From NCBI RefSeq assembly GCF_000424985.1, contig NZ_AUKX01000021.1, positions 1 through 64,000 of the forward strand: DNA of 64,000 nt, read 5' to 3'. The notes under the pieces are model-generated. The model searched no databases, had not been told where the DNA came from, and saw nothing but the letters and a program-made list of their open reading frames with translations. The position numbers were made by a program, and so were the translations under genes. Position 1 is the first letter of the stretch, and each line of letters starts with the position of its first letter. This stretch comes from Arenibacter latericius DSM 15913. GTDB taxonomy: Bacteria; Bacteroidota; Bacteroidia; Flavobacteriales; Flavobacteriaceae. Positions 1 to 64,000 of this stretch are shown one piece after another.

Positions 1-1
1 T

Positions 2-289
2 GGATTAACGCCTATAATTAGACAAAGTGGTAGCAGTGTAAAAGGGCGCCCTCGCATAAGTAAAATGGGCAATCAAAAACTTCGTGATTTATTATTTATG
101 TGCAGTTTTAATGCCTGTAAATATAATAAGGCTTGTAGAGATATTTATGAGCGACTTGTGGCCAAAGGAAAGAGCAAAAAACTAGCGTTAATAGCGGTGT
201 GTAATAAACTATTGAAACAGGCCTTTGCTATTGCAAAATCAGGGTTAATATATGAAGATACTTACAGAAGTACTTTAGTGAAAAGTTAA
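2..289 (+). CDS. IS110-family transposase, C-terminal part (cut by window edge)
   Basis: The frame is open from the first bases of the window and ends at TAA 287-289, so only the last ~95 residues are present. They carry the transposase_20 (IS116/IS110/IS902) hallmarks: a G-R-P-R-I-S-K-M-G stretch near residues 16-24, then LRDLLFMCSF, and ACKYNKACRDIYERL followed by KGKSKKLALIAVCNKLLKQ. In this family the C-terminal part holds a conserved Ser and works with an N-terminal RuvC-like domain in recombination guided by an element-encoded bridge RNA. The N-terminal domain and left end lie outside the window, so whether the element is intact cannot be judged. Family assignment is confident. Confidence 0.85.
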   Translation, partial: GLTPIIRQSGSSVKGRPRISKMGNQKLRDLLFMCSFNACKYNKACRDIYERLVAKGKSKKLALIAVCNKLLKQAFAIAKSGLIYEDTYRSTLVKS

Positions 290-335
290 TGCTTTTTTAC
301 TTGTTTTTTACCACAGTACTTTGGTGTGAGAGGAC

Positions 336-358
336 AGCTAGGGAAATAATCCCTAGCT
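336..358. repeat. Short perfect inverted repeat downstream of the IS110 transposase
   Basis: AGCTAGGG (336-343) and CCCTAGCT (351-358) form an 8-bp perfect stem with a 7-nt loop, about 47 bp after the transposase stop. There is no T-run after it, so it does not look like a standard terminator. It could be a structured part of the IS non-coding end, part of a bridge RNA, or chance. Confidence 0.3.
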
Positions 359-489
359 TCCTACTCGATTTCCTGATGTTTTTTTGCGCGCTAAGAGACG
401 AAGAAAGAGTCGGATCAAGTCCAATTTTTGGGTATTTGATTATTTATGCAAATAGTTGAGTTGCCCTAAAGAGGTAGATTTTGAATCAA

Positions 490-648
490 TTATTTGATGG
501 TTAATTCCTTTTTGTCAGGCTTACAAATATAATCACCATCACATTCCCTAATCTGCCTTGCTTCAATCAGCTCTATCTTTTTTATAATAATAACAAGATT
601 TAGCATGGTGTCCAATTCAGTTTTTCTTTCTCTTAAAACTGGGTACAT
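490..648 (-). CDS. Small hypothetical protein (52 aa)
   Basis: A minus-strand ATG at 648-646 opens a frame of 52 codons ending at TAA (490-492). The product is charged and looks protein-like: MYPVLRERKTELDTMLNL, then a hydrophobic/lysine stretch, a Cys-containing middle (ECDGDYICKPD) and a lysine-rich end. An AGAGGA sequence lies immediately before the ATG, too close for an ideal ribosome site. No family is recognised. It may be a small gene or the remnant of a larger one, since the surrounding DNA looks decayed. Confidence 0.3.
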   Translation of the reverse strand: MYPVLRERKTELDTMLNLVIIIKKIELIEARQIRECDGDYICKPDKKELTIK

Positions 649-1263
649 TTCCTCTATTTATTTTATCATCATATATTATCAGTACTGCCAACTTTCAGGT
701 TGTTGATTGAAAAAGCATTATTTTTAGTGTGATAGGTGTCAGTAATAGCTCTACTATACCTAAAACACCAAATGTTCATATTGTTGTGAATCATTACCGG
801 GAATTTTTCCTTTTGCGTGATTTCCGAAAGTATATTGATAAGGGAATCGCAATGTTAAGAAAAGGAAATCCCACGTTCTTATAAAGAGTGTATATTAAAA
901 CAAAGTATAAGATTCTATGCATATCCAAATGATTGCCGTAAATTTCTTTGAGAAGAGTGATTGTCGATTCCTGTAAGTGCCTAGAAAATAGGGTGTTAAA
1001 TAAGCCTAGAATGCAAACACGGTCTTTATCTCAGGACTAGGATTTATAGTTGTTACCGAAGGAGCTATTTCTTAAATATAGGGGTACAAAAAAATAAAGA
1101 CTAGGAAGTGGGGTTCGCGTATAGGTATGGATCCCTCTGCCAGTTAGCTATATCTCTTTTAAGGGGCATTGAAAAACCAGAAAACAACCATGCTTTTTAA
1201 TAAGAATTAATGTTGTGTTGGTCGGGTTGATCACATTATAATTAACAACAAAAACCAGTAGCC

Positions 1264-2469
1264 ATGTTACAAAACGTATTATTAGAACGTAAAATATATG
1301 CATCACAAGAACATAAAATGATGCAAGGGATGATTCAAGATTTTATTAAAAACGAGATATCATCTCAAGTGGAATCATGGGAAAAGGAGGGTATGGTAAG
1401 TAGGGATATATGGAAAAGGGCAGGAGAGTTGGGCTTGCTTTGTATAGATATGCCAGATGTATATGGGGGAGCTGGACTCGATTTTAGTTTTAGTGCGTTG
1501 TTTATTGAAGAATTAGCGAAAAAGGGTATTAGCGGACCTGGTTTCTCTTTACACTCCGATATTGTTGCGCCTTACCTCATTAAATGGGGGACAGATGATC
1601 AAAAAAAGAAATATCTACCCCGTATGGCTACCGGAGAATTGATTACTGCAATTGGAATGACAGAGCCTAATTGTGGGTCAGATTTACAAGCTATCCGTAC
1701 AAAAGCGGAAGATAAAGGGGATTATTATCTTGTAAACGGACAAAAGACATTTATAACTAATGGTTATTTATGTGATATGGCCATTGTTGCTGTAAAAACA
1801 AATACTGGTTCTTCCAAGGAAGGCGTTTCCTTATTAATTATGGAAAGTAAATGGGATGGATTTGAAAAAGGGGTGCCTTTCAAAAAAATAGGAATGAAAG
1901 CACAAGATACTTGTGAGCTATTTTTTGATAATGTAAAAGTGCCTAAAGAGAATCTATTGGGAAAAGAAGGTCAAGGTTTCACTATTATGATGACGGAGTT
2001 AGCGCGAGAACGGCTGTCTGTAGCTTTAACGGCAATTGGTGGTGCAGAAGGGGCTATTGAAGACACCATTAGTTATACTTCTACAAGAACCGCTTTTAAG
2101 CAACCAATTGCAGGGTTTCAAAACACCCAGTTTAAACTAGCAGAAGCCGCAGCACAATTACAAATTCATCAAGCCTTTGTAGACCGTTGTACAGAAGATT
2201 TATCTCAGGATAAACTATCTTCAGAAAGTGCTTCTATGGCCAAATTTTCAGCCACAGATATGCATAGTAAAGTGGTGGACGAATGTTTGCAACTATTTGG
2301 TGGTTATGGGTATATGTGGGAATATCCCATAGCAAGAATGTATGCCGATAATCGTGTGGCACGAATTTATGCAGGAACCAATGAAATCATGAAATTAGTG
2401 GTGGCAAGAGGTTTGTTTAAAGAGTTGTTTGCGCAAATGAAAGCCATGCGTCAGCAAAAGAAGAATTAA
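1264..2469 (+). CDS. Acyl-CoA dehydrogenase (long-chain/isovaleryl-type active site)
   Basis: FAD-dependent acyl-CoA dehydrogenase (401 aa, normal length) for the alpha,beta-dehydrogenation step of fatty-acid or branched-chain acyl-CoA oxidation. It passes electrons to ETF and is cytoplasmic. Order: N-terminal helical domain, beta domain with signature 1 (AIGMTEPNCGSDL, ~127-139), the conserved VNGQKTFITNG strand, then a C-terminal helical domain with signature 2 (QLFGGYGYMWEYPIARMY). The position that holds the catalytic Glu in short/medium-chain enzymes (YEGT) is YAGTNEIM here. As in LCAD and isovaleryl-CoA dehydrogenase, the base should come from helix G, where Glu262 and Glu266 are candidates. 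Exact substrate is not determined. It appears to be a single-gene unit; the ATG at 1264 has no clear Shine-Dalgarno site, as is usual in this phylum. Confidence 0.9.
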   Translation: MLQNVLLERKIYASQEHKMMQGMIQDFIKNEISSQVESWEKEGMVSRDIWKRAGELGLLCIDMPDVYGGAGLDFSFSALFIEELAKKGISGPGFSLHSDIVAPYLIKWGTDDQKKKYLPRMATGELITAIGMTEPNCGSDLQAIRTKAEDKGDYYLVNGQKTFITNGYLCDMAIVAVKTNTGSSKEGVSLLIMESKWDGFEKGVPFKKIGMKAQDTCELFFDNVKVPKENLLGKEGQGFTIMMTELARERLSVALTAIGGAEGAIEDTISYTSTRTAFKQPIAGFQNTQFKLAEAAAQLQIHQAFVDRCTEDLSQDKLSSESASMAKFSATDMHSKVVDECLQLFGGYGYMWEYPIARMYADNRVARIYAGTNEIMKLVVARGLFKELFAQMKAMRQQKKN

Positions 2470-2524
2470 TGAAACAATGGAGTTTTATATTAGATTATAA
2501 TCACTGTAGATGGTGTATAAAGCG

Positions 2525-2647
2525 TCAACCGCCCTTATTCAAATACACTATTAACTTCTTTTCAACTTCAGAAAGATTTGTCGCTTTAACTTTATAGCCG
2601 TTTTGTTTAATTGGGAAAGGGAAAACCTCACTAAACCTTATCGTCAT
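2525..2647 (-). CDS. Small hypothetical protein (40 aa), possibly coupled to the racemase-like gene
   Basis: A 41-codon minus-strand frame starts with ATG at 2647-2645, only 3 nt after the stop of the MurI-like gene at 2651, and ends with TGA at 2525-2527. The product begins MTIRFSEVFPFPIKQNGYKV and continues with a lysine/glutamate-rich helix-like end. No family is recognised. The very short gap would permit translational coupling. It could instead be a remnant of a longer C-terminal extension of the upstream gene. Confidence 0.35.
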   Translation of the reverse strand: MTIRFSEVFPFPIKQNGYKVKATNLSEVEKKLIVYLNKGG

Positions 2648-2650
2648 TTA

Positions 2651-4165
2651 TTATTTCCTGATTTTTGTGCTGTTCTCGTTAAAGCTTTTAATAAGACTGT
2701 AGGTAAATGGTAATTGATTCTCTAATCTTAATAGGATGTCTTTTGATATCGTCTTATTGCTAAAAGGGACTACTTTAATATACTCTTGAATTTCATCTAC
2801 ATTTCTCCCGTACTTATAGTTATACGTAAAATCGCCATTTTTATCTAATTCTATATCAGGGTTTGTTACGTTAGGCACGCTAATAAAGAATTCACTTTCA
2901 TAAATACTACCATTCTCCACAAAGAGGTTAGCTTCTTTTAAGTGTTCAAAAAGTTCCTTAGCGGTATTTTCTGCAGGGTCAATTAAAGTAATTTCTTTTT
3001 GCATAAAAGGCTGGTACCGGTAGGAACCATCTTTGTTCTTATAATGGTAAAGTTCATCTAAAACATCTTTTATTTCCTTTATTAGATAGGGATAATGTGT
3101 GCAGCCTAAAATGATGGACTTTAACGGTGCTTTTACTTGTGCGATTCTTATTTTTTCGAGTAAGGAAACAAGATGGAAACGCACATAATTTTCTGCATCA
3201 TTAATTTGTAGTACTTGGCAGTCGTCCCTGTTCTCGGTATCACAGAGCATTTTGTTATTGGTGAAATCAAAATTGTAAATGTCCAAAAGTGTTTTATCTA
3301 TCTTATTATTGCCATTTATGCTTGGGCCTTTATAGTTGTCTCTTGGTGTGCTCAGGCTAGTATCAAAATAGGCCGTATCTTCATCTACCGCTTCGGCAAT
3401 CCCTAGGCCTCCTTGTTGAAACACTTGTATATTGCCACTGTAACCTAGTATGTTTAATTGCTCATTAAGTGTGTTTACGTATCCTTTAGAGGTAACCGTT
3501 CCTACGGTGGCCATTACAGCAATTGTAGCATCCTCCTCTTTTGATAAATTATCTAAAGCACCCCTAACTCCCGCGTCTATAACACCAATAACTTTAATAT
3601 CTAGATTAGCTTCCTTAATAAATTCTTCAATACTCTCTTTTCCGTAAGCAGTTGCGGTGTTACAAGCGATTACTAATGCTTTTATAGGTGATTTGTTTAT
3701 TTCTGGATGAAGGGAGGTGCGGGAAGTGTAATACTTATTCCCAAGGATAAACTGAACATCTTTTATAATGTGTTCTCGCAATAAACCATCTTTGTTCTCG
3801 GCTGAATAATTTCCGTAGGGCATATTAGCTTGGTCTGCCAAATAAATAAAACGCTCCTTTTTAAAATCTATAACCCCATCCTTACCTGGGTTCATAGTAT
3901 TATTGTTGTGTTTATCGTAATTAACAATAGCATCTAAAACGGTAAGTCCTCCAATTCCTGAATCGAATATGCCGATGGGAAGTGAGCGGTCCCCGGCCGG
4001 GTAGTCTTTGGAGTCTAAATAATAAAAACTTTCTTGGTTGTTTAATATCGAGTCAATTATCACTTTTTGACCGTAGCTGCTTGTATAGAGAAAAACTAAA
4101 AAAGCAAATGTAATTTTTCTTTTTATTATAATTTCTGCAGGTAAATTAACATTGAAACCATTCAT
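2651..4165 (-). CDS. Exported glutamate/aspartate racemase-like protein with an internal insertion
   Basis: The core matches the MurI family, cofactor-independent racemases that interconvert L- and D-glutamate. Visible motifs: GIFDSGIGGLTV, NMPYG, first catalytic Cys in VIACNTAT (Cys168) and second in ILGCTHYPYL (Cys355). Two features are unusual. The N-terminus (KRK followed by FAFLVFLYTSSYGQ, ending near residue 33) looks like a cleavable signal peptide, so the enzyme should act in the periplasm. The protein is 504 residues against ~260-290 for cytosolic MurI; the catalytic cysteines are 187 residues apart rather than ~110, with the extra segment around residues 240-320, and there is an extra C-terminal region. 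Both cysteines being kept suggests activity. Substrate is unknown; a periplasmic D-amino-acid role is inference. Not the housekeeping murI. Confidence 0.75.
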   Translation of the reverse strand: MNGFNVNLPAEIIIKRKITFAFLVFLYTSSYGQKVIIDSILNNQESFYYLDSKDYPAGDRSLPIGIFDSGIGGLTVLDAIVNYDKHNNNTMNPGKDGVIDFKKERFIYLADQANMPYGNYSAENKDGLLREHIIKDVQFILGNKYYTSRTSLHPEINKSPIKALVIACNTATAYGKESIEEFIKEANLDIKVIGVIDAGVRGALDNLSKEEDATIAVMATVGTVTSKGYVNTLNEQLNILGYSGNIQVFQQGGLGIAEAVDEDTAYFDTSLSTPRDNYKGPSINGNNKIDKTLLDIYNFDFTNNKMLCDTENRDDCQVLQINDAENYVRFHLVSLLEKIRIAQVKAPLKSIILGCTHYPYLIKEIKDVLDELYHYKNKDGSYRYQPFMQKEITLIDPAENTAKELFEHLKEANLFVENGSIYESEFFISVPNVTNPDIELDKNGDFTYNYKYGRNVDEIQEYIKVVPFSNKTISKDILLRLENQLPFTYSLIKSFNENSTKIRK

Positions 4166-4355
4166 AATGAGTTGACTATATGTAGTGTGAATATAGTGAT
4201 AATTTACCAGAGCTATTTTTTAATATTATATAATTAAGAAAAGAACAACCTAAATTTTACTTCCGTATAGAATAGGGAAGTGGATCAATGTGTTTTATGG
4301 AATATTATAGCTTTTTGCTAAACTTTTTTAAGGAAAAAGAAGGGGTTGATTGCAA

Positions 4356-4460
4356 TTAATCATTCTTTTTGGAAAAAAACATTTCATGAAGAATAAATAA
4401 TATAATTCCACCTGCAAAAATAAGATTCAAAAACAAAATAAAATAGGTAATCTGTGACAT
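4356..4460 (-). CDS. Small membrane protein (34 aa), hypothetical
   Basis: A 35-codon minus-strand frame (ATG 4460-4458, stop TAA 4356-4358) encodes one strongly hydrophobic helix, from about YFILFLNLIFAGGIILFIL, followed by a short basic tail ending KKND. The topology (hydrophobic span, then positive residues) is plausible for a single-pass inner-membrane peptide. No family is recognised and no clear promoter or ribosome site was found. It is separated from both neighbours, so it would be its own transcript. Moderate to low confidence because of its size. Confidence 0.4.
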   Translation of the reverse strand: MSQITYFILFLNLIFAGGIILFILHEMFFSKKND

Positions 4461-4837
4461 GCTGTCTTGATTTAAGATGAATGGACAAATTTTATAAAAC
4501 AACCAATTGCAATTTTTATGCCATTAACTATTAATATTGCTTAATTGTGAGAAAAATGCAGAAATCACTCCTGTTCAACGGAGATTCTTTAACTGTTTCC
4601 TTTATTTTTTAAAATAAACATAGAGAGGATGTCTGGTTATTAATAGTTAAAATGTATAAGTGGTAAGCTTTCATTTATGATTGGTGTTTTGCTATTAGGA
4701 AATTGATCAAAATCCAGAAATTACTTTGGTTATCTTTGGGAGTGTAATGCTATGTATTACATTTTGTAGGCTGATATTGAGAAATAAAAAACGGTATTTA
4801 TTTTTGCCTTAAAACAACTAAAATATTATAGATTGTA

Positions 4838-4845
4838 TATTTTTG
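4838..4845 (+). promoter_or_regulatory. Promoter -7 box (TATTTTTG) for the sulfatase
   Basis: Exact match to the Bacteroidota -7 consensus TAnnTTTG. It overlaps an upstream in-frame TTG (4843), which rules that TTG out as the start and supports ATG 4909. No TTG at the preferred 17-23 bp distance upstream is evident. A second exact box (TATCTTTG) lies at 4731-4738. Confidence 0.5.
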
Positions 4846-4908
4846 AGAATTAACATTTTCGGGCAGTTAAATATTAGCGGCCTTTATTTATTTAAACTTG
4901 TTTGTATT

Positions 4909-6387
4909 ATGCATGTAATTTATCGTTTAGGGCTTTTAATGCTCAGTTGTTTCTGCATTGTTTCTTGTAAAACCAACGGGAAATCATCTTCATCTAATGT
5001 TGAAGATGTCGATCAAGATTTGTCAGCATCAAAAGGAAAGCCTAATATTATTTATATCCTGGCTGATGATTTAGGTTATGGAGACCTTAGTGTTATGGGG
5101 CAAGAGAAATTTACTACTCCTAATATAGATAAGTTGGCAGCGAAAGGTATGTTGTTTACACAGCATTATTCTGGTAGTACGGTTTGTGCGCCTTCTAGAT
5201 CAGCATTAATGACAGGTATGCATACTGGGCATACTGTAGTGAGGGGGAATTATGAAATTCAGCCAGAGGGGCAATATCCTATACCCGATGAAACTTATAC
5301 GATTGCCGAATTTCTCAAAGAAGCAGGGTATACAACTGGAGCGTTTGGGAAGTGGGGACTTGGGTACCCAGGGTCTGAAGGAGATCCTAATTTTCAAGGT
5401 TTTGATACCTTCTATGGTTTTAACTGTCAGAGAATTGGTCATAATTATTATCCCTACCATTTGTGGTCTAATCAAGACTCTATAGTGTTGCCAGGTAATT
5501 CGGGACAGAATAGAGGGGACTATGCTCCTAGTCTTATCCATGAGAAGACGCTTCAATTTATAGAAGAGAATAAGGATAGACCTTTCTTTGCATATGTTCC
5601 TACTATTATTCCGCATGCTGAATTGGTGGTTCCAGATGAGATTCACAAACAGTACAGTGGTAAATTTGAACCCGAAAAGCCTTATAAGGGGGTAGATAGT
5701 GGTCCTAGTTATAAAAATGGGGGTTACGCTTCTCAGCCAGAACCGCACGCTGCATTTGTTGGCATGGTTCGTCTATTAGATAAGCATGTGGGTGAGATTG
5801 TTGAAAAGGTAGAAGAACTTGGAATTGCAGACAATACCATTATTATATTTACTTCGGACAATGGTCCACACAAAGAGGGTGGTGCAGACCCTGATTATTT
5901 TAATAGTAATGGAAACCTTAAAGGGTATAAGCGCGATCTGTACGAAGGTGGTATCCGTGTGCCAATGGTAATAAAATGGCCAAATGTTATAAAAGAGGGG
6001 GTTGAAACAGCTCATGTTTCTGCATTTTGGGATGTTTTTCCAACTTTAGTAGACCTTTTAGGGGGAGATAAAATAGAAGATTTAGACGGAGTTTCGTTTT
6101 TGCCTACGCTACTTGGGGAAGAGGCAAAACAGAAAGAACATAAATATTTGTATTGGGAGTTTCATGAACTTGGAGGAAGACAGGCTGTTAGAATGGGGGA
6201 TTGGAAAGGAGTAAAATATAATGTGTTGAGAAACCCTGAGGCAAAAATTGAATTATATAATTTAGCCAATGATATAGGGGAGGAGCATAATATTGCAGAA
6301 GATCATCCCGAGATTGTTGCGGAGATGGAAAAAATACTAAAAGAGGCTAGAACACCCTCAGAAGTCTTTACTTTTGGGAAATCTTAA
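4909..6387 (+). CDS. Lipoprotein sulfatase (formylglycine-dependent, S1 type)
   Basis: Hydrolyses sulfate esters, probably on a sulfated polysaccharide or its fragments. 492 residues. The N-terminus MHVIYRLGLLMLSCFCIVSC ends in a lipobox with Cys20, so the protein is membrane-anchored. The sulfatase core starts at IIYILADDLGYGDL (metal-binding Asp pair). The CxPxR motif is VCAPSRSALMTG with Cys93, the residue oxidised to formylglycine by a separate maturase. Further metal/active-site segments are FGKWGLG and FTSDNGPHKEGG. ATG 4909 is chosen because a -7 box overlaps the longer TTG start. It stands alone, with a strong terminator after it and no carbohydrate-active enzyme or SusCD pair next to it. 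Substrate cannot be told. GldJ nearby has a sulfatase-modifying-factor-like fold but is not expected to mature it. Confidence 0.9.
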   Translation: MHVIYRLGLLMLSCFCIVSCKTNGKSSSSNVEDVDQDLSASKGKPNIIYILADDLGYGDLSVMGQEKFTTPNIDKLAAKGMLFTQHYSGSTVCAPSRSALMTGMHTGHTVVRGNYEIQPEGQYPIPDETYTIAEFLKEAGYTTGAFGKWGLGYPGSEGDPNFQGFDTFYGFNCQRIGHNYYPYHLWSNQDSIVLPGNSGQNRGDYAPSLIHEKTLQFIEENKDRPFFAYVPTIIPHAELVVPDEIHKQYSGKFEPEKPYKGVDSGPSYKNGGYASQPEPHAAFVGMVRLLDKHVGEIVEKVEELGIADNTIIIFTSDNGPHKEGGADPDYFNSNGNLKGYKRDLYEGGIRVPMVIKWPNVIKEGVETAHVSAFWDVFPTLVDLLGGDKIEDLDGVSFLPTLLGEEAKQKEHKYLYWEFHELGGRQAVRMGDWKGVKYNVLRNPEAKIELYNLANDIGEEHNIAEDHPEIVAEMEKILKEARTPSEVFTFGKS

Positions 6388-6392
6388 TATAG

Positions 6393-6434
6393 AAAAGGCA
6401 TGTATTTAAAGCTCGCTGTAAATACATGCCTTTT
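6393..6434 (+). terminator. Strong hairpin after the sulfatase
   Basis: A 16-bp perfect stem, AAAAGGCATGTATTTA (6393-6408) with its complement at 6419-6434, and a 10-nt loop. It starts 6 bp after the sulfatase stop. The right arm ends in TTTT. Confidence 0.8.
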
Positions 6435-6522
6435 ATAAAACTTCTTCATAATTTTTTTGGACTCTTATTTTAAATTGATGTAAGTTTGTCCTGTAATTTA
6501 TTCACCTCTTTTAAGGTGAAAT

Positions 6523-6597
6523 GGGGTATTAGCTCAGTTGGTTTAGAGCGCTGCCTTGACAGGGCAGAGGTCACTGGTTCGAATCCAGTATGTCCCA
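6523..6597 (+). tRNA. tRNA-Val (anticodon GAC)
   Basis: The full cloverleaf can be drawn. Acceptor stem GGGGTAT pairs with ATGTCCC (two G-T pairs) and the discriminator is A6597. The D-arm contains AGCTCAGTTGGTTTAGAGC. The anticodon stem CTGCC/GGCAG closes loop TTGACAG with anticodon GAC at 6558-6560. The T-arm is ACTGG-TTCGAAT-CCAGT. CCA is not encoded. It lies between the sulfatase terminator and the convergent murF gene. Confidence 0.93.
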
Positions 6598-6626
6598 CAA
6601 AACAAAGAGTTCCGTTTAGGTGATTC

Positions 6627-7904
6627 TTAGAAGAAGTCTACCAGTCTTTCCAAAGCCATTCCTCTAGATCCCTTTATTAAAATAGTAGCATCCTTAGTGT
6701 GGATATTTTTTATATCCTGCTCTAGCCCATTAAATGTTGCGTACTTGAGGAAATCGGTATTTGTCTTGTAAAAGTTTTCTCCTATTAGTATTACTTCATC
6801 AAAACCCATTTTACTAGCTAGATCTGCAATATCTTGGTGTTCTTTTTCTGCAGAAGCACCTAATTCGAACATATCACCCAAAAATGCAATTTTTTTATCG
6901 GCCTTCAATTCTCTGAAGTTTTCCAAAGCTGCTCTCATACTTGTAGGGTTTGCATTATACGCGTCTAGGATAATCTTAGAATTGTTTTTATCTATGATTT
7001 GTGACCGGTTGTTATTAGGAATGTAGTTCTCAATTGCCTCTTTAATGACTAATGTAGGTACATTAAAATAATTCCCAATCGTTACCGCAGCACTGCAATT
7101 GGTAAAGTTGTAGCTGCCTACTAGCTTGCTTTCTATTTGGACTTCTTGGAATTTTATAGTCACATAAGGATTGGCGCCTAGAAATTTTAAGGATAAATGT
7201 GATTGTTGTTGGTGACTAAACCCTAATTTATTTTTAATTGCAACAAGTTTGCTTACTTGCTTTGGATCGTCGGCATTAAAAAAGATAAATTTATTATTTG
7301 CTATAAGAAAGTCGTATAGTTCGCTTTTCGCTTTTATAACTCCCTCTTCGCTTCCAAATCCTTCTAAATGAGCCTTTCCAAAATTGGTGATATATCCATA
7401 ATCTGGTAAGGCTAATTCGCATAGGAAAGCGATTTCTTTAGGGTGGTTTGCCCCCATTTCCACAATGGCAAATTCCGTGTCGGGAGTTATAGAAAGTAGG
7501 GTAAGGGGGACTCCAATGTGGTTGTTGAAGTTACCTTTGGTAGCAATTGTTCGATATTTTTTTGAAAGGACAGCAGTGACAAGTTCCTTTGTTGTTGTTT
7601 TTCCGTTGCTACCAGTAAGCCCTATTATTTTTGCTTTGCAGTATAGCCTATGGTATTTGGCTAGCTGTTGTAGGGTTTCTAATACATTATTAACTAGTAT
7701 GACGGATTCTTCGGTATTCTCTAATTTTTGATCGTCTACAATTACATGTGACGCTCCTTTTTTTAAAGCCTCTAGTGCATAGTTGTTGCCGTCAAAATTA
7801 TCGCCCTTTAGCGCGAAGAATAGACAGTTTTCTGTAATTTTTCTGGTGTCCGTGCAAATAACGGGAAACCTTAAAAACACTGAGTGTAGTTGTGCTATTG
7901 TCAT
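6627..7904 (-). CDS. murF: UDP-N-acetylmuramoyl-tripeptide--D-alanyl-D-alanine ligase
   Basis: Adds D-Ala-D-Ala to the UDP-MurNAc tripeptide, the last cytoplasmic step of peptidoglycan precursor synthesis. 425 aa, slightly short for the family, as often in Bacteroidota. The N-terminal substrate domain has TDTRKI and FALKGDNFDGNNYA. The ATPase domain has the Mur-ligase P-loop GLTGSNGKTTTKEL and the NFNNHIGVPLTLL segment typical of MurF. A C-terminal ligand domain follows, with DAYNANPTSM and FLGDMFELG. It lies downstream of gldJ in the same direction, with a hairpin between them, so it may have some independent expression. Second gene of this ligase superfamily in the window (see mpl). Confidence 0.95.
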   Translation of the reverse strand: MTIAQLHSVFLRFPVICTDTRKITENCLFFALKGDNFDGNNYALEALKKGASHVIVDDQKLENTEESVILVNNVLETLQQLAKYHRLYCKAKIIGLTGSNGKTTTKELVTAVLSKKYRTIATKGNFNNHIGVPLTLLSITPDTEFAIVEMGANHPKEIAFLCELALPDYGYITNFGKAHLEGFGSEEGVIKAKSELYDFLIANNKFIFFNADDPKQVSKLVAIKNKLGFSHQQQSHLSLKFLGANPYVTIKFQEVQIESKLVGSYNFTNCSAAVTIGNYFNVPTLVIKEAIENYIPNNNRSQIIDKNNSKIILDAYNANPTSMRAALENFRELKADKKIAFLGDMFELGASAEKEHQDIADLASKMGFDEVILIGENFYKTNTDFLKYATFNGLEQDIKNIHTKDATILIKGSRGMALERLVDFF

Positions 7905-7920
7905 AGGTCGAAGATAAAAT

Positions 7921-7943
7921 AAGCCCTTTTAAGAAAAGGGCTT
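7921..7943. terminator. Hairpin between gldJ and murF
   Basis: AAGCCCTTTT (7921-7930) pairs with AAAAGGGCTT (7934-7943) across a 3-nt loop. T-rich sequence follows the minus-strand side weakly and the plus-strand side strongly. It may terminate or attenuate gldJ transcription before murF. Confidence 0.6.
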
Positions 7944-7969
7944 TTTTTATAATAATTTTCAGTGAAAAG

Positions 7970-9631
7970 TTATCTTGATCTCTTGCCTCTAGGCGTCTTA
8001 TTTTTAGTCTTAGATTTGGATCCTACTCTAGACATAGCGCATCTAAACCCAATATAATCTGTTGCCATATATTGTGGCATGTATCTTCTTTGGGCAGGGT
8101 CTAACCAGTAGGCTCTATCTCTCCATGATCCACCTTTGTAAACTCTAACTTCGTCGTTAATTAAAGTGGTTCTGTTGTTAGAAGTGTCGTAAGCTCTTAC
8201 TAGATCCCCTTCTTCATTCACTTTAACCTTGTTAACGGGTGCGTTGTACATCTTCTTTGAATCATCTTCTTCTTGATCTCCAGAATTAAATCTGTCGTAA
8301 AAACGTGAAGATCCTGGTTCTCCATCTCTATAGCTACGATTGTCGCTTTTGGTGAAATTGGTTCTTAAAAAGGTTTCTTCAGGTCCTACAGGTACCATTT
8401 TAATTTCTCCTGGTAAATTAATTGCCATTATTTTTCCGTTTGGAAGGGTGTCGTAGACTATAGAATCCCTAATAACCTTAACTTTTCCATCGGGCCCAAT
8501 GGCAGTTTTCATATAAACGTTACCTCTGAAGTAGTTAAAATCACTTATTTCGTCATCTACAATAGGTCTATATACATCGGCAACCCACTCGGCCACGTTT
8601 CCAGCCATATCATATAGTCCAAAATCATTAGGTTTGTAGGACTTTACTTCTGCTGTAATATCGGCACCGTCATCAGACCATCCAGCAATTCCGCCGTAAT
8701 CTCCTTTTCCTTGCTTAAAGTTAGCTAGCTGGTCACCTCGGCCTACGCGCTGTCCGTTTCTTGTGTAATTACCATCCCAAGGATATTTTTTACGACCTCT
8801 ATAATTGTTATATTCTCTGCTGCCTATTTGAGCCTGAGCGGCATATTCCCATTCGGTTTCGGTAGGTAGTCTGTATTCTGGTAATATTACTCCGCTACTG
8901 CGTTTTGCATATGCAGGTACAGAATCTTTTTTACGCTTTCCTTGTAGAGAATCAATTTGTCCGTTGTAAACAGATTCTGGTCTGTTTAAATAGGCTTCCG
9001 TACTAAATCCACCTTCGATATCTCCGGATACCACTTTGTATTTTGCGTCTTTGGAAAGAAATCCTTCTCTCTCTAACATTATTTCGTTTACACGATCTGT
9101 TCTCCAAGCAGCAAATTGTGTAGCTTGAATCCAATTCACTCCAACCACAGGATATTCTGCATAGGCTGGGTGTCTTAGGTAATTATTGGTCATAGTTTCA
9201 TTAAAGCCCAATCTGTTTCTCCATACTAAGGTATCGGGTAATGCTCCTGTATATATATGAACGTATCTTGGATCTTCAGGAGGATAAACGCTTTTAAGGT
9301 AATCTAGATACTCTAGGTACATTACATTGGTTACCTCTGTCTCATCCATGTAAAATGATTGTACGTGTTGTTGAGTAGGGGTATTGTTCCAATCCTTCAT
9401 CACATCATCTTGAACCTGACCTTTGGTAAAGGTTCCGCCTTCTATAAATACTAGGCCAGGAGCGGTTTCCTGTTCCTTGAAGTCTGAATTATACTGAAAT
9501 CCCCCCTCCTTAGCGTTTATTTTCCAGCCTGTGGCTCTTGAGACGTTCTTGGACGAAGAGTTTTTACAACTTGTAAAACCACCCGCTACAATAGCACAAG
9601 AGAGTACAACTTTGATGAATTCTTTTTTCAT
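7970..9631 (-). CDS. gldJ: Gliding motility lipoprotein GldJ
   Basis: Outer-membrane-associated lipoprotein needed for gliding and for stability of the GldK/type IX secretion machinery. 553 aa. Signal peptide with lipobox GGFTSC (Cys22). The rest is a formylglycine-generating-enzyme (SUMF1)-like fold shared by GldJ and GldK: FIEGGTFTKGQ, FYMDETEVTN, YPVVGVNWIQATQFAAW, RLPTETEWEYAAQ, YDMAGNVAEWVAD and the C-terminal RVYKGGSWRD with GFRCAMS. The end is strongly basic (KTKNKTPRGKRSR). The identity rests on this combination and on the neighbour porV, which in Flavobacteriaceae usually sits in the gldJ-porU-porV neighbourhood. No separate sulfatase-maturing activity is expected. Confidence 0.93.
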   Translation of the reverse strand: MKKEFIKVVLSCAIVAGGFTSCKNSSSKNVSRATGWKINAKEGGFQYNSDFKEQETAPGLVFIEGGTFTKGQVQDDVMKDWNNTPTQQHVQSFYMDETEVTNVMYLEYLDYLKSVYPPEDPRYVHIYTGALPDTLVWRNRLGFNETMTNNYLRHPAYAEYPVVGVNWIQATQFAAWRTDRVNEIMLEREGFLSKDAKYKVVSGDIEGGFSTEAYLNRPESVYNGQIDSLQGKRKKDSVPAYAKRSSGVILPEYRLPTETEWEYAAQAQIGSREYNNYRGRKKYPWDGNYTRNGQRVGRGDQLANFKQGKGDYGGIAGWSDDGADITAEVKSYKPNDFGLYDMAGNVAEWVADVYRPIVDDEISDFNYFRGNVYMKTAIGPDGKVKVIRDSIVYDTLPNGKIMAINLPGEIKMVPVGPEETFLRTNFTKSDNRSYRDGEPGSSRFYDRFNSGDQEEDDSKKMYNAPVNKVKVNEEGDLVRAYDTSNNRTTLINDEVRVYKGGSWRDRAYWLDPAQRRYMPQYMATDYIGFRCAMSRVGSKSKTKNKTPRGKRSR

Positions 9632-10062
9632 AATTAGGACTTGAGTTCAAAACCAAACCTCTAAAATAGAAGCTTGAAATTCTTATTTTTTATAAAATTT
9701 ATGACGCTTTTGGCATATAAAACGACAATTGAGGTATAATATTTTGCTGACTCGAAATTTTTTTCATCCCAACCCAACTTATGTAGTCAATCGTAGTTTC
9801 ATATATAAATAACGACTTATAATCTAATCTAGTATGGGTAATAGCTACTTCTTTCCGAAAAATATAAAAATTATTTTTATCAATTGCATTTGGAGGGCAA
9901 ATATGAGAATTATTCCCGAAATGAACATATTTTGATAAATATTCCTGTATTCTTACACGATAATATTAAAATAGTCGTTAATAATTGTATTAGGACTAAA
10001 ATTCTATTGTATTCAATTTTAATTATAGAGATTTGCGAGAACCAATAATTAGACTGTATAAA
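9632..10062. other. Divergent gldJ-porV control region; no porU here
   Basis: About 430 bp, very AT-rich, with no open frame of note on either strand. It should contain the promoters of gldJ (leftward) and porV (rightward), but no exact TAnnTTTG box was found for either. The porU protease gene (about 1,200 codons) that commonly occupies this position in related genomes is absent. Confidence 0.5.
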
Positions 10063-11208
10063 ATGAAAAAATTTGTAATACTATGTCTATTCTGTGTGGT
10101 GTTTAAGGTTTCTGCACAGGAAGATAGGGTGATAACGACCGCTGTTCCTTTTTTAACAATTGCTGCAGATGCTAGAGCTTCTGGAATGGGGGATGTTGGG
10201 GTGGCTACCTCTACAGATGCGTTTTCCCAACAATGGAATCCCGCTAAATTTGCCTTTGCTGAACGAAAAATGGGATTCGGAGTCAGTTATACACCATATT
10301 TGGAAAGTATTATTACTGACATTTCATTGCTTAGTGCTAATTTTCATAATAAAATTAATGATAGGAGTGCTTTTGCATTCGGAATTCGCTATTTTACTTT
10401 AGGTGAAATAGTGCTTAGGCAAACTGCAGGAGAGCCTGGTGTCCTAGCTAAGCCAAACGAAGTGGCATTTGATGGTTCTTATTCACTAAAACTAAGTCAG
10501 ACTTTTTCCATGTCCGTGGCAGGGCGATATATAAGCTCTAATTTAAAGCTACCTGGTGATGGTGTGGAAGATTCTAAGGCAGCAAGTGCTTTTGCCGTTG
10601 ATGTTTCTGGGTATTATAGATCTAGAGAAATAGCCTACGATCAATTTAATGGTCGATGGAGAGCTGGATTCAATATTTCTAACTTAGGAGGAAAGATAAA
10701 ATACGATGATGGAGGTCAAGAGAATTTCTTACCCACTAATTTAAAAGCGGGTGTAGGATTCGATTTTATACTAGATAGAGATAACGTAATAGGGTTAACT
10801 ACAGAGTTTAATAAATTATTGGTGCCTACCCCACAAGATTTCAATGGGGATGGAGAAATTAATGTTGACGATAATGATGAGTATCAGAGAATTTCTTTTT
10901 TCGAAGGAGTTTTTAAATCCTTCGGGGATGCACCTGACGGTTTTAGCGAAGAACTTAAAGAGATTACTTGGGCTTTAGGTGCAGAGTATTCATACCAAGA
11001 GTCATTTATGTTGCGAACTGGATATTTTAATGAAAGTGATTTAAAAGGATCAAGGAAGTATTTTACCTTAGGTGCTGGTTTCTTATATAAATCTACTCAA
11101 ATAGATCTTTCATATTTGTTCTCTACCTCTAAAGTGAGAAATCCATTGGAAAACACCCTGCGATTTTCTTTAACTTTTAATTTAGGGGATTATTTCTATA
11201 ACGACTAA
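10063..11208 (+). CDS. porV: Type IX secretion outer-membrane protein PorV (LptO)
   Basis: PorV is a beta-barrel of the FadL-like class. It shuttles type IX cargo, recognised by the C-terminal domain, from the translocon to the attachment complex with the sortase PorU. 381 aa from ATG 10063. An in-frame TTG at 10033 would only add residues before a typical signal peptide (MKKFVILCLFCVVFKVSAQ), so the ATG is preferred. The mature start has TAVPFLTIAADARASGMGD and ATSTDAFSQQWNPAK, both characteristic of PorV. Alternating barrel strands fill the rest, ending in LRFSLTFNLGDYF. A DFNGDGEINVDDNDE loop resembles a calcium-binding sequence. The gene is monocistronic, with a clear hairpin after it. 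Confidence 0.92.
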   Translation: MKKFVILCLFCVVFKVSAQEDRVITTAVPFLTIAADARASGMGDVGVATSTDAFSQQWNPAKFAFAERKMGFGVSYTPYLESIITDISLLSANFHNKINDRSAFAFGIRYFTLGEIVLRQTAGEPGVLAKPNEVAFDGSYSLKLSQTFSMSVAGRYISSNLKLPGDGVEDSKAASAFAVDVSGYYRSREIAYDQFNGRWRAGFNISNLGGKIKYDDGGQENFLPTNLKAGVGFDFILDRDNVIGLTTEFNKLLVPTPQDFNGDGEINVDDNDEYQRISFFEGVFKSFGDAPDGFSEELKEITWALGAEYSYQESFMLRTGYFNESDLKGSRKYFTLGAGFLYKSTQIDLSYLFSTSKVRNPLENTLRFSLTFNLGDYFYND

Positions 11209-11236
11209 CGAAGAAATATTTTATTTTAATAAATTT

Positions 11237-11264
11237 AGAAAACCTGCCCTCGAGCAGGTTTTCT
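11237..11264 (+). terminator. porV terminator
   Basis: An 11-bp perfect stem, AGAAAACCTGC with GCAGGTTTTCT, and a 6-nt loop, 28 bp after the porV stop. Followed by TGTATTTTTG, whose T-run is also the cdd promoter box. Confidence 0.8.
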
Positions 11265-11265
11265 G

Positions 11266-11273
11266 TATTTTTG
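11266..11273 (+). promoter_or_regulatory. Promoter -7 box (TATTTTTG) of cdd, abutting the porV terminator
   Basis: Exact TAnnTTTG match, 2 nt after the porV hairpin. An ATG at 11275 lies within or before the expected transcription start, so it cannot be used. The next ATG (11299) has an AAGGAG Shine-Dalgarno site at 11287-11292 with 6-nt spacing. Confidence 0.55.
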
Positions 11274-11298
11274 TATGATATATAGTAAGGAGAACATT

Positions 11299-11784
11299 AT
11301 GGTAAAAAAGAATATATCTTTTGAATTGATGGTTTATGATTCCAAAGAAGAGTTGGGGGAATTGGATTCAAAATTAATGGAAGCAGCAATTGAAGCTCGT
11401 AAAAAAGCCTATTCTCCATATTCAAAATTTGAGGTGGGAGCCGCTATTCTACTAGGTAATGGAGAGGTAGTGCAAGGCAATAATCAAGAGAATGCCTGTT
11501 ACCCTGCGGGATTATGTGCAGAAAGGGTGGCTATTTATTATGCTGCAGCAAAATACCCCGATGTTCCTATTGTAACAATAGCTATTAGTGCTACTTCAAA
11601 GAATTATGTAATGGATACGCCTGCCGCGCCTTGTGGTAATTGTCGTCAGTCTATTTCCGAATATGAAATTAAACAAAAGTCGCCTATTGCTATTTTAATG
11701 ACCGGTGAAACTGGAAGTGTGCTTAAATGTCATTCCGTATCCGATATTCTTCCCTTGGCATTCAATAGTACATTTTTGGGATAG
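11299..11784 (+). CDS. cdd: Cytidine deaminase
   Basis: Zinc hydrolase converting (deoxy)cytidine to (deoxy)uridine in pyrimidine salvage; cytoplasmic. 161 aa. Both zinc motifs are present: CAERVAI (first Cys ligand and catalytic Glu) and PCGNCRQ (two Cys ligands), so it is the three-cysteine homotetrameric type. KKAYSPYSKFEVGAA is the family N-terminal signature. ATG 11299 is chosen for its AAGGAG site, one of very few strong Shine-Dalgarno sites in the window. Position after porV is as commonly seen in Flavobacteriaceae. Confidence 0.93.
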   Translation: MVKKNISFELMVYDSKEELGELDSKLMEAAIEARKKAYSPYSKFEVGAAILLGNGEVVQGNNQENACYPAGLCAERVAIYYAAAKYPDVPIVTIAISATSKNYVMDTPAAPCGNCRQSISEYEIKQKSPIAILMTGETGSVLKCHSVSDILPLAFNSTFLG

Positions 11785-11911
11785 GTTAATAGGAGATAAA
11801 GTCTTATTTAGAAACGTATTTTGAGCATGCTGTAGTTGGTAGGAGATAGAATGAAAGGGTTCTTTAACCAAACCTTTTAAATATTATTTTTTTCCTATTG
11901 ATTTATATATG

Positions 11912-11919
11912 TATTTTTG
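11912..11919 (+). promoter_or_regulatory. Promoter -7 box (TATTTTTG) for pdhA-pdhC
   Basis: Exact TAnnTTTG match, 64 bp before the pdhA ATG, giving a leader of roughly 60 nt. No TTG at the preferred upstream distance. Confidence 0.45.
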
Positions 11920-11983
11920 TTCTCCGTTTTTATTTTAAGCAGGACTTTTAAATAATACGATATACTTCAAAAATTGATGATTA

Positions 11984-12982
11984 ATGGAAAAAATAACCAA
12001 AGAGGTCTACCTTAAGTGGTATGAGGACATGTTGTTCTGGCGGAAATTTGAGGATAAATTAGCTGCCTCGTACATTCAACAGAAAGTTCGTGGATTTTTA
12101 CATCTGTACAATGGGCAGGAAGCAGTTTTAGCTGGTGCACTGCACGCTATGGATTTAACCAAGGATAGAATGATTACCGCTTATAGGAATCACGTTCAGC
12201 CGATAGGTATGGGGGAAGATCCTAAAAGAGTAATGGCTGAGCTTTATGGTAAAGTTACCGGTACCTCTAAGGGTATGGGAGGATCCATGCATATTTTCTC
12301 TAAAGAACATCGTTTTTACGGAGGTCACGGTATTGTAGGGGGACAAATTCCTTTAGGAGCTGGTTTGGCCTTTGCAGACAAGTACTTTAAGCGAGACTCT
12401 GTAACTATTTGTTATATGGGGGACGGTGCAGTAAGACAAGGGTCTTTGCACGAAAGCTTTAACTTGGCAATGCTTTGGAATTTACCAGTAGTTTTCGTTT
12501 GTGAGAATAACGGTTATGCTATGGGGACTTCAGTTGCTAGAACATCACATTCTACCGAAATATGGAAACTTGGACTTGGATATGAAATGCCTTGTGGTCC
12601 TGTAGATGGAATGGATCCAGTAACAGTTGCTAAAGAAATGAGTAAGGCAATAGAGCGTGCAAGAACAGGTGGAGGTCCTACTTTTTTAGAGATGAAAACT
12701 TATCGCTATAGAGGTCACTCAATGTCCGACGCGCAAAGTTATAGAACCAAGGAAGAGGTTGAAGAGTACAAGAAGATCGATCCAATTACTCAAGTGTTAG
12801 ATGTTATCAAAGAAAATGATTACGCTACGGAAGAAGAGATCAAAGCAATTGATAAAAGAGTAAAAGATTTGGTTACTGAATGTGAGAAATTTGCAGATGA
12901 GTCGGAATATCCACCAATCAACCAATTATATGATGTGGTTTACGAACAAGAGGATTATCCATTTGTACAACATAAAATATAA
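11984..12982 (+). CDS. pdhA: Pyruvate dehydrogenase E1 component, alpha subunit
   Basis: Thiamine-diphosphate subunit that decarboxylates pyruvate and passes the acetyl group to lipoyl-E2. 332 aa, normal. The TPP motif starts at MGDGAVRQGSLHESFNLA and ends near CENNGYAMG. The phosphorylation-loop-like RYRGHSMSD region and the N-terminal RGFLHLYNGQEAV segment are also present. First gene of a two-gene operon; pdhC starts 4 nt after its stop. The E1 beta subunit (pdhB) that must pair with it is not adjacent and not found in this window, in line with the split arrangement known in Flavobacteriia. Confidence 0.95.
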   Translation: MEKITKEVYLKWYEDMLFWRKFEDKLAASYIQQKVRGFLHLYNGQEAVLAGALHAMDLTKDRMITAYRNHVQPIGMGEDPKRVMAELYGKVTGTSKGMGGSMHIFSKEHRFYGGHGIVGGQIPLGAGLAFADKYFKRDSVTICYMGDGAVRQGSLHESFNLAMLWNLPVVFVCENNGYAMGTSVARTSHSTEIWKLGLGYEMPCGPVDGMDPVTVAKEMSKAIERARTGGGPTFLEMKTYRYRGHSMSDAQSYRTKEEVEEYKKIDPITQVLDVIKENDYATEEEIKAIDKRVKDLVTECEKFADESEYPPINQLYDVVYEQEDYPFVQHKI

Positions 12983-12986
12983 GTAA

Positions 12987-14609
12987 ATGGCAGAAGTAAT
13001 AAATATGCCAAGACTTAGCGATACCATGGAAGAAGGTACTGTTGCTAAGTGGCTAAAGCAGGTAGGCGACAAGGTTGAAGAAGGAGATATATTGGCAGAA
13101 ATAGAAACCGATAAGGCCACTATGGAGTTTGAGTCCTTTAACGAGGGTGTCTTATTGCATATTGGTATCGAAGAAGGAGATACAGCTCCTGTAGATTCTC
13201 TTCTTGCTATTATCGGGGAAAAAGGGGAAGATATTTCTTCTTTAATTAATTCCTCTACCGAATCTAAGGAAGAAGTAGTTGCTGAATCTGCTGAAGAGGA
13301 AAAGAAAGAAGATAATGGTGTTACTGCTGAAATTCCAGAAGGAGTGGAAGTTGTTAAAATGCCACGTCTTAGTGATACCATGGAAGAAGGTACCGTTGCT
13401 ACATGGTTAAAACAAGTAGGCGATGAGGTAGAAGAAGGAGATATATTGGCAGAAATAGAAACCGATAAGGCTACTATGGAGTTCGAATCCTTTTATGCCG
13501 GAGTTCTTTTGCATATAGGTGTTCAAGAAGGAGAGACTGCTCCTGTTGATGCCGTTCTTGCCGTAATTGGCCCTAAAGGTACAGATGTAGATGCTGTTTT
13601 AGCTAGTGGAGGTAAGACTACTCCTAAAAAGGAAGAGGCTGCTAAAGAAGCACCTAAGCAATCAGCGCCTGCTGCAACTTCATCATCTGATGCATCTGAG
13701 GCCCCTTCAGTTAATGACGGGCAACGAATCTTAGCTTCACCATTGGCCAAGAAAATGGCTGAAGAAAAAGGTGTAGATCTAAGAGATGTAAAAGGTACTG
13801 GTGATCAGGGAAGAATTATAAAAAGAGATATAGAAGAATATCAGCCAAAAGCAAAGGCTGCTGAGAAATCGGTAGTTTCGGAAGATAAGGCGAAGTCAGC
13901 TGCTCCTATTAATTTACCTGTTGGTGAAGAGAGGACAGAAGAAGTTAAGAACTCGCAAATGCGTAAGGTAATCGCTAAGCGTTTAGGAGAGTCTAAATTT
14001 ACTGCGCCACACTATTATCTAACCATTGAGGTGGATATGGATTATGCTAAGGCATCAAGAGTGCAAATAAATAGTCTTCCAGATACAAAGGTTTCCTTTA
14101 ATGATATGGTAGTTAAAGCTTGTGCTATGGCATTGAAAAAGCATCCGCAAGTAAATACTACTTGGAATAACGAGACTACTCGTATTAACCACCATGTGCA
14201 TATTGGAGTGGCAGTTGCTGTAGAGGACGGACTTTTGGTTCCTGTATTAAAATTTGCAGATCAAATGACACTTACTCAGATAGGAGCTTCTGTTAAGGAT
14301 CTTGCAGGTAAGGCACGAAACAAAAAAATTAGTCCTGCAGAAATGGAAGGGAGTACTTTTACTGTTTCTAATCTTGGAATGTTTGGAATTTCTGAGTTTA
14401 CCTCTATTATCAATCAGCCTAATTCCGCTATTTTGTCGGTAGGTGCAATTGAAGAGAAACCAGTAGTGAAAAACGGGGAGATTGTTGTAGGAAGCACAAT
14501 GAAAGTAACCTTGGCATGTGACCATAGAACCGTTGACGGTGCTACTGGAGCCCAGTTTTTACAAACACTAAGAGCATACCTGGAAAATCCAGTGACCATG
14601 CTTGCCTAA
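12987..14609 (+). CDS. pdhC: Pyruvate dehydrogenase E2, dihydrolipoamide acetyltransferase (two lipoyl domains)
   Basis: Core of the pyruvate dehydrogenase complex; transfers acetyl groups from lipoyl-lysine to CoA. 540 aa. Two nearly identical lipoyl domains (about 1-78 and 118-196), each with ETDKATMEFES and lipoyl Lys43 and Lys161. They are joined by Glu/Ala-rich linkers. Next a peripheral subunit-binding domain (ILASPLAKKMAEEKGVDLRD, then GTGDQGRIIKRDI, ~248-285), a Pro/Ala/Lys linker, and the catalytic domain (~310-540) with ACDHRTVDGATGAQF carrying the active His and Asp. The two lipoyl domains are so alike, also at the DNA level, that they look like a recent or gene-converted duplication. 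The gene ends in a hairpin terminator. Confidence 0.95.
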   Translation: MAEVINMPRLSDTMEEGTVAKWLKQVGDKVEEGDILAEIETDKATMEFESFNEGVLLHIGIEEGDTAPVDSLLAIIGEKGEDISSLINSSTESKEEVVAESAEEEKKEDNGVTAEIPEGVEVVKMPRLSDTMEEGTVATWLKQVGDEVEEGDILAEIETDKATMEFESFYAGVLLHIGVQEGETAPVDAVLAVIGPKGTDVDAVLASGGKTTPKKEEAAKEAPKQSAPAATSSSDASEAPSVNDGQRILASPLAKKMAEEKGVDLRDVKGTGDQGRIIKRDIEEYQPKAKAAEKSVVSEDKAKSAAPINLPVGEERTEEVKNSQMRKVIAKRLGESKFTAPHYYLTIEVDMDYAKASRVQINSLPDTKVSFNDMVVKACAMALKKHPQVNTTWNNETTRINHHVHIGVAVAVEDGLLVPVLKFADQMTLTQIGASVKDLAGKARNKKISPAEMEGSTFTVSNLGMFGISEFTSIINQPNSAILSVGAIEEKPVVKNGEIVVGSTMKVTLACDHRTVDGATGAQFLQTLRAYLENPVTMLA

Positions 14610-14691
14610 TAAATATCTTTTGTCCATTGTTTCTTTGGGCATAATAATTCCAATTTTTTTATTGGAGATATTTACAGGTTAGAATTGATAT

Positions 14692-14722
14692 AAAGCATTC
14701 TGTTTTTCAGGATGCTTTTTTT
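14692..14722 (+). terminator. pdhA-pdhC terminator
   Basis: Stem AAAGCATtCTG (14692-14702) with CAGgATGCTTT (14708-14718), loop TTTTT, then a T-run. One non-Watson-Crick pair. Confidence 0.7.
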
Positions 14723-14819
14723 ATATTTAAAGATTAATAGCTAGGTGACTTCAAACTCCTGTTACTTTATAAGAAAAGGGGCGAATTAATAAGGTTCACT
14801 TAGGCATAAAAATATTGTA

Positions 14820-15851
14820 ATGAAAAATAGCATCCTAATTGTGTTCGCTGGTTTAGCCATGGCATGTGGTGGAACCAAAATAGATCAAACAGTACTTCTT
14901 GGTAAAGATGCCAGGGCTAATGAGAATAAGGAGGTCGGACAAAGCTCTGAGGTCGTAGCAAGTAAGGAAAATATTTCTTCGAAGTCCTTTAGTTCTAGTG
15001 AAGGAGTAAAAGAGATTATTAGTTTTTTAGCCTCTGATGATTTAAAAGGGAGAGAAGCTGGAACCGAAGGGATTAACGAGGCTGCTCAGTATATTGAAGA
15101 TTTGCTGAAGAGCTACGGCGTTTCTCCTTACTTTTCTAGCTATAAGGATACTTTATCCAATTTTGAATTGCCTACCTATAATATAGTAGGGTATTTGGAG
15201 GGAACAGATAAGAATCTTAAAAACGAATTTGTGGTAATTGGAGCGCATTACGATCATATTGGTGTTGTTCCTCCAGTTGCGGGAGATAGTATAGCTAATG
15301 GAGCAAATGACAATGCCTCTGGTACAACCGCAGTATTAGAATTTGCACGTTATTTTGGGAAAGCACGAACAAATAAGCGAAGTATTATTTTTGCTTTATT
15401 CTCAGCAGAAGAAAAAGGGTTGTTAGGTGCTAAACATTTAGCCGATAAGTTAAAGAACGAACAATTGGACCTATATACCATGCTGAATTTTGAGATGATT
15501 GGTTTACCAATGCCAGATAAGGATTACTTGATGTATCTTACAGGCTATGAGAAATCCAATTTAGCAGAAATTAGTAATAGGTACGCTAAGGAGAACTTAG
15601 TAGGTTTTCTACCAACTGCCCAAGAGTATAACTTATTTATGCGATCAGACAATTATCCGTTCCATACTGAAATCGGGATTCCTTCTCAAACTTTTTCTAC
15701 TTTTGATTTTACCAATTTCGATCATTATCACCAGGTGGGGGATGAGGTGTCTTTAATGGATTTTAAACATATGGCAAACGTAGTAAATAAAACGATTCCG
15801 GTTTTGGAGGGAATTGTTAATGCCCCTATCAAAGAAATAAAATATCACTAA
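14820..15851 (+). CDS. M28-family zinc aminopeptidase, lipoprotein
   Basis: Secreted di-zinc peptidase. 343 aa. The signal peptide ends in a lipobox LAMAC (Cys16), followed by a Ser/Lys-rich linker to ~60, so it is predicted to be an envelope lipoprotein. Zinc and catalytic motifs in order: GAHYDHIG (His, Asp base region), NGANDNASGT (bridging Asp), FSAEEKGLLGA (catalytic Glu and ligand Glu), NFEMIG, and FDHYHQVGDE (last His). This is the M28 set. Specific peptide substrates are unknown. The SDR gene starts inside its stop codon (TAATG), so the two are probably translationally coupled, although no functional link is obvious. Confidence 0.88.
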   Translation: MKNSILIVFAGLAMACGGTKIDQTVLLGKDARANENKEVGQSSEVVASKENISSKSFSSSEGVKEIISFLASDDLKGREAGTEGINEAAQYIEDLLKSYGVSPYFSSYKDTLSNFELPTYNIVGYLEGTDKNLKNEFVVIGAHYDHIGVVPPVAGDSIANGANDNASGTTAVLEFARYFGKARTNKRSIIFALFSAEEKGLLGAKHLADKLKNEQLDLYTMLNFEMIGLPMPDKDYLMYLTGYEKSNLAEISNRYAKENLVGFLPTAQEYNLFMRSDNYPFHTEIGIPSQTFSTFDFTNFDHYHQVGDEVSLMDFKHMANVVNKTIPVLEGIVNAPIKEIKYH

Positions 15852-16531
15852 TGGCAAATATTATTATAACAGGGAGTAGTAGGGGTATTGGGTTTCAATT
15901 AGCTCAATTATTTGCAAATGAGGGGCATCAAGTATTGGCGCTTTCTAGGAATAATGCACCTGTTGCAGCATTGAATAATAAAAATATTACTAGTTTTTCG
16001 TTCGATTTATCTGAAGACAAAGACTATAATAAACTAGATGCTTTCCTAGATAAAAATTGGAAGCAGGTAGATGTGCTAATAAATAATGCAGGGAAATTAG
16101 TGAACAAGCCCTTCTTGGAAACTTCCATGGAGGAATTTGAAGAGGTTTACAAAGTAAATGTTATTGGAGTGGCAAAACTTACCCAGAGGATTATTCCTCT
16201 TATGCCGGCAAGCGGACATGTAGTGACCATAAGTTCTATGGGTGGTGTGCAGGGTAGTGTTAAATTCCCTGGACTTTCTGCTTATAGTTCTAGTAAAGGG
16301 GCTGTTATTACGCTTACAGAACTTTGGGCCGAAGAATTTAAAGTGAGTGGTCCGGCCTTTAATGTTTTGGCGTTAGGTGCTGTGCAGACAGAAATGCTGC
16401 AGGAAGCCTTCCCTGGCTATGAGGTGAATACTACTCCACTAGATATGGCAACCTATATTAAGGACTTTTCACTTAATGGGAATAAATTTTACAACGGAAA
16501 ACTTTTGCAGGTTTCTAATTCTACCCCTTAA
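15851..16531 (+). CDS. Short-chain dehydrogenase/reductase
   Basis: Cytoplasmic NAD(P)-dependent oxidoreductase of the classical SDR family. 226 aa, slightly short. Rossmann motif ITGSSRGIGFQLA (TGxxxGIG) at the N-terminus; Ser/Arg after the second Gly favours NADPH. NNAG near residue 80, catalytic Ser in TISSMGG and the YxxxK pair in AYSSSKG. The C-terminus is short and lacks the usual substrate-loop extension. Its ATG shares one base with the peptidase stop. Substrate unknown. Confidence 0.85.
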   Translation: MANIIITGSSRGIGFQLAQLFANEGHQVLALSRNNAPVAALNNKNITSFSFDLSEDKDYNKLDAFLDKNWKQVDVLINNAGKLVNKPFLETSMEEFEEVYKVNVIGVAKLTQRIIPLMPASGHVVTISSMGGVQGSVKFPGLSAYSSSKGAVITLTELWAEEFKVSGPAFNVLALGAVQTEMLQEAFPGYEVNTTPLDMATYIKDFSLNGNKFYNGKLLQVSNSTP

Positions 16532-16540
16532 CTTCTACCT

Positions 16541-16569
16541 AAGATTCCTTTTGCTTTAAAAGGAATCTT
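16541..16569. terminator. Bidirectional terminator between SDR and AI-2E transporter genes
   Basis: A 12-bp perfect stem, AAGATTCCTTTT (16541-16552) with AAAAGGAATCTT (16558-16569), and a 5-nt loop, placed between convergent genes. T-run after the plus-strand arm; the minus side is less T-rich. Confidence 0.75.
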
Positions 16570-16572
16570 TTT

Positions 16573-17640
16573 TTATTTCTTAGATTTAGGCTTGGGGAGT
16601 TGTACAGTTGCTCCGTTTCCAGAAATTAAGTTGGCTATAACCTTGGTCTGCGGAAATTGCTCTAGTATAATTTTGAAGAATACGGTAATGGGTATCGCCA
16701 TTATTAACCCTGGAACTCCCCATATGTAGCCCCAAAGCATTAATACTACCAGTACGGTGATAATGTTTATGGAGAAGGATTTCCCCATAAATATTGGTTC
16801 CAAAATAGAGCCAAAAAGCACCTGAACCCCAGAAATTGAAATAATAAAAAATAATAGGGTGCTTGTGGTTTCTAATTCTACAAAAGCAAATAAACTTAAT
16901 AGAATAACGGAAACAAAGGAGCCTACCATTTGTACGAAATTAATGGCAAAGGCAAATAAGCCCCAGAATATTGGGAAGCTAACATCGAAGAATAAACACG
17001 CTAGTCCAATTCCAATTCCAGTAAATAAACTCATCAAAAACTTAACCTTAATAAATTTTATAAGGTCTTTTTCTATTTTTAGAAAAGTCTTTACAGAAGT
17101 GTGCTTTTGTTTTAAGATGGTGTTGTTCATTAGCTTCTGAACGTTAATAGATTCTGCCAACCATAAAACCACAAAAAACACCGTCATTAAGATCATGGTA
17201 ATAGTATTGCCAAGAAAATCTAAAGTAGTTCCAAAATTCTTCATCATATTTTCTTGAGGGAAAATATTATTTAGGATGTTTTTGTCTTGAGAGTAGGGAA
17301 GTCCAAAATTTTCCTCTAGACTAATAAATAACAGCTCTAGCTTGTTTTCTGCTTTTTGCAAAAATTGGTTGTCTGTAGATAATAGTTCTTGACTAGATAG
17401 CTGTAATAGACCGCCTCCAATTTTTAGTACGAATAAAATAATTAGAGCCACTAAGAAAATGCTGATCGGCTTTGATACCTTCTTTTTATTTAACCATCGC
17501 ATCAGAGGTAAAAACAATAAAGCGATGAACATGGAAAAAATTAAAGGTATAAAGATAAACGATAGTAATTTTAGTAAATAAAAAACAAGAGGGATTACTA
17601 TGATTAGTAGTAGTCTGTTGGTTGTTCTTAAATCGTTCAT
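16573..17640 (-). CDS. AI-2E family transporter (PerM/TqsA-like membrane protein)
   Basis: Multi-pass inner-membrane protein of the AI-2E/UPF0118 family, whose members export small molecules or act as Na+/H+ antiporters. 355 aa. Hydrophobic segments: two close together at ~10-60, one at ~65-85, one at ~145-165, and a cluster at ~205-330 ending in the family pattern VLVVLMLWGYIWGVPGLIMA, with SFVSVILLS and GSILEPIFMGKSFSI before it. A soluble loop of ~60 residues follows the third segment. The tail is basic (KPKSKK). Function in this organism cannot be told. Confidence 0.85.
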   Translation of the reverse strand: MNDLRTTNRLLLIIVIPLVFYLLKLLSFIFIPLIFSMFIALLFLPLMRWLNKKKVSKPISIFLVALIILFVLKIGGGLLQLSSQELLSTDNQFLQKAENKLELLFISLEENFGLPYSQDKNILNNIFPQENMMKNFGTTLDFLGNTITMILMTVFFVVLWLAESINVQKLMNNTILKQKHTSVKTFLKIEKDLIKFIKVKFLMSLFTGIGIGLACLFFDVSFPIFWGLFAFAINFVQMVGSFVSVILLSLFAFVELETTSTLLFFIISISGVQVLFGSILEPIFMGKSFSINIITVLVVLMLWGYIWGVPGLIMAIPITVFFKIILEQFPQTKVIANLISGNGATVQLPKPKSKK

Positions 17641-18142
17641 ATCTCGTAGATAACAGTATTGTTTTATGGATAAAGTTTAGTTGCAGAGGTGTAAGGTGCT
17701 ACATCGTGTAATGCATAACCTAATGCTAGTCCTTCAAACCGCAAAGTTAGGACAAACAGTTGTCTAATAAGCGTTAATAAAACTGTAAAAATGCACAATA
17801 TGTTTTAATTAGCAGCAAATAACCCTTAATAAATGGTAATTGAATTGGAATTTTGTACTTCTTCTAATATCTTTCCTTATTAGTGATAAAAATTGGTTTC
17901 CACAATAATAGCACTATCGATTTTATTAGCAGTTATTACTGTTGTTTAATATATATAGGTTTCAGTCTAAGTTTTTTTTCTGACATTAAATTGGCCTTAG
18001 GTTTGGTTTAAATCAAATAGTATTTAATTGAAGAGTAACATTAACAACGTAGATGTTAATTAAGAGGAAGTTAAGTCTTAATGCCTTTATGGAAAAATTT
18101 TATAATATGTTTTTTAAAACTTCTATACCATCTTAAAATTTC
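17641..18142. other. Intergenic region between divergent AI-2E and SprT-like genes
   Basis: About 500 bp of AT-rich DNA without a supportable gene. On the minus strand an exact -7 box TAACTTTG lies at 17749-17742, about 100 bp before the AI-2E gene start, and is a candidate for its promoter. A 7-bp inverted repeat (ATTAACA 18040-18046, TGTTAAT 18054-18060) lies ahead of the SprT-like gene. Nothing else stands out. Confidence 0.4.
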
Positions 18143-18150
18143 TAATTTTG
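18143..18150 (+). promoter_or_regulatory. Promoter -7 box (TAATTTTG) for the SprT-like/manC genes
   Basis: Exact TAnnTTTG match. It places transcription start close to 18156, so longer in-frame starts upstream are excluded. Translation begins at ATG 18156 (almost leaderless) or ATG 18168. Confidence 0.5.
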
Positions 18151-18167
18151 TGCGTATGCGGGAAACA

Positions 18168-18758
18168 ATGGAAAAGTATATTCCGGAGAGAGCAGTAGGG
18201 CTATGCCTTCAGCTTATTAAGGATAATCATGTAAATTTAAAAATTGTAAATGAACGTGTTACTCGTCACGGAGATTATCGAAAGTTGCCAAACGGTTCAC
18301 ATATAATCACCGTAAATGTTAACTTAAATAAATATCGGTTTTTAATTACCTTAGTGCATGAAATAGCGCATTTGGTGGCCTTTGAAAAGTATGGGCGGGC
18401 TATTAAACCTCATGGGGTAGAGTGGAAAAGAACATTTCAGATGCTAATGCTTCCGTTTCTTAGGCCAGAAATATTTCCTTCCAATTTATTACCGTTTTTG
18501 GCTAATCATTTTAAGAATCCAAGAGCTAGTAGTGATACGGACGCTAGGTTGTCTATTGCGTTAAAAGAATATGATAAAAGAGAGGAAGGAAAAAACTATG
18601 TTTTTGAGCTGCCGCACGGTAGTATATTCCGAATTTATAACGGTAAACTGTTTCAGAAAAGAAATAGGAGGGTAAAGCGATATGAATGTATTGAAGTGGC
18701 TACGGGAAAGTTGTATCTTTTTCAGCCGAATGCAGAAGTGGAGTTGATAAAAACTTAA
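18168..18758 (+). CDS. SprT-like zinc-metalloprotease-domain protein
   Basis: 196 aa from ATG 18168 (MEKYIPERAVG); ATG 18156 four codons earlier is the alternative. The SprT-like domain shows the metal site HEIAH (LVHEIAHLVAFEKYG) and a third ligand in KPHGVEWKRTF, the pattern of the SprT/Spartan family. A short basic zinc-ribbon-like tail (YNGKLFQKRNRRVKRYECIE) follows but lacks the usual four cysteines, so the C-terminal ribbon appears degenerate. Cytoplasmic. The physiological role of bacterial SprT proteins is poorly known. It is 11 nt upstream of manC, likely in one transcript with it and the DUF389 gene. Confidence 0.8.
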   Translation: MEKYIPERAVGLCLQLIKDNHVNLKIVNERVTRHGDYRKLPNGSHIITVNVNLNKYRFLITLVHEIAHLVAFEKYGRAIKPHGVEWKRTFQMLMLPFLRPEIFPSNLLPFLANHFKNPRASSDTDARLSIALKEYDKREEGKNYVFELPHGSIFRIYNGKLFQKRNRRVKRYECIEVATGKLYLFQPNAEVELIKT

Positions 18759-18769
18759 GTGAATAAAGG

Positions 18770-19849
18770 ATGAAAGTAAATTATTATGCCGTTTTGATGG
18801 CTGGTGGAGTAGGATCTAGGTTTTGGCCTGTGAGTACCTCCGACAATCCAAAACAATTTCATGATATGTTGGGGACCGGAGATACCTTAATTCAAAGGAC
18901 TTTTAAACGGTTAAATAAATTTATTCCAACAGAAAATATATTGATCTTAACCAATGAAAGGTATAATCACTTGGTCTTGGAGCAATTGCCTATGGTAAAT
19001 AAGGATCAAATAGTTTTAGAGCCTGCTATGCGAAATACTGCACCATGTATTTTATATGCAGCCTTAAAAATACAGAAGAAGGATCCTAATGCTGTGATGA
19101 TTGTTGCGCCCAGTGATCATTGGATTGAAGACGAAACTGCATTTGCTAAAGATGTAATTACTTGTTTTGATAAATGTGAGAAAGAAGATGTCCTGTGTAC
19201 TTTAGGTGTTAAGCCGACTTTCCCAAATACTGGTTTTGGGTATATAGAATATAAAAAAAAGGAATCTATTTCTTTAAAGAAGGTGATGCAGTTTAGGGAG
19301 AAACCTGACTATGAAACTGCTAAAGGGTTTTTAGAACAAGGGAATTTTTTATGGAATGCAGGTATATTTATGTGGAGTGTGGCCTCCATAATACAAGCTT
19401 TTAAAAAGTATAGCCCTGAAGAATACAACTTGTTTAAGAAGGGAATGGCTTATTACAATACCGAAGAGGAAACAGCGTTTATTAAGGAGTATTATCCAAA
19501 GGCCGAAAATATATCTATAGATTATGCTATTTTAGAACCGTCTTCCAATATTTTTGTTTTACCAGCTTCTTTTGACTGGAATGACTTAGGGACTTGGGGA
19601 TCTTTGTATGATAAATTAGATAAAGATGATAATGAAAATGCATTGGTAAATGGTAGGGTAATGAGTGAGAATGCGAATGGTAATATGATTCGTACTCCAA
19701 AAGGGAAAGTTGTTGTGGTTGATGGGTTGTCCGATTATATAATAATTGATAAGGAAGATATACTTTTGATATACCCAAAATCTAAGGAACAGGATATTAA
19801 AAATGTGGTAGCTAAAGTTAAAGATCAATATGGTGATCAGTTTGCTTAA
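18770..19849 (+). CDS. manC: Mannose-1-phosphate guanylyltransferase
   Basis: Makes GDP-mannose from mannose-1-phosphate and GTP for polysaccharide and glycan synthesis; cytoplasmic. 359 aa, the short single-domain form without the phosphomannose-isomerase C-domain. Nucleotidyltransferase signature MAGGVGSRFWPVSTSDNPKQ at residues 10-29, metal-binding APSDHWIED, then FREKPDYETA and GNFLWNAGIFMWS. ATG is 11 nt after the SprT-like gene. The DUF389 gene starts 2 nt after its stop, indicating one operon. Confidence 0.93.
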   Translation: MKVNYYAVLMAGGVGSRFWPVSTSDNPKQFHDMLGTGDTLIQRTFKRLNKFIPTENILILTNERYNHLVLEQLPMVNKDQIVLEPAMRNTAPCILYAALKIQKKDPNAVMIVAPSDHWIEDETAFAKDVITCFDKCEKEDVLCTLGVKPTFPNTGFGYIEYKKKESISLKKVMQFREKPDYETAKGFLEQGNFLWNAGIFMWSVASIIQAFKKYSPEEYNLFKKGMAYYNTEEETAFIKEYYPKAENISIDYAILEPSSNIFVLPASFDWNDLGTWGSLYDKLDKDDNENALVNGRVMSENANGNMIRTPKGKVVVVDGLSDYIIIDKEDILLIYPKSKEQDIKNVVAKVKDQYGDQFA

Positions 19850-19851
19850 AT

Positions 19852-21312
19852 ATGGAAGAGAATGTAAATAAAAACAATGGTCAGGGAGTCGTTAATGGAG
19901 ATCCAGAGAACATAAAGAAAGACTTTAAGGGGCTTTTAGGAGGTGTAGGAGTGTTTTTGAAAGATCTCTTAGATATTCGTGATAACACTGATCAGGAGGC
20001 TACTAAAGAGTCTATAATTGCAGATATACCCTTTAAAGGGCATACTTCATGGATTTTGATCTGTTCTATTTTTATTGCTTCTGTTGGGCTTAATGCTAAC
20101 TCTACAGCGGTAGTGATAGGGGCAATGTTAATTTCTCCTCTAATGGGACCTATTTTAGGTATGGGGCTTTCTCTAGCTACCAATGATATAGATACTTTAA
20201 GACGATCAATAAAGAACTTTGCAGTAATGGTGATACTTAGTGTATTTACCGCCTTTTTATTTTTCTATCTATTCCCTTTACGTGATGAGTCTTCCGAATT
20301 ATTAGCCCGTACAGCTCCAGATATTAGGGATGTATTAATAGCCTTCTTTGGTGGTTTAGCACTTGTGATCGCGAGAGCAAAAAAAGGTACTATTGCCAGT
20401 GTTATCTTCGGTGTGGCAATTGCTACCGCTTTAATGCCGCCTTTATGTACTGTTGGATTTGGATTAGCTATAGGAAATTTTGGATATGCTACCGGAGCAA
20501 TGTACCTCTTTACTATAAACACTATTTTTATAGGATTGGCTACTTTCTTGGTTATAAAAATATTGCGTTTCCCTATGGTTAGGTATGCCAATTCACAACG
20601 CAGAAGATTTATAGCAAGAATGGCTTCTATAGTTGCAGTTTTGGTGATGATTCCTGCCGGATTTACTTTCTATAATGTCTTCCAAGAGTCCCTTTTTAGA
20701 AAGGAGGCGAAACAGTTTATAGCTAATAATATAGCTCCTTATGAGTTACCAGGGGAAGGTAGGTACTTAGACAACCTAACGGAAATATCTTATGGTCAAG
20801 GGAAAAATGGACATATAGAATTAGTGTTTATGGGTAGCGAAACTATACCAGATAACATTATCTCTACATGGAATACTCAGAAGAATGAATATGTAAAGTT
20901 AAGAAACGTAGAATTAAAGATTGTTCAGGGGTCTAAGAGTGCAGAATTAGATCAGATGAAATATGTTAGTGAACTTTATGAATCTAAAAAAGCAGAACTT
21001 TTAAGTAAGGAAGAGCAGATACAGGTTTTAAAAGAAGCAGTGGAGAAAATGAGTGCATTTGCTGCACAGCAAATTCCATTTCAGGAGATTAGCGCTGAAG
21101 CTAAAACCAATTATGAAAACTTAAGCAACTTAGGATTTGCCTATACCTTTACAACGGATTTTAATAAGTTAGATACTATTCCTGTTTTTACCGTACAATG
21201 GGAAAAAGGACTGTCTAAGCAGCAAAAATCTAAAGATACCCAGAAATTAACCGAGTGGTTGCGATTAAGATTAAAGAATGCGAAGATTCAAGTGAAGGAA
21301 GATGAAATTTAA
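19852..21312 (+). CDS. DUF389 family membrane protein
   Basis: 486 aa. Soluble N-terminus (~1-60), then the DUF389 transmembrane domain (~60-275). Characteristic segments are GLNANSTAVVIGAMLISPLM with GPILGMGLSLATND, FFGGLALVIARAKKG and GVAIATALMPPLCTVGFGLA. About six to seven helices are visible, the last at ~265-285. A ~200-residue soluble C-terminal part contains a Lys/Glu-rich coiled-coil-like stretch (KKAELLSKEEQIQVLKEAVE). Function of the family is unknown. Last gene of the SprT-like/manC transcript. Its stop overlaps the stop of the convergent mlaF-like gene. Confidence 0.85.
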   Translation: MEENVNKNNGQGVVNGDPENIKKDFKGLLGGVGVFLKDLLDIRDNTDQEATKESIIADIPFKGHTSWILICSIFIASVGLNANSTAVVIGAMLISPLMGPILGMGLSLATNDIDTLRRSIKNFAVMVILSVFTAFLFFYLFPLRDESSELLARTAPDIRDVLIAFFGGLALVIARAKKGTIASVIFGVAIATALMPPLCTVGFGLAIGNFGYATGAMYLFTINTIFIGLATFLVIKILRFPMVRYANSQRRRFIARMASIVAVLVMIPAGFTFYNVFQESLFRKEAKQFIANNIAPYELPGEGRYLDNLTEISYGQGKNGHIELVFMGSETIPDNIISTWNTQKNEYVKLRNVELKIVQGSKSAELDQMKYVSELYESKKAELLSKEEQIQVLKEAVEKMSAFAAQQIPFQEISAEAKTNYENLSNLGFAYTFTTDFNKLDTIPVFTVQWEKGLSKQQKSKDTQKLTEWLRLRLKNAKIQVKEDEI

Positions 21313-22076
21313 TTTCTTTCCTCAATATACATCTGACGTACTTTTTTAAATAATTCTGAGGAATATACAAAGTCGGTTACCGCCTCATTATCTGTTTTGA
21401 AAATCTCCTTATTGCTGCCTTCCCACTCCTTAAGGCCGTTTTTTAAGAAGATTATTTTTTCGCCAATTTCCATTACCGAGTTCATGTCATGAGTATTGAT
21501 CACAGTGGTAATGTCGTATTCTTGTGTGATTTCATGAATCAGATTGTCTATTAGGATTGCCGTTTTGGGGTCTAATCCAGAGTTGGGTTCATCACAGAAA
21601 AGATACTTTGGATTCATTACTATAGCTCGTGCAATGGCTACCCTTTTTTGCATTCCTCCAGATATTTCTGAGGGGAATTTTTTATGAGCGTCAATAAGGT
21701 TAACTCGTTTTAAAACAATATTTGCCCGGTCTTGCATTTCGGATTTGGATTGCTTTGTAAACATCCCTAGTGGGAACATAACATTGCCTTCTACGGTCAT
21801 GGAGTCAAACAATGCACTGCCTTGAAATACCATGCCCATTTCTTGCCTTAAATTCCGTTGTTCGTCTCCTGTTAGTTCGGAATAGATTTTCCCATCATAA
21901 CTAATAGTGCCTTTATCTGTACTAAAAAGGCCTAACAAGCACTTAATGAATACGGTTTTACCGGATCCGCTTTGCCCGATTATTAAGTTGGTTTTACCTT
22001 TTTCAAATTGAGAGCTTACCCCTTTTAATACATGGGTGTCGCCAAAAGATTTATGTATGTTGTTTACTTCTATCAT
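21309..22076 (-). CDS. ABC transporter ATPase, MlaF type
   Basis: Cytoplasmic ATPase for the MlaE-type permease upstream, a system that moves phospholipids or other lipids between envelope membranes. 255 aa. Walker A GQSGSGKT (~37-44), Q-loop region MVFQGSALFDSMTVEGNVMF (typical of MlaF), signature SGGMQKRVAIARA, Walker B YLFCDEPNSGLDP, switch His in INTHDMNS. MIEVNNIHKSF is taken as the start because its ATG (22076-22074) overlaps the permease stop by one base (TAATG), a classic coupled arrangement. No MlaD-type MCE substrate-binding gene is beside it. Confidence 0.88.
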   Translation of the reverse strand: MIEVNNIHKSFGDTHVLKGVSSQFEKGKTNLIIGQSGSGKTVFIKCLLGLFSTDKGTISYDGKIYSELTGDEQRNLRQEMGMVFQGSALFDSMTVEGNVMFPLGMFTKQSKSEMQDRANIVLKRVNLIDAHKKFPSEISGGMQKRVAIARAIVMNPKYLFCDEPNSGLDPKTAILIDNLIHEITQEYDITTVINTHDMNSVMEIGEKIIFLKNGLKEWEGSNKEIFKTDNEAVTDFVYSSELFKKVRQMYIEERN

Positions 22077-22813
22077 TAGCCTAATAATAATTGTGTTAGC
22101 ACGTAGTTTACGATAATTATAACGACACTTGTCCACACAAAGGAGGTTGTACTTGCTTTTCCTACCTCCAGTGCTCCGCCCTTCATATAATACCCATGAT
22201 AAGACGGAATGGTAGCAATAAGGAGTGCAAAAACAATCGATTTTATAAAAGAATAGGTGATATGGAAAGGGATAAAGTCTAATTGAAGTCCCTCTACAAA
22301 ATCGGCACTAGAACTAAATCCGCCGAAAACACCAGCTACCCAACCGCCAAAAATACCAACGTACATGGCAATAGCTATGACGAAAGGATAGAAAAGCATG
22401 GCAATAATCTTAGGGAAAACTAAATAGTTTAAGGAATTTACACCCATGATTTCCAAGGCGTCTATTTGTTCTGTAACACGCATTGTTCCTATACTAGAGG
22501 TAATATAAGACCCTACCTTCCCTGCCATAATGATAGAAGTAAATGTTGGGGCAAACTCCAATATTACAGATTGCCTAGTGGCAAAACCAATAAGGTTCCT
22601 CGGAATTAATGGACTAGTGATATTTAAGGCGGTTTGTATTGCTACAACACCCCCTATAAAAAATGATATAAAGATAATTATGCCGAGGGACCCGTAAATA
22701 AGCTCGTCAATTTCCTTTAAAATCAGCTGTTTCATTACTGACCATTTTGTAGGTTTTTTAAAAACCTCCTTGATCATAATAAAGTAGCTTCCTATAGATG
22801 CTAAATAATTCAT
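22076..22813 (-). CDS. ABC transporter permease, MlaE type
   Basis: 245 aa inner-membrane permease of the MlaE family (lipid transport). After an amphipathic N-terminal helix there are about five membrane segments. Family landmarks: GGVVAIQTALNI, GFATRQSVILEFAPTFTSIIMAGKVGSYI, the EQIDALEIMGVNSLNYLV motif facing the ATPase, and SIVFALLIATIPSYHGYYMKGGALEVGKAST. First gene of the pair with the MlaF-type ATPase. It diverges from the PafA-like gene. Confidence 0.9.
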   Translation of the reverse strand: MNYLASIGSYFIMIKEVFKKPTKWSVMKQLILKEIDELIYGSLGIIIFISFFIGGVVAIQTALNITSPLIPRNLIGFATRQSVILEFAPTFTSIIMAGKVGSYITSSIGTMRVTEQIDALEIMGVNSLNYLVFPKIIAMLFYPFVIAIAMYVGIFGGWVAGVFGGFSSSADFVEGLQLDFIPFHITYSFIKSIVFALLIATIPSYHGYYMKGGALEVGKASTTSFVWTSVVIIIVNYVLTQLLLG

Positions 22814-22898
22814 TTAATTTAAATAAGCTTGTAAATGTAAAAATAACAATATTAAAAATCATTTAACCTTTGATTAAAGGATAAAGGTTTTAATTCTA

Positions 22899-22906
22899 TA
22901 TTTTTG
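22899..22906 (+). promoter_or_regulatory. Promoter -7 box (TATTTTTG) of the PafA-like gene
   Basis: Exact TAnnTTTG match. A TTTG at 22869-22872 could be the -33 element, but the spacing (26 bp) is a little long. The box overlaps an in-frame TTG (22904), so translation must start later, at ATG 22928. Confidence 0.5.
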
Positions 22907-22927
22907 AGGTTAATTAAATTTATAATT

Positions 22928-24619
22928 ATGATAAAAAGAAGTGCCATAATCTTATTTTTATTGGTATTCGTTGGTTTTTCCAACGCATCCTTGCATGCTC
23001 AGCGAAAATCTAAGAAAAAAACAGAAATTGCTGAGATTAAGGGGGCTAAGGAGATTGCTGTTAGCCCTAAATTAGTGGTTGGGATTGTAGTAGATCAGAT
23101 GAGATATGATTATTTGACCCGTTTTTGGGATCATTATGGTGAAGGTGGATTTAAAAGAATGATAAATGATGGTTTTAATTGTAAAAACAATCATTTTAAC
23201 TACGCACCTACCTATACTGGACCAGGACACGCATCTGTTTATACCGGTACTACTCCAGCTGTTCACGGTATTATAGGGAATGACTGGTACGATAAATTTG
23301 CAGATGAAAGTGTATACTGTGCTCGCGATAACTCTTACCACTCCGTGGGTACTACTTCTAAAGCAGGGGAAATGTCCCCCCATAGAATGCTATCTACTAC
23401 TATGACAGATCAATTGAGGTTACATACCCAAATGCAAGGGAAGGTAATTGCCGTTGCAATAAAAGATAGAGGTGCAGTCTTACCAGGAGGGCATGCTGCT
23501 AATGCCGCCTATTGGTTTAATGGGGGTGATGAGGGCAATTGGATAACTAGTACTTATTATATGGATGACTTGCCAGAATGGGTAAAAGATTTCAACAGTA
23601 AGAGAAGTGTAGATACCTATAAAAAGCCGTGGACTACGTTAAAGGATATAAATACTTATGTAGAAAGTGGAACAGATTATAATAATTATGAGGGACTGTG
23701 GAAAGGGAAGACTACGGCAACTTTTCCATATGACTTAGAAGCTTTATGGGATGATAATGGCAAATACAGTATTCTGGCAAGCACACCTTATGGAAATAAC
23801 CTTACGACAGATTTTGCATTAGCAGCATTAGAGAATGAATCTTTAGGAGAGGATAATATTACGGATTTCTTAGCCATAAGTTATTCTAGTACCGATTATG
23901 TGGGGCATAAGTGGGGGGTGAACTCCAAGGAGGTTCAAGATACCTATATCAGATTAGATCAAGATCTAGAACGCTTATTTAAAAGTCTGGATGCTAAGGT
24001 TGGAGCAGGGGAATACACGGTTTTCCTAACTGCAGACCATGCGGCAGTACATGTTCCTGCATATTTAAAAGATCAGAAAATACCAGCTAATTATATAGAT
24101 CAAGCTGATATTAAAGCTAAATTAAATGATTATCTGAAATTTACTTTTGGGTCTACAGAAATCATTAAAAATGTTTCCAATGATCAGATATTCTTGGACC
24201 ACAAGGTGGTGAGGAATTTGGATATGGACCTTGCCGATATTCAAAATAAAATTGCTCAAGAATTAATACTGTATAATGGTATTTATAAGGTGTATACCGC
24301 TAATCAGATGTGGCAAAATAATTATACCAAGGGAATTCCTAATATTCTGCAGAATGGTTACAACCAAAAACGTTCTGGTGATATCTTAATTGTTTATGAT
24401 CCTGCAAGCATTAGTTATAGTAAAACAGGATCTACACATGGATCTCCATGGATGTACGATACTCATTCGCCATTATTATTCTTTGGAAAAGGGATTAAAA
24501 AAGGTAGTACAATAAATAGAACTGAAATTCCTGATATTGCTCCAACTATTTCAGCTTTATTAGGGATGGCATTTCCTTCGGGAACAACAGGAAAGCCATT
24601 AGTGGAAGTACTAGAGTAG
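22928..24619 (+). CDS. pafA: PafA-like periplasmic alkaline phosphatase
   Basis: Calcium-independent phosphate-monoester phosphatase of the alkaline-phosphatase superfamily as described in Bacteroidota. It releases phosphate from organic esters outside the cytoplasm. 563 aa with a signal peptide (MIKRSAIILFLLVFVGFSNASLHAQ). Zn ligand Asp in GIVVDQMRYDY, nucleophile Thr in YTGPGHASVYTGT, Asn in GNDWYDK, and the Lys-x-Arg pair that defines PafA in IKDRGAVLPGGH. Later metal ligands are in YVGHKWG, LTADHAAVHVP and the final GSTHGSPW His. No pho box could be identified. It is a single-gene unit ending in a bidirectional hairpin. Confidence 0.85.
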   Translation: MIKRSAIILFLLVFVGFSNASLHAQRKSKKKTEIAEIKGAKEIAVSPKLVVGIVVDQMRYDYLTRFWDHYGEGGFKRMINDGFNCKNNHFNYAPTYTGPGHASVYTGTTPAVHGIIGNDWYDKFADESVYCARDNSYHSVGTTSKAGEMSPHRMLSTTMTDQLRLHTQMQGKVIAVAIKDRGAVLPGGHAANAAYWFNGGDEGNWITSTYYMDDLPEWVKDFNSKRSVDTYKKPWTTLKDINTYVESGTDYNNYEGLWKGKTTATFPYDLEALWDDNGKYSILASTPYGNNLTTDFALAALENESLGEDNITDFLAISYSSTDYVGHKWGVNSKEVQDTYIRLDQDLERLFKSLDAKVGAGEYTVFLTADHAAVHVPAYLKDQKIPANYIDQADIKAKLNDYLKFTFGSTEIIKNVSNDQIFLDHKVVRNLDMDLADIQNKIAQELILYNGIYKVYTANQMWQNNYTKGIPNILQNGYNQKRSGDILIVYDPASISYSKTGSTHGSPWMYDTHSPLLFFGKGIKKGSTINRTEIPDIAPTISALLGMAFPSGTTGKPLVEVLE

Positions 24620-24641
24620 ATAGATTGAATTTAAATATTTT

Positions 24642-24686
24642 AAGGGTCAAGGTTTTCTTTTTAGAAAAGTTTGGCCCTTATTTTTT
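24642..24686. terminator. Bidirectional hairpin between the PafA-like and glycosyltransferase genes
   Basis: Long stem: AAGGGTCAA (24642-24650) with TTGGCCCTT (24671-24679, one G-T pair), and inner TTTTCT with AGAAAA. T-run after it on the plus strand. It overlaps the last codons of the convergent glycosyltransferase gene (stop at 24661-24663). Confidence 0.7.
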
Positions 24687-25512
24687 TCCACCGTAATTGT
24701 CGTATAAACTTGCCTTCTTCAGCATTAACTAAAAAGTTCGACTTCTCTTTTTTTGCATTAAAGTAACCTTGCATATTGTCCCAGAAGACTTTGGGTTTCC
24801 TATGCTTAATGGCCATTTTTAAGGAGGCTATAAGGCTTATTGTTAGTCCGTATCTCATGGTGTACATCGCTTTCCCTTGCAGTAGTCTTGCCTTTTTGTT
24901 GTACGCTTTCCCTAAAGGGCGAAGGTGCTTAACCGCTAGGCTTTCCTCTGTGTGAATTTCAAAGGAGTGGTATTGTGCTAGTAGCTCATCTACCGTATCC
25001 CATCCCATCGCATTCCTAAGTCCGCCAATTGCTTTAAAACAGGCTTTGGAATAAGCCTTGAATGCTCCACGAACGTGATCTTTGTCCATGGGGTGGTTTA
25101 AAATCCAGTTTCCATTTTGGTCTTGTTCATAGATAAAGCCACCGGCAATACCTGTCCTTGGGTTCTTTTGGAAAATTTCTGAAATGGTTTTAAAATAGTC
25201 GGGAGGAAGTATGGTGTCCGCGTCTAATTTCACTAAAAAATCGTAATCGGGCTCAATTTGTTCTAAGCCCTTGTTAAAAGCGTTAATCACTTTACTTCCA
25301 GGCATATGTTCTGTAGAAGAAGTGGTATTAAGTTTGGTGATAAAGGGGTGTTTGGCTGTAAATTGATTTATAATGTCTTCGGTTTTATCCGTAGAATGGT
25401 CGTTTACTACTATCACTTTAGTAGGTGTTAGAGTTTGGTCTACTACAGATTGTAAATTGGCTGACAAGAATTCGCCCTCATTGTGGGCAGGGATAATTAT
25501 TTGATATTTCAT
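24661..25512 (-). CDS. Family 2 glycosyltransferase
   Basis: 283 aa GT-A type transferase using a nucleotide sugar. N-terminal IIIPAHNEGEFLSANLQSVV, a metal-binding DxD in VKLDADTILP, FIYEQDQ, and an acceptor-side motif with DTVDELLAQY. No membrane helices, so it is probably soluble or peripheral. Third gene of a same-strand group after the KAS III and methyltransferase genes. That grouping suggests a glycolipid or lipid-modification pathway, but the substrate is not readable from sequence. Confidence 0.82.
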   Translation of the reverse strand: MKYQIIIPAHNEGEFLSANLQSVVDQTLTPTKVIVVNDHSTDKTEDIINQFTAKHPFITKLNTTSSTEHMPGSKVINAFNKGLEQIEPDYDFLVKLDADTILPPDYFKTISEIFQKNPRTGIAGGFIYEQDQNGNWILNHPMDKDHVRGAFKAYSKACFKAIGGLRNAMGWDTVDELLAQYHSFEIHTEESLAVKHLRPLGKAYNKKARLLQGKAMYTMRYGLTISLIASLKMAIKHRKPKVFWDNMQGYFNAKKEKSNFLVNAEEGKFIRQLRWKKIRAKLF

Positions 25513-25587
25513 CTATTACATTAAATAGTGTCTAAAATACAAAATACAGGTATGGGGAGGTCAATGCCTCTAGAATCAATAATTCCT

Positions 25588-26133
25588 TTATTTCGAATCT
25601 CTCTCGGAAGTGGTTTTACGCTCTGCGTACACAATATAATAACGGGGTGTAAAGCTTCTAAGAAGTGGTCTTATCCCTATTTTTTTTACGGGATTGGTCC
25701 ATTTGGCACTATCCTTTACTTCCCATCCAGCTTTTTCCAATAGCCAATTAAATTGCCATGGCTCAAATTCGTGGTAATGTCTGTCCCAAGGATCGGTTTT
25801 ACTCCTATAAGCTGGAGAAAACCACAGTCTTAATGGGATGCTAGCTACTAATTTATCGCATTTTATTTCCGTAAGGATATTGAAAGGAGCAATTAAGTGC
25901 TCAAATATCTCGAAGGCGGTAACTACCTCAGCAGCGCTCTCCTGTACAGAACTGAAATCTAGGTCTAAATCCTCGCCCTTGGTATTGGTTACCTTATAGC
26001 CGTTCTCTTTCATGATTCTAGAGAAGGGGTTTTCTACACCAAGATCTAAGATAGGTTGATCTGGAGATACATGTTTTTGTAGAAAGGAAAGGGTGTTTTT
26101 AAAACGTTTATTCGGAAATGTTTTCTCGTACAT
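25588..26133 (-). CDS. SAM-dependent methyltransferase (class I)
   Basis: 181 aa, shorter than average. Motif I ILDLGVENPFSRIM takes the place of the glycine-rich SAM loop and has only one Gly, so the loop is divergent. Motif II area TNTKGEDLDLDF, motif III VVTAFEIFEHL. C-terminal WDRHYHEFEPWQFNWLLEKAGW matches the end of many class I methyltransferases. Between the KAS III-like gene (13 nt upstream) and the glycosyltransferase (75 nt downstream). Acceptor unknown. Confidence 0.75.
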   Translation of the reverse strand: MYEKTFPNKRFKNTLSFLQKHVSPDQPILDLGVENPFSRIMKENGYKVTNTKGEDLDLDFSSVQESAAEVVTAFEIFEHLIAPFNILTEIKCDKLVASIPLRLWFSPAYRSKTDPWDRHYHEFEPWQFNWLLEKAGWEVKDSAKWTNPVKKIGIRPLLRSFTPRYYIVYAERKTTSERDSK

Positions 26134-26146
26134 GGGCTATTGATAG

Positions 26147-27205
26147 TTATACTTTGTACACCATGGCGTTTATATTCATTCCAGCGCCAACGCTTGCAAA
26201 GATAACAACATCTCCCTTGGAAATAGATTGGTTTTCCACTTTTCCTTTTCTCACCATATCATATAAGGTGGGAATGGTAGCAACAGAACTATTTCCTAAT
26301 TTCGCTATATTCATAGGCATAATACCCTCTGGCATTTCTAGATTGAATTGCTTGTAGAAACGTTTAATTATAGCTTCATCCATTTTCTCGTTTGCTTGGT
26401 GAATAAATATCTTTTTCACCTCGGATATATCTACTCCGCTCTCATCTAAGCATTCTTTTATAGCTTTAGGTACATTGATGACTGCAAACTCATAGATTTT
26501 TCTGCCATACATTTTAATATATCTATGATCCTCTTCAACATCCTTGGAGTAAGTTTCACCAAAGAATAGGAAATAGGCTTCCCCATTAGCATAGGTAGCG
26601 CTATTATGGGCTAATATTTGGCCGCTATCCTCTTTAGCTTCTATTATAGTTGCTCCAGCTCCGTCCGAATAGATCATAGAGTCACGGTCATGCTTATCCA
26701 CAACTCTAGAGAGTGTTTCTGCACCAACAACTAAACATTTCTTAGCGATGCCGCTTTTTATAAATGCATTAGCTTGTATTACTCCTTCTAACCAGCCTGG
26801 GCACCCAAACATTAAATCGTATGCCACGCACTTAGGGTTCTTTATTTTTAATTGGTGCTTAACCCTAGTTGCTAGACTAGGTAAGGAATCCCCTTGTCGT
26901 TTGCCTTCAGAAACATCACCAAAGTTATGGGCGAATATAATGTAATCTAATTCTTCCTTGTCAATACCTGCATCAGCGATAGCCTTTTCTGAGGCATAGA
27001 AGGCCATATTAGAAGTGTTTATGTCCTTTGTTGCATAACGGCGCTCCTCAATACCTGTAATACTCTTGAATTTTTGGATGATTACCTCATTGGGATGATT
27101 AAATGGGGTTCCATCATTGTTTAAAAATTCGTGTTCTAGAAAATCTGAGTTTTTAGTAATCTCGGATGGGATGTAAGAGCCAGTTCCTGTAATAGCAATT
27201 TTCAT
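26147..27205 (-). CDS. 3-oxoacyl-ACP synthase III (KAS III)-like protein
   Basis: 352 aa thiolase-fold enzyme of the FabH class, condensing an acyl-CoA or similar with malonyl-ACP. Catalytic triad: Cys in MFGCPGWLEG, His in FIHQANEKM, Asn in KLGNSSVATIPTLY. GDVVIFASVGAGMNINAMVY forms the C-terminal end. The Cys context (GCPGW) and the split N-terminal region differ from the housekeeping FabH (typically ACSG), so a specialised role is likely. First gene in the cluster with a methyltransferase and a GT2. Confidence 0.85.
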   Translation of the reverse strand: MKIAITGTGSYIPSEITKNSDFLEHEFLNNDGTPFNHPNEVIIQKFKSITGIEERRYATKDINTSNMAFYASEKAIADAGIDKEELDYIIFAHNFGDVSEGKRQGDSLPSLATRVKHQLKIKNPKCVAYDLMFGCPGWLEGVIQANAFIKSGIAKKCLVVGAETLSRVVDKHDRDSMIYSDGAGATIIEAKEDSGQILAHNSATYANGEAYFLFFGETYSKDVEEDHRYIKMYGRKIYEFAVINVPKAIKECLDESGVDISEVKKIFIHQANEKMDEAIIKRFYKQFNLEMPEGIMPMNIAKLGNSSVATIPTLYDMVRKGKVENQSISKGDVVIFASVGAGMNINAMVYKV

Positions 27206-27314
27206 AATAGGGTACTGATTTTAGTATAAATATAGGATAATGGATTATATTTTTTCTCAGTATAAGAAATTGATACGATGTTCAATCGATAGCTTCCTAT
27301 AGCTGATAAAAGAA

Positions 27315-27346
27315 AACAGCCTTTCAAATAAATCTGAAGGGCTGTT
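27315..27346 (-). terminator. gcvP terminator
   Basis: Stem AACAGCCTTTCA with TGAAGGGCTGTT (one G-T pair) and an 8-nt loop; T-rich on the minus strand after the stem (TTTTCTTTT). About 24 bp after the gcvP stop. Confidence 0.7.
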
Positions 27347-27369
27347 AACTTGTTGATTTACAGTATAAT

Positions 27370-30219
27370 CTATGCTTCCATATAGGCCTCTATAGGAGCG
27401 CAAGTACAGATCAAATTACGATCTCCATAGGCTTCGTCTACACGTCTAACGGATGGCCAAAACTTATTTTCCATGATATAAGGTAAAGGGAAAGCCGCTT
27501 TTTCTCTACTATAAGGAAATTCCCAGTTATCGGAAGTAATCATTTCCAAGGTATGTGGGGAATTCTTAAGTGGATTGTTATTGTCTTCTGGCGATGCCTC
27601 TTCTATTTCCTCTCTAATGGATAGCATGGCATTACAAAAACGATCTAGTTCTGCTAAGCTTTCACTCTCTGTTGGTTCTATCATTAATGTTCCTGCTACA
27701 GGGAAGGAGACAGTTGGAGCATGAAAACCATAGTCCATTAATCTCTTAGCGATATCAGATACCTCAATACCTTTTTCTTTAAACGGGCGGCAGTCAATAA
27801 TCATTTCATGGGCTGCTCTTCCTTTTTCTCCTGTATAGAGCACATCGAACTTACCGCTTAGTGTATTTTTAATGTAATTAGCATTTAAAATGGCGGTCTT
27901 CGTAGATTGTGTAAGTCCGCTTTCTCCTAACATTTTAATATATCCATAAGAAATTAGGCATACTAAAGAGCTACCCCATGGAGCAGCTGAAATGGCTGTA
28001 ATAGCCTTTTCTCCTCCAGTTTTAATTACTGGGTTGCCAGGTAAAAAGGGAACCAATTGCTCTGCTACACAAATAGGTCCTACTCCAGGTCCACCTCCCC
28101 CGTGAGGGATAGCGAAAGTTTTGTGCAAGTTTAAGTGACAAACATCAGCGCCAATTGTTGCTGGGTTGGTAAGTCCTACTTGGGCATTCATGTTAGCACC
28201 GTCCATATACACCTGTCCGCCGTTATCATGGATTAATTTGGTGATTTCTTTTATAGACGATTCAAATACTCCGTGGGTAGAAGGATAGGTTACCATTAAT
28301 GCGGCAAGATTGTCTTTGTGTAAAACGGCTTTTTCGGCCAAATCGTTTACATCAATATTACCGTTATCATCGGTTTTAGTAACTACCACTTTCATTCCTG
28401 CCATTACTGCTGAAGCTGGATTGGTACCATGTGCAGAAGCAGGGATTAAGCATATGTTTCTATGTCCTTCTCCTCTAGACTCGTGATAGGCTCTTATAAC
28501 CATTAATCCAGCGTACTCTCCTTGTGCTCCAGAGTTAGGTTGCAAGGAAGTGCCAGCAAAACCTGTAATTATATTAAGGTCCTTTTCTAATTCTTTTAGA
28601 ACTGTTTGGTATCCTTCAGCCTGATCTATAGGTGCAAAGGGATGAATATTACCCCAACGAGCCATGCTTATAGGGAGCATTTCTGATGCAGCATTCAACT
28701 TCATAGTACAAGATCCTAAGGAAATCATAGAATGGTTTAATGCCAAATCTTTTCTTTCCAATCTTTTAATATATCGCATCAACTCAGTTTCGGAATGATA
28801 GGAGTTAAAGACCTCATTTTCCAAAAATGGAGAGGTTCTCCTTACGTCAGGGTTTATGGCCAATTCGCCATCTAACTCCTTTATAGTAATGGTATCCTTG
28901 CCTAATGCTTCCGCGAAAATATTGGCTATTGTCTGAAGATCCTTTAAGGTAGTCGCTTCGTTTAACGAAATTCCTATGGTGCTGTCGTCAATGTAAAGGA
29001 AATTTACCTCTTTCCTTTCTGCTATAGTTTTAACTTTTACTGCATCTGCCTTTACTGTCAAGGTGTCAAAGTAAGAGGAGTTTATTTGTTTAACTCCTAG
29101 CTTTTCTAAGCTTTTGGCTAAAGTAGTTGCTGAGGTATGTACTTTATTAGCTATGTACTCTAATCCTTTTGGACCGTGATATACAGCATACATTCCAGCC
29201 ATAACTGCCAATAGTACCTGCGCAGTACAGATATTAGAAGTTGCTCTGTCTCTTTTTATGTGTTGCTCCCTTGTTTGTAGTGCCATTCGAAGAGCTGGTT
29301 TGCCATCTCTATCTTTAGTTACGCCAATAATTCTACCAGGGATACTTCTTTTATATTCTTCTTTGGTTGCAAAATATGCAGCGTGAGGTCCGCCATATCC
29401 CAATGGGATACCAAATCGTTGAGTAGTACCTACTACCACATCGGCGCCAAACTCACCCGGAGGGGTTAGCATTACTAGGCTTAAAATATCAGCTGCTACT
29501 GCAAGTTTAATATCTTTTTCTGCGGCTTTAGCAGCAAATGAAGAGAAATCGTGTACTTGTCCGTTCTTACCTGGATATTGAAGAAGAACCCCGTAGAAGT
29601 CGTCACTGAAATCAAAATTCTCATGATTGCCTACCACTAGCTCAATATCTAATGGTGCCGATCTTGTTTTTAGTAAGGAAAGCGTTTGCGGTAAAATTTC
29701 TTCAGAAACGAAAAACTTAAGCGCCTTACTTTTCTTTTTAGCTCTAGAGCGTACTTCAAAAAGCATAGTCATGGCTTCCGCTGCGGCAGTACTTTCATCT
29801 AGAAGAGAGGCGTTGGCGAGTTCCATACCTGTTAAGTCTACTAACATGGTTTGGAAATTTAACAAAGCCTCTAAACGTCCTTGGGCAATTTCTGCCTGAT
29901 ATGGAGTATAGGCGGTATACCACCCTGGGTTTTCAAGAATGTTTCTCTTGATAACAGAAGGGGTGAAGGCCTCGTGGTACCCAAGTCCAATGTAGGACTT
30001 AAATACTTTGTTTTTTTCGGAAAGATCCTGAATATGGGATAGGTATTCGTTTTCGCTCATAGGCGGATCTAGAACCAGAGGTTGCTTTAGCCTGATATCC
30101 TCGGGGATAGTCTCTGCAATCAACTCGTCTAAGGTTGCAACTTTAATGGTTTCCAACATTTGTTGAAGATCTTTTTCTCCGACGCCTATGTGACGTAGGG
30201 CAAATACATCTGTCCTCAT
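27370..30219 (-). CDS. gcvP: Glycine dehydrogenase (decarboxylating), P-protein of the glycine cleavage system
   Basis: PLP enzyme that decarboxylates glycine and loads the aminomethyl group on H-protein. 949 aa, the fused single-chain form (N and C halves). MRTDVFALRHIG is taken as start because the -7 box at 30260-30253 excludes an in-frame ATG at 30255. N-half: SYIGLGYHEAFTPSVI, NPGWYTAYTPYQAEIAQGRL, GYGGPHAAYFA. C-half: SLGSCTMKLNAASEM and PLP-lysine region HLNLHKTFAIPHGGGGPGVG. gcvH, gcvT and lpd are not nearby. Confidence 0.95.
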   Translation of the reverse strand: MRTDVFALRHIGVGEKDLQQMLETIKVATLDELIAETIPEDIRLKQPLVLDPPMSENEYLSHIQDLSEKNKVFKSYIGLGYHEAFTPSVIKRNILENPGWYTAYTPYQAEIAQGRLEALLNFQTMLVDLTGMELANASLLDESTAAAEAMTMLFEVRSRAKKKSKALKFFVSEEILPQTLSLLKTRSAPLDIELVVGNHENFDFSDDFYGVLLQYPGKNGQVHDFSSFAAKAAEKDIKLAVAADILSLVMLTPPGEFGADVVVGTTQRFGIPLGYGGPHAAYFATKEEYKRSIPGRIIGVTKDRDGKPALRMALQTREQHIKRDRATSNICTAQVLLAVMAGMYAVYHGPKGLEYIANKVHTSATTLAKSLEKLGVKQINSSYFDTLTVKADAVKVKTIAERKEVNFLYIDDSTIGISLNEATTLKDLQTIANIFAEALGKDTITIKELDGELAINPDVRRTSPFLENEVFNSYHSETELMRYIKRLERKDLALNHSMISLGSCTMKLNAASEMLPISMARWGNIHPFAPIDQAEGYQTVLKELEKDLNIITGFAGTSLQPNSGAQGEYAGLMVIRAYHESRGEGHRNICLIPASAHGTNPASAVMAGMKVVVTKTDDNGNIDVNDLAEKAVLHKDNLAALMVTYPSTHGVFESSIKEITKLIHDNGGQVYMDGANMNAQVGLTNPATIGADVCHLNLHKTFAIPHGGGGPGVGPICVAEQLVPFLPGNPVIKTGGEKAITAISAAPWGSSLVCLISYGYIKMLGESGLTQSTKTAILNANYIKNTLSGKFDVLYTGEKGRAAHEMIIDCRPFKEKGIEVSDIAKRLMDYGFHAPTVSFPVAGTLMIEPTESESLAELDRFCNAMLSIREEIEEASPEDNNNPLKNSPHTLEMITSDNWEFPYSREKAAFPLPYIMENKFWPSVRRVDEAYGDRNLICTCAPIEAYMEA

Positions 30220-30252
30220 AATTTGATTTTTTTTATCTGAAATAATGGTCTG

Positions 30253-30260
30253 CAAAAGTA
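30253..30260 (-). promoter_or_regulatory. Promoter -7 box (TACTTTTG) of gcvP
   Basis: Exact TAnnTTTG on the minus strand, 33 bp before ATG 30219. It overlaps an upstream in-frame ATG, deciding the start. Confidence 0.5.
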
Positions 30261-30357
30261 CTCATTATTTATAATTATTTTGTACGTTTAATAAGGTTCA
30301 CTGTTAAAGTTCTTAACCGATAATCCAACTTGTAAACAGTTTGCTACACAATTACCT

Positions 30358-31194
30358 ATGTACTACCTAAAACGCCTGTTCGATTTTTATCTGGATTCTA
30401 GTATTCATACAGCATTGGCGGTATTTGCGTTAATAGAAGTGACAGGTATTTTTTTTGGTATTAACAGAGATCATAACTTCTCTTACTTAGTATTCTTTGG
30501 TACTATAGTCTGTTACAATTTTGTAAAATACGGAGTAGAGGCAAGAAAATATATTTTGGTATCTAGTACCTATCAAAGGTATATACAAATCGTTAGTTTT
30601 TTGGCGGGAGCCATTGCCTTGTACCATGCATTCTATATTACTTTAAATGTTTGGATGGGGATTGGTCTTTTATTATTGTTAACCTGTTTGTATGCGATTC
30701 CTATGCTCCCCCGGGCAAAAAACCTAAGGAGTTTGGGTGGACTCAAAATATTTGTGGTGGCACTAGTTTGGGCAGGTGTAACGGTTGTTTTACCGGCAAT
30801 TTCTGAAAAGTTACCTGTAGATTGGAATGTAGTTATTGAAGGGGTTCAGCGATTTATTTTAGTACTAGTCTTAATGATCCCTTTTGAAATTAGGGATTTA
30901 AAGTATGATAACCGAGATCTTAGAACGTTGCCGCAGCGCTTTGGTTTTATAAATACCAAATTAATGGGAGCTCTTGGTGCTTTGCTATTCTTCTTGGGTA
31001 CTTTTTTTAAAGAGAATGTTGCTTATTTGGAGCTTTTGGGCAAGGGGATAATGTTGCTTTTGCTGTGGGTTATGATTTATAGAACAAAGAAAATGCAATC
31101 TAAATATTTTGCTTCTTTTTGGGTAGAGGGAATCCCAGTGTTATGGTGGCTTTTGTTGCTAATGCTACAGCAAAAATCATTGCCTTTCAGCTAA
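30358..31194 (+). CDS. UbiA-like prenyltransferase-family membrane protein, divergent
   Basis: 278 aa with eight or so membrane helices. The second UbiA-type acidic motif is recognisable at EIRDLKYDNRDLRTLPQRFG (DxxxDxxD followed by TLPxRFG). The first motif (NxxxDxxxD) is replaced by NFVKYGVEAR without the aspartates, so normal magnesium-prenyl-diphosphate chemistry is doubtful. LTCLYAIPMLPRAKNLRSLG resembles the loop linking helices 4 and 5. Monocistronic, divergent from gcvP, its 3' end overlapping the convergent anti-sigma-like gene by 18 bp. Function not assigned. Confidence 0.7.
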   Translation: MYYLKRLFDFYLDSSIHTALAVFALIEVTGIFFGINRDHNFSYLVFFGTIVCYNFVKYGVEARKYILVSSTYQRYIQIVSFLAGAIALYHAFYITLNVWMGIGLLLLLTCLYAIPMLPRAKNLRSLGGLKIFVVALVWAGVTVVLPAISEKLPVDWNVVIEGVQRFILVLVLMIPFEIRDLKYDNRDLRTLPQRFGFINTKLMGALGALLFFLGTFFKENVAYLELLGKGIMLLLLWVMIYRTKKMQSKYFASFWVEGIPVLWWLLLLMLQQKSLPFS

Positions 31195-31404
31195 TATTCT
31201 CTTCATTTTTTCCTTCTCTTCAACTGGAAGGGTTTTTAAATTCGCCTGGTCGCAGAGAGAAGTGAACTTGCTATTCTTTTTTACAAAGCCTTTGCAAGTG
31301 CGACATAAGATTAAGTGAAGGCGAATCTGAAATTTTTCTAAAAATGTGGCTTCTTTGTACTGGATCTTTGTGCATATAATTTCAGCCTTTTTGCAATTCC
31401 TCAT
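31177..31404 (-). CDS. Small zinc-type anti-sigma factor candidate
   Basis: 75 aa from ATG 31404, which overlaps the stop of the upstream sigma-factor gene (ATGA), so translation is coupled. It contains RLHLILCRTCKGF, an HxxxCxxC arrangement like the zinc-binding anti-sigma (ZAS) motif, and a Lys/Glu-rich C-terminal tail. No membrane span, so it would act in the cytoplasm. Its place directly after an ECF sigma gene supports an anti-sigma role. Signal sensed is unknown. Confidence 0.7.
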   Translation of the reverse strand: MRNCKKAEIICTKIQYKEATFLEKFQIRLHLILCRTCKGFVKKNSKFTSLCDQANLKTLPVEEKEKMKRILAERQ

Positions 31405-31961
31405 ATTTTGAACCAATTAGTGTTTAGGCAATCCATGAGGACGGTCCTTGCCCTATGTATGATTACCCAAAGATTAGACGGATTTATATTTAGCTCCTTA
31501 CATACCTCTTCAGTACTTAAGCCATTTATTGTTTTTAAAGTAAAAGCTAAAGCCTGTTTCTTAGGGAGCTTGTTAATGCACTCATGAATGGCTAGGCCTA
31601 ACTCCTTATTCTCTATTTCGCTATTTTCTAAAAGGCTATCTGGGTCTGCTACTTGTTGCTCCATAAAATCTCCCTCGTTCTCCGAATCCCTATTTTGTGT
31701 GATACGGACCATAGCCTTTGCCTTTTGAGAGTTTATCTTGCGATAGTGGTCTATTACCTTTCTTTTTAGGATGGAGATAAGCCAAGTACGTTCTGCAGCC
31801 TCCCCTTTAAAGTTTTTAGCCGATTTTAATCCGGCGAAGAAAGTCTCTTGAACTAAATCTTTGGCTATCTCCGCATCGTTAACTCGGGTTACCGCATAGT
31901 TAAATAGATAGTCTGAATAACGATCTACCCAAGTGTCCGGATTTAATATTTGCTTAGTCAT
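31401..31961 (-). CDS. ECF-type RNA polymerase sigma factor
   Basis: 186 aa, two-domain extracytoplasmic-function sigma factor. Region 2: YLFNYAVTRVNDAEIAKDLVQETFFAGL and RTWLISILKRKVIDHYRK. Region 4: CINKLPKKQALAFTLKTI and LSTEEVCKELNINPSNLWVIIHRARTVL. Regions 1.1 and 3 are missing, as expected. It lies upstream of and coupled with the small ZAS-like gene. A TACTTTTG box sits 14 bp before the ATG, leaving a very short leader. Confidence 0.9.
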   Translation of the reverse strand: MTKQILNPDTWVDRYSDYLFNYAVTRVNDAEIAKDLVQETFFAGLKSAKNFKGEAAERTWLISILKRKVIDHYRKINSQKAKAMVRITQNRDSENEGDFMEQQVADPDSLLENSEIENKELGLAIHECINKLPKKQALAFTLKTINGLSTEEVCKELNINPSNLWVIIHRARTVLMDCLNTNWFKI

Positions 31962-31974
31962 ACGCTTTGTAAGT

Positions 31975-31982
31975 CAAAAGTA
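31975..31982 (-). promoter_or_regulatory. Promoter -7 box (TACTTTTG) of the ECF sigma gene
   Basis: Exact match on the minus strand, 13 nt from the ATG at 31961, implying a leader of only about 8 nt. It overlaps the region of the divergent rhodanese promoter. Confidence 0.45.
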
Positions 31983-31983
31983 A

Positions 31984-32015
31984 TTGATTTTTTTGACTGG
32001 GATTGCTTAATTTTG
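31984..32015 (+). promoter_or_regulatory. Rhodanese-gene promoter (TTG-N21-TAATTTTG)
   Basis: TTG at 31984-31986 and the exact -7 box TAATTTTG at 32008-32015 with 21-bp spacing, within the 17-23 bp range known for Flavobacterium promoters. The best complete promoter in the window. Start expected near 32021, leader ~12 nt. Confidence 0.6.
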
Positions 32016-32032
32016 GATTCAAACCAATTGTT

Positions 32033-32416
32033 ATGAAATTATCGCTTTATTGTTTACTATTATTTTTGCCGTTTATAGCAAGTTGTCAGCAAGAGGTAAG
32101 TGGGGATTTGCCTATTTCTGAATTCGATCAAAAGTTGCTTAAAAATGCCATCTTGGTTGATGTGAGAACTCCAGAGGAATATAAAAATGGATATATTAAA
32201 AATGCTAAAAACATAAATTGGTTTGATGCAGATTTTGCAGAAAGGTTTCGTGATGTAGATAAAAATCAAACTATATACTTGTACTGTAAAGTTGGAGGGC
32301 GAAGCAGTAAAGCTCAAAAAAAGTTACAGGAGATGGGATATAAGAAGGTGGTGAATCTCTCTGGAGGTTATGATGCTTATAAAGGGGAAGTAATAAAAAA
32401 CCCAGATCCAAAATAA
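32033..32416 (+). CDS. Rhodanese-domain lipoprotein
   Basis: 127 aa. Signal peptide MKLSLYCLLLFLPFIASC with lipobox Cys18, so it acts in the periplasm. One rhodanese domain: VDVRTPEEYKNGYIKNAKNI, active-site Cys in YLYCKVGGRSSKA, and NLSGGYDAYKG at the end. Such domains carry sulfur as a persulfide; physiological donor and acceptor are unknown. ATG 32033 is chosen because the promoter -7 box (32008-32015) rules out a longer frame. Divergent from the ECF sigma gene. Confidence 0.88.
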   Translation: MKLSLYCLLLFLPFIASCQQEVSGDLPISEFDQKLLKNAILVDVRTPEEYKNGYIKNAKNINWFDADFAERFRDVDKNQTIYLYCKVGGRSSKAQKKLQEMGYKKVVNLSGGYDAYKGEVIKNPDPK

Positions 32417-32467
32417 AATAAGTTTATTACGAATCTGGGTGTTATTAGTCTATTTGTTAGGTTGACG

Positions 32468-34492
32468 CTAATTTTTTAAAAGTCCAGCACGCTCTAATAA
32501 TGGTTCTAATTTAGGTTCTCTGCCTCTAAATCTTTTATACAGTTCCATAGGATTTTCCGTGCCGCCTTGAGAAAGGATGTGACTCTTAAATTTATCGGCT
32601 ATATCCTTATTGAAAATGCCATTCTCTTTAAAATAAGCGAAAGCATCTGCATCTAAAACTTCAGCCCATTTATAGCTGTAATACCCAGAAGAGTATCCAC
32701 CTTGAAAGATATGTGAAAACGAAGTACTCATACAGGTCTGTGCTACATCTGGGAAAAGGTCTGTTTCTTTAAACGCCTTTTGCTCCTGAGCTTTTACATC
32801 AGTGATCCCAGAGGGGTCTACTGAGTGCCAAGACATGTCTAGGATGCCAAAGCTCAGCTGGCGTAAGGTAGCCATGCCTTCTAAGAAAGTAGCCGACTCT
32901 TTTATTTTTGTGATATATTCCATTGGGATGGGTTCACCGGTCTCATAATGGGTGGCAAAAAGTTCCAATGCCTCTTTTTCATAACACCAATTCTCCATAA
33001 CCTGACTCGGTAATTCTACAAAATCCCAGTATACAGATGTTCCAGAAAGCCCTGGGTAAACGGTATTAGCCAGCATTCCGTGTAAACCATGACCAAATTC
33101 ATGGAATAAGGTGGTAACCTCATTAAATGTTAATAGGGAGGGTTTAGAAGCCGTTGGCTTGGTGAAATTACAGACATTAGAGATGTGTGGACGCACATTT
33201 TTCTCGTTGCGTACATATTGTGGTTTGTAGGAGGTCATCCAAGCCCCGCCTCTTTTCCCTGATCTCGGGTGGAAATCGGCATAAAACAAGGAAATGAAAT
33301 TACTATCCTCGTCATAAACGCGGTAGGTTTTTACATCTGCATGGTATTTTTCAATATCAAATACTTCTTCAAAACGTAAGCCAAATAATTTTTCGGCTAT
33401 CTTAAAAACACCAGCGATTACATTCTCTAGTTTAAAATAAGGCTTTAGCTTTTCATCGTCTAGATCAAAAAGCTTTTGCTTTAATTTTTCGGAATAGTAG
33501 GCGCTATCCCATTTCTCTAATCGGTCTATATTGTCTAATTCTTTTGCAAATTCCTCCAATTGCTTATACTCCCTTTCGGCAGCTGGCTTAGCCATAGATA
33601 ATAAGTTGTTTAGAAATTCCTCTACTTTTTCAGGGGTTTCTGCCATACGTTCTTCCAAAACGTAGTGAGCATGAGATTTGTACCCTAATAGCTTAGCTCT
33701 TTCATACCTTAGCCTGGTGATGTTTAGGATATTATCTTGGTTGTCTAACTCATCCTTATGAAAGCCCTTGCTGCCAAAAGCAATGGAGAGTTGTTTTCGC
33801 AAATTCCTATTAGAGGCATATTTCATAAAAGGAATATAACTTGGATAATCTAAGGTGATTAACCAGCCACTCTTGCCTTTAGATTTTGCTAAGTCTGCAG
33901 CAGCTTCTTTTTCTCCTTCTGGGAGTCCGTTTAAGTCGGGCTCTTCAGTAAGATGCATTTCGTATTTATTGGTCTCTGCTAACACATTCTGACCAAATTG
34001 TAATGTCAGCTTGGAGAGTTCGGCATCGATTTCACGTAACCGCTTCTTTTTTTCTTCTGGTAGATTTGCTCCGTTCCTACTAAACCCCTTGTATTTTTTA
34101 TCTAATAAGGTTTGTTCTTCGGGGGTAAGATGCAATTGGTCCTTTTGGTCATATACTGCCTTAACCCTCTTAAATAAACTTTCGTTTAAGATTATATCAT
34201 TGCTGAATTCCGATAATAATGGGGAAACCTCTTGAGCAATTTTTTGAATCTCGTCGTTGGTTTCTGCTGAATTGAGGTTGAAAAAAACACTGGTAACCCT
34301 ATCTAATTGTTCTCCGGAAAAATCCAGAGCTGCAATGGTATTTTTAAATGTAGGCTTATCAACAGATTGTGCAATGGCATCAATCTCTTTTCTAGCCTCC
34401 TCTATAGCCTGTAAAATAGCAGGTTTAAAATGTTCGTTTTTAATTTTAGAAAAAGGTGCCGTATCAAATGGAGCTAATAATGGATTGTTCAT
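32468..34492 (-). CDS. M3-family metallopeptidase (oligopeptidase A / Dcp type)
   Basis: 674 aa zinc peptidase cleaving short peptides. Catalytic HEFGHGLHGM (LFHEFGHG: HExxH) with the third ligand Glu in YWDFVELPSQVMENW. SGKRGGAWMTSY and QGGYSSGYYSYKWAEVLDADAF are M3 signatures. No signal peptide, so it acts on cytosolic peptides. Whether it is an oligopeptidase A or a dipeptidyl carboxypeptidase (dcp) is not settled by motifs alone. Monocistronic. Confidence 0.92.
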   Translation of the reverse strand: MNNPLLAPFDTAPFSKIKNEHFKPAILQAIEEARKEIDAIAQSVDKPTFKNTIAALDFSGEQLDRVTSVFFNLNSAETNDEIQKIAQEVSPLLSEFSNDIILNESLFKRVKAVYDQKDQLHLTPEEQTLLDKKYKGFSRNGANLPEEKKKRLREIDAELSKLTLQFGQNVLAETNKYEMHLTEEPDLNGLPEGEKEAAADLAKSKGKSGWLITLDYPSYIPFMKYASNRNLRKQLSIAFGSKGFHKDELDNQDNILNITRLRYERAKLLGYKSHAHYVLEERMAETPEKVEEFLNNLLSMAKPAAEREYKQLEEFAKELDNIDRLEKWDSAYYSEKLKQKLFDLDDEKLKPYFKLENVIAGVFKIAEKLFGLRFEEVFDIEKYHADVKTYRVYDEDSNFISLFYADFHPRSGKRGGAWMTSYKPQYVRNEKNVRPHISNVCNFTKPTASKPSLLTFNEVTTLFHEFGHGLHGMLANTVYPGLSGTSVYWDFVELPSQVMENWCYEKEALELFATHYETGEPIPMEYITKIKESATFLEGMATLRQLSFGILDMSWHSVDPSGITDVKAQEQKAFKETDLFPDVAQTCMSTSFSHIFQGGYSSGYYSYKWAEVLDADAFAYFKENGIFNKDIADKFKSHILSQGGTENPMELYKRFRGREPKLEPLLERAGLLKN

Positions 34493-34682
34493 ATGATATG
34501 AAATTTCATTTTTGAAGTTTAAAAAAAATGGCTGCCTGTAATTTTTGTTGAGCTGATACAGGAAACCATAGTAGTCTCCAAGGTTTTTGGGAGACGTTTG
34601 GTATAAATTAGAACAGCTGTTTGCTTAGGGGTGTCCTATAGTTTTTGTGAAATACTAACAATGTCAAATTACAATATTCCTT

Positions 34683-35174
34683 TTATTTCTTTTCGTTTAC
34701 TGCTTTTGCCCCTTCAATTACTTTTTGCTTAAGACCTTCCTTGTATAAGATGATTTTGTCTAATACGCATTTATCAGAAGCCCCAATAATTTGTGCTGCC
34801 AATATTCCAGCATTTTTGGCTCCGTTAAGCGCAACGGTAGCAACTGGTACCCCGCCAGGCATTTGAAGAATAGAGAGTACAGAATCCCATCCGTCTATAG
34901 AATTGCTGCTTTTTACAGGTACGCCAATTACTGGTAAAGGAGACATAGAAGCAACCATTCCTGGTAAGTGAGCGGCCCCACCTGCACCTGCAATGATTAC
35001 AGAGTATCCTTTTGTATGGGCATTTTTACTAAAATCGAATAATTTCTCAGGGGTGCGATGGGCAGATACGATATCTACATCTACCTCAATGTCAAATCCC
35101 TTTAATATGTCTATGGCTTCCTGCATTACGGGGAGGTCGCTTGTACTTCCCATAACTACTGCTACTTTACTCAT
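34683..35174 (-). CDS. purE: N5-carboxyaminoimidazole ribonucleotide mutase
   Basis: Purine synthesis: isomerises N5-CAIR to CAIR. 163 aa, class I PurE. VAVVMGSTSDLPVMQEA and SAHRTPEKL at the N-terminal side, VIIAGAGGAAHLPGMVASM and VIGVPVKSSN with GWDSVLSILQMPGGVPVATV. All are signature segments. Follows purK by 28 bp on the same strand. Confidence 0.95.
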   Translation of the reverse strand: MSKVAVVMGSTSDLPVMQEAIDILKGFDIEVDVDIVSAHRTPEKLFDFSKNAHTKGYSVIIAGAGGAAHLPGMVASMSPLPVIGVPVKSSNSIDGWDSVLSILQMPGGVPVATVALNGAKNAGILAAQIIGASDKCVLDKIILYKEGLKQKVIEGAKAVNEKK

Positions 35175-35202
35175 AATATTGAATATTTCTTAATTGCCAC
35201 TA

Positions 35203-36357
35203 TTATTGGCTAATCACTTTAATTGTATTTTTCACTAATTCTGCTATTTCCCTTGCTTTCGCAATATCTGGGTTAACGATGGTAACATGCCCCATTTTTC
35301 TAAAAGGCCTAGTTTGCTTTTTACCGTAGATATGAGGGGTAACTCCGTCTAGTTTTAAAATATCCTCCATGTTTTGGTATTCTACGTCTCCAGTGTGTCC
35401 TTCTGCACCAACTAAATTAACCATTATCCCTGCCACCTTACTTTCTGTGTTGCCTAATGGCAGATTTAGAATAGCGCGAATATGCTGTTCAAATTGGTTG
35501 GTATAGCTTGCCTCAATACTGTAATGGCCACTATTGTGAGGTCTAGGAGCAACCTCGTTCACCAAAATATCATCTTCTTGAGTTTGGAACATTTCTACTG
35601 CCAAGATGCCTACGTGCTTTAATTTGTCTGAGACTTTTAAAGCTATTTCATTGGCTTTTTTGGCTACGGATTCTGGAATACGAGCCGGACAAATAACATA
35701 CTCTACTTGATTGGCTTCTGGGTGAAATTCCATTTCTACAACTGGGTAGGTTTTAACCTCACCACTTGCGCTACGAGAAACAATAACGGCAAGTTCATTT
35801 TTAAAAGGTACAAGTACTTCGGTGATACATTCTCCAGATGGTAAGCCTTCTAGGTCTTCCATCTTACGAACCACTTTTACCCCTTGTCCGTCATAGCCAA
35901 ATTGGGTTGCTTTCCAAATAAATGGGAATTTTATTCCTCCATTATTAATGCTATCCTCAATTTCACTTTTGTAGGCAAAACGTTGAAAGTCTGCCGTAGG
36001 GATATTGTTGTCTACATAGAATAGCTTTTGTTTTGCTTTATTTTGGATAATGCGAAGAGCACGGGTAGGAGGGTATACTTTAACTCCCTCTTCCTCTAAT
36101 TTCGCTAATGCATTTACATTTACATTTTCAATCTCTATAGTAAGAACATCTACCTTTTTACCAAGGTTGTAAACAGCATCGTAATCCATTAAGTCGCCCT
36201 GAATGAATTGGTTACATGCTATTTTAGATGGTGCGTCTGGGGATGAATCCATTACAGTGGTGTGAATGTCAAATTTTCGGGTCTCGTATAACATCATCTT
36301 ACCCAATTGACCACCACCAAGAATTCCTAATTTAAAATCAGAAGAAAAATAGTTCAT
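35203..36357 (-). CDS. purK: N5-carboxyaminoimidazole ribonucleotide synthase
   Basis: ATP-grasp enzyme that makes N5-CAIR from AIR, ATP and bicarbonate. 384 aa. LGILGGGQLGKMMLYE at the start, FIWKATQFGYDGQGV for the ATP-binding loop, NEVAPRPHNSGHYSIEA near the active site. Its product is the substrate of PurE encoded just downstream. The -7 box TATTTTTG lies on the minus strand at 36412-36405, 48 bp before the ATG. Confidence 0.95.
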   Translation of the reverse strand: MNYFSSDFKLGILGGGQLGKMMLYETRKFDIHTTVMDSSPDAPSKIACNQFIQGDLMDYDAVYNLGKKVDVLTIEIENVNVNALAKLEEEGVKVYPPTRALRIIQNKAKQKLFYVDNNIPTADFQRFAYKSEIEDSINNGGIKFPFIWKATQFGYDGQGVKVVRKMEDLEGLPSGECITEVLVPFKNELAVIVSRSASGEVKTYPVVEMEFHPEANQVEYVICPARIPESVAKKANEIALKVSDKLKHVGILAVEMFQTQEDDILVNEVAPRPHNSGHYSIEASYTNQFEQHIRAILNLPLGNTESKVAGIMVNLVGAEGHTGDVEYQNMEDILKLDGVTPHIYGKKQTRPFRKMGHVTIVNPDIAKAREIAELVKNTIKVISQ

Positions 36358-36404
36358 TAGAAATGATTGCTATTAAAAAGTTATGAAAGATGGTATTTTA
36401 AGGG

Positions 36405-36412
36405 CAAAAATA
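36405..36412 (-). promoter_or_regulatory. Promoter -7 box (TATTTTTG) of purK-purE
   Basis: Exact match on the minus strand, leader ~41 nt. It faces the hpt-adk promoter box 55 bp away, so two purine operons diverge from this point. Confidence 0.5.
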
Positions 36413-36466
36413 CGGTTAAATCTTAGAAACTAGACCCGAACGGGTAAAAAAGAGAAATCAAAGTGC

Positions 36467-36474
36467 TATATTTG
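36467..36474 (+). promoter_or_regulatory. Promoter -7 box (TATATTTG) of hpt-adk
   Basis: Exact match, about 27 nt of leader before the TTG start at 36508. Confidence 0.5.
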
Positions 36475-36507
36475 GCATCTTGAATTTGTTATAAAAACAC
36501 CATAGCG

Positions 36508-37623
36508 TTGATAAAGCTTCACGACAAATACTTTAAGCCATTTATAAGTGAGGGCGAAATACAGGCTGCCATTAAAAAGATGGCAGACTCCATTGCTGAG
36601 GACTATAAAGAGGAGGTGCCCATTTTTGTTGGGGTGCTCAATGGGTCGTTTATGTTTGTGTCCGACTTTCTTAAAGCGTATCAACATCCTTGTGAGGTTT
36701 CCTTTGTACGGTTAAGCTCGTATCAAGGACTTACTTCTACTGGAATTGTAGAAACACTTTTAGATGTTCCCGAAAATATAAATGGGCGTAGCGTTATTAT
36801 TCTAGAAGATATTATTGATACGGGAAGAACGGTGAAAAAACTGATCGACTTATTTTCCGCTACCAATGTAAAGGAATTTAAGATCGCTACCATGTTTTAT
36901 AAGTCCGAAGTCTATAGTGGGGAATATGATATTGACTATTTCGGGATGAAGATCGAGGATAAGTTTATTGTAGGCTATGGATTGGATTATAATGAATTAG
37001 GAAGGAACTTAAAAGAAGTATATCAACTTAATCAAAAACACATGATTAATATCGTTTTGTTTGGAAAACCCGGTGCAGGAAAGGGTACCCAGGCTTCGTT
37101 TTTAAAAGAAAAGTATAATCTTAAACACATTTCCACAGGAGATGTTTTTAGGTACAATATAAAAAATGGAACCGAATTAGGTAAACTAGCTAAATCTTAT
37201 ATCGATAAAGGTGATTTAGTACCTGATGAAGTTACCATAAACATGCTTCAGGATGAGGTAGAGAAAAATGCAGATGCAAGTGGCTTTATTTTCGATGGTT
37301 TTCCTAGAACTACTGCACAGGCAAAAGCATTAGACGAGTTCCTAGCCTCTAAGCAGATGAAAATAGATGCTACTATAGCCCTGGAGGCGAATGATGAGGA
37401 GCTAATTAAAAGATTGTTAGATCGCGGAAAAATTAGTGGAAGATCTGACGACCAAGATGAAAGTAAAATTCGCAACCGATTTGAAGAATACAATGAAAAA
37501 ACTGCTCCTTTGAAGGATTATTATGATATTCAAGGAAAGTTTCACAGTGTAAATGGAATTGGTTCTATTGAGGATATTACTAGCCGTTTGGCTAAAGTGA
37601 TTGAGGAACTACAGGAGGCCTAG
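36508..37623 (+). CDS. Hypoxanthine phosphoribosyltransferase-adenylate kinase fusion
   Basis: 371 aa with two catalytic modules in one chain. Residues ~1-178: HPRT, converting hypoxanthine/guanine plus PRPP to IMP/GMP, with PRPP motif VIILEDIIDTGRTV and VGYGLDYNELGRNL. Residues 179-371: adenylate kinase with P-loop LFGKPGAGKGTQ, HISTGDVFR, GFIFDGFPRTTAQA and DRGKISGRSDDQDESKI, the short form without a zinc LID. Start is TTG (36508), as the conserved MIKLHDKYF N-terminus begins exactly there and no ATG is near. An internal ATG (37042) at the domain border could give free kinase. Divergent from purK-purE. Confidence 0.9.
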   Translation: MIKLHDKYFKPFISEGEIQAAIKKMADSIAEDYKEEVPIFVGVLNGSFMFVSDFLKAYQHPCEVSFVRLSSYQGLTSTGIVETLLDVPENINGRSVIILEDIIDTGRTVKKLIDLFSATNVKEFKIATMFYKSEVYSGEYDIDYFGMKIEDKFIVGYGLDYNELGRNLKEVYQLNQKHMINIVLFGKPGAGKGTQASFLKEKYNLKHISTGDVFRYNIKNGTELGKLAKSYIDKGDLVPDEVTINMLQDEVEKNADASGFIFDGFPRTTAQAKALDEFLASKQMKIDATIALEANDEELIKRLLDRGKISGRSDDQDESKIRNRFEEYNEKTAPLKDYYDIQGKFHSVNGIGSIEDITSRLAKVIEELQEA

Positions 37624-37776
37624 GTCCTAAATAAGCTAGGCGCTATTATATTAATCTTAGTGAATTGTGATTAGTGGAGTCTTACTATCTTTTGTGACTC
37701 ACCTTAAATAAGGTACATGTCATAATTATTATATTACGCTTTTTGTAGATAGATATTTAAATATTAAACTAAATAG

Positions 37777-38778
37777 ATGACTGAGGGAAATTTTGTTGAT
37801 TATGTAAAAGTACACCTGGAATCCGGAAAAGGAGGAAAAGGATCGGTACACTTACATAGGGAAAAGTTTATTACAAAAGGAGGTCCCGATGGGGGCGATG
37901 GTGGTAGAGGAGGACATATAATTGTTCGTGGCAATAAGAACCTATGGACGCTTTTAAGTTTTAAGTATACACGTACTTTTAGGGCTGGTCATGGGGAGCA
38001 TGGAAGTAAAAACCGTAGTACAGGTGCAGATGGAGAAGACGTATTCATAGATGTACCTTTAGGGACGGTTATAAAAGATGCAGAAACTCATGAGGTGCTT
38101 TTTGAAGTAACCGAAGACCAAGATGAAAAGATAATAGTGAAAGGCGGTATGGGAGGCCGTGGTAACTGGCACTTTAAAACATCTACCAATCAAACTCCTA
38201 GATACGCCCAACCTGGAATGGAGGGAGAAGAGCTAGATCTAATCTTTGAATTAAAGGTTTTGGCCGATGTTGGTCTAGTTGGTTTTCCTAATGCAGGGAA
38301 GTCTACACTTTTATCTGTGCTTACTTCTGCAAAACCTAAAATTGCAGATTATGAATTTACTACTCTTAAACCTAACTTGGGAATTGTCCAGTATAGGGAT
38401 TTTCAAAGTTTTGTAATTGCTGATATTCCTGGGATAATAGAAGGAGCTGCTGAAGGTAGGGGGCTTGGTCATTATTTTTTGAGGCATATTGAACGTAACT
38501 CTACCTTACTTTTCTTAATTTCTGCAGACACTAATGATATTAAAGAGGAATATGAAATTCTTTTGGATGAACTACGAAGGTATAATCCAGATCTTTTAGA
38601 GAAAAAACGTCTCTTGGCCATTTCTAAATCTGATATGTTGGATGAAGAGCTTATGGCTGAAATGAAAAAGGAGTTGGATAAAGAATTTAAAGAAATACCG
38701 TATATGTTTATATCCTCTGTTGCACAATTGGGTCTCGTGGAACTTAAGGATAAGCTTTGGGCCATGTTGAATGATTAA
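37777..38778 (+). CDS. obgE: Obg-family GTPase
   Basis: Essential ribosome-associated GTPase for 50S assembly and stress control. 333 aa: glycine-rich Obg fold (1-~158; repeats such as [14 protein letters not shown]) and G domain (~159-333) with G1 [10 protein letters not shown]3 DIPGIIEG, G4 AISKSDML. The extra C-terminal OCT domain is absent, as is common in Bacteroidota. The K+ channel gene starts 6 nt after it. Confidence 0.95.
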
Positions 38779-38784
38779 TTGCGC

Positions 38785-39501
38785 ATGAAGGAGTACTTAA
38801 GGGATATGGTTGAAGGAAGTGAATCGCGGAAAAGCCGTTATTTCGCTTATATTATACAAACCCTTATATTGATTTCCATTGTTGCCTTTACAATGGAAAC
38901 TGTGCCAAGTATTAGTGATGAGACTAAGATTATTCTTAGGGGAGTCGAAATTTTCTGCGTGTTGGTTTTTAGCCTGGAATACTTGCTTCGATTGTATGTT
39001 TCCGAACGAAAATTAAAATTTGTATTTAGCTTTTTTGGGATTATTGACCTGTTGGCCATTTTACCGTTTTATTTGGCCTTGGGGATGGACTTGCGATCTC
39101 TAAGAGCACTTCGTTTCCTTAGGTTATTTAGGATTTTAAAGCTAATGCGTTACAATAAGGCCATTAACAGATTCTCTATAGCCATTAAAACAGCCAAGGA
39201 AGAAATTACTTTGTTTCTATTTGTAACCCTTATTCTTATTTATTTATCTGCCGTAGGTATCTACTACTTCGAAAATGAAGCTCAGCCTGAACATTTTGCC
39301 TCAATTTTCGATAGTTTATGGTGGGCAATAGTTACTTTAACTACTGTAGGGTACGGAGACGTGTATCCTATAACATTAGGAGGTAGAATGTTCACCTTTG
39401 TTATATTGATGATCGGATTAGGGATTGTTGCAATTCCTACAGGGATTATCTCCTCTGCATTAACAAACGCTATAGACGAGAAAGAAGAGAAAGAGGAATA
39501 A
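38785..39501 (+). CDS. Voltage-gated potassium channel
   Basis: 238 aa six-helix channel. S1 at ~18-40, S2-S3 ~50-100, and S4 with regularly spaced arginines (RSLRALRFLRLFRILKLMR). Then S5, a pore helix and filter TLTTVGYGDVYP, and S6 with MIGLGIVAIPTGIISSALTN. The C-terminus is short and acidic (DEKEEKEE) without an RCK domain. ATG 38785 is used; a TTG two codons earlier directly abuts the obgE stop. Probably transcribed with obgE and the DUF4136 gene. Confidence 0.9.
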   Translation: MKEYLRDMVEGSESRKSRYFAYIIQTLILISIVAFTMETVPSISDETKIILRGVEIFCVLVFSLEYLLRLYVSERKLKFVFSFFGIIDLLAILPFYLALGMDLRSLRALRFLRLFRILKLMRYNKAINRFSIAIKTAKEEITLFLFVTLILIYLSAVGIYYFENEAQPEHFASIFDSLWWAIVTLTTVGYGDVYPITLGGRMFTFVILMIGLGIVAIPTGIISSALTNAIDEKEEKEE

Positions 39502-39520
39502 TTTCACTATTTTTATAAAA

Positions 39521-40057
39521 ATGTCCTTTATGAAAATTATGCTACCCATACTGTTATTGGTATTGTTATCTTCCTGTGGTGCTGTGCGGGTGCAATATGA
39601 TTATGATCAGGCAACTGAATTTTCTGCTTACTCTACTTATAACTATTATCCTGATGTGGAGACTGGTTTAAACGAATTAGACACCCGAAGACTAAATAGA
39701 GCAATAGACTCTACAATGAGGGGTAAAGGCTTTCTGCTCTCCGAGGAGCCCGATTTTTATATAGCTATTCTAGGTCGTACTTATCAAGCAGCGCGAAATA
39801 ATACCGTAGGTGTGGGTGTTGGTGGATCTGGAAGAAGTGTTGGTGGAGGATTATCTGTGGGGATTCCCGTAGGTGCCACAAAAATGGAGTGGGAGATTCA
39901 ATTAGATTTTGTAGATACTCAGAAAGATGAACTCTTTTGGCAGGCTATTGCTGTTAGTGCTTTTAATGCAAATAGTAGTCCTCAAATTAAAGAAGAGAAA
40001 CTTAGGGCAATAGTAGAAAAAGCATTGGAGAAATATCCCCCTAAACAAAAGAAGTAA
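39521..40057 (+). CDS. DUF4136 family lipoprotein
   Basis: 178 aa. Signal peptide with lipobox LLSSC (Cys19); ATG 39530 (MKIML) is an equally good start. DUF4136 pattern: VQYDYDQATEFSAYSTYNYYP, LNRAIDSTMRGKGFLLSEEPDF, a Gly-rich VGVGVGGSGRSVGGGL stretch, and the C-terminal AIVEKALEKYPPK. Function of the family is unknown. Downstream of the K+ channel (19 bp), ended by a strong hairpin. Confidence 0.85.
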   Translation: MSFMKIMLPILLLVLLSSCGAVRVQYDYDQATEFSAYSTYNYYPDVETGLNELDTRRLNRAIDSTMRGKGFLLSEEPDFYIAILGRTYQAARNNTVGVGVGGSGRSVGGGLSVGIPVGATKMEWEIQLDFVDTQKDELFWQAIAVSAFNANSSPQIKEEKLRAIVEKALEKYPPKQKK

Positions 40058-40095
40058 GCTGTTTTAAGCTTATAAATTCTCCTTAGATTAATATA

Positions 40096-40127
40096 AAAGC
40101 AGGTGGCAACTACCACCTGCTTTTTTT
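40096..40127 (+). terminator. Terminator after the DUF4136 gene
   Basis: An 11-bp perfect stem AAAGCAGGTGG with CCACCTGCTTT, 6-nt loop, then a T-run to 40127. Confidence 0.85.
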
Positions 40128-40147
40128 ATAGGCATTTTAAAAATTAA

Positions 40148-40522
40148 TTAAGGTCTTATAATTTCTTTATACCTCGCCTTATAAGCGTAGAGCATAACAA
40201 TATTCAATATTATAAGTACTATAGCGCCTCCTATTGATCCCGGCTCTAAAAAAGCATGGAACAAAACAGCATTAACGGAAATGATCATTAAAATTAACAT
40301 CATTAACGGTGCAAATTTATTTAGTAATAGAGAGACTCCGGCAAGAATTTCAACTATGGCAACAATGTAAAGGGTGTTTGTACTCATTAAAGCCGAAAAG
40401 TAGTTCATTGCGGCTTCCGACATTTCACCTGCAGGCATAAAATGTAGAAATTTATTAGCGCCAAAAATAATGAGGAACAATCCAAAAACTATTCTTAATC
40501 CTATGAAAAATGTTGAGTTCAT
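40148..40522 (-). CDS. DoxX-family small membrane protein
   Basis: 124 aa with four hydrophobic helices (~5-25, ~48-68, ~70-88, ~92-115). FIGLRIVFGLFLIIFGANKFLHF is the DoxX/SURF4-like start, and IVAIVEILAGVSLLLNKFAPLM the second helix. Physiological role is not known for most members. Single gene between the DUF4136 terminator and the macroglobulin gene. Confidence 0.8.
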   Translation of the reverse strand: MNSTFFIGLRIVFGLFLIIFGANKFLHFMPAGEMSEAAMNYFSALMSTNTLYIVAIVEILAGVSLLLNKFAPLMMLILMIISVNAVLFHAFLEPGSIGGAIVLIILNIVMLYAYKARYKEIIRP

Positions 40523-40597
40523 AACGTTTAGTTTATGGAATTAGGTACCTATAAGATAGGGAAAAAATCAATGCCATCTGGAAAATAGTATAGGTTT

Positions 40598-43500
40598 TTA
40601 GTTTGCTTGTATTCTAATTCCTTCGCTATGGCTGCTAAATTCTGGTGCATACATGCTTTGAATAGTAGTGATGCCATTACTAAAATTACCTGCATTATTT
40701 ACTCTTAAATCATATTCAAAAATGTAAACTCCTTTGGGAAGGTAATCGAAGAAGAAGTTGACACTCGCATCTTTTACACTTTCATAATAACCAAGTCCAT
40801 CTTGCCATTTGTAGCTAGATAAAACTGTTGTTGGCTCTAATCCAGAAGCTCTCATATCTTTCATATGTACAAATTCCATTCCTCTGTCCGATCGTAATTC
40901 TATCCGTACCCTTACAAGGTCGCCTACATTTAATTTGGTGTTTTTGGTAACCTCGCTAAGTTCCTCTCCGGTGGGAGTATTGTTTTTAAGGAAAACCTTT
41001 TTCTTTAATTTTAAAGGGGTTTCTGCGGATGTTATTTTGTCTAGATCCTCAAAATACTGCCATGTTAAGGAACCCCAAGCGCTGCCTTCCGATTTTTTGA
41101 TGAGTTGCACCTTGGCCATTTCAGGAGTTATTTCTGCTCCGCTCCAGCTAGTCTTAAAGTATCCGGTTCCGGCCTCTATCTTTGCATTTTCTAATTTTTC
41201 GGGAGCTATTTTCTTCCCTCCAATAAGAATGTCTACACTCTCAGAAACGGAAAGCCAATCACTACCTTGCAGTAGAAGAGCGTAAACAGCCTCGGTAGTA
41301 GCTTTTGTTGTTTTCCACTGATTGGTTTGTTTGTTTTTTAATAACCATAATTTTAACAGCTCTATCTTTTTAGAATCTTTGTTTATCTCAGAAAAGGCTT
41401 CTATTAAGAGCGATTGAGTTTCTATGGGAGCTTGGTTCCAATTCCAAGAAGCAGTATTTTCTTTCCAATACATTCCCATTTCCTCATTAATGATGCTGTT
41501 TTCTTCCAAGGCCAAAAGAATTTTTTTGGCGGTTGATATATTGTTATTGCGATATAAAACTAGGGATATCAGTCCCTTAGAATAAAGACTTTTATTGGTC
41601 CAATACTTATGTGCTTGATTTAAATAGTATTCTTTAATATCAGTAACGCTCTTACTCATTTTATGTTCTGGGAAAAAGCTACGCATATACAGATAATGCA
41701 ATTGGGTAGCACTTAGGTGATCTTTGCTAAGGTCAGTTGCATGTTTTTTCATTCTCTCGTATTCCGAAAGAAATTCTGCGTCCAAATAGGCAATAGCCTT
41801 AGTAATCATTTCTTGGGTCTCTTGGTTATCATTCCCATTAAAAGCTGAAGCATTCCCTCTAACATTTGCTGATGTTAGTTTATTGAGATGCCCAAAACCA
41901 ATAATTATATGTTGGGTGATAAACCTATTCTCACGTCCCCCATTAAACCAAGCCCAGCCCCCAGAAGCCATTTGGTTTTGTTGCAATTGTCTTAAGCTAT
42001 TTTGCTGGTCGTTTTTTAATTTGTTGAGATCAAACAGCAGCGCGATGCGTTTCTTTTGTTCTGTTTCAGACTGAGCATCTCTAAGCCAGGGTGTTTCTTG
42101 AATTAGGATGGATTTTAATTCTTGATTCTTTTCTAAATTACTTAATAAAGCATCAGAATTTGTCCATTGCTTAAACACCTCTTGAATTCTTGGATTAGAA
42201 TTGGCAATATGGGCACCCAAGCTATTTGCATAATATCTAGAGAATATCTGTTCACTGCAATCGTAAGGGTATTCCATTAGATAAGGTAGGGCCTGTAAAG
42301 CATACCAAGCAGGATTGGATGTTATTTCCAAGCTCAATTGATGATGCTTTAAAGTGCTAGAATTGACATTCTTTAATTTATCCAAAGTAAAATCTTTGGT
42401 CTGATTACCGTTTACCCACATGGGCAAGGTTTCTGTTACTAAGGTGCGATTGCTAAGTACGGGGAGAATATTTTGCTCTCCATCGCTATAGTTTCCAGCA
42501 ACAGCCATAACCTTATACTGTACTGCCTGTAGTCCTTCAGGAATTTTTATGATCCAAGAGACCTCAGTATTGCCGTTACCGTCTACTTTAAAATCATTGG
42601 TGTCTTGCTTTGTAGAAGAAGTAGGCGTAGACAATAGTAGTTCCTGGACAATATCCTTCCCCGTAACGGCATCATACAACTTTAGGTGAGCCTTACCCAC
42701 TAGTACTTTGTCTGTTAGGTTGCTAATCTTACTGCTGAAAGTAATTTGATCGCCTTCCCGTAAGAATCGCGGTGCATTAGGGATAATCATTAACTCCTTT
42801 TGAGTGACGCTGCTAAAGGTTGAGGTGGCGCTTTCTAAAGATTTGGTATGCGCCAATAATTGTAGCTTCCATTGAGTAAGCGCTTCTGGAGTAGTAAAAT
42901 TAAACGATACGTTACCTTCCTTATCCGTTAAAAGTTGAGGAAAAAAGAAAGCGGTCTCCTGAAGGTTTTTCCGAATCTGGATGTCTCCAAATTCAGGTTT
43001 ATTTTTATCGTCCTCAATCGGAGCCGGTAAATTACCAACCTTGTTTTGACTTATTCCTTTCCCAAATCCTACTACCACTGATTCATCAAAGGATTCAGTT
43101 TCTGTTGCGTCTTCCATTACGGCTAATGGTGCGCTGCTCTTCATCATCATTCGATCCCTAATCATTATGCCGTAGCCAAAATGTAGTCCAAACCAATTAA
43201 AGGAATCATAACGCTGTGAAGAGTAGTTGTTGTTTAGGTTATAGTCAACGTAACTCCTAAAAGAGGTTACCCTAAAACTTTTAGATGGATTCATGTAAAA
43301 GTTGGAGTAGTAATTTCCTTGCTGGTACGGGTTAAAATCCCAAGAATGCGGTTTAAAAGCATCTAAAGAAGCATCGTACATACTAGCCATAATTTCAGCA
43401 GTTAGTCCATTACCCTTTGATCCCTTTACTTTAAAAGACCACGTTTCATCGGTTCCTGGTTTAATTTTATCACGGAAACTAACGGTTTCAATCTGTAGAT

Positions 43501-46500
43501 CTTTATTAGGGTAGGGTACAGGGATGGAAATATTGCCGTTTTGAAAAGAATTAAAGGTAGAAAAACTATAGGTTATGGAAAAGCCTCCTAAATCTTCCTT
43601 GGTGACCGGAAGTGTTATAGACTTAATATTGTTATTGAGTTTAATCTTGTGTGTAGCTACAATTTTACGGTCTTTTTCCACAAATAGGCTAACAGTTAGG
43701 TCTTTGGCGGCCGACCCTATGTTAAGGATCACCTTATCCCCAACCGCATAGGAATTTTTATCGGTCTTTATCTGAAAAAGTTGATTATCTGCTAGGGTCT
43801 TTTCGGAGTTGCTATATAGAGTGGTATAGGCAATGTCCTTTACCTCTTCACCAAATCTATCTTTGGTGTAAAGTTCGATGCGATATTTTCCTGAAGGCCA
43901 TTTTTTCTTAAGGGCTAAATCAATTTTCTTCGATTTCTCTGTATCAAAGTCAGCTTCCCAAACCAACTCTCCATTTTCCCATTGAGAACTATCATATTCA
44001 TCGCCGAAAGCTTCGTGAGGAAAGAGCTCCTTAAACTTTTCTTCTGTAAAGCCACTATAGTCCGGTGCGGCCCAAGGTCGTGCTCTTAGCACTTGGTCTG
44101 GGCCATTAAGTTTATACATTTTTAATGTGCCCTTGGTAGGGACAAACTGTCCATTAAGGTTGTGGGTGGTAATATTGAGTTCTTGTTTTTTAATGTCTTT
44201 ATTAATGAGATCTGCAATTTTCACCTTTGCGGTAAGAGCATGGTAGCCTACGCTAACGGTGGTGGTGGTACTTTGTGTTTCTCCATTAAGATCAGTAACA
44301 TCAGCAGTAACTTCATAATTAAATATAGGCATGTTTTCTTTAGAGACCGATAGATCGGGTAAAGCCTTGAAATTTATAACGTATTTCCCCTGATTATCGG
44401 TGGTAGTGCTGCCCTGAGCTATTTCTTGTGGTGTTCCTCTATAAATTGGTAGGTGACGACCATACCAAATGGGGAAGTTTATAATCCGTTTAACTGTATA
44501 TTTCACTTGGGCATTCGTAATATTACTTCCAGCATACCCCATAGCTTTACCAGTAACTTTAACACTATCGTTTAGTTGATAGGTATCTGTAATTGGTTCA
44601 AACGTAGTTTCAAATTTGGGACGTTTATACTCCTCTACGGAAATTGTTTTATGTCCGTTTATATTAAATTCGGAGGAAGTGACCTCCAAGTAGAATTCAC
44701 CAGTTAGGCCATTGCTAGGTAGTGTAAATTCCCCGGAAAATGATCCATAATCGTTGGTTTTAAATTCCCGTGTTGATACCTCTTGTTGATTAACATCCTT
44801 TAGTGATACATTAACTTTAGCCTCTGGTAATATTTCAGAGGAGTCATCGGTTCTTTGTAAAGCAATTCCTTTGAAATACAAGGTTTGTCCGGGTCTGTAG
44901 ATACTGCGATCTGTAAATAGAAAGCAAGGGTAAGTGGTTGCTTTTTGACCCGAATTATACTTATTAGGAACGTAGAAATCATTAAAATAAGCTACTTGTC
45001 CATTATGGTTCACCTCTACACTTATACTATTTTTATAAGATGAATCGCGTGGAAGAGTTACCATGCCCATATCATCTGTGGTCATAGTTTTTGTTACAAA
45101 GGGTTTGTTGTAGCTTGGCTTATAAGTGAATTCCACTTTTGCACCTTCTATAGGAGCACCGGTATTACGATCTATAACTTGGTAGTTGTTATAATCGTTG
45201 GTGGTAGACTCCACAAGGGCGAGGTCTGTAACTTGTATAGGACTATACGAGAAGTTGTTGCCTTTGCTTCCTTTTGGAAGAGCTAATAGAACATAATACC
45301 CATTCTGGAGTTCTGGTAATATTATTTCCGTGCTGTGGTTTTGGTAATCCTTTTCGTTTGTTAAAGGTGCTTCCCATTGCTTTTCGATAGCTAATTCTTT
45401 AATAAAAGCCAATTTCTTTTCCTGTGGGTAAAGTTGGCTTAAAGCTTTTAACTGTTTGATGCTAACTTTATGAGCAGAAAGTTCTAATAGGGATATGTTC
45501 TTATAATTTACTAGCAAGCGCGAGGGACTATTTACAGAGATATGCATTTCTGCTGTTAGCTGTAAGCTTGTTACTAGAATCTGTGTCTTAAGATCATTAC
45601 ACATTTCTGCAGCCTTACTATTTGGGAACTTGGAAATTACAGATTCACAAATCTCTAATGCCTCTTTTTGCTTCCAACGAGGTTCTGCGCTAGTAGTGGG
45701 GTGATAAGTGTTTCCATTACCGTGAAGAGCAAGAGCAATTTCATAACGATAAAGCGCTCCATTTTCATCACCTTTATATGCCTCGGCAGAATTTTGGAGG
45801 ACCTCTATATACTGGTCTTCTTTATTAGGGAAAACAGCATTCTCTCTAATGAACTTTAAGCGAGCTATGTCTACATCTATAAATGCTTCTAGGGATGTGT
45901 CGGATGAATGGAATGCAACTAGTTGCTGATATATCTGAAGCGCTTTGGCCTGTAGAGATAGTTTTTCTTTTGAGTTAAATTCTTGTTCAACAAACTGTTT
46001 GGCATCACATAAAACTTCGGCATTGTCCAATTGAAACTTATCTGCAGGTTGACTTATGCTATTTTCAGATCTGCTGTAGAAATCAAGAGCATTATAGGCC
46101 AATAGATCAAATAATGTAGGTCTGTATTTTTCCGAATCTTTTTGTTTCTCCAGAATTTCATTGAATTGCTGTACTGGTAATTCTTGTAGTAAGGCTGGAT
46201 TATTTAATGATGCCTCAAAATGATTTCCAATTTCGTAAAATAAGGTGGTAAGATCCCAAGTTCTAAAATCGGTGCTATCTATTTTTGCTTCCGTTTTGGT
46301 GCGATCGTAAAATCGATGTCTATTTTGTTGGAAATATTGCCAATAGAGATTAGCCAAATATCCTTCTAATATGTTTTTTACAGGCGCATTGCTTGTAGCT
46401 ATTTCCTCTTTAAAATCAGTTATTATCTTTAATTGTGCGTCTTCTTCCAAAATCAAACTGTATTTGGAAGAGTAGAGTAGCGATTTGATGACTTGAGACT

Positions 46501-46684
46501 TGTTGTTCTCTTGTTTTGCTTTTGCAGCTATATTGGCGACCGCTTCCAATGCTGATTTGGTCATGGTTTCTTTTTCTAATTTTTCTACTCGTTGCCACAA
46601 AAGGTCATAAGTGGCTGTGGATTTTTGTGATTGTGCCATATGGACGAAAAGAAATATGGTGAATAATGTTATTATTTTTCTCAT
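40598..46684 (-). CDS. Alpha-2-macroglobulin family protein
   Basis: 2028 aa, the largest protein in the window. It is a periplasmic or surface protease trap. Signal peptide MRKIITLFTIFLFVHMAQSQ. A helical N-terminal region (~20-370, repeat-like) precedes macroglobulin domains, with MG2 marked by FTDRSIYRPGQTLYFKGIALQ (~590). The MG7/bait area has TAFFFPQLLTDKEGNV after a low-complexity segment. The thioester motif CSEQ (Cys1476, in YPYDCSEQIF) is followed by the alpha-helical toroid (NQMASGGWAWFNGG) and a receptor-binding-like C-end. Near residue 1200, within the presumed bait segment, is DESVVVGFGKG, resembling the conserved start of SusC plug domains. No PBP1C partner gene is adjacent. Confidence 0.9.
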   Translation of the reverse strand: MRKIITLFTIFLFVHMAQSQKSTATYDLLWQRVEKLEKETMTKSALEAVANIAAKAKQENNKSQVIKSLLYSSKYSLILEEDAQLKIITDFKEEIATSNAPVKNILEGYLANLYWQYFQQNRHRFYDRTKTEAKIDSTDFRTWDLTTLFYEIGNHFEASLNNPALLQELPVQQFNEILEKQKDSEKYRPTLFDLLAYNALDFYSRSENSISQPADKFQLDNAEVLCDAKQFVEQEFNSKEKLSLQAKALQIYQQLVAFHSSDTSLEAFIDVDIARLKFIRENAVFPNKEDQYIEVLQNSAEAYKGDENGALYRYEIALALHGNGNTYHPTTSAEPRWKQKEALEICESVISKFPNSKAAEMCNDLKTQILVTSLQLTAEMHISVNSPSRLLVNYKNISLLELSAHKVSIKQLKALSQLYPQEKKLAFIKELAIEKQWEAPLTNEKDYQNHSTEIILPELQNGYYVLLALPKGSKGNNFSYSPIQVTDLALVESTTNDYNNYQVIDRNTGAPIEGAKVEFTYKPSYNKPFVTKTMTTDDMGMVTLPRDSSYKNSISVEVNHNGQVAYFNDFYVPNKYNSGQKATTYPCFLFTDRSIYRPGQTLYFKGIALQRTDDSSEILPEAKVNVSLKDVNQQEVSTREFKTNDYGSFSGEFTLPSNGLTGEFYLEVTSSEFNINGHKTISVEEYKRPKFETTFEPITDTYQLNDSVKVTGKAMGYAGSNITNAQVKYTVKRIINFPIWYGRHLPIYRGTPQEIAQGSTTTDNQGKYVINFKALPDLSVSKENMPIFNYEVTADVTDLNGETQSTTTTVSVGYHALTAKVKIADLINKDIKKQELNITTHNLNGQFVPTKGTLKMYKLNGPDQVLRARPWAAPDYSGFTEEKFKELFPHEAFGDEYDSSQWENGELVWEADFDTEKSKKIDLALKKKWPSGKYRIELYTKDRFGEEVKDIAYTTLYSNSEKTLADNQLFQIKTDKNSYAVGDKVILNIGSAAKDLTVSLFVEKDRKIVATHKIKLNNNIKSITLPVTKEDLGGFSITYSFSTFNSFQNGNISIPVPYPNKDLQIETVSFRDKIKPGTDETWSFKVKGSKGNGLTAEIMASMYDASLDAFKPHSWDFNPYQQGNYYSNFYMNPSKSFRVTSFRSYVDYNLNNNYSSQRYDSFNWFGLHFGYGIMIRDRMMMKSSAPLAVMEDATETESFDESVVVGFGKGISQNKVGNLPAPIEDDKNKPEFGDIQIRKNLQETAFFFPQLLTDKEGNVSFNFTTPEALTQWKLQLLAHTKSLESATSTFSSVTQKELMIIPNAPRFLREGDQITFSSKISNLTDKVLVGKAHLKLYDAVTGKDIVQELLLSTPTSSTKQDTNDFKVDGNGNTEVSWIIKIPEGLQAVQYKVMAVAGNYSDGEQNILPVLSNRTLVTETLPMWVNGNQTKDFTLDKLKNVNSSTLKHHQLSLEITSNPAWYALQALPYLMEYPYDCSEQIFSRYYANSLGAHIANSNPRIQEVFKQWTNSDALLSNLEKNQELKSILIQETPWLRDAQSETEQKKRIALLFDLNKLKNDQQNSLRQLQQNQMASGGWAWFNGGRENRFITQHIIIGFGHLNKLTSANVRGNASAFNGNDNQETQEMITKAIAYLDAEFLSEYERMKKHATDLSKDHLSATQLHYLYMRSFFPEHKMSKSVTDIKEYYLNQAHKYWTNKSLYSKGLISLVLYRNNNISTAKKILLALEENSIINEEMGMYWKENTASWNWNQAPIETQSLLIEAFSEINKDSKKIELLKLWLLKNKQTNQWKTTKATTEAVYALLLQGSDWLSVSESVDILIGGKKIAPEKLENAKIEAGTGYFKTSWSGAEITPEMAKVQLIKKSEGSAWGSLTWQYFEDLDKITSAETPLKLKKKVFLKNNTPTGEELSEVTKNTKLNVGDLVRVRIELRSDRGMEFVHMKDMRASGLEPTTVLSSYKWQDGLGYYESVKDASVNFFFDYLPKGVYIFEYDLRVNNAGNFSNGITTIQSMYAPEFSSHSEGIRIQAN

Positions 46685-47158
46685 AGAGTGTTAGTAGTAA
46701 GCAGTTAGTAATTTACACTATCCTTTTAAATGAAACTCTATTCTTTTTAAAAAACAAAGTAACTTATATACCCTAGATGCAAAAAAGATACCAGTGTTGC
46801 TTAATAGAGTGAAAAAATTGATTTTATATGTAAAGAAAGTTAATGTGATTCTTGTTATTTAAGGAGTTGCTCTTGTGGTAGGTTGATGGTTTTGGTCTGT
46901 GTAATGTCTTTGCCATTTCCTTTGTTGTTTCGCCTATAAGTTCATTTTAATATTTTAATGAAACTTTCAAGAGTCAATTTATTAAGCAATCTTACTTTGA
47001 CATTATTGCTCCTTATAAATTTAAAGAAATTTATTAAAAGACTTTTTGTTGAATAGATATAAGCTATAAAGAAAATGATATTGGATTCAAAATTTTATTG
47101 TGAAGAAGCTGTAGGGCTATTTCAATGCTTATCTTTGGGGTTTTTAAAATAGTTTTTA
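46685..47158. other. Intergenic region between the macroglobulin gene and mpl
   Basis: About 470 bp, AT-rich, holding the divergent control region. An exact -7 box TATCTTTG lies at 47130-47137 for mpl; no exact box was found for the macroglobulin gene. A 25-codon frame at 47075-47152 runs into this promoter and is not considered a gene. Confidence 0.45.
47130..47137 (+). promoter_or_regulatory. Promoter -7 box (TATCTTTG) of mpl
   Basis: Exact TAnnTTTG match 22 bp before the ATG, implying a leader of about 15 nt. Confidence 0.5.
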
Positions 47159-48520
47159 ATGCACATTCATTTTATAGCAATAGGCGGGAGCGTTATGCAT
47201 AACCTAGCTTTGGCCTTACACCATAAAGGATATACTGTAACCGGAAGTGATGACATAATATATGAGCCATCACAGAGTAGATTGAAAGAAAGAGGACTTT
47301 TGCCAGAATCTTTCGGATGGTTCCCCGAGAAGATAGAATCGCATTTGGATGCCGTTATTTTAGGTATGCATGCAAAAGCCGATAATCCAGAGCTTTTAAG
47401 AGCACAGGAGCTCGGGCTAAAAATTTATTCTTACCCCGAATTTCTTTATGAACAGGCGAAATATAAAACCAGAGTAGTGATAGGGGGTAGCCATGGTAAA
47501 ACTACTATCACGGCCATGATATTACATGTAATGAAGTATCATGATCGTCCAGTAGATTATGTGATTGGGGCCCAACTCGATGGTTTTGATCAAATGGTTC
47601 ATCTAACGGAAGAAAACGACTTTATTGTTTTAGAGGGGGATGAGTATTTGTCTTCAGTTATCGATAAACGACCTAAGTTTCATCTGTATAAACCTAATAT
47701 TGCTTTATTGAGCGGTATTGCATGGGATCATATTAATGTGTTCCCCACCTTTGAAAAATACTTGGAGCAGTTTAAGGTTTTTGTAGATAGTATAGTAAGA
47801 GGAGGTAGTGTAACCTACAATGAAGAAGATGAAAATGTAAGTAAGATTGTGGAAGCCTCAGAAAATACCATTAGAAAATTACCCTATCATACTCCAGAGT
47901 ATACTATAGAAGATGGCGAAACCATATTGGAAACACCAGATGGCCCAATGCCTATTCCTATTTTTGGAAAACATAACCTTAGTAATTTGGCTGGAGCAAA
48001 ATGGATTTGTCAGAATATGGGCTTAGATGAGGAAGATTTCTATGAGGCTATGTCCACTTTTAAAGGTGCTTCTAAGCGCTTAGAGAAGATAGCAGAAGGA
48101 AAGCTAAGTGTGGCCTATAAGGATTTTGCTCATGCGCCTAGCAAGGTAAAGGCGACAACCATAGCGGTTAAAGATCAATATCCAAGTAGGAAGCTAGTCG
48201 CCTGTTTAGAACTGCATACTTATAGTAGTTTTAATCCAGAATTTATTAAAGAGTATAAAGGAGCTTTGGAAGCTGCAGAAGTCGCAGCGGTATTTTATTT
48301 GCCAGAATCGGTTAAGATAAAAGGACTTAAAGAAGTATCCGTAGATCAAATTAAAGAAGCCTTTGGTCGTGAAGATTTACAGGTCTTTACTAACAAAGAG
48401 GAATTTAGTCAGTTTGTACTTGGACAACATTATGAAAACAAAGTACTTCTTTTGATGAGTTCAGGCACGTATGGTGGACTTAATCTGGAGGAAGTTAAAA
48501 ATAAGGTAAGCAATGCTTAA
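47159..48520 (+). CDS. mpl: UDP-N-acetylmuramate:L-Ala-gamma-D-Glu-meso-DAP ligase (murein tripeptide recycling)
   Basis: Joins recycled murein tripeptide to UDP-MurNAc, bypassing MurC/D/E. 453 aa. MHIHFIAIGGSVMHNLALAL at the N-terminus (Rossmann Gly-rich loop of MurC/Mpl), TGSDDIIYEPSQ, P-loop VIGGSHGKTTITAMILH, LEGDEYLSS, GKHNLSNLAGA, and DFAHAPSKVKAT in the C-domain, which marks Mpl rather than MurC. Its stop lies 11 bp before the decayed susD tail, and the first good terminator after it is the one belonging to that remnant. Confidence 0.93.
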   Translation: MHIHFIAIGGSVMHNLALALHHKGYTVTGSDDIIYEPSQSRLKERGLLPESFGWFPEKIESHLDAVILGMHAKADNPELLRAQELGLKIYSYPEFLYEQAKYKTRVVIGGSHGKTTITAMILHVMKYHDRPVDYVIGAQLDGFDQMVHLTEENDFIVLEGDEYLSSVIDKRPKFHLYKPNIALLSGIAWDHINVFPTFEKYLEQFKVFVDSIVRGGSVTYNEEDENVSKIVEASENTIRKLPYHTPEYTIEDGETILETPDGPMPIPIFGKHNLSNLAGAKWICQNMGLDEEDFYEAMSTFKGASKRLEKIAEGKLSVAYKDFAHAPSKVKATTIAVKDQYPSRKLVACLELHTYSSFNPEFIKEYKGALEAAEVAAVFYLPESVKIKGLKEVSVDQIKEAFGREDLQVFTNKEEFSQFVLGQHYENKVLLLMSSGTYGGLNLEEVKNKVSNA

Positions 48521-48531
48521 GTAGTTTCCTG

Positions 48532-48687
48532 TGTTTATATTGGTTGCCAAGGAGATATAACCACCGATGTTAGAGGAGGGAGGTTGTTTTAGAGGAAAGT
48601 TAATATTACCCAATCCCTCAGGCATAAATAGACTTAAGTGTGGGAGCCAGTAGACAGCCAATCTAAACACAAAATCCTGGTTACTAA
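48532..48687 (+). pseudogene. susD C-terminal remnant
   Basis: Read in the susD frame, the copy encodes the end of SusD (G-D-I-T-T-D-V-R-G-G as in the intact protein). It then hits a TAG at 48590-48592, and indels after that shift the frame. The position equivalent to the susD stop (54129-54131) is TAA 48685-48687. No 5' part of susD and no susC lies upstream: mpl comes immediately before. It is the residue of a former copy that lost all but its last ~50 codons. Confidence 0.85.
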
Positions 48688-48721
48688 GAATTAGGATTTA
48701 ATTAAGAAAAATCATTTATTA

Positions 48722-48760
48722 AAGAAGCCATTCTGAAATTCAGAATGGCTTCTTTTTTTT
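48722..48760 (+). terminator. Terminator carried by the susD remnant, now behind mpl
   Basis: 14-bp perfect stem AAGAAGCCATTCTG (48722-48735) with its complement 48741-48754, loop AAATT, then T to 48760. Identical in stem to the terminator after the intact susD, although the pseudogene before it has decayed. Retention suggests it is used by mpl. Confidence 0.85.
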
Positions 48761-48763
48761 GTT

Positions 48764-49044
48764 AGGTCTAGCCTCTCTTTATAGCTTGTTTTGTGGAAAA
48801 ATTGTTTAATGCCGTTTATAAGGATTGCTTATTACTATAATTTAATGTAAAGTTATTCTAAGTTATATAGCTGTTCTACTTCGGATTTCCTAAAAATCGA
48901 TTTTGAGGGTAATCTTTAACATCTTAATTTTTTCACTTTAACATAAGTTTGTATATTTCGCTCTTGGAATTATGAATAGTAAAACTGGGGTTCATTATTT
49001 TATTAAGTCCAAAAAAAATTAACTAACTAATAACTAAATTAATT
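48764..49044 (+). promoter_or_regulatory. susC upstream region
   Basis: About 280 bp with no gene. The best promoter candidate is TATATTTC at 48952-48959, one base off TAnnTTTG, which would leave an ~80-nt leader rich in ACTAA repeats before ATG 49045. No sigma/anti-sigma or hybrid two-component regulator gene adjoins. Confidence 0.3.
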
Positions 49045-52000
49045 ATGATTGAAAGAACATTGTTATTCTTGAAATTACGGCGAAAAATTTTTTCGTACAA
49101 CACAGGTCTTATGCTGCTAATGCTAGGCCTTGTTTTTCCAGCCTCATTGTTAGCGGCTAATGATGGAGCTGTAACCTCCAGTAGTAATCTTCAAAACCCT
49201 ATTACTGGTGTTGTGGTGGATGATGAAGGTATGCCCATTCCGGGGGCCAATGTATTAGAAAAAGGTACAACCAACGGAACGGTTACTGATTTTGATGGGA
49301 ATTATAGTATTAATGCGGCATCTGATGCGGTATTGGTTTTTTCCTATATCGGTTTTAAAAGTATAGAGGTTGCTGTAGATGGTCGCAGTTCTATAGATGT
49401 AAGTTTAAATACTGATGTAACTGCCTTGGAAGAAATCGTGGTTGTAGGGTATGGTACTCAAAGAAAGCAAGATTTAACCGGTGCTGTTTCAGTAGTAAAG
49501 ACTGAGGATTTAGCAAAGCAACCTTCTGGGCAGGTAACCAGTCAGCTGCAAGGTAGAGCTTCTGGGGTTACAATTACTGGTGGAGGACAGCCAGGTGAGG
49601 CACCTCAAATTAAAATTAGAGGATCTAATACCTTTGGTAATAACAATCCGCTTTATGTAGTAGATGGTATTCCTACTGATAATATTAATGACCTTAACCC
49701 AAATGATGTAGAGTCTATGCAGGTCTTAAAGGATGCCGGTTCTGCTTCTATCTATGGGTCAAGAGCAGCGAATGGGGTAATTGTGATTACCACTAAAAAA
49801 GGAAAAGGTAAAATGAAGGTTACCTATGATGCCTATTACGGGACTCAAATGGTTCAGAAGGGTAATCCATGGAATATTCTGTCGTCTCAAGAAATGGCAG
49901 ACCTTACTTTTATGGCTTTGAGAAATACAAACCCTGGGGACCCAATTAATCATAGTCAATATGGGAATGGAGCCTCCCCTGTGTTACCAAATTATATTGC
50001 GCCCGTAGGTGCAGATACAGTAGATGAGTCGTTATATAACGTAAACCCTTATTATACTAGTAGTTCTGATTTAGATAATTTTTATAGAATTGTAAAAGCA
50101 AATAAAGAGGGAACTAATTGGTTTCAAGAAATTTTCAACCCTGCTAGTATTACTAGTCATAACCTGTCTGTTAGTAATGGAGGTGAGAAAGGGAGTTATT
50201 TATTCTCCTTAAACTACTTTGATCAAGAAGGAACTTTAGATAACACCTATTTAAAGCGTTATACCATGCGTTCTAATTCTGTGTTTAATGTTACAGAAAA
50301 TATTAGAATCGGTCAGAACCTAAGTTTTAGTGTTAGAGACAATCCTCAGATTGGCGCATTATCCGAAGGAAGTGCTATTGGTATGGCTATGAGACAGCAA
50401 CCGATTATTCCAGTAAGGGATATTAAAGGGAACTTTGCAGGGTCTTTTGGTTCAGATCTTGGTAATGCTCGGAATCCTGTTGCTATATTAGAACGTTTAA
50501 AAAATAATAGAGGAGTGTCTAACCGTATATTCGGTAATATCTTTGCCGAAGTTGATTTCTTAGAGAATTTCACCTTAAGAACAAGTTTTGGTGGACAGTA
50601 TTTCTCCAATAGCTTTAACTCTTTCACCTTTCCTGAGTATGAAAATGCTGAAAACAACTCTGTAAATTCATACACTGAAGGAGCACACACTAATTACAAT
50701 TATACTTGGACTAATACGTTGCAGTACAAGAATACCTTTAACGACGTCCACAATATTAACGTTCTAGTAGGTACAGAAGCCTATCAGAATAGAGGAAGAG
50801 AAGTTGGTGGTTCTATGCAAGGATATTTTTCCTTTGACCCAGATTATGTAAGCTTGTCTACAGGGTCTGGTACACAAACTAACTATAGCTGGAAATATCA
50901 AGATGCGTTATCGTCTCTTATAGGTAGATTAGATTACAATTTTGATGATAAGTATTTATTAAGTGCTACTATCCGTAGAGATGGGTCATCTAGATTTTTA
51001 AATAATCAATATGGATGGTTCCCAGCAGTTAGTGCAGGTTGGAATATTAGTAATGAAAACTTTATGCCAGAACTAGATTGGTTAAACGATCTTAAGATAC
51101 GTGGTGGATATGGAGTTATGGGGAATCAATTAAATGTAGATCCTTCAAATTCATTTACCACTTTTGGAGGTAATCAGGAAACTTCCTATTATGGTATCTC
51201 TGGAGGTAATCAGACTACTGATGAAGGTTTTCAGCAAACGAGAATTGGAAATCCGAATGCAAAATGGGAAAAGAATATCAACTCCAACATCGGTTTGGAT
51301 GCTAACCTATTTAATAATTCGGTACAGTTAAGTTTAGATTACTATAAAAAAGACGTAAAAGATTTACTGTTTAATCCAGATCAGCCAGCAACAGTAGGGA
51401 CCGCTACAGTTCCTTTTGTAAATGTTGCGGAGATGTCTAATAGTGGATTAGATATGGATGTGTCTACCTTCTTTAACTTAACGGACGACCTACGTTTAAA
51501 TACTACTGTTACCTTCACTACTTATCAGAATGAGATAAAGAAGATTGCTGATGGTTATTCTTATTTTGATAGAGAAGGAAGACGTTTTAATGGTAGTACT
51601 ATCATTAGAAACGCAGTTGGGCATTCTGTAAGTGAATTTTACGGATACAAGATTGCAGGATTCTGGAATTCAGCAGATGAGATTGACGATGCTAATGCTG
51701 GTGCTGTAGCCGCAACAGGAGATGCCAATGCAACCTATCAGTCAGACGTTGCTGTAGGTAGATTCCGTTATGAAGATATAGATGGTGATGGTAGAATTAC
51801 TGCTGATGACCGTACTTTTATTGGAAATCCTAATCCTGACTTTACCTATGGATTAAACATAGAGTTGCTATATAAAAATTGGGATTTAAGTATGTTTTTA
51901 TATGGTTCTCAAGGGAATGATATTTGGAATAATGTAAGATGGTGGACAGATTTTTACAGTTCATTTACAGGAGCTAAAAGTCACACTGCTTTATACGATT

Positions 52001-52335
52001 CCTGGACTCCAGAAAACACAAATGCTACCGCTCCTATTCAGGAAACTACTGGTTCATTTAGTGTTGCGGATGTGCCTAACTCTTACTTCGTTGAAGATGG
52101 ATCTTATTTAAGAGCAAAACACATTCAGTTGGGGTATACTTTTCCTTCAGATATGATGAGTAAAGCTAATATTTCAAAATTAAGGCTATATGCCCAAATG
52201 GTTAATGCATTTACTATTACTTCTTACTCTGGGATTGATCCTGAGATTTCTGGGGGAACAGTTAATTTTGGAATTGACGAGGGGGCTTATCCTAATCAAA
52301 GACAACTTCTTTTTGGGGTAAATGTTATTTTTTAA
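49045..52335 (+). CDS. susC: SusC/RagA-family TonB-dependent outer-membrane transporter
   Basis: 1096 aa. Signal peptide ending near LLAAND. A carboxypeptidase-D-regulatory-like domain (ITGVVVDDEGMPIPGANVLE to VLVFSYIGFKSIEV, ~50-125), then the SusC plug start EEIVVVGYGTQRKQDLTGAV (~130-150), SQLQGRASGVTI and YVVDGIPTDNINDLNPNDVE with GSRAANGVIVITTKKG. The barrel follows and ends in PNQRQLLFGVNVIF, a typical beta-strand end. It forms a lidded import channel with the SusD lipoprotein. The susD start overlaps its stop (TAATG). Ligand unknown: no glycoside hydrolase, lyase or peptidase gene adjoins, so it may serve a peptide or glycan broken down elsewhere. Confidence 0.95.
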   Translation: MIERTLLFLKLRRKIFSYNTGLMLLMLGLVFPASLLAANDGAVTSSSNLQNPITGVVVDDEGMPIPGANVLEKGTTNGTVTDFDGNYSINAASDAVLVFSYIGFKSIEVAVDGRSSIDVSLNTDVTALEEIVVVGYGTQRKQDLTGAVSVVKTEDLAKQPSGQVTSQLQGRASGVTITGGGQPGEAPQIKIRGSNTFGNNNPLYVVDGIPTDNINDLNPNDVESMQVLKDAGSASIYGSRAANGVIVITTKKGKGKMKVTYDAYYGTQMVQKGNPWNILSSQEMADLTFMALRNTNPGDPINHSQYGNGASPVLPNYIAPVGADTVDESLYNVNPYYTSSSDLDNFYRIVKANKEGTNWFQEIFNPASITSHNLSVSNGGEKGSYLFSLNYFDQEGTLDNTYLKRYTMRSNSVFNVTENIRIGQNLSFSVRDNPQIGALSEGSAIGMAMRQQPIIPVRDIKGNFAGSFGSDLGNARNPVAILERLKNNRGVSNRIFGNIFAEVDFLENFTLRTSFGGQYFSNSFNSFTFPEYENAENNSVNSYTEGAHTNYNYTWTNTLQYKNTFNDVHNINVLVGTEAYQNRGREVGGSMQGYFSFDPDYVSLSTGSGTQTNYSWKYQDALSSLIGRLDYNFDDKYLLSATIRRDGSSRFLNNQYGWFPAVSAGWNISNENFMPELDWLNDLKIRGGYGVMGNQLNVDPSNSFTTFGGNQETSYYGISGGNQTTDEGFQQTRIGNPNAKWEKNINSNIGLDANLFNNSVQLSLDYYKKDVKDLLFNPDQPATVGTATVPFVNVAEMSNSGLDMDVSTFFNLTDDLRLNTTVTFTTYQNEIKKIADGYSYFDREGRRFNGSTIIRNAVGHSVSEFYGYKIAGFWNSADEIDDANAGAVAATGDANATYQSDVAVGRFRYEDIDGDGRITADDRTFIGNPNPDFTYGLNIELLYKNWDLSMFLYGSQGNDIWNNVRWWTDFYSSFTGAKSHTALYDSWTPENTNATAPIQETTGSFSVADVPNSYFVEDGSYLRAKHIQLGYTFPSDMMSKANISKLRLYAQMVNAFTITSYSGIDPEISGGTVNFGIDEGAYPNQRQLLFGVNVIF

Positions 52336-54131
52336 TGAAGATGAATAATAAACTAAAGTATATGAAAATCATAAAACAAATAAGTAGACTATATATTCCT
52401 GTTTTTGCATCGCTATGCATAAGTAGTTGTACCGATAGTTTCTTGGAGCAACCTGCTTTGGGAGCGTTGAGTGAAGATGTAATCGCAAATAAGGAAGGTG
52501 CAGAAAAGCTTCTAATAGGGGCTTATGCTGCCTTGGATGGAGCAGGATTCGGCGGTGGCGCCTGGGAAGCTGCCCCTGATAACTGGGTGTATGGTACTGT
52601 AGCTGGAGGAGAAGCTAGTAAAGGAAGTTTTGGAGGGGATCAGCCCGCCATTGATCAAATTGTAAAGTTTATCTCCAATCCATCTAACGGGTATTATAAT
52701 TCTAAATGGAAAGCACTCTATGAAGGAGTTAAACGGACTAATAACACGCTAAAACTCTTATCTATTGCAACAGAGATTTCACCTGAGGATAGTAAGAATA
52801 TTGCAGCTCAAGCACGTTTCTTGCGCGGACATTATTACTTCGAGCTGAAGAAAATGTGGAATATGGTGCCGTGGGTAGATGAAACCACTGAAGATCCTAA
52901 ACAGCCTAATAATGTAGATATCTGGCCAAATATTGAGGCTGATTTTCAATTTGCATTTGAGAATTTACCCGCGACACAGAGCGATTTTGGTAGAGCAAAT
53001 AAATGGGCAGCCGCTGCTTATTTAGGGAAAACATACCTCTATCAAGGGAAATTTCCTGAAGCCAAAACTACATTTACCGATGTAATCAATAATGGAGTGA
53101 ATCAAGGTGGTGTAAAGTATGCCCTTATCGACAGGTTCAGCGATAACTTTGATGCTGCTGAAGAAAATAATTCAGAGACTGTTTTCGATATTCAAATGGT
53201 AGCGAATGACGGTACGGGTACTATTGGTAACGCTAATCAAGGAGGGATGCTAAATTTCCCATATAACAGCCCATTTAGATGCTGTGGATTTTTCCAACCT
53301 TCACAAGATTTAGTGAATTCCTATAAAACAGATCCAGTGACCGGATTGCCAGATCTTAATTCTTACAATCAAAATCCAGTTAAGAGTGATATGGGTATTA
53401 CAAGTAATGATCCTTTTACACCTTATACCGGGACATTAGACCCTAGATTAGATTGGACAGTAGGAAGAAGAGGCGTTCCTTATCATGATTGGGGTAAACA
53501 CCCAGGTGCTGCGTGGATTAGAGAGCAAACTTACGGTGGACCTTATGCACCTAAAAAGAATATCTATTGGCAAGCAACCCAAGACCTGTATTCAGATCAA
53601 AGTTCTTGGGCTCCTGGTACAGCACTTAATGTTCGTGTGATTCGTTTTGCAGATGTGCTTTTAATGGCAGCAGAAGCGGAAGCACATGCAGGTAGCTTAG
53701 ATGTGGCTCTTGGTTACGTAAATAAAGTGCGCCAAAGAGCAGCCAATCCAGATGGATTCTTAAAAGAGTACATAGACGATAACGATCCGATGGCAGGTTT
53801 TAAAGAAACTTCCACCGCTGCAAATTATACGATATCCGACTATACTTTAGCTGATTTTGCTTCTAAAGAAATGGCGTTAGAGAGAATTTACTTTGAAAGA
53901 AAATTGGAGCTTGCTATGGAAGGACATCGTTTTTTCGATTTGGTAAGATGGGGTATAGCAGAGGAAACTCTTAATGCTTATTTTGATTACCAAGGAGATA
54001 TAACTACCGATGTTAGAGGAGGGAAGTTTATTCCAGGGAAAAGTGAATATTACCCAATCCCTCAAGCACAGATAGACTTAAGTGTGGGAGCCGACGGGCA
54101 GCCAACCTTAACACAAAATCCTGGTTACTAA
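52335..54131 (+). CDS. susD: SusD/RagB-family surface lipoprotein
   Basis: 598 aa. N-terminal signal with lipobox LCISSC (Cys32), an ATG coupled to the susC stop (alternative ATGs at 52341 and 52362). SusD fold: TPR-like helices with ARFLRGHYYFELKKMW and KWAAAAYLGKTYLYQGKFPEA, NSETVFDIQM, RFADVLLMAAEAEAHAG with YVNKVRQRAA, and ERKLELAMEGHRFFDLVRWG at the end, then YYPIPQAQIDL. It forms the lid of the SusC channel and binds the substrate. The region at 53975-54131 and the following terminator are repeated in decayed form before susC. Confidence 0.95.
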   Translation: MKMNNKLKYMKIIKQISRLYIPVFASLCISSCTDSFLEQPALGALSEDVIANKEGAEKLLIGAYAALDGAGFGGGAWEAAPDNWVYGTVAGGEASKGSFGGDQPAIDQIVKFISNPSNGYYNSKWKALYEGVKRTNNTLKLLSIATEISPEDSKNIAAQARFLRGHYYFELKKMWNMVPWVDETTEDPKQPNNVDIWPNIEADFQFAFENLPATQSDFGRANKWAAAAYLGKTYLYQGKFPEAKTTFTDVINNGVNQGGVKYALIDRFSDNFDAAEENNSETVFDIQMVANDGTGTIGNANQGGMLNFPYNSPFRCCGFFQPSQDLVNSYKTDPVTGLPDLNSYNQNPVKSDMGITSNDPFTPYTGTLDPRLDWTVGRRGVPYHDWGKHPGAAWIREQTYGGPYAPKKNIYWQATQDLYSDQSSWAPGTALNVRVIRFADVLLMAAEAEAHAGSLDVALGYVNKVRQRAANPDGFLKEYIDDNDPMAGFKETSTAANYTISDYTLADFASKEMALERIYFERKLELAMEGHRFFDLVRWGIAEETLNAYFDYQGDITTDVRGGKFIPGKSEYYPIPQAQIDLSVGADGQPTLTQNPGY

Positions 54132-54207
54132 TAACTAGGCTTTAATTAAGAAAAGTCTTTTATTAAAGAAGCCATTCTGAAATTCAGAATGGCTTCTTTT
54201 TTTTGTT
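53975..54207 (+). repeat. Intact susD 3' end and terminator (direct repeat, downstream copy)
   Basis: Functional partner of the decayed copy at 48532-48763: last ~52 codons of susD, the 3' untranslated segment and the hairpin. Offset between copies is 5443-5444 bp, changing by one at an indel. Confidence 0.9.
54166..54204 (+). terminator. susCD terminator
   Basis: AAGAAGCCATTCTG (54166-54179) with complement 54185-54198, loop AAATT, T-run to 54204. 34 bp after the susD stop. Confidence 0.88.
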
Positions 54208-54313
54208 TCGGTGTGGAATCCTTATTTCGATGTTCTGAGGATGAATAGTTGGAACTTATATGGCACCTATAAAAGTTTAATTTCTAATTGACTATATTTC
54301 TTATCTTTAACCT

Positions 54314-55012
54314 ATGCAAGAAAAACCAACCTCCTTCTCCATAAAAAAATGGTCCGATGATGATAAACCACGAGAGAAGTTATTAAATAAGGGAAGTGGG
54401 GTGCTTTCAGATGCAGAATTAATCGCAATTTTAATTGGTTCTGGAAGTCGAAATGAAAGTGCAGTAGAACTCTCAAAACGAATTTTAGCCTCGGTTAATA
54501 ACAACCTTAATGAGTTAGGAAGGCTTTCTGTAAAACAATTAATGCAATTCAAAGGCATTGGAGAGGCAAAAGCAGTTTCAATTGTTGCTGCTTTGGAGAT
54601 AGGACGTAGACGAAGAGATGGTAATGGATTGAAGGTTATCAAAATCAAGTCGAGCACTAGTGTTTTCGATCTTTTACAACCTAAAATGGGGGAGCTACCT
54701 CATGAAGAGTTTTGGATTGTATACCTCAATAATTCTAATAAAGTGTTACTTGCAAAACAACAAAGTAAAGGTGGGATTACCGGAACTTTGGTGGATGTTC
54801 GTCTGGTATTAAAGCAAGCCTTGGAGCTTGGTGCTGTTGGGCTAATCCTTGCGCATAATCACCCTTCTGGAACTTTAAAGCCTAGTGAAGCTGATAAACA
54901 GATTACTCAAAAATTAAAAATAGCATCCCAAGCCTTGGACATAAAAGTGTTAGATCATATCATCATTACTCAAAAAGATTATTTTAGTTTTGCCGATGAA
55001 GGCCTGCTCTGA
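54314..55012 (+). CDS. radC: RadC-family JAB/MPN-domain protein
   Basis: 232 aa. N-terminal helix-hairpin-helix region (KGSGVLSDAELIAILIGSGS, then LMQFKGIGEAKAVSIVAALE). A C-terminal MPN metalloprotease-like domain follows, with EEFWIVYLNNSNKVL, KGGITGTLVDVRLVLKQALE and the JAMM His-x-His-Pro-Ser-Gly in ILAHNHPSGTLKPSEAD. The historical repair role is not well supported and the true function is unclear. ATG 54314; upstream TATCTTTA (one base off the -7 consensus) lies at about 54301, very near the start. Not accompanied by mobile-element genes. Confidence 0.92.
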   Translation: MQEKPTSFSIKKWSDDDKPREKLLNKGSGVLSDAELIAILIGSGSRNESAVELSKRILASVNNNLNELGRLSVKQLMQFKGIGEAKAVSIVAALEIGRRRRDGNGLKVIKIKSSTSVFDLLQPKMGELPHEEFWIVYLNNSNKVLLAKQQSKGGITGTLVDVRLVLKQALELGAVGLILAHNHPSGTLKPSEADKQITQKLKIASQALDIKVLDHIIITQKDYFSFADEGLL

Positions 55013-55130
55013 TATATAAACCTATCGAGCTCTGCTAATAGGCTGTTTAAATATTCCGTAAAGTGTTGTCGGGATATTTTTTAAAACTACTATTATTTGC
55101 TAGGGCCTAATATCCGTAAGGAGAAAATTA

Positions 55131-56432
55131 TTGACTATGTTGCTTATTTATACCCATAAAATCACCTCTCGTTTTAGATATACAACCAAGCATTTGTTTA
55201 CGTCTATTTTGGGGATAGAAGTGGTCTACACTACCAAAGTAGAGGACTTTATAAAACATACTGGTCCCAAAATAACGTATACTAAACAGCCCCTACAAAA
55301 CGAGTTTTTTGTAAGAAGTAATGATCTTTTGTTTGAACAAGGGATTAACGATCTTCAGATCCATGTTTCGGATTGGGATGGCACCCCCTGCTTTTTTACC
55401 GCTGGGGAACGTAGTAATTTACCGTTCGATATTTTTGCGGCTAGTTTTTATTTATTAAGTAGGTATGAGGAGTATTTGCCTCATGTAAAGGACATACACG
55501 GTAGGTTTCCCCCCAAAGACAGTCTAGCATATCAAAACAATTTCTTGCACATGCCTGTCGTAGATATATGGGCAAATAAATTGTTAGAATTGCTTAAAGA
55601 TAAGTTCCCAGATTTAGTGTTTAAACCCAAAAGCTATCGCTTTACGCCTGTAATTGATGTAACTACTTCCCATTGTTTTTTGCATAGAGGTTTGGTAAGA
55701 GGGATATCGGGGCTTCTTTTAGACTTAGGATCGCTGAGGTTAAAAAGAGTGGTAGATAGGATTTCGGTTTTGATGAAATTAAAAAAAGATCCCTATGACA
55801 ACTTTTTTGAGTTGATAGAGCTGCACAATCAATTTAAGTTAAAAGGAATGTTCTTTTTTCAATTCGCAGGATACTCTACCTATGATAAGAATGTGTCTAC
55901 CCGAAATAATAAATTTAAATACCTTATTAAGTCGGTTGCCGATTATGAGATGGTTTCCCTCTGCTGTTCTTATAGTTCCTTTGATGATATTAACCTTATC
56001 AAGGAAGAAAAAAGAAATCTTTCCAATGTAATTCATAGGCCTATCAATAGTTCTCGTATGCGATTTAATAGGGTAGATATACCCGAAACTTATAGAAATC
56101 TAGTAGAGGCCGATTTTACTCACGATTATACAATGGGGTATACTCATGAAAGTGGATTTAGAGCTGGGAGTTGTTCTCCGTTTTATTTCTATGACATACT
56201 TTTGGAGGTGCAACAACCTATAAAAATACATCCCTTTGCAGTTCATGACTATAGCTTATTGAAATTTAAGACTAAGGAAGAGGCGCTTACTGAGGTAGAA
56301 GCATTGGCTAAGGAAGTGAGAAAAGTTAACGGTACGTTTGTTTCAGTGTTCTCTAATGAACTTTTAGGTGGGGAAGCAAAGTTAGATTGGAAAGATTTGT
56401 ATAGAAACATAATTAAAAAAGTATATGTATAA
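55131..56432 (+). CDS. Polysaccharide-deacetylase-like protein
   Basis: 433 aa, cytoplasmic by sequence (no signal peptide). Resembles the Flavobacteria proteins annotated as polysaccharide deacetylase family: an N-terminal domain (~1-150, with DWDGTPCFF and LPFDIFAASFYLLSRYEEYLPH, HMPVVDIW) followed by a NodB-like barrel. In that barrel the usual Asp-Asp metal pair near the first strand reads FTPVIDVTTSHCF, one Asp only, so catalysis is uncertain. GYTHESGFRAGSC matches the later substrate loop. Start: an AAGGAG site at 55118-55123 is 7 nt from TTG 55131 and 13 nt from ATG 55137, so the TTG is preferred. The HAD gene overlaps its end by 8 bp. Confidence 0.65.
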   Translation: MTMLLIYTHKITSRFRYTTKHLFTSILGIEVVYTTKVEDFIKHTGPKITYTKQPLQNEFFVRSNDLLFEQGINDLQIHVSDWDGTPCFFTAGERSNLPFDIFAASFYLLSRYEEYLPHVKDIHGRFPPKDSLAYQNNFLHMPVVDIWANKLLELLKDKFPDLVFKPKSYRFTPVIDVTTSHCFLHRGLVRGISGLLLDLGSLRLKRVVDRISVLMKLKKDPYDNFFELIELHNQFKLKGMFFFQFAGYSTYDKNVSTRNNKFKYLIKSVADYEMVSLCCSYSSFDDINLIKEEKRNLSNVIHRPINSSRMRFNRVDIPETYRNLVEADFTHDYTMGYTHESGFRAGSCSPFYFYDILLEVQQPIKIHPFAVHDYSLLKFKTKEEALTEVEALAKEVRKVNGTFVSVFSNELLGGEAKLDWKDLYRNIIKKVYV

Positions 56433-57114
56433 AGAGTCGGTTACCGATGTGTTTTTTGATTTGGATCATACACTTTGGGATTTTGAGAGAAATTCGGCAT
56501 TAACATTTCAAAAAATTTTGGCAGAATGTGGAGTGGGGATCGATTTAAATGAATTTTTAAAAGCATATGTCCCCATAAATCTCAAATTTTGGAAATTGTA
56601 TAGGGAAGGGAAAATTAATAAAAGTGAGTTGAGGTATCAAAGATTGAAAACAACCTTCGATTCGTTAAAATATGGTGTAGGGGACGATTTAATAGATACT
56701 TTGGCCGATCAGTATATTGTACATTTGTCTTCTTACAATCACTTATTCCCCAATACTATAGAGGTTTTAAACTATCTAAAACCTAATTATAAGCTTCATA
56801 TCATTACCAATGGGTTTCAGGAAGTACAGGATAGGAAGTTGCGTAATGCTAATATTGATAGCTTTTTTGATCAGGTAATAAATTCCGAAATGGCAGGGGC
56901 AAAGAAACCAGATCCTTCAATTTTCCAACTTGCGTTAGAAAAAGCCAAAACGGTGCCTCAAAATTCAATTATGATTGGGGATAGTTTGGAGGCAGATATT
57001 CTTGGAGCTAAGGCGGTAGGGCTTCACACGTTACATTTTAATGCGCATAATGAACCCAAACACGATTATTGTTGCATGATTCACGATTTAAATGAAATAA
57101 AATTGTTTTTATAG
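56425..57114 (+). CDS. HAD-family phosphatase, YjjG type
   Basis: 229 aa haloacid-dehalogenase-fold hydrolase, most like YjjG noncanonical pyrimidine nucleotidases. Motif I DVFFDLDHTLWDFERN, a helical cap (LKFWKLYREGKINKSELRYQRL), motif II IITNGFQEVQ, motif III Lys in AGAKKPDPSIF, motif IV IGDSLEADILGAKAVG. Cytoplasmic. The ATG lies 8 bp inside the upstream gene, indicating translational coupling. Substrate not certain. Confidence 0.85.
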   Translation: MYKESVTDVFFDLDHTLWDFERNSALTFQKILAECGVGIDLNEFLKAYVPINLKFWKLYREGKINKSELRYQRLKTTFDSLKYGVGDDLIDTLADQYIVHLSSYNHLFPNTIEVLNYLKPNYKLHIITNGFQEVQDRKLRNANIDSFFDQVINSEMAGAKKPDPSIFQLALEKAKTVPQNSIMIGDSLEADILGAKAVGLHTLHFNAHNEPKHDYCCMIHDLNEIKLFL

Positions 57115-57172
57115 AGTTATATTTAACGTAAGGCTGCAGTGATTTATTGCGTCTTGTTATAATTAGCTCTAT

Positions 57173-57715
57173 ATGGCAAATAAGAGTTTTTTACTTTCCT
57201 TAATATTTCTGCTAGGATTCGCTTCCTGTGTAGAGCGGCCAGATTTTGACCAATTAGATGATTTAAGCGTCACACCTACCATTGAGGGCAGTATCTTATA
57301 TGTAGAGTCTCCAGAAGACTTGTTGAACAAGTCTGCCGACACCGTATTTTATAGTCAAGACTTTAGTTTTAATGGGTTTAATGAGGATGTCTTTGCAGAC
57401 AGGGTGTTAGAAGGCACTATTTCCTATGAGGTGGAAAATACTACAAGTAAGGAATTAGAGGTTACTATTACCTTCCTAGATGAGAATGAGATAGTTTTGG
57501 ATGAGGAGAAATTTAGTATGGCTCCTGAGCCAACCTCAATACTTAAAAGGGATGTGGCTTATGGTGGCTTTGGGAAAAGCCTTGAAATAATTAAGAATAC
57601 CTCTATTATTAGGTTTAGTGTCAGAAACTTAGGAGATACTAGTAGTATTTCAAGTCTTCCAGATCCTAAGATTATCTTTAGGTCTAGTGGTAAATTTATG
57701 ATGAGACTGCGATGA
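57173..57715 (+). CDS. Hypothetical lipoprotein (upstream of a DUF5723 protein)
   Basis: 180 aa. Signal peptide with lipobox GFASC (Cys19) and an acidic mature start (VERPDFDQLDD). The remainder is predicted beta-rich, with EGTISYEVENTTSKELEVTI and FLDENEIVLDEEKF typical of an immunoglobulin-like fold. No named family is recognised. Its stop overlaps the start of the DUF5723 gene (ATGA), so the two are coupled and probably form an envelope complex (inference). Confidence 0.7.
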   Translation: MANKSFLLSLIFLLGFASCVERPDFDQLDDLSVTPTIEGSILYVESPEDLLNKSADTVFYSQDFSFNGFNEDVFADRVLEGTISYEVENTTSKELEVTITFLDENEIVLDEEKFSMAPEPTSILKRDVAYGGFGKSLEIIKNTSIIRFSVRNLGDTSSISSLPDPKIIFRSSGKFMMRLR

Positions 57716-59148
57716 GATTGATTTTTGGGGTCTTATTGTTTTACCTGTATAGTTGTGCAGGCCTTTCTGCTCAGAACAAACAATTGCTTTACGATTTTAC
57801 AGGCAACCCAGATGCCCTTATGATTAATCCTGGGATGTTGACAGATTTTAAGTGGTATGCTGGTATACCTATGGTATCAGGATTCTCTTTTCAAGCAGGC
57901 ACTAATGCCGTTACGGTACATGATCTTTTTGCTGCGGATGGACTAGATTTTACAGAAAAAGTAAAGGATAGGGTGGTGTATAATTTGGATATAAATGATC
58001 AGCTTAGTGGTACTTATCAGGTAACCTTATTTAATGGTGGATTTAGGGGAAGAAACCTCAAAGACTTTTATTCATTTGGGATTTATAACGAAGGGGATGG
58101 CATAGGCTACTTTTTTAAAGATTATGCTACTTTGGCTTTCGAGGGAAATGCAGATCAATTAGATAGGAGGTTTAATTTAGGTCATTTAAATACTCGGGGT
58201 GAAATGGTTACCGTTTTCCATTTTGGCATCAATAGGAGGATAAATAAACAGCTTACAGTTGGGGCTAGAGCAAAAATATATTCAAGTGTTCTTAATTTTA
58301 CCTCCACCAAGAATAAAGGCCATTTTATAACTACTAAGGGAGAAAGAAATTTAATAGCTAATACTATAGACGCCGACTTAGAATTTAGATCTTCGGGACT
58401 TCGTAGGCTAGAGGATGCATGGAGTAATAATCGTTCCCAATTACCCAAAATATTAGCGCGCAGGATGTTTTTTGGAGGAGATTTAGGATTCGGAGCCGAT
58501 TTTGGTTTTACTTACCACCTAAATAGTAAAACGGTAATTACAGGAAGTATTTTGGATTTAGGGTTTGTTTATAATTCTACAGATGTAAAAAACTATACTT
58601 TAAAAGGAGCAACAACAGTAGAAGGAATTGAGGCTGTTTTCTCAGGAGCTCCTTCAGATGGAGTTAAGGACCATTGGCAAGAGTTTGTAGACGATATAAA
58701 CGACATGGTTCCTTATGAGACAAATAATGAGAGCTATATAACTTTTAGGCCTACAAAATTATATGGATCCCTAAGGTATAATTTTGGAAAGCGAATACCC
58801 TCTCGCCGTAACTATGATTGTAAGGATTATGTGCGCGAAGGGAGAGCCTATGATGGGTATAATAATGGGGTAGGAGGTCAATTATATATGATTAATAGAC
58901 CAAAGGGGCCGCAAGCTGCACTAACAGCTTTTTACATGCATAGGTTTGATAATGCAATCACTGTAAAAACCACTTATACGGTAGATAAGTTTTCTTATTC
59001 TAATATTGGAGTTGGTGTAAATTTTCAGGCTGGTCCTGTAAATTTTTATGTAATGGCCGATAACCTATTAGAATATAATAATCTTGTGGATAGTCATTAT
59101 GCTTCTTTTCAGTTCGGATTAAATATTATATCTTGGGGGAAGAATTAA
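57712..59148 (+). CDS. DUF5723 family outer-membrane protein
   Basis: 478 aa. Signal peptide MRLIFGVLLFYLYSCAGLSAQ; the Cys is not in a lipobox. Mature part begins with NPDALMINPGMLTDFKWYAG and continues as a barrel of alternating hydrophobic strands ending in SFQFGLNIISW. The pattern resembles PorV/FadL-like and DUF5723 barrels. Between a coupled lipoprotein (overlap ATGA) and a periplasmic protein 12 bp after. Function unknown. Confidence 0.8.
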   Translation: MRLIFGVLLFYLYSCAGLSAQNKQLLYDFTGNPDALMINPGMLTDFKWYAGIPMVSGFSFQAGTNAVTVHDLFAADGLDFTEKVKDRVVYNLDINDQLSGTYQVTLFNGGFRGRNLKDFYSFGIYNEGDGIGYFFKDYATLAFEGNADQLDRRFNLGHLNTRGEMVTVFHFGINRRINKQLTVGARAKIYSSVLNFTSTKNKGHFITTKGERNLIANTIDADLEFRSSGLRRLEDAWSNNRSQLPKILARRMFFGGDLGFGADFGFTYHLNSKTVITGSILDLGFVYNSTDVKNYTLKGATTVEGIEAVFSGAPSDGVKDHWQEFVDDINDMVPYETNNESYITFRPTKLYGSLRYNFGKRIPSRRNYDCKDYVREGRAYDGYNNGVGGQLYMINRPKGPQAALTAFYMHRFDNAITVKTTYTVDKFSYSNIGVGVNFQAGPVNFYVMADNLLEYNNLVDSHYASFQFGLNIISWGKN

Positions 59149-59160
59149 TATAGGTCTTAC

Positions 59161-60036
59161 ATGAAAAAAATATTAGTATCCTTCCTTCTTTTAAGTTGCT
59201 ATTTAGGAATGTCTCAAGCAGAATTAAACAACTATAAATATATTATTGTTCCGGTTAAGTTTGAGGCTTTTAAGGAGGAGAATCAACATCAGACGAGTAC
59301 ATTAATTAAATATATATTAACTCAGAATGGGTTTAATGCGGTATATGACAATGCCTTGCCAGAAGATTTATTAAGCAATAGGTGTTTAGGGCTTTTATTG
59401 GCTCTACATGACGATTCTTCCATGTTTACAACTAAACTTAATCTTAGTTTAAAAGATTGTCAGTCGCAAGAAATATTTGTAACCCAGGAGGGGAGAAGTA
59501 AGGAAAAGGACTTTAAAGAGGCTTATTCTGGAGCTATTAAAGAAAGTCTTCAATCTTTATCGGGTGAAGGGTACCGCTATGAGCCTAGTAGTTCTACAGC
59601 TCCTTTAATAGTTAGCTATAAAGATGATGTAAAGAGAATTCCTCAAACCGCAACTCAGGATACAAAAAAGAATACCCCTACGCCAATTGTGCAGCAAAAA
59701 GCCACACCAGAGAATCAATCATTTAAAGATATGTCACCTGTACCCTCAGACTATGTTCAAGAAGATGTATCGTTTGCCTCAGATGCTAAGGAGGTTATGG
59801 ATGTAGTGGAAAGTGACGTCCTATATGCACAGGCCATAACTAATGGATATCAGTTGGTAGACAGTACTCCTAAAATAGTTATGACCCTACAACAAACTAG
59901 TTTCAGTAATTTTTATTTTGCCAAGCCTAATTGGCAGGAGGAAAGTGGAATTTTATTTAAAAAAGGAGGGAATTGGATTTTTGAATATTATGACGGAAAC
60001 GAATTGGTCAACAAAAAAATGAATATTAAATTTTAA
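59161..60036 (+). CDS. Hypothetical periplasmic protein (291 aa)
   Basis: Signal peptide MKKILVSFLLLSCYLGMSQ. N-terminal half (20-140) is a globular domain with YKYIIVPVKFEAFKEENQ and EAYSGAIKESLQSL. Then a Thr/Pro/Gln-rich linker (~150-190) and a C-terminal domain whose end, GGNWIFEYYDGNELVNKKM, looks like a small beta domain. No family is recognised. Third gene of the set with the lipoprotein and the DUF5723 barrel, 12 bp after the latter. Confidence 0.65.
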   Translation: MKKILVSFLLLSCYLGMSQAELNNYKYIIVPVKFEAFKEENQHQTSTLIKYILTQNGFNAVYDNALPEDLLSNRCLGLLLALHDDSSMFTTKLNLSLKDCQSQEIFVTQEGRSKEKDFKEAYSGAIKESLQSLSGEGYRYEPSSSTAPLIVSYKDDVKRIPQTATQDTKKNTPTPIVQQKATPENQSFKDMSPVPSDYVQEDVSFASDAKEVMDVVESDVLYAQAITNGYQLVDSTPKIVMTLQQTSFSNFYFAKPNWQEESGILFKKGGNWIFEYYDGNELVNKKMNIKF

Positions 60037-60209
60037 GCATTATTAATGCTGAAAGACATCTAGATGCTAACTGCGAAATCCCTTTTGGGAGTAATGTTGT
60101 AGTTAGTAGTTTTATGCAGGAATGTGCTGTTCTTCTCTGAGGTTTGGCTTTATATAATTAAGACTAAGTGGTCGATGGTGGCATCTCTGCACTAGGAAGA
60201 CTCTAAATG

Positions 60210-61487
60210 CTACATGTTATACTTGTCTTTCCATCGGTTCTTTAAAAACTCTTTAATGGCTTTTTCCCGTTGGTTGTTGCCTGGACTATAAAAACTAGTC
60301 CCTTTTAGTTCATCGGGCATAAACTCTTCCTCAACAAAATTATTGGCATAGTCATGAGCGTATTTATATTCTTGTCCGTATCCAAGATCCTTCATAAGTT
60401 TAGTTGGAGCATTACGCAATTTTAGGGGGACGGAGAGATCTCCTGTTTGTTTTACGGTTTGTTGCGCTTTGTTAATAGCCATATAACTTGCGTTACTTTT
60501 TGGAGAGGTGGCAAGGTATATTACGCATTGACTAAGTATTATTCTAGCTTCTGGATAACCAATTGTAGTTACGGCCTGAAAGGTGGTATTGGCGATTACC
60601 AAAGCTGTAGGGTTGGCAATGCCTATATCCTCAGAGGCAGCTATAATTAATCTTCGGGCAATAAATTTTACATCCTCCCCACCTTCAATCATTCTGGCAA
60701 GCCAATAAACAGCAGCATTGGGGTCGCTCCCCCGGATAGATTTTATAAAGGCAGATATAATATCGTAATGTTGCTCTCCAGTTTTATCGTATAGAACAGT
60801 ATTCTGTTGAACTTTGCTTAGTACTAACTCATCGGTAATAGTAACGTCATCAGTAGCTTCAGAATTAATGATAAGCTCAAAGATATTTAATAGCTTTCTA
60901 CCATCCCCTCCAGAGAGTCTAAGTAGTGCTTCGGTTTCCTTGAGGTGTATGGTTTTCTTTTTTAGATACGTATCTAGTTCCATAGCCCTTCTTAATAAGG
61001 CTATCAAATCTTCTTTACCAAACGGATTTAAAATATAAACCTGACACCTAGATAATAAAGCAGGAATTACTTCAAAACTGGGGTTCTCTGTAGTAGCACC
61101 GACCAAAGTTACCCAGCCTTTTTCAACAGCTCCTAGAAGAGAATCTTGTTGTGATTTGCTAAATCTATGAATCTCATCTATAAATAGTATAGGGTTTTTG
61201 GTAGTAAATAACCCCCCACTTTGCTTAGCCTTATCTATAACCTCCCTAATGTCTTTTACGCCACTGCTTATGGCGCTTAGAGTATAGAAAGGTCTTCCAC
61301 TTTCTTCTGCAATTATATTAGCCAGGGTTGTTTTTCCTGTACCAGGAGGACCCCATAAAATTAAAGAAGGGAGAATACCTTTTTTAATCTGATTGGTAAG
61401 AGATCCTTTTTCTCCTACCAAATGATGTTGACTTATGTAATCTTCTAATGTTTTGGGGCGTACCCTTTCTGCAAGTGGTTCGTTCAT
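60210..61487 (-). CDS. rarA: Replication-associated recombination protein A (RarA/MgsA)
   Basis: AAA+ ATPase acting at stalled replication forks. 425 aa. [20 protein letters not shown] is the family start. Walker [14 protein letters not shown], Walker [19 protein letters not shown], sensor 1 [21 protein letters not shown], and a C-terminal oligomerisation part with [24 protein letters not shown] -7 box ends about 6 nt before the ATG, so the transcript appears leaderless or nearly so. Confidence 0.95.
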
Positions 61488-61492
61488 AACGG

Positions 61493-61500
61493 CAAAAATA
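61493..61500 (-). promoter_or_regulatory. Promoter -7 box (TATTTTTG) of rarA, adjoining the start codon
   Basis: Exact match on the minus strand, 5 nt from the ATG at 61487. Transcription would begin at or within a base or two of the start codon. Confidence 0.45.
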
Positions 61501-61577
61501 AGATATTTATATAGATGACAATTTATCCGAAATTGGAAACATGGCTAGAATGTTGATTAAATATTTATATTTCAGGT

Positions 61578-62339
61578 ATGACAGAGAATTCATATTTTAA
61601 GTTTTCAAATTCGGTTATAATATTACCGCTTCTTACTGTACTTATCATTTGGACGGTTTTTTTTATAGAGCTAAAACTGCAAGTTAATCTAAATCAGTAC
61701 GGAATCTATCCTAGGAGTTTAAACGGGTTAAGAGGTGTTGTTTTAAGTCCTTTTATACACGCTTCTGTAGATCATCTTTATAATAACACTATTCCGATTG
61801 CAATCCTTACAGCTGCTCTAGTTTATTTTTATAGGGGGATTGCGTTTAAGGTGTTATTAATTGGAGTGCTATTATCAGGACTTATTACCTGGTTAATCGG
61901 CAGGCCTAGCTACCATATTGGGATGAGTGGGGTAATTTATGTTTTGGTGAGCTTTATATTTTTTAAAGGCGTTTTATCTAAGCATTATAGATTAGTGGCA
62001 CTTTCATTTATAGTTGTATTTATCTATGGGAGTATGTTGTGGTATATTTTTCCTGTTAAAGAAGGTATTTCTTGGGAGGGGCATTTGGGGGGATTCTCAA
62101 CCGGATTGCTATTGGCCCTCACACTACGCGCCTCATTACCTAAGCCTAAAAAGTACGATTGGGAAAGGGAGGACTATAATGAGGAGGAGGATGAATTCCT
62201 AAAGCATTTTGATGAAAATGGGAACTTCATTGAGTCGCCCAAGGAAGAGCCAGAACAGGATTTAGATCAGCCGCGAATATTTTATCACTATAAGAAAATA
62301 GAAAAAGAGGACCTCAAAGATGATGAGGCCCCAAATTAA
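61578..62339 (+). CDS. Rhomboid-family intramembrane serine protease
   Basis: 253 aa, six to seven helices. Asn in HASVDHLYNNT near the catalytic region, nucleophile Ser in HIGMSGVIYVL (GxSG), catalytic His in WEGHLGGFSTGL. Cytosolic C-terminal tail of ~70 residues, highly acidic (EREDYNEEEDEFLKHFDENG). Divergent from rarA. Substrate unknown. Confidence 0.88.
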   Translation: MTENSYFKFSNSVIILPLLTVLIIWTVFFIELKLQVNLNQYGIYPRSLNGLRGVVLSPFIHASVDHLYNNTIPIAILTAALVYFYRGIAFKVLLIGVLLSGLITWLIGRPSYHIGMSGVIYVLVSFIFFKGVLSKHYRLVALSFIVVFIYGSMLWYIFPVKEGISWEGHLGGFSTGLLLALTLRASLPKPKKYDWEREDYNEEEDEFLKHFDENGNFIESPKEEPEQDLDQPRIFYHYKKIEKEDLKDDEAPN

Positions 62340-62369
62340 TTTACTTCTATGGTAAATAACTAAATATCT

Positions 62370-63119
62370 TTATTTGGAAAGTGTATCCTGACGCTGCCTA
62401 ACCACTTCGTATAAGAAAACCCCGCAGGCAACCGATACGTTTAACGAGCCTATACTTCCTAACATCGGCAGTTTTGCCAAATGGTCGGATGCTTTTAATA
62501 TTGAGGGAGATATTCCCAAGTCCTCTGATCCCATAATGATAGCTGTGGGAGAGGTAAATGATACGTCATAAATAGTGTTGTCTGTTTTCTCAGTAGCTGC
62601 AACCACCTGAACTCCTGAAGCCTGTAAAAAGAATACGGCGTCTTTTATATGGTCTACCTTGGCAATAGGTACTCTAAATGCTGCTCCGGCCGATGTTTTT
62701 ATAGTATCAGCGGTTACAGGTGCAGCGCCTCTTTTTTGTATTATAATTCCATCTACTCCCGTGCATTCAGCGGTACGGATTATAGCTCCAAAATTACGTA
62801 CATCAGAAAGTTGGTCCAGTAAGAGGAATAATGGTGCCTTCTCTTTTTCCGTTACATTAGCTACCATTTCTTCAATGGAAAGAAAGCTAATAGGGGAGAT
62901 ATTGGCTACAACACCTTGATGATTGTTCTTGGTGAGTCTATTGAGTTTTTCAACAGGAACATAGGAAGCGATAATGCCATTTTTTCTTAACAGTGTCTCT
63001 AATTCCCGGGAGAGATCGCCTTTTAATCCTTTTTGGATAAAGACTTTATCTATGGGTTCGTTGGCGTTGATGGCTTCGATAACTGCTCTAATGCCATAAA
63101 TTTGGGTTGATTTTTCCAT
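62370..63119 (-). CDS. rlmB: 23S rRNA (guanosine-2'-O-)-methyltransferase RlmB
   Basis: SpoU/TrmH-type knotted methyltransferase modifying Gm2251 of 23S rRNA. 249 aa: N-terminal substrate-binding domain (YGIRAVIEAINANEPIDKVF) and SPOUT domain with LLDQLSDVRNFGAIIRTAEC, IIMGSEDLGIS and GSIGSLNVSVACGVFLYE. Its -7 box (TATATTTG, minus strand 63132-63125) also nearly touches the ATG. Confidence 0.94.
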   Translation of the reverse strand: MEKSTQIYGIRAVIEAINANEPIDKVFIQKGLKGDLSRELETLLRKNGIIASYVPVEKLNRLTKNNHQGVVANISPISFLSIEEMVANVTEKEKAPLFLLLDQLSDVRNFGAIIRTAECTGVDGIIIQKRGAAPVTADTIKTSAGAAFRVPIAKVDHIKDAVFFLQASGVQVVAATEKTDNTIYDVSFTSPTAIIMGSEDLGISPSILKASDHLAKLPMLGSIGSLNVSVACGVFLYEVVRQRQDTLSK

Positions 63120-63124
63120 TGATG

Positions 63125-63132
63125 CAAATATA
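63125..63132 (-). promoter_or_regulatory. Promoter -7 box (TATATTTG) of rlmB, adjoining the start codon
   Basis: Exact match on the minus strand, 5 nt from ATG 63119; predicts a leaderless or near-leaderless mRNA. Confidence 0.45.
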
Positions 63133-63218
63133 TGTTAAATGAACCTTTGAAAAGTTATTCTACTTAATTTAATATTTTTTGATGTTTTGGGAAGGTAGGA
63201 CGAAATTGTTAGAATATA

Positions 63219-63254
63219 AAAAAGTCGTCTAAAATTAATTTTAGACGACTTTTT
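63219..63254. terminator. Perfect palindromic terminator between rlmB and the Calx-beta-like gene
   Basis: A 36-bp perfect palindrome, each arm 18 bp (AAAAAGTCGTCTAAAATT and its complement), flanked by A on one side and T on the other. It ends 20 bp from the stop of the minus-strand gene at 63275. Confidence 0.85.
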
Positions 63255-63274
63255 AAAAATTACTGTATTGTTGA

Positions 63275-64000
63275 TTAATTCCTAACCAATTTTTGCAAAA
63301 ATTCACGAGTTGCTCCTGCACCTCTGAAATAACCAGTGGTTAGTTCTATTGTGTGATGACCATCAGCTTTTAAAGTTGCTTTATTGGTCTCATCAGTACA
63401 AGGTACTAGCTCAAATTTTCCGCCAGCACAGGTCATGATTGGAGAACCATTAAGTAAAGTGGGAGTGCCATCGGGATCTTTATCTAAGACTGTAATAACA
63501 CCTGTGTCCTCATCTACGGTAAAATAAAAATCATTTCCATCGGGCCAAAAAGCAATACCTTCATGTCTGTATAGTCCTGGAGCTATAGCTGCAACTACAA
63601 ATGTTCTTCCAGCATAACTGGAAATAAAACTCCCAGAGTTCCAGTATTCGCCCACTTCTACAGTGTAAGTTCCTGCTAAGGTGTTAGAATCTAGCGCCTT
63701 TAGGGTGATAGCTGTACTGTTCACATCGGACACTGATTCTGATGAACTTGTAATTTCTAAAACGATATCCTTAAATTCAAAAGGAACTAAATTTCCGGTT
63801 AGGATCTTTATACTTGCAACTACAGAAGTTTGACCTGCGGGAATAGTGTAGGTGGTTGAATTTAATTCGAACTCTTCACCTTCCTTAGCTTCCGAGTCGG
63901 GACTAGTTGCAATAGTAACTTCCACATCTCTATCTAATGGCACATTTTTTCCGCCAAAAAACGTGATAGGAACTTCATAATCAATAGGAGTGTTTTCTGG
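63275..64000 (-). CDS. Secreted Calx-beta/DUF1735-like protein, C-terminal part (cut by window edge)
   Basis: The frame is open to the right edge, so the N-terminus (with signal) lies outside. Visible 241 residues: a beta-sandwich domain (PIDYEVPITFFGGKNVPLDRDVEVTI, then EGEEFELNSTTYTIPAGQTS) of the kind in the Calx-beta and DUF1735 families found in SusCD-linked lipoproteins. A second region has GTYTVEVGEYWNSGSF, YAGRTFVVAAIAPGLYRHEG and YFTVDEDTGVITV, ending in TREFLQKLVRN. Probably an envelope lipoprotein. Its own SusCD partner, if any, is beyond the window. Confidence 0.65.
   Translation of the reverse strand, partial: PENTPIDYEVPITFFGGKNVPLDRDVEVTIATSPDSEAKEGEEFELNSTTYTIPAGQTSVVASIKILTGNLVPFEFKDIVLEITSSSESVSDVNSTAITLKALDSNTLAGTYTVEVGEYWNSGSFISSYAGRTFVVAAIAPGLYRHEGIAFWPDGNDFYFTVDEDTGVITVLDKDPDGTPTLLNGSPIMTCAGGKFELVPCTDETNKATLKADGHHTIELTTGYFRGAGATREFLQKLVRN

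Follow-up and report, generated by a model that had tools for sequence, protein, structure and literature searches.

A decayed susD 3′ end between mpl and susC

The window analysed here is a 64,000-nt stretch of the genome of Arenibacter latericius DSM 15913 (G000 in what follows). The order of genes on its + strand is mpl, a relic, susC, susD and radC, and the features of this locus are as follows:

47159..48520, + strand: ORF of 453 aa for a Mur-ligase-family protein (ORF and Pfam), which we take to be mpl; the relic lies directly 3′ of its stop codon
48521..48533, + strand: 13 nt from the mpl stop to the clear susD-like part; the counterpart in A. certesii (G007) is susD-like
48532..48720, + strand: decayed susD 3′ end and 3′ untranslated part (repeat search, BLAST), with a 1-nt deletion and several stops
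48721..48763, + strand: relic hairpin (16 pairs, loop of 3) and T-run, a probable terminator behind mpl (fold, terminator scan)
49045..52335, + strand: susC, TonB-dependent receptor of 1096 aa (ORF; Pfam Plug, CarbopepD_reg_2 and TonB_dep_Rec_b-barrel)
52335..54131, + strand: susD, an intact nutrient-uptake gene encoding 598 aa, from whose 3′ end the relic derives (ORF; Pfam SusD_RagB, 161.4 bits, and SusD-like_3)
54165..54207, + strand: hairpin and T-run behind susD, with the same sequence as the relic hairpin (fold, terminator scan)
54314..55012, + strand: radC, the right-hand neighbour of susCD (Pfam RadC and UPF0758_N)

The product of mpl exceeds the Pfam cut-offs for Mur_ligase and Mur_ligase_M, while Mur_ligase_C falls just below its own (28.1 bits against 28.4).

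Positions 48532-48763 carry a second, decayed susD 3′ end, which corresponds to the last ~155 nt of the gene plus its 3′ untranslated part, hairpin and T-run. A repeat search of the window pairs 48578-48763 with 54022-54207 (88%) and 48532-48598 with 53975-54041 (82%), and BLAST with the susD tail gives 88% across positions 16-248 of the 256-nt query, i.e., 233 columns. An earlier, sequence-only reading had aligned 48532-48763 with 53975-54207 through the end of susD, the 3′ untranslated sequence and the terminator, and this is borne out: the mpl-susC spacer aligns to the window susD tail with a score of 365.5, far above the maximum of 82 among 500 shuffles. Chance likeness, or the ordinary conservation to be expected among susD ends, is practically out of the question, given these scores, a similarity that spans the non-coding spacer and the hairpin too, and no match elsewhere in the genome. 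In effect, BLAST finds no third copy in the 4.48-Mb assembly, the only other matches being those of the two palindromic hairpins on the reverse strand. A dispersed element is also ruled out, as the sequence occurs at two places only within its own genome.

Between 48534 and the end of the stem, the relic differs from susD by 27 substitutions and one 1-nt deletion. It had been stated that this copy carries a stop, TAG at 48590-48592, and frameshifts. The TAG is real and lies in the frame that is read on past the 1-nt deletion, and further stops are seen by eye in the susD register (TAA 48601-48603, 48625-48627, 48664-48666); by contrast, that single deletion is the only frameshift. Differences between the window relic and its own susD fall on the three codon positions as 9, 10 and 5, whereas for two functional tails the figures are 0, 1 and 16. 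Thus, the stops, the frameshift and the changes across all codon positions indicate that coding constraint has been lost in this pseudogene fragment. The similarity to the local susD is even from end to end, at 24-27/30 per block. Of the first 14 nt past the mpl stop, 5/14 match the window susD tail in G000, against 10/14 for the corresponding stretch of G007. The microhomology AATGCTTA, shared by the end of mpl and susD, was considered as the window junction and rejected, because 14 other bases intervene before the homology begins.

The relic is of a known kind, a truncated and decayed gene copy. Such relics are left in bacterial genomes by tandem duplication and deletion, and the present one resembles them in being a partial, out-of-frame copy of a neighbouring gene that drifts without constraint. 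It differs from them in its intact hairpin and in a sequence that is younger than the apparent age of the junction.

Conservation of the hairpin behind mpl

The hairpins of the relic and of susD in the window are identical in sequence, each with a folding energy of -23.2 kcal/mol, a value equalled by none of 200 shuffles of the relic hairpin. Both are called terminator-like in a scan that finds 6 such sites in the stretch against 3.7 expected, and a search for the exact stem, tolerating two mismatches at most, finds only these two places in the genome. The window relic shares with intrinsic (Rho-independent) terminators a long stem, a small loop and a T-run, and differs from them in having been copied from another gene.

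Drifted coding bases next to an unchanged terminator stem had been taken as a sign of selection on the terminator. In the window relic, 36/36 hairpin columns are identical to susD, against 166/203 elsewhere (changed, 0/36 against 37/203; p = 0.0014), a count of 203 columns that takes in the doubtful, non-homologous-looking first 14. Once these are set aside, changes are confined to the other parts, with 27/192 changed against 0/24 in the stem (one-sided p = 0.033 in a test that, like the others given here, treats sites as independent). As the window copy is young, this modest contrast would by itself point only poorly to selection on the terminator. It is mainly the older relic of A. certesii that supports selection on the stem: its stem is unchanged (0/24), against 56/191 changed sites elsewhere when it is compared with the window tail (p = 0.00044) and 53/192 when it is compared with its own tail (p = 0.00074). 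This relic is older, it has changed elsewhere, and its loop has changed while its stem has not; consequently, the unchanged stem does not simply reflect recency. Against selection, however, the stem between the two functional susD tails of G000 and G007 also shows 0/24 changes against 25/193 elsewhere (p = 0.044).

The following also speaks against selection on the terminator. The relic hairpin of G007 keeps a stem of -20.8 kcal/mol, but its T-run is interrupted, an erosion that sets it apart from intrinsic terminators, and it is not among the sites called by the terminator scan. The same scan finds zero terminator-like sites in the mpl-susC spacers of G003 and A. nanhaiticus (G008), in which a canonical terminator is thus absent, and only a weak 5-pair site in that of A. 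amylolyticus (G010). For these reasons, protection of the mRNA 3′ end by the hairpin is as possible a role as termination.

Distribution and age of the relic

Both mpl and radC are present in 18/18 Arenibacter genomes, and mpl is followed by susCD in five of them (G000, G007, G010, G003 and G008), with radC on the same stretch in four of the five. The relic behind mpl is found in 2/18 genomes only, those of the marine bacteria G000 and G007; in the latter it lies directly 3′ of mpl, with 74% identity to the window susD tail. In a tree of mpl and radC DNA, these two genomes are sisters (support 100), and G010 and G003 come next. Given this sister relation and no clear relic in the relatives, the simplest origin of the relic is in the common ancestor of the two species.

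In the mpl-susC spacers of G003, G010 and G008, no clear relic was detected with nhmmer profiles, local alignments with shuffles, or long-gap alignments, nor in the G012 spacer with long-gap alignments. The only profile match is in G010, at -4.0 bits, with none in G003 or G008. Among local alignments of the spacers, the best is that of G003 with its own tail, for which 42/500 shuffles are as good. The best of 24 long-gap alignments are G008 with its own tail, G008 with the G003 tail and G003 with the window tail (20, 33 and 47 of 1000 shuffles as good, respectively). Because many comparisons were made, these near misses in G003 and G008 are not counted as relics, and a very decayed relic may be present in either genome.

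Among 80 related susD loci surveyed, the tail is repeated only in L090, an A. certesii contig that is the same as that of G007; in this survey, L091 is too short for the full test, and the length covered upstream of susC varies among loci. In Zunongwangia pacifica (L143), a 38-nt stretch behind susD (about 5917-5954) recurs upstream of susC (764-801) at 84%, which is too short to interpret. Hairpin-like matches of 30-53 nt far from the locus in G004, G002, G009, G017 and G011 are taken to be unrelated similar terminators. In a limited, mostly open-access literature search, no entry listed describes such an arrangement.

The two relics differ in age. Between G000 and G007, four-fold sites differ at 107/219 in susD, 71/147 in mpl and 35/88 in radC. 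The window relic and its own susD tail differ at only 2/21 such sites, against about half between the species, and the relic thus split from susD well after the species split. The G007 relic differs from its own tail at 9/20 and from the window tail at 7/19, so that it is roughly as diverged from both susD genes as one species is from the other, and its age is about that of the species split or older. In a tree of seven sequences, tails and relics together, the window relic pairs with the window tail (FastTree 0.92), and the G007 relic weakly joins this pair (FastTree 0.74, IQ-TREE 59). Sites shared by species number 10 and those shared by relics 8 (one of them inside the mpl stop), with 0 shared crosswise, a mixture that is expected of an old relic that has been partly overwritten.

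In contrast to this difference in age, the position of the relic is the same in both species. In G000 and G007 alike, the spacing from the mpl stop to the TTAT of the susD tail is 14 nt, in a gap-free register with susD, and this common spacing and register speak for one junction. The sequences just past the hairpins of the two species are weakly alike, with 11/1000 shuffles as good. Two points are thus of interest in this locus: the stem has been kept in two species, and the window sequence is younger than its position.

Origin of the relic and remodelling of the locus

The history that appears moderately probable is that a single ancestral junction set a susD tail behind mpl and that, later on, the local susD renewed the window copy, with gene conversion as the probable mechanism. 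In the ancestor of G000 and G007, the final ~170 nt of susD together with its 3′ untranslated part and hairpin would have been joined to the end of mpl, replacing the former 3′ region of this gene. The likeliest route would start with a tandem duplication of susCD, after which a deletion reached from the mpl end into the first susD tail. The two tails would thereby have become direct repeats of ~230 bp flanking susC and susD. In the window lineage, the sequence of the local susD tail would then have replaced that of the relic, most likely through gene conversion; alternatively, the two repeats may have gone through tandem amplification and subsequent collapse. Once overwritten, the relic would have drifted without coding constraint but retained its hairpin, plausibly for a role in terminating or protecting the mpl transcript.

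The earlier reading had offered two origins, the trace of a former second susCD copy or an unequal recombination that deleted one copy and left its tail. The first may still hold, but neither a second full susCD nor an intermediate was found. Each of the 7.7-10 kb loci fetched from the five susCD genomes holds one susC and one susD, with no complete tandem in the mpl-susC interval (in G010, a contig end behind susD limits this result), and no second high-identity susD is among the matches listed, best first, for these genomes. The second fits, but it has to be extended to a two-step history, with a shared old junction and a young window sequence.

The tail might also have been copied in one step, by a template switch or a non-crossover conversion at a few shared bases, in which case a tandem susCD was never present. 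Only the tail is duplicated, and no part of susC or the susD-radC spacer is found past the relic (against this spacer, 232/1000 shuffles are as good for the window and 58/1000 for G007); moreover, a few shared bases (AAA) are seen by eye at the G007 junction. Nevertheless, a duplication that ended at the hairpin, followed by a deletion, explains these observations equally well, and a deletion of susCD that leaves a susD tail is exemplified by G012. One-step copying is a possible but less probable route.

An alternative to a single junction would be two independent acquisitions of a susD tail behind mpl, long ago in G007 and recently in the window lineage. In its favour, the species split long predates the window relic (2/21), the tree pairs this relic with its own tail, and the left homology edges of the two relics differ. 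In addition, the age contrast is seen with no mosaic of old and young sequence inside the window relic, and a second independent event would give the same pattern; it is this even likeness, together with the different left edge, that makes such an event possible. On the other hand, independent breakpoints would rarely agree both in the register to the mpl stop and in the end at the hairpin and T-run, the relic is confined to two sister species of 18, and 8 sites are common to the relics against the tails, some of which can be parallel changes. Two acquisitions are thus rather unlikely, and the shared register and end, together with the sister relation, favour overwriting of a single ancestral copy. 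The differing left edges, the interrupted T-run of G007 and the weak likeness of the right flanks nevertheless count against one junction with later refreshment.

Concerted evolution of direct repeats proceeds by gene conversion, and the locus resembles such cases in that repeats within a genome are more similar than orthologues between species. It differs in that the repeats are here a dead tail and the tail of a working gene, and in that only one lineage is affected. Very tentatively, the locus may be seen as a captured 3′ end and terminator behind mpl, a cell-wall-recycling gene, kept for its stem and renewed from a working donor by recombination between the tails. If so, it would be a small, datable natural case of a gene that inherits the terminator of another gene, with recombination renewing a dead copy from a living one. 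Were the renewal real, susCD would also form a 5.4-kb unit flanked by direct repeats and open to amplification or loss.

The site of susCD has been repeatedly remodelled: two species carry relics, a third has a deletion scar, and 12 more show another arrangement. In A. amylolyticus, contig 7 (L036) breaks just past the susD hairpin, and radC is on another contig, from base 88; a repeat may be hidden at this break. In G012, mpl is followed by a decayed susD tail (L059 981-1277, 94.0 bits) and radC, with susC and most of susD gone, which is, judged from the sequence, an independent loss of susCD in a congener. This scar is like the relic in that a susD 3′ end is left between mpl and radC, and unlike it in that the tail is next to radC and mpl has retained its own hairpin (-25.6 kcal/mol). 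In G012, with the tail away from the end of mpl, the susD hairpin is broken (by eye), and the stretch folds otherwise, into a weaker hairpin at -11.6 kcal/mol, with 2/200 shuffles as good; this is a single case. Finally, the mpl-radC interval is variable in Arenibacter, as in 12 congeners (G001, G002, G004-G006, G009, G011 and G013-G017) mpl is followed by a different ORF, glutamate-racemase-like by eye, and radC lies 49-57 kb off on the same contig in 11 of them and on another contig in G017.
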